In this document: positions 1 to 14,633 of the stretch, piece after piece
Position numbering within the stretch: position 1 is the stretch's first letter
How the letters are laid out: each line of letters opens with the position of its first letter
Source: Candidatus Hydrogenedentes bacterium CG07_land_8_20_14_0_80_42_17
GTDB lineage: Bacteria > UBA8481
Reading direction: 5' to 3'
DNA length: 14,633 nt
Assembly: GCA_002780065.1 (NCBI GenBank)
Contig: PEWQ01000133.1
Location: forward strand, 1 to 14,633
Made by a program: the position numbers and the translations under genes
The notes under the pieces: generated by a model
Told to the model about the DNA's origin: nothing
Seen by the model: only the letters and a program-made list of their open reading frames with translations
The model's database searches: none

Positions 1-27
1 TTCGCACCTTCGGTGCTCGCAATGACA
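1..27 (-). repeat. Interspersed palindromic repeat, partial copy
   Basis: Bases 1-27 are the exact reverse complement of 14455-14481. The core is a small hairpin, GCACC-GAA-GGTGC, inside a motif of the TGTCATTGCGA type. The window edge cuts the element, so its other arm is not visible. This looks like a REP- or MITE-like intergenic element. It encodes nothing. Confidence 0.75.
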
Positions 28-45
28 ACAGGAAATTGCGTCTCA

Positions 46-154
46 AAGAACGTGTGAAATAATTGAAAAATGAAAATTGATAAATAAAATTTTCAATTTG
101 CACTTTCCAATTTGCAATTTCAAATATTATAACTCGTCTTGGAGGCGCGTGCGC
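46..154. repeat. 109-bp direct repeat, copy 1
   Basis: This segment is repeated at 181-289 with a period of 135 bp and only a couple of visible differences (for example CAATTT here against CATTTT in copy 2, and GCGCG against GCGCC near the end). It is very AT-rich for about 85 bases, then ends in a GC-rich tail starting TCTTGGAGGCGC. The AT-rich part can fold back on itself (ATGAAAATT against AATTTTCA). No gene was found in 1-312. That whole stretch is repeats plus the 3' flank of the mqn operon. Confidence 0.85.
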
Positions 155-180
155 TACGCGTCAATGGATGTCTCGCGACG
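141..180 (+). repeat. GC-rich palindromic repeat, diverged copy
   Basis: This 40-bp GC-rich segment sits at the junction between the two 109-bp direct repeats. It aligns with the hairpin element at 14379-14421: both contain GCGCT, one variable base, then CGCGTCAATGGA, followed by a related TCGC-containing end. The outer arms have decayed here, so the long stem seen in the right-hand copy is lost. It is probably an older member of the same interspersed family. Confidence 0.55.
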
Positions 181-289
181 AAGAACGTGTGAAATAATTG
201 AAAAATGAAAATTGATAAATAAAATTTTCATTTTGCACTTTCCAATTTGCAATTTCAAATATTATAACTCGTCTTGGAGGCGCCTGCGC
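181..289. repeat. 109-bp direct repeat, copy 2
   Basis: Second copy of the 46-154 repeat. In this copy the AT-rich hairpin is a perfect 11-bp stem (AAATGAAAATT / AATTTTCATTT), whereas copy 1 has a mismatch. The end contains a short GC palindrome (GGCGC-CT-GCGCC, 279-290). Between here and the mqnE/mqnC stop, the minus strand reads a run of A, GCAA, then eight T. That is at most a weak terminator-like structure for the mqn operon. Confidence 0.85.
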
Positions 290-312
290 CCATGTAGAAA
301 AAAATTGCTTTT

Positions 313-2478
313 TTACCACTCTTTCACAAATTCGTACAAAGTCGTTCTCTGAATAGGCTTCATTCCTGTTCGTTTAATAAGTGTAATTAATTTTCCGAGA
401 TCCAATTCATACGAAATTCCCGTCTCACGCACAACCTTCTCTTCCATCAATATTCCTCCGAAATCGTCTGCTCCGTAAAGCAGAGCTGTCTGCGCTAGAT
501 CGGGGCTTTCTGTGACCCATCCGGCTTGAACGTGTTCAAAATTATCCAGAGCTATCCGCGATAACGAAACCATTTTTAAATAATCTACGCCTGTTTCCTG
601 TTCTCTAGAAAGTCTTGTTCTCGCTGATTGAAAACTCCATGGAATAAATGCTGTAAAGCCTCCGGTCTCATCCTGCAATTCTCTCAATCTATCTAAATGT
701 TCAACGCGGTCATCAATCGTCTCGCCTAAACCATATACCATTGTAGCCGTGCTCTTCATTCCAAGTCCATGCACCGCTCTCATCACACTGAGCCATTCCG
801 CTGTTGATATTTTTTTTGGACTAATTTTTTTTCGCACATCATCAACAAGTATCTCTGCTCCGCCGCCTGGAAGCGAATCCAGACCGGCATCTTTTAATCG
901 ACGTAAAGTTTCTTCTATCGTTATTCCTTCTTTTTTTGCCAGAAAAACAATTTCAGTCGGGCTCAAAGAATGATTCCAAATCCGTGTCTCCGATTTTATC
1001 CTTCGGAATAGAGTTTCAAAAAAACTTAGACTCAGGTCGGAGTTCAGTCCGCCCTGAATCAATACTTGAGTCGCTCCGTTATTCTCCGCGTTCTTGATCT
1101 TCTCTAACACCTCATCTTCAGACAAAAGAAACCCATTTTCCGCGCCCGGAGCAACATGAAAGGCGCAAAAGCTGCAGCCTGTCTCACAGATATTCGTCAG
1201 CGAAATATTTCGGTCTATGACGAATGTAGCTCTGTCCGGACAGTTCTTCTGTTTTCGAACAATATTCGCCAGCGAACCGAGTTTTTGAAAAGAAGTCGAA
1301 TTCCACAAATCAATCAATTCATAGTGCGAGATTCTTTTTCCATCCAAAATTTTTCGACGAACACTTTCATAAATATCATTTTTGAATTTAAATTTAACTG
1401 GTGCCTTGCTTTTCTCACTAAAATCTGAGGATACTTTTTCGTCCCAAATAGGTTCATACAAACTATTCACATATCTTGATTCTAATCCTAACTGTTCAAT
1501 AAACCTTTTCATTTCGTCAAGAGATGAAAAACGTCTTTGATTCGAAGCACCCGCGGACAATGCGATTCGCTCGTCAAAACTAGTTCCTCCGATATCATCA
1601 ACCCCCGACCGCATCAATACTTGTAAAAGTTTTCGGTCAAGATAATTCGACAAAGCTCGTATATGAGGAATATTATCCATGAATAATCTGGAAACCGCTG
1701 TCAAACGAAGTATCTCAGTACCAGTAGGACCGATCTCAATATTTAATTTTGTACCATGAGGATGAAACGGAAGTGGAATGAAGGCTTGAAAACCGTGTGT
1801 TCTGTCCTGAAGTTCACGCACTCGTGACATGTGCTCAACAATTTCATCAATATCCTCGACATGTCCGAAAAGCATCGTCGCGTTCGAAAAAATCCCCAAC
1901 TTGTGCGCAGTCTCGTGAATTGAGAGCCACTCTTTGCCACTGATTTTATTACTGCATATCAACTTCCTAACCCGCTCGGAAAAAATTTCCGCGCCGCCGC
2001 CGGGAATCACTCTTAATCCTCTCTCTTTCAATCGAACTAAAACTTCTTCTACGGTTTTTCCTGAGCGTTTGCTGAGAGCGTCAATCTCTACCGCAGTCAG
2101 AGCCTTTATCGGCAGTCCTGGAAAATTTTTTTCAATCCTTACAAATAACTCCTCGTAATAATCTAAATCGCAAAGCTCTGTGACTCCACCAACAATATGT
2201 ATTTCTGTAATGCCGAGCTTTTTCGCATTAATAAGTTTTTCTTCGGCAGAGTTTAAATCAAGATGAAATGCATCTTCAGAATCTAAATCTTTCCAATAAG
2301 CGCAGAGTTTACATTTATTTTCGCAAATATTCGTCGGATTCAAATTCAGGCTATTCGTAAAATATGTTTTCGCACCATGCAGTTTAAATCTGAATGAATC
2401 AGCCTCATACATCAGTTCCGGTAAATATGCCTTTGTCAGCAATTCCGCCGCTTCGTCTTCAAAAATCCTGTTGTTCAT
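313..2478 (-). CDS. mqnE-mqnC: Aminofutalosine synthase / dehypoxanthine futalosine cyclase fusion (MqnE-MqnC)
   Basis: A 721-residue protein with two complete radical SAM enzymes in tandem. The N-terminal half (about 1-360) resembles MqnE, which joins the MqnA product to S-adenosylmethionine to make 6-amino-6-deoxyfutalosine. It has the cluster cysteines C52, C56 and C59, HIVGG at 94-98, PGGGAEIF at 159-166 and FIPLPFHP at 233-240. The C-terminal half (about 366-721) resembles MqnC, which cyclises dehypoxanthine futalosine. It has C431, C435 and C438, IQGGLNSDL, HSLSPTEI, PGGGAEIL and QDETGGFTAFIPW. Each half has the usual single-enzyme length, so nothing is missing. The layout parallels FbiC (CofG-CofH fusion) of F420 synthesis, built from related enzymes, but the motifs and neighbours indicate menaquinone. 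The start ATG overlaps the mqnA stop by 4 bp (ATGA), implying translational coupling. The fusion order is seen directly; the functions follow from the families. Confidence 0.93.
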   Translation of the reverse strand: MNNRIFEDEAAELLTKAYLPELMYEADSFRFKLHGAKTYFTNSLNLNPTNICENKCKLCAYWKDLDSEDAFHLDLNSAEEKLINAKKLGITEIHIVGGVTELCDLDYYEELFVRIEKNFPGLPIKALTAVEIDALSKRSGKTVEEVLVRLKERGLRVIPGGGAEIFSERVRKLICSNKISGKEWLSIHETAHKLGIFSNATMLFGHVEDIDEIVEHMSRVRELQDRTHGFQAFIPLPFHPHGTKLNIEIGPTGTEILRLTAVSRLFMDNIPHIRALSNYLDRKLLQVLMRSGVDDIGGTSFDERIALSAGASNQRRFSSLDEMKRFIEQLGLESRYVNSLYEPIWDEKVSSDFSEKSKAPVKFKFKNDIYESVRRKILDGKRISHYELIDLWNSTSFQKLGSLANIVRKQKNCPDRATFVIDRNISLTNICETGCSFCAFHVAPGAENGFLLSEDEVLEKIKNAENNGATQVLIQGGLNSDLSLSFFETLFRRIKSETRIWNHSLSPTEIVFLAKKEGITIEETLRRLKDAGLDSLPGGGAEILVDDVRKKISPKKISTAEWLSVMRAVHGLGMKSTATMVYGLGETIDDRVEHLDRLRELQDETGGFTAFIPWSFQSARTRLSREQETGVDYLKMVSLSRIALDNFEHVQAGWVTESPDLAQTALLYGADDFGGILMEEKVVRETGISYELDLGKLITLIKRTGMKPIQRTTLYEFVKEW

Positions 2479-3224
2479 CGTGAAAGCTCTTTATTAAAGA
2501 AAGGAATAATCTTCTGTCTGAATTCATTTATCGCTTCGAGTTCATCTTCTCCTAATTCAAAATAAACTGAACGAGTTAAATATTCCAAGCAAAACGACTC
2601 TGACAATCCTAGCTGTTTGGAATATCTGCTTGCAATAGTCTCAATCCTTTTTTTTCCGATTTCCAATGACTCACGAATAATCTTCGCAATTTCTTTTCCG
2701 CGCGAATCGCCATTTTTATAAACCCAAACCGCAAAGACAAACGGCAGACCGGTAAGTTCTTTCCATGCAAATGAAAGGTCTATCTCTTCAATAACTTTTG
2801 GCGCCTTGAAAAATGCTTTGTCGCCTATCACAATCTCAGCATCGTATTCTTCAGTTTCATGATTCACGATATCTGCATCGATTTCAAAAAGTTCACGGGC
2901 AAGTACTTTTACAAGAAGATTTGATGTATGAGAAGCCGGATCTTCACGAATCTTTTTTATGCTCTTCAATGGTTTGTAAAGCCTAAGCAAAACGCTTTTG
3001 ACATTTCCCAATGAAGCAACGCCTATACCGTCTATCAGCTCAACTGAATCATTCGACAAATAATCAACAATCGGAACGAAAGCAGAATCGATTCTATTGT
3101 TTAGAAGCTCATCCATCAGCTTCGAAGGTTCCAAATGAATAAGCGTCACATCACTTCGTTCGCGCAATCCTTCAATCAGAGGCGCTGTATTCAAAAAACT
3201 TGATGCTCCAAATCGCAGTTTCAT
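2475..3224 (-). CDS. mqnA: Chorismate dehydratase MqnA
   Basis: A 249-residue cytosolic enzyme for the first committed step of the futalosine route: dehydration of chorismate to 3-[(1-carboxyvinyl)oxy]benzoate. It has the periplasmic-binding-protein-like fold of the MqnA/MqnD family. Signature stretches are SSFLNTAPL near residue 8, a DSAFVPIVDYL segment near 46-56, GNVKSVLL near 73-80, the S-HTSNLL region near 98-104, and WKELTGLPFVFAVW near 163-176. Its length is typical. It overlaps mqnE/mqnC by 4 bp. Upstream lies a 130-bp gap, the largest inside the operon, which may hold an internal promoter. No strong Shine-Dalgarno sequence precedes the ATG. Confidence 0.95.
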   Translation of the reverse strand: MKLRFGASSFLNTAPLIEGLRERSDVTLIHLEPSKLMDELLNNRIDSAFVPIVDYLSNDSVELIDGIGVASLGNVKSVLLRLYKPLKSIKKIREDPASHTSNLLVKVLARELFEIDADIVNHETEEYDAEIVIGDKAFFKAPKVIEEIDLSFAWKELTGLPFVFAVWVYKNGDSRGKEIAKIIRESLEIGKKRIETIASRYSKQLGLSESFCLEYLTRSVYFELGEDELEAINEFRQKIIPFFNKELSR

Positions 3225-3354
3225 ATCTTAATGATACAGAAAAAACAGGCACAGAACCACAGATTAGACGGATTACAGGATAATTAAAAAATCATTGCAA
3301 GCTGTGATTCTCCGTATCTCGGTATCTCCGAATTTAAATATTTTTTCCTCAATA
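3225..3354 (-). promoter_or_regulatory. Operon gap with a candidate internal promoter for mqnA-mqnE/mqnC
   Basis: This is the only sizeable gap in the mqn operon. On the minus strand TTGCAA (3295-3300) and TGTAAT (3272-3277) are 17 bp apart, 4/6 and 5/6 matches to a sigma-70 promoter. The TGTAAT falls inside a degenerate CACAGATTA / GGATTACAGG-type sequence, and the adjacent CTCCGTATCTCGGTATCTCCG is itself internally repetitive. Such low-complexity intergenic repeats produce promoter look-alikes by chance, so the call is tentative. Confidence 0.25.
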
Positions 3355-4056
3355 TTACTTTCTCGCGATAAATATTGAGACTATTCCTGCCGTCACTTTT
3401 ATAGCTTCAACAACCTTCCAACCGGCTCTACTGATCATTTCTATTATCGCTTTCTGCTCGGGAAATTTTTCAATCGATTTCGCTAAATATTTGTATGCGC
3501 TTCCGTTTGAAAACAATCCTCCAATAATTGGAAGGACGGTTCTATTGTATATTCTATGAAAAATTCTTATCACAAAATTTCGCGGTCTTGTGAGTTCCAG
3601 AACTGTTATGTTTCCCCCAGTTTTTACTACGCGGTAAGTCTCCTCGAATACCGCACTTTGATCCGATATGTTTCTGATGCAAAATCCTGAAATCATTCCG
3701 TCGAAAACTTCTTTTCGAAACGGCATCTTCATAGCATCGCCGACAACAAACTTTACTGTTTTTCCAAATCTTCTCTTCTCAAAATTTTTCTTTGCCGCTC
3801 GAAGCATTGAATAAACCGGATCCAATCCGATTACCCTTGCACTTTCGCATTTTGAAATGAGTTCAAGGCTCATGGCGCCGGTTCCACAGCCTAAATCCAA
3901 GTAGCATTTTCCTTTTGCAGGTTCGAGCAATGTAGCCGTCCTATTTCTCCAATACCTGTCCAATCCCAGAGAAAGTATCGAATTGAGAAGATCATATTTC
4001 GGAACTATCTTCGAAAACATTTCTCTGTTGGTTTTAGCATCCATAAGCGCATTCAT
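3355..4056 (-). CDS. menG: Demethylmenaquinone methyltransferase (MenG/UbiE)
   Basis: A 233-residue SAM-dependent methyltransferase for the last step of menaquinone synthesis, C-methylation of demethylmenaquinone. It carries the UbiE signatures in order: MFSKIVPKYDLLNSILSLG at 13-31, the SAM loop DLGCGTG at 54-60, GLDP at 77-80, GDAMKMPF at 106-113, and FCIRNISD at 125-132. Near the C-terminus it has the LPIIGG...AYKYL..SIEKFP block diagnostic of UbiE/MenG. Length and ends are normal. Six bases separate it from the mqnL stop upstream. Because the route here gives 1,4-dihydroxy-6-naphthoate derivatives, the substrate is inferred to be the menaquinone precursor rather than a ubiquinone precursor. 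Confidence 0.93.
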   Translation of the reverse strand: MNALMDAKTNREMFSKIVPKYDLLNSILSLGLDRYWRNRTATLLEPAKGKCYLDLGCGTGAMSLELISKCESARVIGLDPVYSMLRAAKKNFEKRRFGKTVKFVVGDAMKMPFRKEVFDGMISGFCIRNISDQSAVFEETYRVVKTGGNITVLELTRPRNFVIRIFHRIYNRTVLPIIGGLFSNGSAYKYLAKSIEKFPEQKAIIEMISRAGWKVVEAIKVTAGIVSIFIARK

Positions 4057-4062
4057 ATCTAT

Positions 4063-5820
4063 CTATTTAATTCCATATCGATTCCATTTCTTCTCAACTT
4101 CTTTCACTTTTTCCTGATCAAATTCTACCGGTTTTCTGTATCCTTCTTTCCATCGGGCATCAACCATAATCGGTGTATTCATTAATAACCTGTTTCCTTC
4201 TACCCGGATAGATGCCGGATAAATGTCTCGCTCCGGATCGAATCGCGTAAACCATCCCCAGAGCATAAGCATCGAATCTGCCATAGGCACATCCTGAGAA
4301 ACCAAAACCTGAAATGGAAATTTCGACGTTATCTCATTTCTTGCTAAAGCCTCGCGTAATGAGTGCAGTTCAGATTTGTCGCTCACCTGCGCCATCAAAA
4401 AACCTTCGCCAAGCCGATGTAATTTCAAAATGTCTTTGTGTATTCCGCCAGGCAAATCCTTTGGAGCATTTTTCCGAATCTCATCTCTTCTCAGCGCCAT
4501 CACGATTAATTTCGAGCCCTCATTCATCTTTGGTCCGGTGAAATCGAGTGTGTCTTGAGCAGAAGGAGAAATGATATACAACGAATCTTTCGGATCAAAA
4601 TATCTGAAAACAGATTTGCTTACCTCTTCGAAGTTTCTGACATTTACATCTTGATCCACAACAATCAACACCTTTGTCAAAGATAGTTGCCCTTCACCCA
4701 ATACTGAAAACGCGTGTTTCAATGCTTCATGCGGATAGCGTTCCGAAACTGAAAGAACAGCGAGCGGATGGAATCCGGTTTCAGGATACGCCCAAAAATC
4801 TTTAATGCCGGGCTTCATTAATTTCAAAAGAGGAATTGTCAATTCCTGCAATGCCTCGCCGATAAAATAATCTTCTTGCGGCGGCTTGCCGACTACAGTC
4901 GCGGGATAAATTGCATTCTTTCTGGATAAAATTCTTTCGACTCGGAAAACAGGAAAATCAGCGGAATGAGAATAATGCCCTAGATGGTCTCCAAACGGTC
5001 CTTCTCGCCTTGTGTCGCCTTTTGTCACCGTTCCTTCAAGAACAAATTCAGATGATGCGGGGATTCTATGTCCTGACGGTCTTCGAATTGTTTGAAGCGG
5101 TTCTCCCATGATAAAAGAAGCTAGAATTCTTTCGTCAATTCCTTCCGGCAGAGGCGCAATCGCTGAAAGAGTCAAAGCCGGCGGCCCGCCAAGAATGACG
5201 CTTACAGGCAAAGTGCGCCCTAATCGGACAGCTTTAGCAAAATGAAATCCTCCGCCTTTCTCGATCTGCCAATGCATTCCTGTCGAGGTTGAGTCGAATC
5301 TCTGCATGCGGTAAATTCCAAGATTACCAATTCCAGTTTCAGGATCGATTGTATGAATGAGCGGTAAAGTAAAAAAATATCCTCCATCTAAAGGCCAGCA
5401 CTTCAAACACGGCAAAGTGTTTAAATCCGGTTTGTTGTCTATTCTGTCTAGAACAGCTCCGCGGCTCTTTTCCGAAAAACCGGTTCTCATCACTTTCCAA
5501 ATAGTTCCACGCTCATTCCATATGTTTGATAAAGTCGGCGGCATAAGCCGATGAAAAAGTGAAACCAGCTGTGAGCCGATTTCAGTTGGCGGCCTGGCGA
5601 AAGCGAGTTCGACCCGTTCGCGCGTTCCAAATAGATTCGTCACAACCGGATAATTCGAACCCTTCACATTTTGAAAAAGCAAAGCCGGGCCCCGCTCCGC
5701 CAGCACTCTGTGCTGAATAATCGTTATCTCTTCGCAAGGATCGACTTCCTCACTTATTCTGACTAGAAGTCCCTTTGATTCAAGTTCGGAAATAAAACTT
5801 CTTAAATCTCTGTGAATCAT
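4063..5820 (-). CDS. mqnL: UbiD-family decarboxylase MqnL (menaquinone futalosine route)
   Basis: A 585-residue UbiD-family decarboxylase, predicted to remove the carboxyl group from prenylated 1,4-dihydroxy-6-naphthoate using prenylated FMN. Family hallmarks are the N-terminal RDLRSFISELESKG, the cofactor/active-site region NLGIYRMQ (R171), EFVLEG (E258, E262) and REGPFGDHLGHYS (E273). The C-terminus, LWGWFTRFDPERDIYP...DARWKEG, is the extended tail seen in MqnL proteins, which are longer than E. coli UbiD. Its start overlaps the ubiX stop by 4 bp (ATGA), which fits, since UbiX makes the cofactor this enzyme needs. The MqnL assignment over generic UbiD rests on length, tail and neighbourhood. 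Confidence 0.9.
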   Translation of the reverse strand: MIHRDLRSFISELESKGLLVRISEEVDPCEEITIIQHRVLAERGPALLFQNVKGSNYPVVTNLFGTRERVELAFARPPTEIGSQLVSLFHRLMPPTLSNIWNERGTIWKVMRTGFSEKSRGAVLDRIDNKPDLNTLPCLKCWPLDGGYFFTLPLIHTIDPETGIGNLGIYRMQRFDSTSTGMHWQIEKGGGFHFAKAVRLGRTLPVSVILGGPPALTLSAIAPLPEGIDERILASFIMGEPLQTIRRPSGHRIPASSEFVLEGTVTKGDTRREGPFGDHLGHYSHSADFPVFRVERILSRKNAIYPATVVGKPPQEDYFIGEALQELTIPLLKLMKPGIKDFWAYPETGFHPLAVLSVSERYPHEALKHAFSVLGEGQLSLTKVLIVVDQDVNVRNFEEVSKSVFRYFDPKDSLYIISPSAQDTLDFTGPKMNEGSKLIVMALRRDEIRKNAPKDLPGGIHKDILKLHRLGEGFLMAQVSDKSELHSLREALARNEITSKFPFQVLVSQDVPMADSMLMLWGWFTRFDPERDIYPASIRVEGNRLLMNTPIMVDARWKEGYRKPVEFDQEKVKEVEKKWNRYGIK

Positions 5821-6377
5821 TTCGAGTCTGACCAGTATCTTCCGTTGTCGTCTCCGAATTGCTGTAAAACTCGATCAGCAAATACTTCAAATGTTTCCGA
5901 CATTGTGACAGTATCTGGCGCTCGGCCCCGAAAAAAATAATACGGAATCGAAAGAGGCATTACAACCGCGCCTGCAGATGAAACTTTCGCCGCATTCAAA
6001 AAGTCAATATGAGACCAAGGAGATTCCCGGACACACAAAACCAGTTTTCGCTTTTCTTTCAAATGACAATGCGCGGCTCTCGTTATCAGAGAATCGGCAA
6101 TTCCGTTACTGACCTTCGCAAGTGTATTTGTCGTGCAAGGCAAAATTATCATTCCTAATGTTGGAGTCGAACCTGATGCTATCGGAGCCGCCATATCATC
6201 ATCTTCAAAAACCTTTTCAGCGTTCTTAATGAGCTCTTCATATTTGCACTCTTCTTTTTCGAGAACTATTTTTCCATGTCTGCTAATAATCAGCCATATC
6301 GGCCACGGCGACCTCTTCATCAGCGAAATTGCTGATGCAATTCCTGTCGCCCCTGTTATGCCTAGAACAAGTCTCAT
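5817..6377 (-). CDS. ubiX: Flavin prenyltransferase UbiX (MqnM)
   Basis: A 186-residue flavoprotein that attaches a dimethylallyl group to FMN, producing the prenyl-FMN cofactor of the neighbouring UbiD-type decarboxylase. It shows the family motifs GITGATG at 6-12, LPCTTNTLAKVSNGIADSL in mid-protein, RAAHCHLKEKRKLVL, then CVRESPWSHIDFLNAAKV and a GAVVMPLSIPYYFF segment. Length matches UbiX. Both ends overlap neighbours by 4 bp (mqnB/mqnP upstream, mqnL downstream), so it is embedded in a translationally coupled chain. In futalosine clusters this gene is also called mqnM. Confidence 0.93.
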   Translation of the reverse strand: MRLVLGITGATGIASAISLMKRSPWPIWLIISRHGKIVLEKEECKYEELIKNAEKVFEDDDMAAPIASGSTPTLGMIILPCTTNTLAKVSNGIADSLITRAAHCHLKEKRKLVLCVRESPWSHIDFLNAAKVSSAGAVVMPLSIPYYFFRGRAPDTVTMSETFEVFADRVLQQFGDDNGRYWSDSK

Positions 6378-7801
6378 CTCAAAAGCACCACCAGTGAAGC
6401 AGTGCCGGAAGCAATGGCTGAAAGAGGAAAAAATCTTACAGCTATAGGAATATTTTTATTGCCGGAAAAAATAAAAGTTAAACCTGTCAAAAAAAGCGCA
6501 AGCCCTGCAAGCGCTCCCTGCCCCAATTCAAGCCAGAGCAAAAATAGAAATGCAAATGCGATCGTATGAGAAATCGATGCAATTTTGACTGCATTTTTTT
6601 CTCCAAATTTTACCGGCAGACTTTTTACACCGGTAATCCTATCGGAAGTTATATCCATAATAGAGTAGATGATATCAAATCCGCTCATCCAAAAAAATGT
6701 GAAACCGGCGAGATAAATTATATCAGAGTTCAAAGGCAAACTCTTCGAAGTCGCAACATAGGCTCCAAGCGGCGCTAATGCCAGGCACAAGCCGATTCCG
6801 AAATGACATAAACTTGTGAATCGCTTGAGCAGAGAATAAAGCGCAAGCGGAATTATCGGAACAATCGAAAGCTTCAGACATAAATTACCGAGTGCGGCGC
6901 ATCCCGCGAAATATGCAATCAAACCAAATAGCGCCGCGAACATTGCAGATTTAGTTGAGACTTTTCCTGCAGGAAGTTCTCTTCGCCATGTCCTCGGATT
7001 CTTCGCGTCGAGATCTTTATCGAGAATTCTATTCAATGTCATTCCAAAAGTCCGTGCTCCAACTCCGACTAAGATAATAAGCATCAGCTCATTAAATTTT
7101 GGCTCAACATGAGCTCCAAGCCACGCGCCGGCAAAAAGCAACGGGAGGCTGAATAACGTATGTTCGAGCCGCGTTAATTTGTGCCAGCGTTGAATTATGT
7201 TGTCTTGAGTTTCTATGAGCTCGCCAAGTCTTTCATAAATAATCGAGGCAAGCTTTTCTGAAACGATTGGCAGATTTTTTTTCAATAATTTTTTTTCGCC
7301 GTCAGAGGCATGGTCAGTCACTCCTTTAATGATATAACATCCGGCATTCTTCTCTTTGCACACTGCCGCTACCGCGAATCCTTCCATATCAACAAGCTGA
7401 ACCGAAAATGATAACTCTCTTCTTTTCGAATCGTCAAAAAGTCCTTCAGAAATAGAAGCTAATCTTGATTCTTCAAGCAAAGGCCATGACTCGATATTTA
7501 TCGCGCAACTTTTCTCTTCAGCATTAATTACGTTCACAACTGTAAAGCAATCTCCGATGGAATAGGACTCATTCAACGCTCCGGCAACACCGGCATTGAT
7601 TATAGTTTTGACTCCGTAATGTTCGATCAAGAGCCTGCATCTTTCTTCAGCCGCTCGTAATCCCATACCGGAAACAGCAACTAAAAATTTTTCGCCTTTT
7701 ATGAAAAAACAATAAAGGTTTTTTTCGTCTTCAGAAGTCGCATTTACCTTCAACAAGAACGGCTGAGCCTCTTCATAAGTTGCAAATATAATTGCTATCA
7801 A
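6374..7801 (-). CDS. mqnB-mqnP: Futalosine nucleosidase / naphthoate prenyltransferase fusion (MqnB-MqnP)
   Basis: A 475-residue two-domain protein. Residues 1 to about 195 form an MTAN/MqnB-type nucleosidase: an acidic FATYEEA near 6-12, GVAGAL near 71-76, VDMEG (D138, E140) and the purine-binding VTDHASD (D163). It should cleave futalosine or aminofutalosine to dehypoxanthine futalosine. From about 205 to the end is a UbiA-family membrane prenyltransferase with RLEHTLFSLP at 211-220, the first Asp-rich motif NRILDKDLD at 257-265 followed by NPRT, and the second motif DITSDRITG with D383 and D387. It then has several hydrophobic segments typical of MqnP. The linker is only about ten residues. 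The start is TTG, one base after the mqnD stop; it is preferred because the nucleosidase N-terminus begins there and no ATG precedes it. The fusion tethers a normally soluble enzyme to the membrane and joins two non-adjacent steps. Confidence 0.9.
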   Translation of the reverse strand: MIAIIFATYEEAQPFLLKVNATSEDEKNLYCFFIKGEKFLVAVSGMGLRAAEERCRLLIEHYGVKTIINAGVAGALNESYSIGDCFTVVNVINAEEKSCAINIESWPLLEESRLASISEGLFDDSKRRELSFSVQLVDMEGFAVAAVCKEKNAGCYIIKGVTDHASDGEKKLLKKNLPIVSEKLASIIYERLGELIETQDNIIQRWHKLTRLEHTLFSLPLLFAGAWLGAHVEPKFNELMLIILVGVGARTFGMTLNRILDKDLDAKNPRTWRRELPAGKVSTKSAMFAALFGLIAYFAGCAALGNLCLKLSIVPIIPLALYSLLKRFTSLCHFGIGLCLALAPLGAYVATSKSLPLNSDIIYLAGFTFFWMSGFDIIYSIMDITSDRITGVKSLPVKFGEKNAVKIASISHTIAFAFLFLLWLELGQGALAGLALFLTGLTFIFSGNKNIPIAVRFFPLSAIASGTASLVVLLR

Positions 7802-7802
7802 T

Positions 7803-8603
7803 TTATTTTAATAAACCTCGCGCCTGCATTAATTCTCCCAGTTTTTCAATTGCCGCCAGTCCGCTAGAACTTATCTCGAATGATTCACCCGTCACGAAGG
7901 TTTCAATATGCAATTTCAATATCTTCTCATCAATAGAGACTGAATACTTCTTAGCAATTTTCATAACTGCTTTCGGAGATGACTTAGCCGACTCTAGTGA
8001 GTGTAAAATTGTGTCTTCAATCTTCTCGATCGTTTCTTTGCTAAACTTTTTGTCAGCAAAAATTCCAGCCAGCGGTACAGGCAAGCCTGTCTCTTCCTCC
8101 CACCATTCTCCCAAATCTATAATTTTTATGAGACCCATCTCTTTAAACAAAAATCGTTCCTCATGAATAAGTATTCCCATATCAGCTTCGCCGGAAATAA
8201 CTTTATCAGCAACACAATCGTAAGAAACGATTATGGGTTCAATCTCAGTTCTGTGCCACAACCTGAAGAGCGCTTCCGCAGTTGTGTCTATGCCGGGAAT
8301 TGCAATTCGAAGCTTTCCTGAACTCGTTTTAATATTTTTTTTGGCAACTACAAGCGGACCGCATCCAAAACCAATTGCCGCTCCCCTTTTCAACAGAGTG
8401 TAATTACTCTTGACTCTGAACCACGCAGGAAAAGAAAGTTTTGTCACATCGAATTTTTTCTGCCTCGCAAAGATATTCAAATCGCTTATGTCATGAATAT
8501 GCGGCTCGAATTCTATCTGCACTCCGAGTTTATTCTCAATAAATCTGTAAAAGATAAAGACATCGTTTGGACATGGAGAAAAAGCAACTGAAATATTCAT
8601 CAT
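7803..8603 (-). CDS. mqnD: 1,4-dihydroxy-6-naphthoate synthase MqnD
   Basis: A 266-residue enzyme that converts cyclic dehypoxanthine futalosine to 1,4-dihydroxy-6-naphthoate. Signature motifs are FSPCPNDVFIF near 8-18, FDVTKLSFPAWF near 51-62, GCGPLVV near 80-86, IPGIDTTAEALFRL near 102-115, IHEERF (H147, E148) and DLGEWWEEETGLPVPL at 163-178. The fold is shared with MqnA. Two in-frame ATGs (8603 and 8600) lie within a heptanucleotide repeat carrying six ATGs over two frames; the protein homology begins at the last pair. The gene follows hpt by 14 bp, and its stop is one base from the TTG of mqnB/mqnP. Confidence 0.94.
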   Translation of the reverse strand: MMNISVAFSPCPNDVFIFYRFIENKLGVQIEFEPHIHDISDLNIFARQKKFDVTKLSFPAWFRVKSNYTLLKRGAAIGFGCGPLVVAKKNIKTSSGKLRIAIPGIDTTAEALFRLWHRTEIEPIIVSYDCVADKVISGEADMGILIHEERFLFKEMGLIKIIDLGEWWEEETGLPVPLAGIFADKKFSKETIEKIEDTILHSLESAKSSPKAVMKIAKKYSVSIDEKILKLHIETFVTGESFEISSSGLAAIEKLGELMQARGLLK

Positions 8604-8617
8604 TCATCATTCATCAT
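8594..8617 (-). repeat. Heptanucleotide tandem repeat over the mqnD start
   Basis: On the minus strand, directly after the hpt stop, the unit ATGATGA is repeated three times and runs into the mqnD initiation codons. It presents ATGs starting at 8617, 8614, 8610, 8607, 8603 and 8600, of which only the last two are in the mqnD frame. The 8617 frame reaches a TGA after five codons, ending among the downstream ATGs, an arrangement compatible with termination-reinitiation. A unit gain or loss would move the decoy frames but not the coding sequence. Confidence 0.7.
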
Positions 8618-9184
8618 TTATTTCATATGTTTCTTCGGCACCATGATGAACGGAAGATTGCGATACTGATCTTTCCAATCCAGGCCGTAACCTACAACAA
8701 ATTTGTTCTCGAGAGTGAATCCGACATAATCGACTGTGACAGGCACTTTTCTTGTTTCCGGCTTATCCAGAAGAGAACAAATTTTCACCGACTCAGGATT
8801 TCTTGCCTCAATAATCTGTTTCAGATATGCCCACGTGAGTCCTGTATCCACAACGTCCTCGACAACAAGAACATGTTTCGACTCAACAGGTGCCGCGAGA
8901 TCTTTCATGATTCTGACCACGCCTGATGACTTCGTAAGGTGGCCGTAAGAAGATACCGAAATAAAATCTATCTCCAAAGGAAGATGTATCTCGCGCATAA
9001 GGTCGGCAAGAAATACTGACGCGCCCCGCAAAATAGCAACCAATAACAAATTCTTGTCGTGATAATCTTCAGTTATTTTTTTCCCCAATTTCTTGACGGC
9101 TTCTTGAATTTCATCCGAAGTCAAAACAACTTCTCCGACAATTTCATCAGCCCATCCGGATCGTTCTCTCAGTTCAGCTGTCAC
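8618..9184 (-). CDS. hpt: Hypoxanthine phosphoribosyltransferase
   Basis: A 188-residue purine salvage enzyme that makes IMP (and usually GMP) from hypoxanthine/guanine and PRPP. It shows AILRGASVFLADLMR at 50-64, the PRPP loop VVEDVVDTGLT at 107-117, and the C-terminal DWKDQYRNLPFI at 169-180. I chose the GTG at 9184 because a GAGGAG ribosome-binding site lies immediately after the tilS stop, 10 bases upstream, and because the length then matches the family. A TTG two codons earlier (9190) is also possible. The frame stays open to 9271 but that would run into tilS. The tilS-hpt pairing is common in bacteria. Here it leads into menaquinone genes whose nucleosidase releases a purine base. Confidence 0.93.
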   Translation of the reverse strand: MTAELRERSGWADEIVGEVVLTSDEIQEAVKKLGKKITEDYHDKNLLLVAILRGASVFLADLMREIHLPLEIDFISVSSYGHLTKSSGVVRIMKDLAAPVESKHVLVVEDVVDTGLTWAYLKQIIEARNPESVKICSLLDKPETRKVPVTVDYVGFTLENKFVVGYGLDWKDQYRNLPFIMVPKKHMK

Positions 9185-9200
9185 AAGCAATAAACTCCTC

Positions 9201-10625
9201 TTACGCAATCTCTTTCGAGTCATTCGGTAAACCGTCGGAATGAACCTCGATATGCAAAATCTCTTCTGCATGTTTCGGCACTCTGGTTCGCTCAGCCTGC
9301 TTCACTCCGATTATCCAGAGCACTCCTTCATCATCGCACAGAAGAGGCCATAAGTCACGTTCAAGCAAAGGTATCTTTTCATCGATAAAAATATCCTGCA
9401 GCTTTTTTGTGCCGGTCATTCCAAAAGGCTGAAGCCTGTCTCCCTGCAAACGAGTGCGCACAATTAATCTTCCTACAACGCTTTCCTCAGAGATATTTGC
9501 GCTCGCGGCCCATGGCTTTTGCAAATCCTTGGGGCGAATTTCAGAACGTTTTAATTCAGCAATGTCTTTTCGGTATTCTTTTTTTTTAACAGAAATTTTT
9601 AATCCCATAGAAGGAATTATTGTCTCGCCTAAATCAGATAAAGCGCTTTCATTAATCGAAAGGCAAAGTCCTTGAATCGGCCGTCCTATTGTCAGCCTGT
9701 CTTCGTTTGAATGGTTTATCCAAACAGAAACTCCTTCTGAGAGGTCGCACCTTCCGCCTATTGCAATTATATCCTCTATGCTTTCAATTACATCCCGCGC
9801 AGGAAAAATTCCAATACGATTTAAAATTGAATGAATGCATCTCGATCGTAACGCAGGATGAAGTTCTTTTATAATTCTCAATGGAACCGATATCTTTTCG
9901 TCTTCCATGCTCCACAAATGCAGTTCTCGTTCTACAATTGAATAAAAAAAATCTTCGTCCAGTTTTGCCGACTCAGCTAACGAATTTAAGCTCCCGATAA
10001 TATCGCATTGAGAATGTTCTATGAGGAAAGGCAAAATCTGATTTCTAATTCGATTTCTGAAAAACATATCTGAAAGATTCGAGCTGTCTTCCCGATATTC
10101 CAGATTCCGGTTGGAAATATATCTCATAATGTCGGTGCGGCGCACGTCAATGAGCGGCCTTAAAAAAACAAATCCTTCCGCATCCCTTATTGAAGGAATT
10201 CCCTTCATGCCGTGTATTCCTGTCCCGCGCATTATCCGAAAAAGCACGGTCTCAGCCTGATCATTCGCAGTGTGCGCGGTCAAAATCGCGTTCAATTTCA
10301 GTCGCTTCGCGTTTCGTTCAAAAAAATCATATCTAGCGCGCCTTAGTTTATTCTCAGATATCTCTTTTCCTTCTTTCTGCATACGTTCAATGACACATTC
10401 CACTCCCAAAGACTTTGCAAACTCTTCAACAAATTTTGCGTCATCGCCAGACTCAGGTCGAACCGCATGATCGAAATGCAATGCAAAAACGGAGTAATCA
10501 TTGAGACTGCATACAGCGTCGAGAAGCGTAATAGAATCCGCTCCGCCGGATACACCTATTCCTATCCTTTTTCCAATAAGATTTTTTATTAAGAATTCGC
10601 GAACATGCTCGACAATGCCCTTCAT
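9201..10625 (-). CDS. tilS: tRNA(Ile)-lysidine synthase TilS
   Basis: A 474-residue ATP-dependent enzyme that converts the wobble C34 of the CAU-anticodon isoleucine tRNA to lysidine, an essential modification for AUA decoding. The N-terminal PP-loop reads GVSGGADS at 24-31. It is followed by FALHFDHAVR, TAHTANDQAETVLFRIMRGTGIHGMKGIP, LIDVRRTDI and NRIRNQILPFL, all typical of TilS. The C-terminal domain has RLQPFGMTGTKKLQDIFIDEKIPLLERDLWPLL, the usual tRNA-binding tail. Length is typical. It is the first gene of the leftward run and has a good -10 element nearly touching its start codon. Confidence 0.95.
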   Translation of the reverse strand: MKGIVEHVREFLIKNLIGKRIGIGVSGGADSITLLDAVCSLNDYSVFALHFDHAVRPESGDDAKFVEEFAKSLGVECVIERMQKEGKEISENKLRRARYDFFERNAKRLKLNAILTAHTANDQAETVLFRIMRGTGIHGMKGIPSIRDAEGFVFLRPLIDVRRTDIMRYISNRNLEYREDSSNLSDMFFRNRIRNQILPFLIEHSQCDIIGSLNSLAESAKLDEDFFYSIVERELHLWSMEDEKISVPLRIIKELHPALRSRCIHSILNRIGIFPARDVIESIEDIIAIGGRCDLSEGVSVWINHSNEDRLTIGRPIQGLCLSINESALSDLGETIIPSMGLKISVKKKEYRKDIAELKRSEIRPKDLQKPWAASANISEESVVGRLIVRTRLQGDRLQPFGMTGTKKLQDIFIDEKIPLLERDLWPLLCDDEGVLWIIGVKQAERTRVPKHAEEILHIEVHSDGLPNDSKEIA

Positions 10626-10631
10626 GCTTAC

Positions 10632-10661
10632 ATTATATGATATTCAAAAATTAAGTCACAA
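10632..10661 (-). promoter_or_regulatory. Candidate promoter for the tilS-hpt-mqn run
   Basis: On the minus strand a perfect TATAAT occupies 10632-10637. A TTGTGA (4/6 to the -35 consensus) sits at 10656-10661, 18 bp upstream. The expected transcription start, about seven bases downstream of the -10, falls at or next to the tilS ATG (10625). No Shine-Dalgarno sequence precedes that ATG. The transcript may therefore be leaderless or nearly so. Confidence 0.5.
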
Positions 10662-10720
10662 AACTTTCCAAGAAAACAATTTGCCTTTTGAAAATGCGTA
10701 CAAAGAATTATCATAAGATT

Positions 10721-11142
10721 ATGAAAAAATTAATTGCAATTTTATTCTTTTTTTTCGTGCTGGTGATTTTTTCTCTCAGCTACATGACCGTAAAAAAACA
10801 GAAGAATACTTACACCTACTATACAATGGGAACCATTTTATCATTCGATGTGATTGCGGATGAAAAAATTGCAGTGCCGGCTGTCTCAAAAGCATATTCC
10901 GAGATTCAAAGAATCAACGATGAGTTTTCAAATTACTCCGAATCTAGTTCTGTCAGCATTCTAAATAATTCCGGCAAGAAAGGGCATGTGGTTTCAAATG
11001 AATTTATTTCTATTCTCGAGCGCTCTCGAGAAATGTCGAAAATCACAAACGGCTTGTTTGATATTACCGTTTCGCCGTTAGTCAAAATTTGGGGGTTTTA
11101 TAGGCACAAAGGCAGAGTTCCTTCTGATACTGAAATTAATTT
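10721..11142 (+). pseudogene. apbE remnant (5' part of FAD:protein FMN transferase)
   Basis: Only the N-terminal 140 or so residues of an ApbE protein remain, where about 300-350 is usual. ApbE attaches FMN covalently to subunits such as RnfD and RnfG. The remnant has a basic start and a hydrophobic export segment (IAILFFFFVLVIFSLSYM, no lipobox cysteine). It then shows the family stretches YYTMGTILSFDV, INDEFSNYSESSSVSILN, ITNGLFDITVSPLVKIWGF and VPSDTEIN. The protein sequence then stops resembling ApbE and hits TAG at 11156; the FAD-binding and catalytic C-terminal half is gone. An in-frame ATG at 10694 could also be the original start. The loss coincides with the start of rnfC-like sequence in another frame, indicating a deletion junction near 11140. 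Confidence 0.85.
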
Positions 11143-11384
11143 CACGATGCAATTGTAGAAGGAAAACCATTTTACGAAAGAATTCTAACAGTAGCCGGCA
11201 AAGTAAAAGAACCTAAAAATTTGAAAGTGAGAATTGGAACTCTCGTCTCCGAATTAATAGAGCATTGCGGAGGCGTATCTGAAAATGTCGGCAAAATAAT
11301 TTTAGGCGGGCCTATGATGGGAGTCGCAGTTTCGAAAACAGATATACCGGTGATAAAAGGAACGTCGGGTGTCTTGCTTATGGA
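11143..11384 (+). pseudogene. rnfC remnant (middle part)
   Basis: About 80 codons of an RnfC-like protein, the NADH-side subunit of the Rnf ion-pumping ferredoxin:NAD oxidoreductase. It reads through HDAIVEGKPFYERILTVAG, VRIGTLVSELIEHCGG, ILGGPMMGVAV and PVIKGTSGVLL. The last two are the characteristic GGPMMG and K-TSG region just before the iron-sulfur cluster cysteines. Neither the N-terminal NADH/FMN-binding region nor the CxxCxxC clusters are present. Intact RnfC is roughly 400-450 residues, so over 80 percent is missing. The frame differs from the apbE piece before it and from the rnfD piece after it. Boundaries are estimates within about 10 bp. Confidence 0.83.
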
Positions 11385-11565
11385 TTCAAAACGCCAATCA
11401 GAATTTCCGACGGCAGTGCGGCGCTCACAGGACTCCTTATGGCATATTGTCTTCCGCCTGACATTCCGATCTAGCAAATAGGAGTCGGATCATTTTTTGC
11501 CATTTTCATTACAAAAGAATGTTTCGGCGGAATTGGAAACAACATCTTTAATCCTGCATTCGGAG
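11385..11565 (+). pseudogene. rnfD remnant (middle part) with in-frame TAG
   Basis: About 60 codons of an RnfD-like membrane subunit: KTPIRISDGSAALTGLLMAYCLPPDIPI, a stop codon, then QIGVGSFFAIFITKE and CFGGIGNNIFNPA. The DGSA-TGLL and FGG-GN-FNPA segments are hallmarks of RnfD/NqrB. The TAG at 11472-11474 falls where family members commonly carry tryptophan (PP--P-W), so a TGG to TAG nonsense change is the simplest reading. All other transmembrane segments and the flavinylation-site region are absent. The rnfG, E, A and B genes expected downstream are also missing. Confidence 0.82.
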
Positions 11566-11807
11566 CAAAAATCAACGATAAGGTTCTCGTGACGTTTAAA
11601 TATTCAACTTTAAATTCATCAGTTATCTTTTTCGGTATTCCTACGCTTCTTATTATCATCGGGATTTTTGGAGGTCAAATCTTTTTATCTTCTGTAATTT
11701 TCGGTCTTTTTTTCAGCATAGTTTTAATAGTCGGCTATCTATTTGCTGTAAAATGTTTTTTGCATAACTACACTCCAAAAATAAAAAAAGTAATCGAATT
11801 GAATTAA
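11566..11807 (+). pseudogene. rseC remnant (3' part)
   Basis: The last 80 or so codons of a protein resembling the RseC/SoxR-reducing-system family (PF04246), which often accompanies rnf operons. It shows AKINDKVLV, then two hydrophobic segments (FFGIPTLLIIIGIFGG and a VIFGLFFSIVLIVGYLFAV segment) and a short basic-rich tail ending TPKIKKVIELN. The N-terminal cysteine-rich part is missing. The reading frame continues unbroken from the rnfD piece, so the deletion that joined them happened to be in phase. A short membrane peptide could in principle be made from the ATG-less open frame, but no ribosome-binding site or start supports it. Confidence 0.65.
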
Positions 11808-11827
11808 AATAAAAATAATGTATTCTC

Positions 11828-11857
11828 TATAATTGAAAAAATAATAAGGCGGAGGTT
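11828..11857 (+). promoter_or_regulatory. -10 element and ribosome-binding site of ygeY
   Basis: A perfect TATAAT lies at 11828-11833 and a strong GGCGGAGG ribosome-binding site at 11849-11856, about 8-9 bases before the ygeY ATG. No convincing -35 hexamer stands at the right distance; the nearest TTGAAT (11799) is 23 bp away. The gene pair thus appears to have its own promoter rather than being read from the decayed rnf operon. Confidence 0.5.
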
Positions 11858-11864
11858 AACTAAA

Positions 11865-13115
11865 ATGATAGATTCAAAAAAGTTGGCTCAAGAGGCTGAA
11901 AAAGAACGCAATAATTGTGCTCAATTTCTAAGGAACATGTGCAGTATACCGGGGACTTCGAATAAAGAAGGTCCGGTGATCGAACGAATTAAAAAGGAAA
12001 TGAAAAAAGTTGGTTTTGATGAAATAAAAATCGACAAGTATGGAAATGTACTCGGAAGAATCGGAAACGGAAAACATGTTATCGCAATCGACTCGCACAT
12101 CGACACTGTCGGAGTCGGCGATCCAAAAGAATGGAAATGGGATCCATTCAAAGGCAAATACGAAAATGGAATAATCTGGGCTAGAGGTTCGTCCGATCAG
12201 CGGGGCGGAATGGCCGCTATGGTCTACGCTGGAAAGCTGATCAAAAAACTCGGACTTCAAGCCGACTGCACAATTTGGATGGTTGGAGCGATCTGCGAAG
12301 AAGATTCCGACGGAATCGCATGGCTTTATTTATTGCGGGAAAAAGTAATCAAACCCGAAATCGTGATTGTGACCGAGCCGACAAATCTCGCAATCTATCG
12401 CGGGCACAGAGGAAGAATGGAAATAAAAGTCAAGATCACAGGAAAATCCTGTCACGCGTCTGCTCCAGAACGCGGAATCAATCCTGTTTACCGGGCAGTT
12501 CCATTCATCAAAGAGATTGAAAAATTAAATGCAAGTTTAAAAGGCGACAAGTTCCTAGGCAAAGGAACGATTGCTGTGACAAAAATTAAAGAGGACGGCC
12601 CTTCGCAATGCGCCGTTCCCTCTTCAGTAGAAATTCATCTCGATAGAAGACTTGAAGCGACAGCTACAAAAGCCTCTGCCATTGCCGAGGTTTCTGCATG
12701 TCTCAAACGTGCCGGAATTAAAGATGGAAAGGTTTGGGTTCCAGTTTACAAAGAACCTTCTTGGCGCGGAACAGTCTATCCAATGGAGAACTATTATCCG
12801 GGATGGTGTCTCTCACCTGATCATTCGCTTGTAAAAATTTCAGAGGAAACTTATAAATCTGTCTTCAGCAAAAAACCAATTGTAAGCAGATGGGTCTTCT
12901 CCACAAATGGAACGGCAATCACAGGACTTTGCGGAGTGCCTGCTATCGGATTCGGACCTGGTGAAGAAAACAATGCGCACTCTGCAACCGAGCACATGCC
13001 TGTTGAGCACCTTGTAAAAGCGATGCAATTCTATGCGGCGTTTCCGACGGCTTATTCCAATGCAGACGGATTGAAGCAGGCAGACAAAAAATATTCTGCG
13101 GCGAAAAAGAAGTAA
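11865..13115 (+). CDS. ygeY: YgeY-type M20 family metallohydrolase
   Basis: A 416-residue dinuclear zinc hydrolase of the M20/ArgE/DapE family. All metal-site features are present: H78 and D80 in DSHIDTVG, bridging D111 in GSSDQRGG, the catalytic pair E145-E146 in CEEDSDG, E171 in TEPTN, and H372 near the C-terminus in NAHSATEHMP. The dimerisation-domain insert lies at about 185-295 (start ITGKSCHASAPERGINP). The sequence and its partner match the YgeY subgroup found in selenium- and purine-linked anaerobic catabolic clusters, rather than ArgE or DapE. The exact substrate is not established to my knowledge. It has a strong GGAGG ribosome-binding site. The Lys-rich tail (KKYSAAKKK) is slightly unusual. 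Confidence 0.88.
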   Translation: MIDSKKLAQEAEKERNNCAQFLRNMCSIPGTSNKEGPVIERIKKEMKKVGFDEIKIDKYGNVLGRIGNGKHVIAIDSHIDTVGVGDPKEWKWDPFKGKYENGIIWARGSSDQRGGMAAMVYAGKLIKKLGLQADCTIWMVGAICEEDSDGIAWLYLLREKVIKPEIVIVTEPTNLAIYRGHRGRMEIKVKITGKSCHASAPERGINPVYRAVPFIKEIEKLNASLKGDKFLGKGTIAVTKIKEDGPSQCAVPSSVEIHLDRRLEATATKASAIAEVSACLKRAGIKDGKVWVPVYKEPSWRGTVYPMENYYPGWCLSPDHSLVKISEETYKSVFSKKPIVSRWVFSTNGTAITGLCGVPAIGFGPGEENNAHSATEHMPVEHLVKAMQFYAAFPTAYSNADGLKQADKKYSAAKKK

Positions 13116-13125
13116 GGAGAAATTT

Positions 13126-14316
13126 ATGTCGACACTAATCGATAAACTTGCAGTAATAGAAAATTTAAAATTTAATTTGTATGGAAAAGATTTTCTTTTA
13201 ACCTCAGAAAAGTCCAATGATGAACTTTCAGCAATAATTGAACTTGCCGAAGTTCTCAAGGAGATGCACAGGCAAAACATTTCTTCCAGAGTTTTCGATT
13301 CAGGACTTGCAATTTCTATCTTCAGAGATCAATCCACACGCACGCGCTTTTCATTTGCGTCGGCAACGAATCTGCTCGGACTTCAGTTGCAGGAATTCGA
13401 CGAAAAGAAGTCTCAGGTCGCTCACGGCGAAACTATTCGTGAAACCGCAAATATGATCTCTTTCCTTACGGAAGCTATCGGCATCAGAGATGACATGTTC
13501 ATTGGAAAGGGAAACACTTACATGCGCGAAGTCGGTTCCGCGCTCGCTGACGGCTTCAATCATGGAGTTCTGCATCAGCGCCCCGCGATAGTTAACCTTC
13601 AATGCGATATCGACCATCCTACTCAGGCAATGGCTGATCTCGCGCATCTCAAAGATTGGGCAGGCGGCAGTTTTGAAAACCTGAAGGGAAAGAAGATCGC
13701 CATGACTTGGGCGTATTCTCCAAGCTATGGAAAACCGCTCTCCGTGCCGCAGGGAATAATTACTCTTATGACCAGATTCGGAATGGATGTAGCTCTGTCA
13801 TATCCTAAAGGCTATGATCTTCTTCCCGAGACGATCGAAATTGCAAAGAAGAATGCGAAAGAATCCGGTGGAAAATTTTCAATCTCTAATTCCATGGACG
13901 AAGCCTTCAAGAATGCAGATATCGTATATCCGAAGTCTTGGGCTCCATTCAACGTTATGGAGCGGAGAACAAAGCTTCTGGAGAAATCCGATGATGCGGG
14001 TTTGAAAGAGCTTGAGAAGGAATGCCTTGCGAATAATGCAAAATTCAAGAGCTGGGAATGCGATGAAAAAAAGATGAATCTGACCAATGGAGGAGAAGCG
14101 CTCTATTGTCACTGCCTGCCTGCTGATATCAGCGGCATCTCATGCAAAGAAGGAGAAGTATCAGCGAATGTCTTCGAGAAGTATCGCATACCGACTTACA
14201 TTGAAGCAAGCTTCAAGCCGTTTGTGATAGCAAGCATGATACTTGCGTCGCGATTCAGAGATCCAATCGCAACGTTGCACAGGCTGATAAATAAAGGAAG
14301 ACGCAGGAGATTTTAA
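13126..14316 (+). CDS. ygeW: YgeW-type carbamoyltransferase (knotted ornithine/aspartate carbamoyltransferase family)
   Basis: A 396-residue carbamoyltransferase. The carbamoyl-phosphate site is intact: STRTR at 70-74, HPTQ at 164-167 and HCLP at 329-332. YgeW-specific stretches, as I recall them from E. coli YgeW (also about 396 residues), include DEKKSQVAHGETIRETANMI, WAYSPSYGKPLSVPQGI, YPKSWAP and ADISGISCKEGEV. In E. coli this protein is linked to catabolic, carbamoyl-phosphate-forming metabolism of purine-derived compounds; its physiological substrate is unsettled. An AAGGAG ribosome-binding site precedes the ATG with good spacing. Ten bases separate it from ygeY, so the two form one unit. 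The last few residues (KGRRRRF) are strongly basic, an addition I would not expect in the family. Confidence 0.92.
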   Translation: MSTLIDKLAVIENLKFNLYGKDFLLTSEKSNDELSAIIELAEVLKEMHRQNISSRVFDSGLAISIFRDQSTRTRFSFASATNLLGLQLQEFDEKKSQVAHGETIRETANMISFLTEAIGIRDDMFIGKGNTYMREVGSALADGFNHGVLHQRPAIVNLQCDIDHPTQAMADLAHLKDWAGGSFENLKGKKIAMTWAYSPSYGKPLSVPQGIITLMTRFGMDVALSYPKGYDLLPETIEIAKKNAKESGGKFSISNSMDEAFKNADIVYPKSWAPFNVMERRTKLLEKSDDAGLKELEKECLANNAKFKSWECDEKKMNLTNGGEALYCHCLPADISGISCKEGEVSANVFEKYRIPTYIEASFKPFVIASMILASRFRDPIATLHRLINKGRRRRF

Positions 14317-14347
14317 TTTAATTACAGTCTTATGTGATTAAATTTTT
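14317..14347 (+). terminator. Likely intrinsic terminator after ygeW
   Basis: Immediately after the ygeW stop, TTTAATTACA (14317-14326) pairs with TGTGATTAAA (14333-14342) as a 10-bp stem with one G-U pair and a six-base loop. Five T follow. The stem is AT-rich, so efficiency is uncertain. Confidence 0.55.
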
Positions 14348-14353
14348 CTCACA

Positions 14354-14421
14354 TGGAGGCATAGGCGACCCTCACTCTGGGGGCACAGGCGCTCCGCGTC
14401 AATGGACGCCCTCGCCTGTGC
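14354..14421 (+). repeat. GC-rich palindromic repeat with long hairpin
   Basis: GCACAGGCG (14383-14391) pairs perfectly with CGCCTGTGC (14413-14421). Inside it GCGTC-AATG-GACGC (14396-14409) makes a second hairpin. A partial tandem copy of the first arm precedes it (GGAGGCATAGGCG, 14354-14366). A decayed relative occurs at 141-180. No T-run follows, so it is not an intrinsic terminator. It looks like an interspersed REP-like element. An open frame across this region is not coding. Confidence 0.75.
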
Positions 14422-14454
14422 TTGTTGCGCGTAATTATTCTGCAAGTAATATTT

Positions 14455-14522
14455 TGTCATTGCGAGCACCGAAGGTGCGAAGCAATCTCTTAATGTTAAC
14501 AGATTGCTTTGTCGCGATGACA
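14455..14522 (+). repeat. 68-bp palindromic interspersed repeat (REP/MITE-like)
   Basis: The ends TGTCAT and ATGACA are inverted, as are GCGA against TCGC and AGCAATCT (14481-14488) against AGATTGCT (14501-14508), around a 12-base centre. The left arm also contains the GCACC-GAA-GGTGC mini-hairpin, absent from the right arm. The first 27 bases recur inverted at 1-27. The element contains no transposase, consistent with a non-autonomous or REP-type repeat. Confidence 0.8.
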
Positions 14523-14586
14523 CATTTAAACACTTTTTGGACAGCCCCGTTGGATTTTTTCCTTCTACAAAAAAAGTAAAAAAATA

Positions 14587-14629
14587 CTTAACAGAAAAAA
14601 ATGCTTATTTAGTTAAGCAAGAATTGCTT
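14587..14629. other. Small inverted repeats at the window edge
   Basis: CTTAAC (14587-14592) can pair with GTTAAG (14612-14617), and overlapping it AAGCAA-GAA-TTGCTT (14615-14629) forms a perfect 6-bp hairpin. The alternative pairings share bases. The stretch 14523-14633 is otherwise AT-rich with no gene seen. Function unknown; chance is possible given the composition. Confidence 0.2.
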
Positions 14630-14633
14630 TGAA

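Follow-up and report, generated by a model that had tools for sequence, protein, structure and literature searches.

The mqnB-mqnP gene of the window (the whole stretch of 14,633 nucleotides analysed here) specifies a nucleosidase and a membrane prenyltransferase in one polypeptide of 475 amino acids (6374..7801, minus strand). The reading frame begins with TTG and is unbroken, and contains, in this order, the Pfam domains PNP_UDP_1 (70.3 bits; cut-off 25.1) and UbiA (150.5 bits; cut-off 34.2; residues 219-445). We confirm that this is a genuine single-frame nucleosidase-prenyltransferase fusion. The initial annotation had described a soluble nucleosidase with its catalytic acidic residues joined to a complete UbiA-type prenyltransferase, and both domains were recovered, with E11, E140 and D163 in alignment. 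A frameshift or stop near codon 200 in the raw reads was given there as a refuting observation; the window's sequence has neither, and full-length fused relatives occur elsewhere. We are fairly confident that the protein is a bifunctional (amino)futalosine nucleosidase/naphthoate prenyltransferase, formed by loss of a stop codon, probably acquired by transfer and held at the cytosolic face of the membrane, by the steps proposed below.

The fusion is part of a tightly packed operon on the minus strand for the futalosine pathway, the alternative route to menaquinone (vitamin K2), in which most joints show one-base spacing or 4-nt overlaps. The stop of mqnD (7803..8603; VitK2_biosynth) ends one base before the start codon of the fusion, while the stop of the latter shares 4 nt with a gene for a ubiX-type flavin prenyltransferase (5817..6377; MqnM role). 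This overlaps by 4 nt the gene for a ubiD-type decarboxylase (4063..5820; MqnL role), which scores 473.1 bits with TIGR03701, just below the cut-off of 495.9. These are followed by a ubiE/menG methyltransferase (3355..4056; TIGR01934, over cut-off), chorismate dehydratase, MqnA (2475..3224; VitK2_biosynth), and, overlapping mqnA by 4 nt, an mqnE-mqnC gene for a protein of 721 aa (313..2478). This companion fusion, which had also been reported initially, is real, with TIGR03700 and TIGR03699 both over cut-off. Directly upstream of mqnD lies a hypoxanthine phosphoribosyltransferase gene (8618-9271). Farther away (10688-11700) the genes are broken, an ApbE-like frame stopping early and being followed by RnfC- and RnfD-like pieces in shifting frames, as a result of either decay or misassembly.

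The nucleosidase domain (residues 1-195; 7217..7801) is MTAN/MqnB-like. The structure predicted for the isolated domain (pLDDT 77.6) matches MTAN 4jwt with a Z of 22.6 (rmsd 2.4, 193 residues) and Chlamydia CT263 with a Z of 20.8, the identities to the latter (26-28%) being the highest among the matches listed. The fold and the catalytic Glu/Glu/Asp are common to this domain, MqnB, CT263 and the MTANs of Helicobacter and Campylobacter. E11 (7769..7771), M139-E140 (7382..7387) and D163 (7313..7315) align with the catalytic Glu12, the ribose-binding Met173-Glu174 and the catalytic Asp197, respectively, of MTAN in the numbering of the E. coli enzyme; E11, M139-E140-G141 and D163 are invariant in all 21 fused proteins considered below. 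CT263 is short like the fusion's nucleosidase, and its alignment extends across almost all of the domain; compared with MTAN, the domain lacks about 30 residues. Whereas CT263, MqnB and the MTANs named above are free soluble proteins, this nucleosidase is joined to a membrane enzyme. The domain stays under the curated cut-off in all nucleosidase models; with TIGR03664 (MqnB/futalosine hydrolase) it scores, in isolation, 50.6 bits against 124.7. The label MqnB of the initial annotation is therefore kept as a name by role, for a nucleosidase inside a futalosine operon, and not on score; it is the operon that suggests an (amino)futalosine nucleosidase function for this domain.

Chlamydia CT263 is held to act on aminofutalosine, and the nucleosidase half may do so as well, instead of on futalosine. 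An adenosine-deaminase-type deaminase is present in 11 of 17 genomes, that of the window included, and absent from the other six, in a search restricted to PF00962. Should the nucleosidase use futalosine, the hypoxanthine phosphoribosyltransferase encoded upstream of mqnD could salvage the hypoxanthine released, although tilS and hpt commonly occur as a pair in any case. Both the aminofutalosine and the futalosine routes are set out in PMC3937554.

The UbiA/MqnP-type membrane prenyltransferase occupies residues 208-475 (6377..7180). It exceeds the curated cut-off of TIGR01475 (UbiA-like polyprenyltransferase; 223.5 bits against 180.8), and the fold predicted for it is close to that of the Aeropyrum UbiA homologue 4od4 (TM 0.83). 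Both Asp-rich motifs, N257-R-x-x-D261-x-x-x-D265 (7007..7033) and D383-x-x-x-D387 (6641..6655), are present, and residues N257, R258, D261, D265, D383 and D387 are unchanged in 21/21 fused proteins. Three MqnP models (NF041584, NF041585 and NF041586) gave 162.6-182.9 bits, under their curated cut-offs of 375-430, the best score of 182.9 standing against a cut-off of 420; these look like narrow lineage-specific models. We assign the MqnP role because the fusion is the sole UbiA match in the window's genome, which has a full mqn operon. MqnP was proposed as the UbiA-like prenyltransferase of the futalosine pathway in PMC4746308. The UbiA fold, the two Asp motifs and the ubiX and ubiD neighbours of MqnP are all found with the fusion's half; no fusion was found in the other sampled lineages, whereas here an N-terminal enzyme domain is attached.

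The two halves are separated by a short linker, as the initial annotation had it (residues about 196-207; 7181..7216). Conserved nucleosidase and UbiA positions are 27 residues apart in the window and 26-43 apart across the 21 fused proteins, and among relatives the linker varies in length and sequence. A full-length prediction with four sequences modelled the UbiA half well and the nucleosidase half poorly (pLDDT mostly <50), so that the relative placement of the domains cannot be read from it.

Far from being a peculiarity of this window, the fusion is a recurrent and conserved architecture, shared with some 20 further species of which most are Kiritimatiellia-type bacteria. A scan of approximately 85,000 species' genomes, based on exact peptide patterns and therefore undercounting fusions, revealed three other full-length copies: in Pontiellaceae bacterium B12219 (45% identity), Lentisphaerae bacterium RIFOXYC12_FULL_60_16 (42%) and Kiritimatiellaceae isolate SAT197 (41%). 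Sampling 387 genomes of the phylum containing the first of these yielded 19 fused copies, which together with those of RIFOXYC12 and the window make up the set of 21. Among 386 genomes drawn across the domain, 155 gave matches, nearly all to UbiA alone, and none held a further fusion. Long UbiA frames (416-809 aa) in ten other lineages were considered as fusions and rejected, the nucleosidase being absent from all of them. Related genomes manage without the fusion, which is thus not essential to the pathway.

The usual gene order in the carriers is mqnD, fusion, ubiX, (ubiD), (ubiE), mqnA, and mqnE-mqnC adjoins the operon in nine of them besides the window. In Pontiella-type clusters (L095-L099, L121, L123) ubiX and ubiE have no close ubiD between them, and mqnE-mqnC is located elsewhere; at another locus (L101) a distant UbiD relative lies on the opposite strand. 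The Pontiella type strains produce menaquinones MK-6 to MK-9 (PMC7356697), so the product of the pathway is made in the family of carrier B12219.

The MqnE-MqnC fusion likewise places two futalosine-pathway enzymes in one chain, in the same operon of the window and in an overlapping set of species. It is present in every carrier of mqnB-mqnP except G420, and three relatives without the mqnB-mqnP fusion (G309, G402 and G160) have separate mqnE and mqnC. Unlike MqnB-MqnP it combines two homologous radical-SAM enzymes, both soluble, whose steps flank that of MqnB in the pathway. A third operon fusion was observed in two of the mqnB-mqnP carriers, where the ubiE methyltransferase and mqnA share one open frame of 486 aa (L110:3163-4620, G335) or 507 aa (L111:10698-12218, G201). 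A second MqnC match in the window's genome (G000:C94) was rejected as a menaquinone gene because of its CofG-like and LLM-type neighbours, and most likely belongs to F420 cofG-cofH. With genes for CofG- and CofH-like proteins next to an LLM-type oxidoreductase in this region (L126:3-2218), the window's organism probably makes coenzyme F420.

Could the single frame be an error, or the single chain an illusion? The window comes from a draft genome of 207 contigs, 87% complete, with broken genes nearby (10.7-11.7 kb), in which two adjacent genes might have been joined during sequencing or assembly. The same full-length fusion in twenty other genomes, on a 4.1-Mb contig in one of them, rules out an artefact or frameshift of this kind, to which we give practically no credence. 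Both halves are moreover under purifying selection, with dN/dS values of about 0.09 (nucleosidase) and 0.13 (UbiA) in a sample of nine close relatives for which dS is partly saturated. Retention in some 20 other species indicates that the fusion is real and, as judged from these sequences, very likely functional. We think it very unlikely that two separate proteins exist in the cell, through cleavage of the chain or an internal start for the UbiA half. The variable linker would suit such an arrangement, as would the GTG or ATG codons near the UbiA start in some relatives, and cleavage is possible on sequence; but no internal start from which a separate UbiA could be made is conserved among the fused relatives. 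The window's linker is without in-frame ATG, GTG or TTG. Ahead of the UbiA domain the window has a single internal TTG, codon 173, which falls within the nucleosidase; in SAT197 (G062) there is none.

It is also unlikely, if somewhat less so, that the N-terminal half is a housekeeping MTA/SAH nucleosidase which became attached to MqnP by chance and works outside the pathway. Its fold and best models are MTAN-like, and the MTANs of some species serve both roles; in many genomes, however, the gene is flanked by mqnD and ubiX within the mqn operon. The window's genome has, besides, a separate MTA phosphorylase-like protein, and a further MqnB-like protein was not found in it. By sequence, its three other PNP_UDP_1 proteins read as a purine nucleoside phosphorylase, this MTA phosphorylase and a protein resembling uridine phosphorylase. 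In G062 the fusion is the sole PNP_UDP_1 match, and a double role is therefore possible in that genome. Neither a free MqnB or MTAN nor a second UbiA was found in the window's genome (87% complete, 207 contigs), which leaves the fusion as the sole candidate found for both steps of the pathway.

As to its origin, the UbiA halves of the 21 fused proteins and two unfused ones (G309 and G402) group in a single clade (100/99); the 28 stand-alone UbiA proteins, with that of the window's same-order relative G001 among them, fall outside it. Topology tests on this tree did not reject a single origin of the fusion (p 0.345) and did reject grouping of the window with G001 (p 0.0003); they did not tell a placement of the window inside the other carriers from one beside them (p 0.327). 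The composition of the contig (GC 0.413 and tetranucleotide profile) fits the rest of the window's genome and not the Kiritimatiellia loci, which rules out a mis-binned contig. With the grouping with G001 rejected and the contig native in composition, an old horizontal transfer probably brought the operon into the lineage of the window.

Unfused overlapping gene pairs in relatives offer a possible route to the fusion. G760 has an operon of this kind in which every gene stands alone, the nucleosidase stop and the UbiA start overlapping as TTGA, so that a one-base indel would fuse the two. G309 has the nucleosidase and UbiA genes side by side in the same frame, 38 codons apart. We propose that mqnB and mqnP, as neighbours that overlapped within one operon, lost the intervening stop, probably once, in or near Kiritimatiellia. 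One genome (G160) contains a stand-alone nucleosidase (L114:4820-5461) that shares 73% identity with the nucleosidase of the RIFOXYC12 fusion; no UbiA was found in this genome, though mqnE and mqnC are present, and a secondary split or missing sequence is possible.

In the bifunctional protein, the N-terminal domain would take aminofutalosine or futalosine and remove its purine base to give dehypoxanthinyl futalosine, the substrate of MqnC, and the UbiA-type domain would provide the naphthoate that MqnD makes at a later step with its polyprenyl chain. In structures of UbiA, transmembrane helix 2 is followed by the first Asp-rich loop, which lies on the cytosolic side; the most positively charged loop of the window's UbiA half is that at 261-282. 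The N-terminus would then be on the same side, and the nucleosidase anchored at the membrane's cytosolic face, where its soluble partners are. The order of the pathway is MqnA, MqnE, (deaminase), MqnB, MqnC, MqnD, MqnP, MqnL and MenG. That of MqnP and MqnL was left unsettled in PMC4746308. Since MqnC and MqnD act between MqnB and MqnP, direct channelling between the two sites of the fusion is not expected. The earlier suggestion that an early step is pinned to the membrane follows from the topology, but the steps that are fused are not consecutive. Likely effects would be equal dosage and co-localisation with the neighbouring soluble enzymes rather than direct hand-over. More tentatively, and with considerable doubt on our part, MqnB-MqnP and MqnE-MqnC might build a membrane-anchored futalosine metabolon, in which the membrane-held nucleosidase docks MqnE-MqnC and the intermediates from E to B to C are retained near MqnD and MqnP.

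Both enzymes, and the fusing of neighbouring operon genes, were already known. In line with the initial annotation, we found no published description of the MqnB-MqnP fusion in the open-access literature, the scope of our search. In annotated genomes such proteins are likely to be named for one half only. The benefit to the cell may possibly be the equal dosage and co-localisation of a modest reading, or the membrane metabolon of a bold one. The early soluble and late membrane steps of the futalosine pathway have so far been studied as separate enzymes, and a chain that joins one early and one late step, accompanied by a second fusion on the flanking steps, provides a natural handle on the question of a possible membrane organisation of this pathway.
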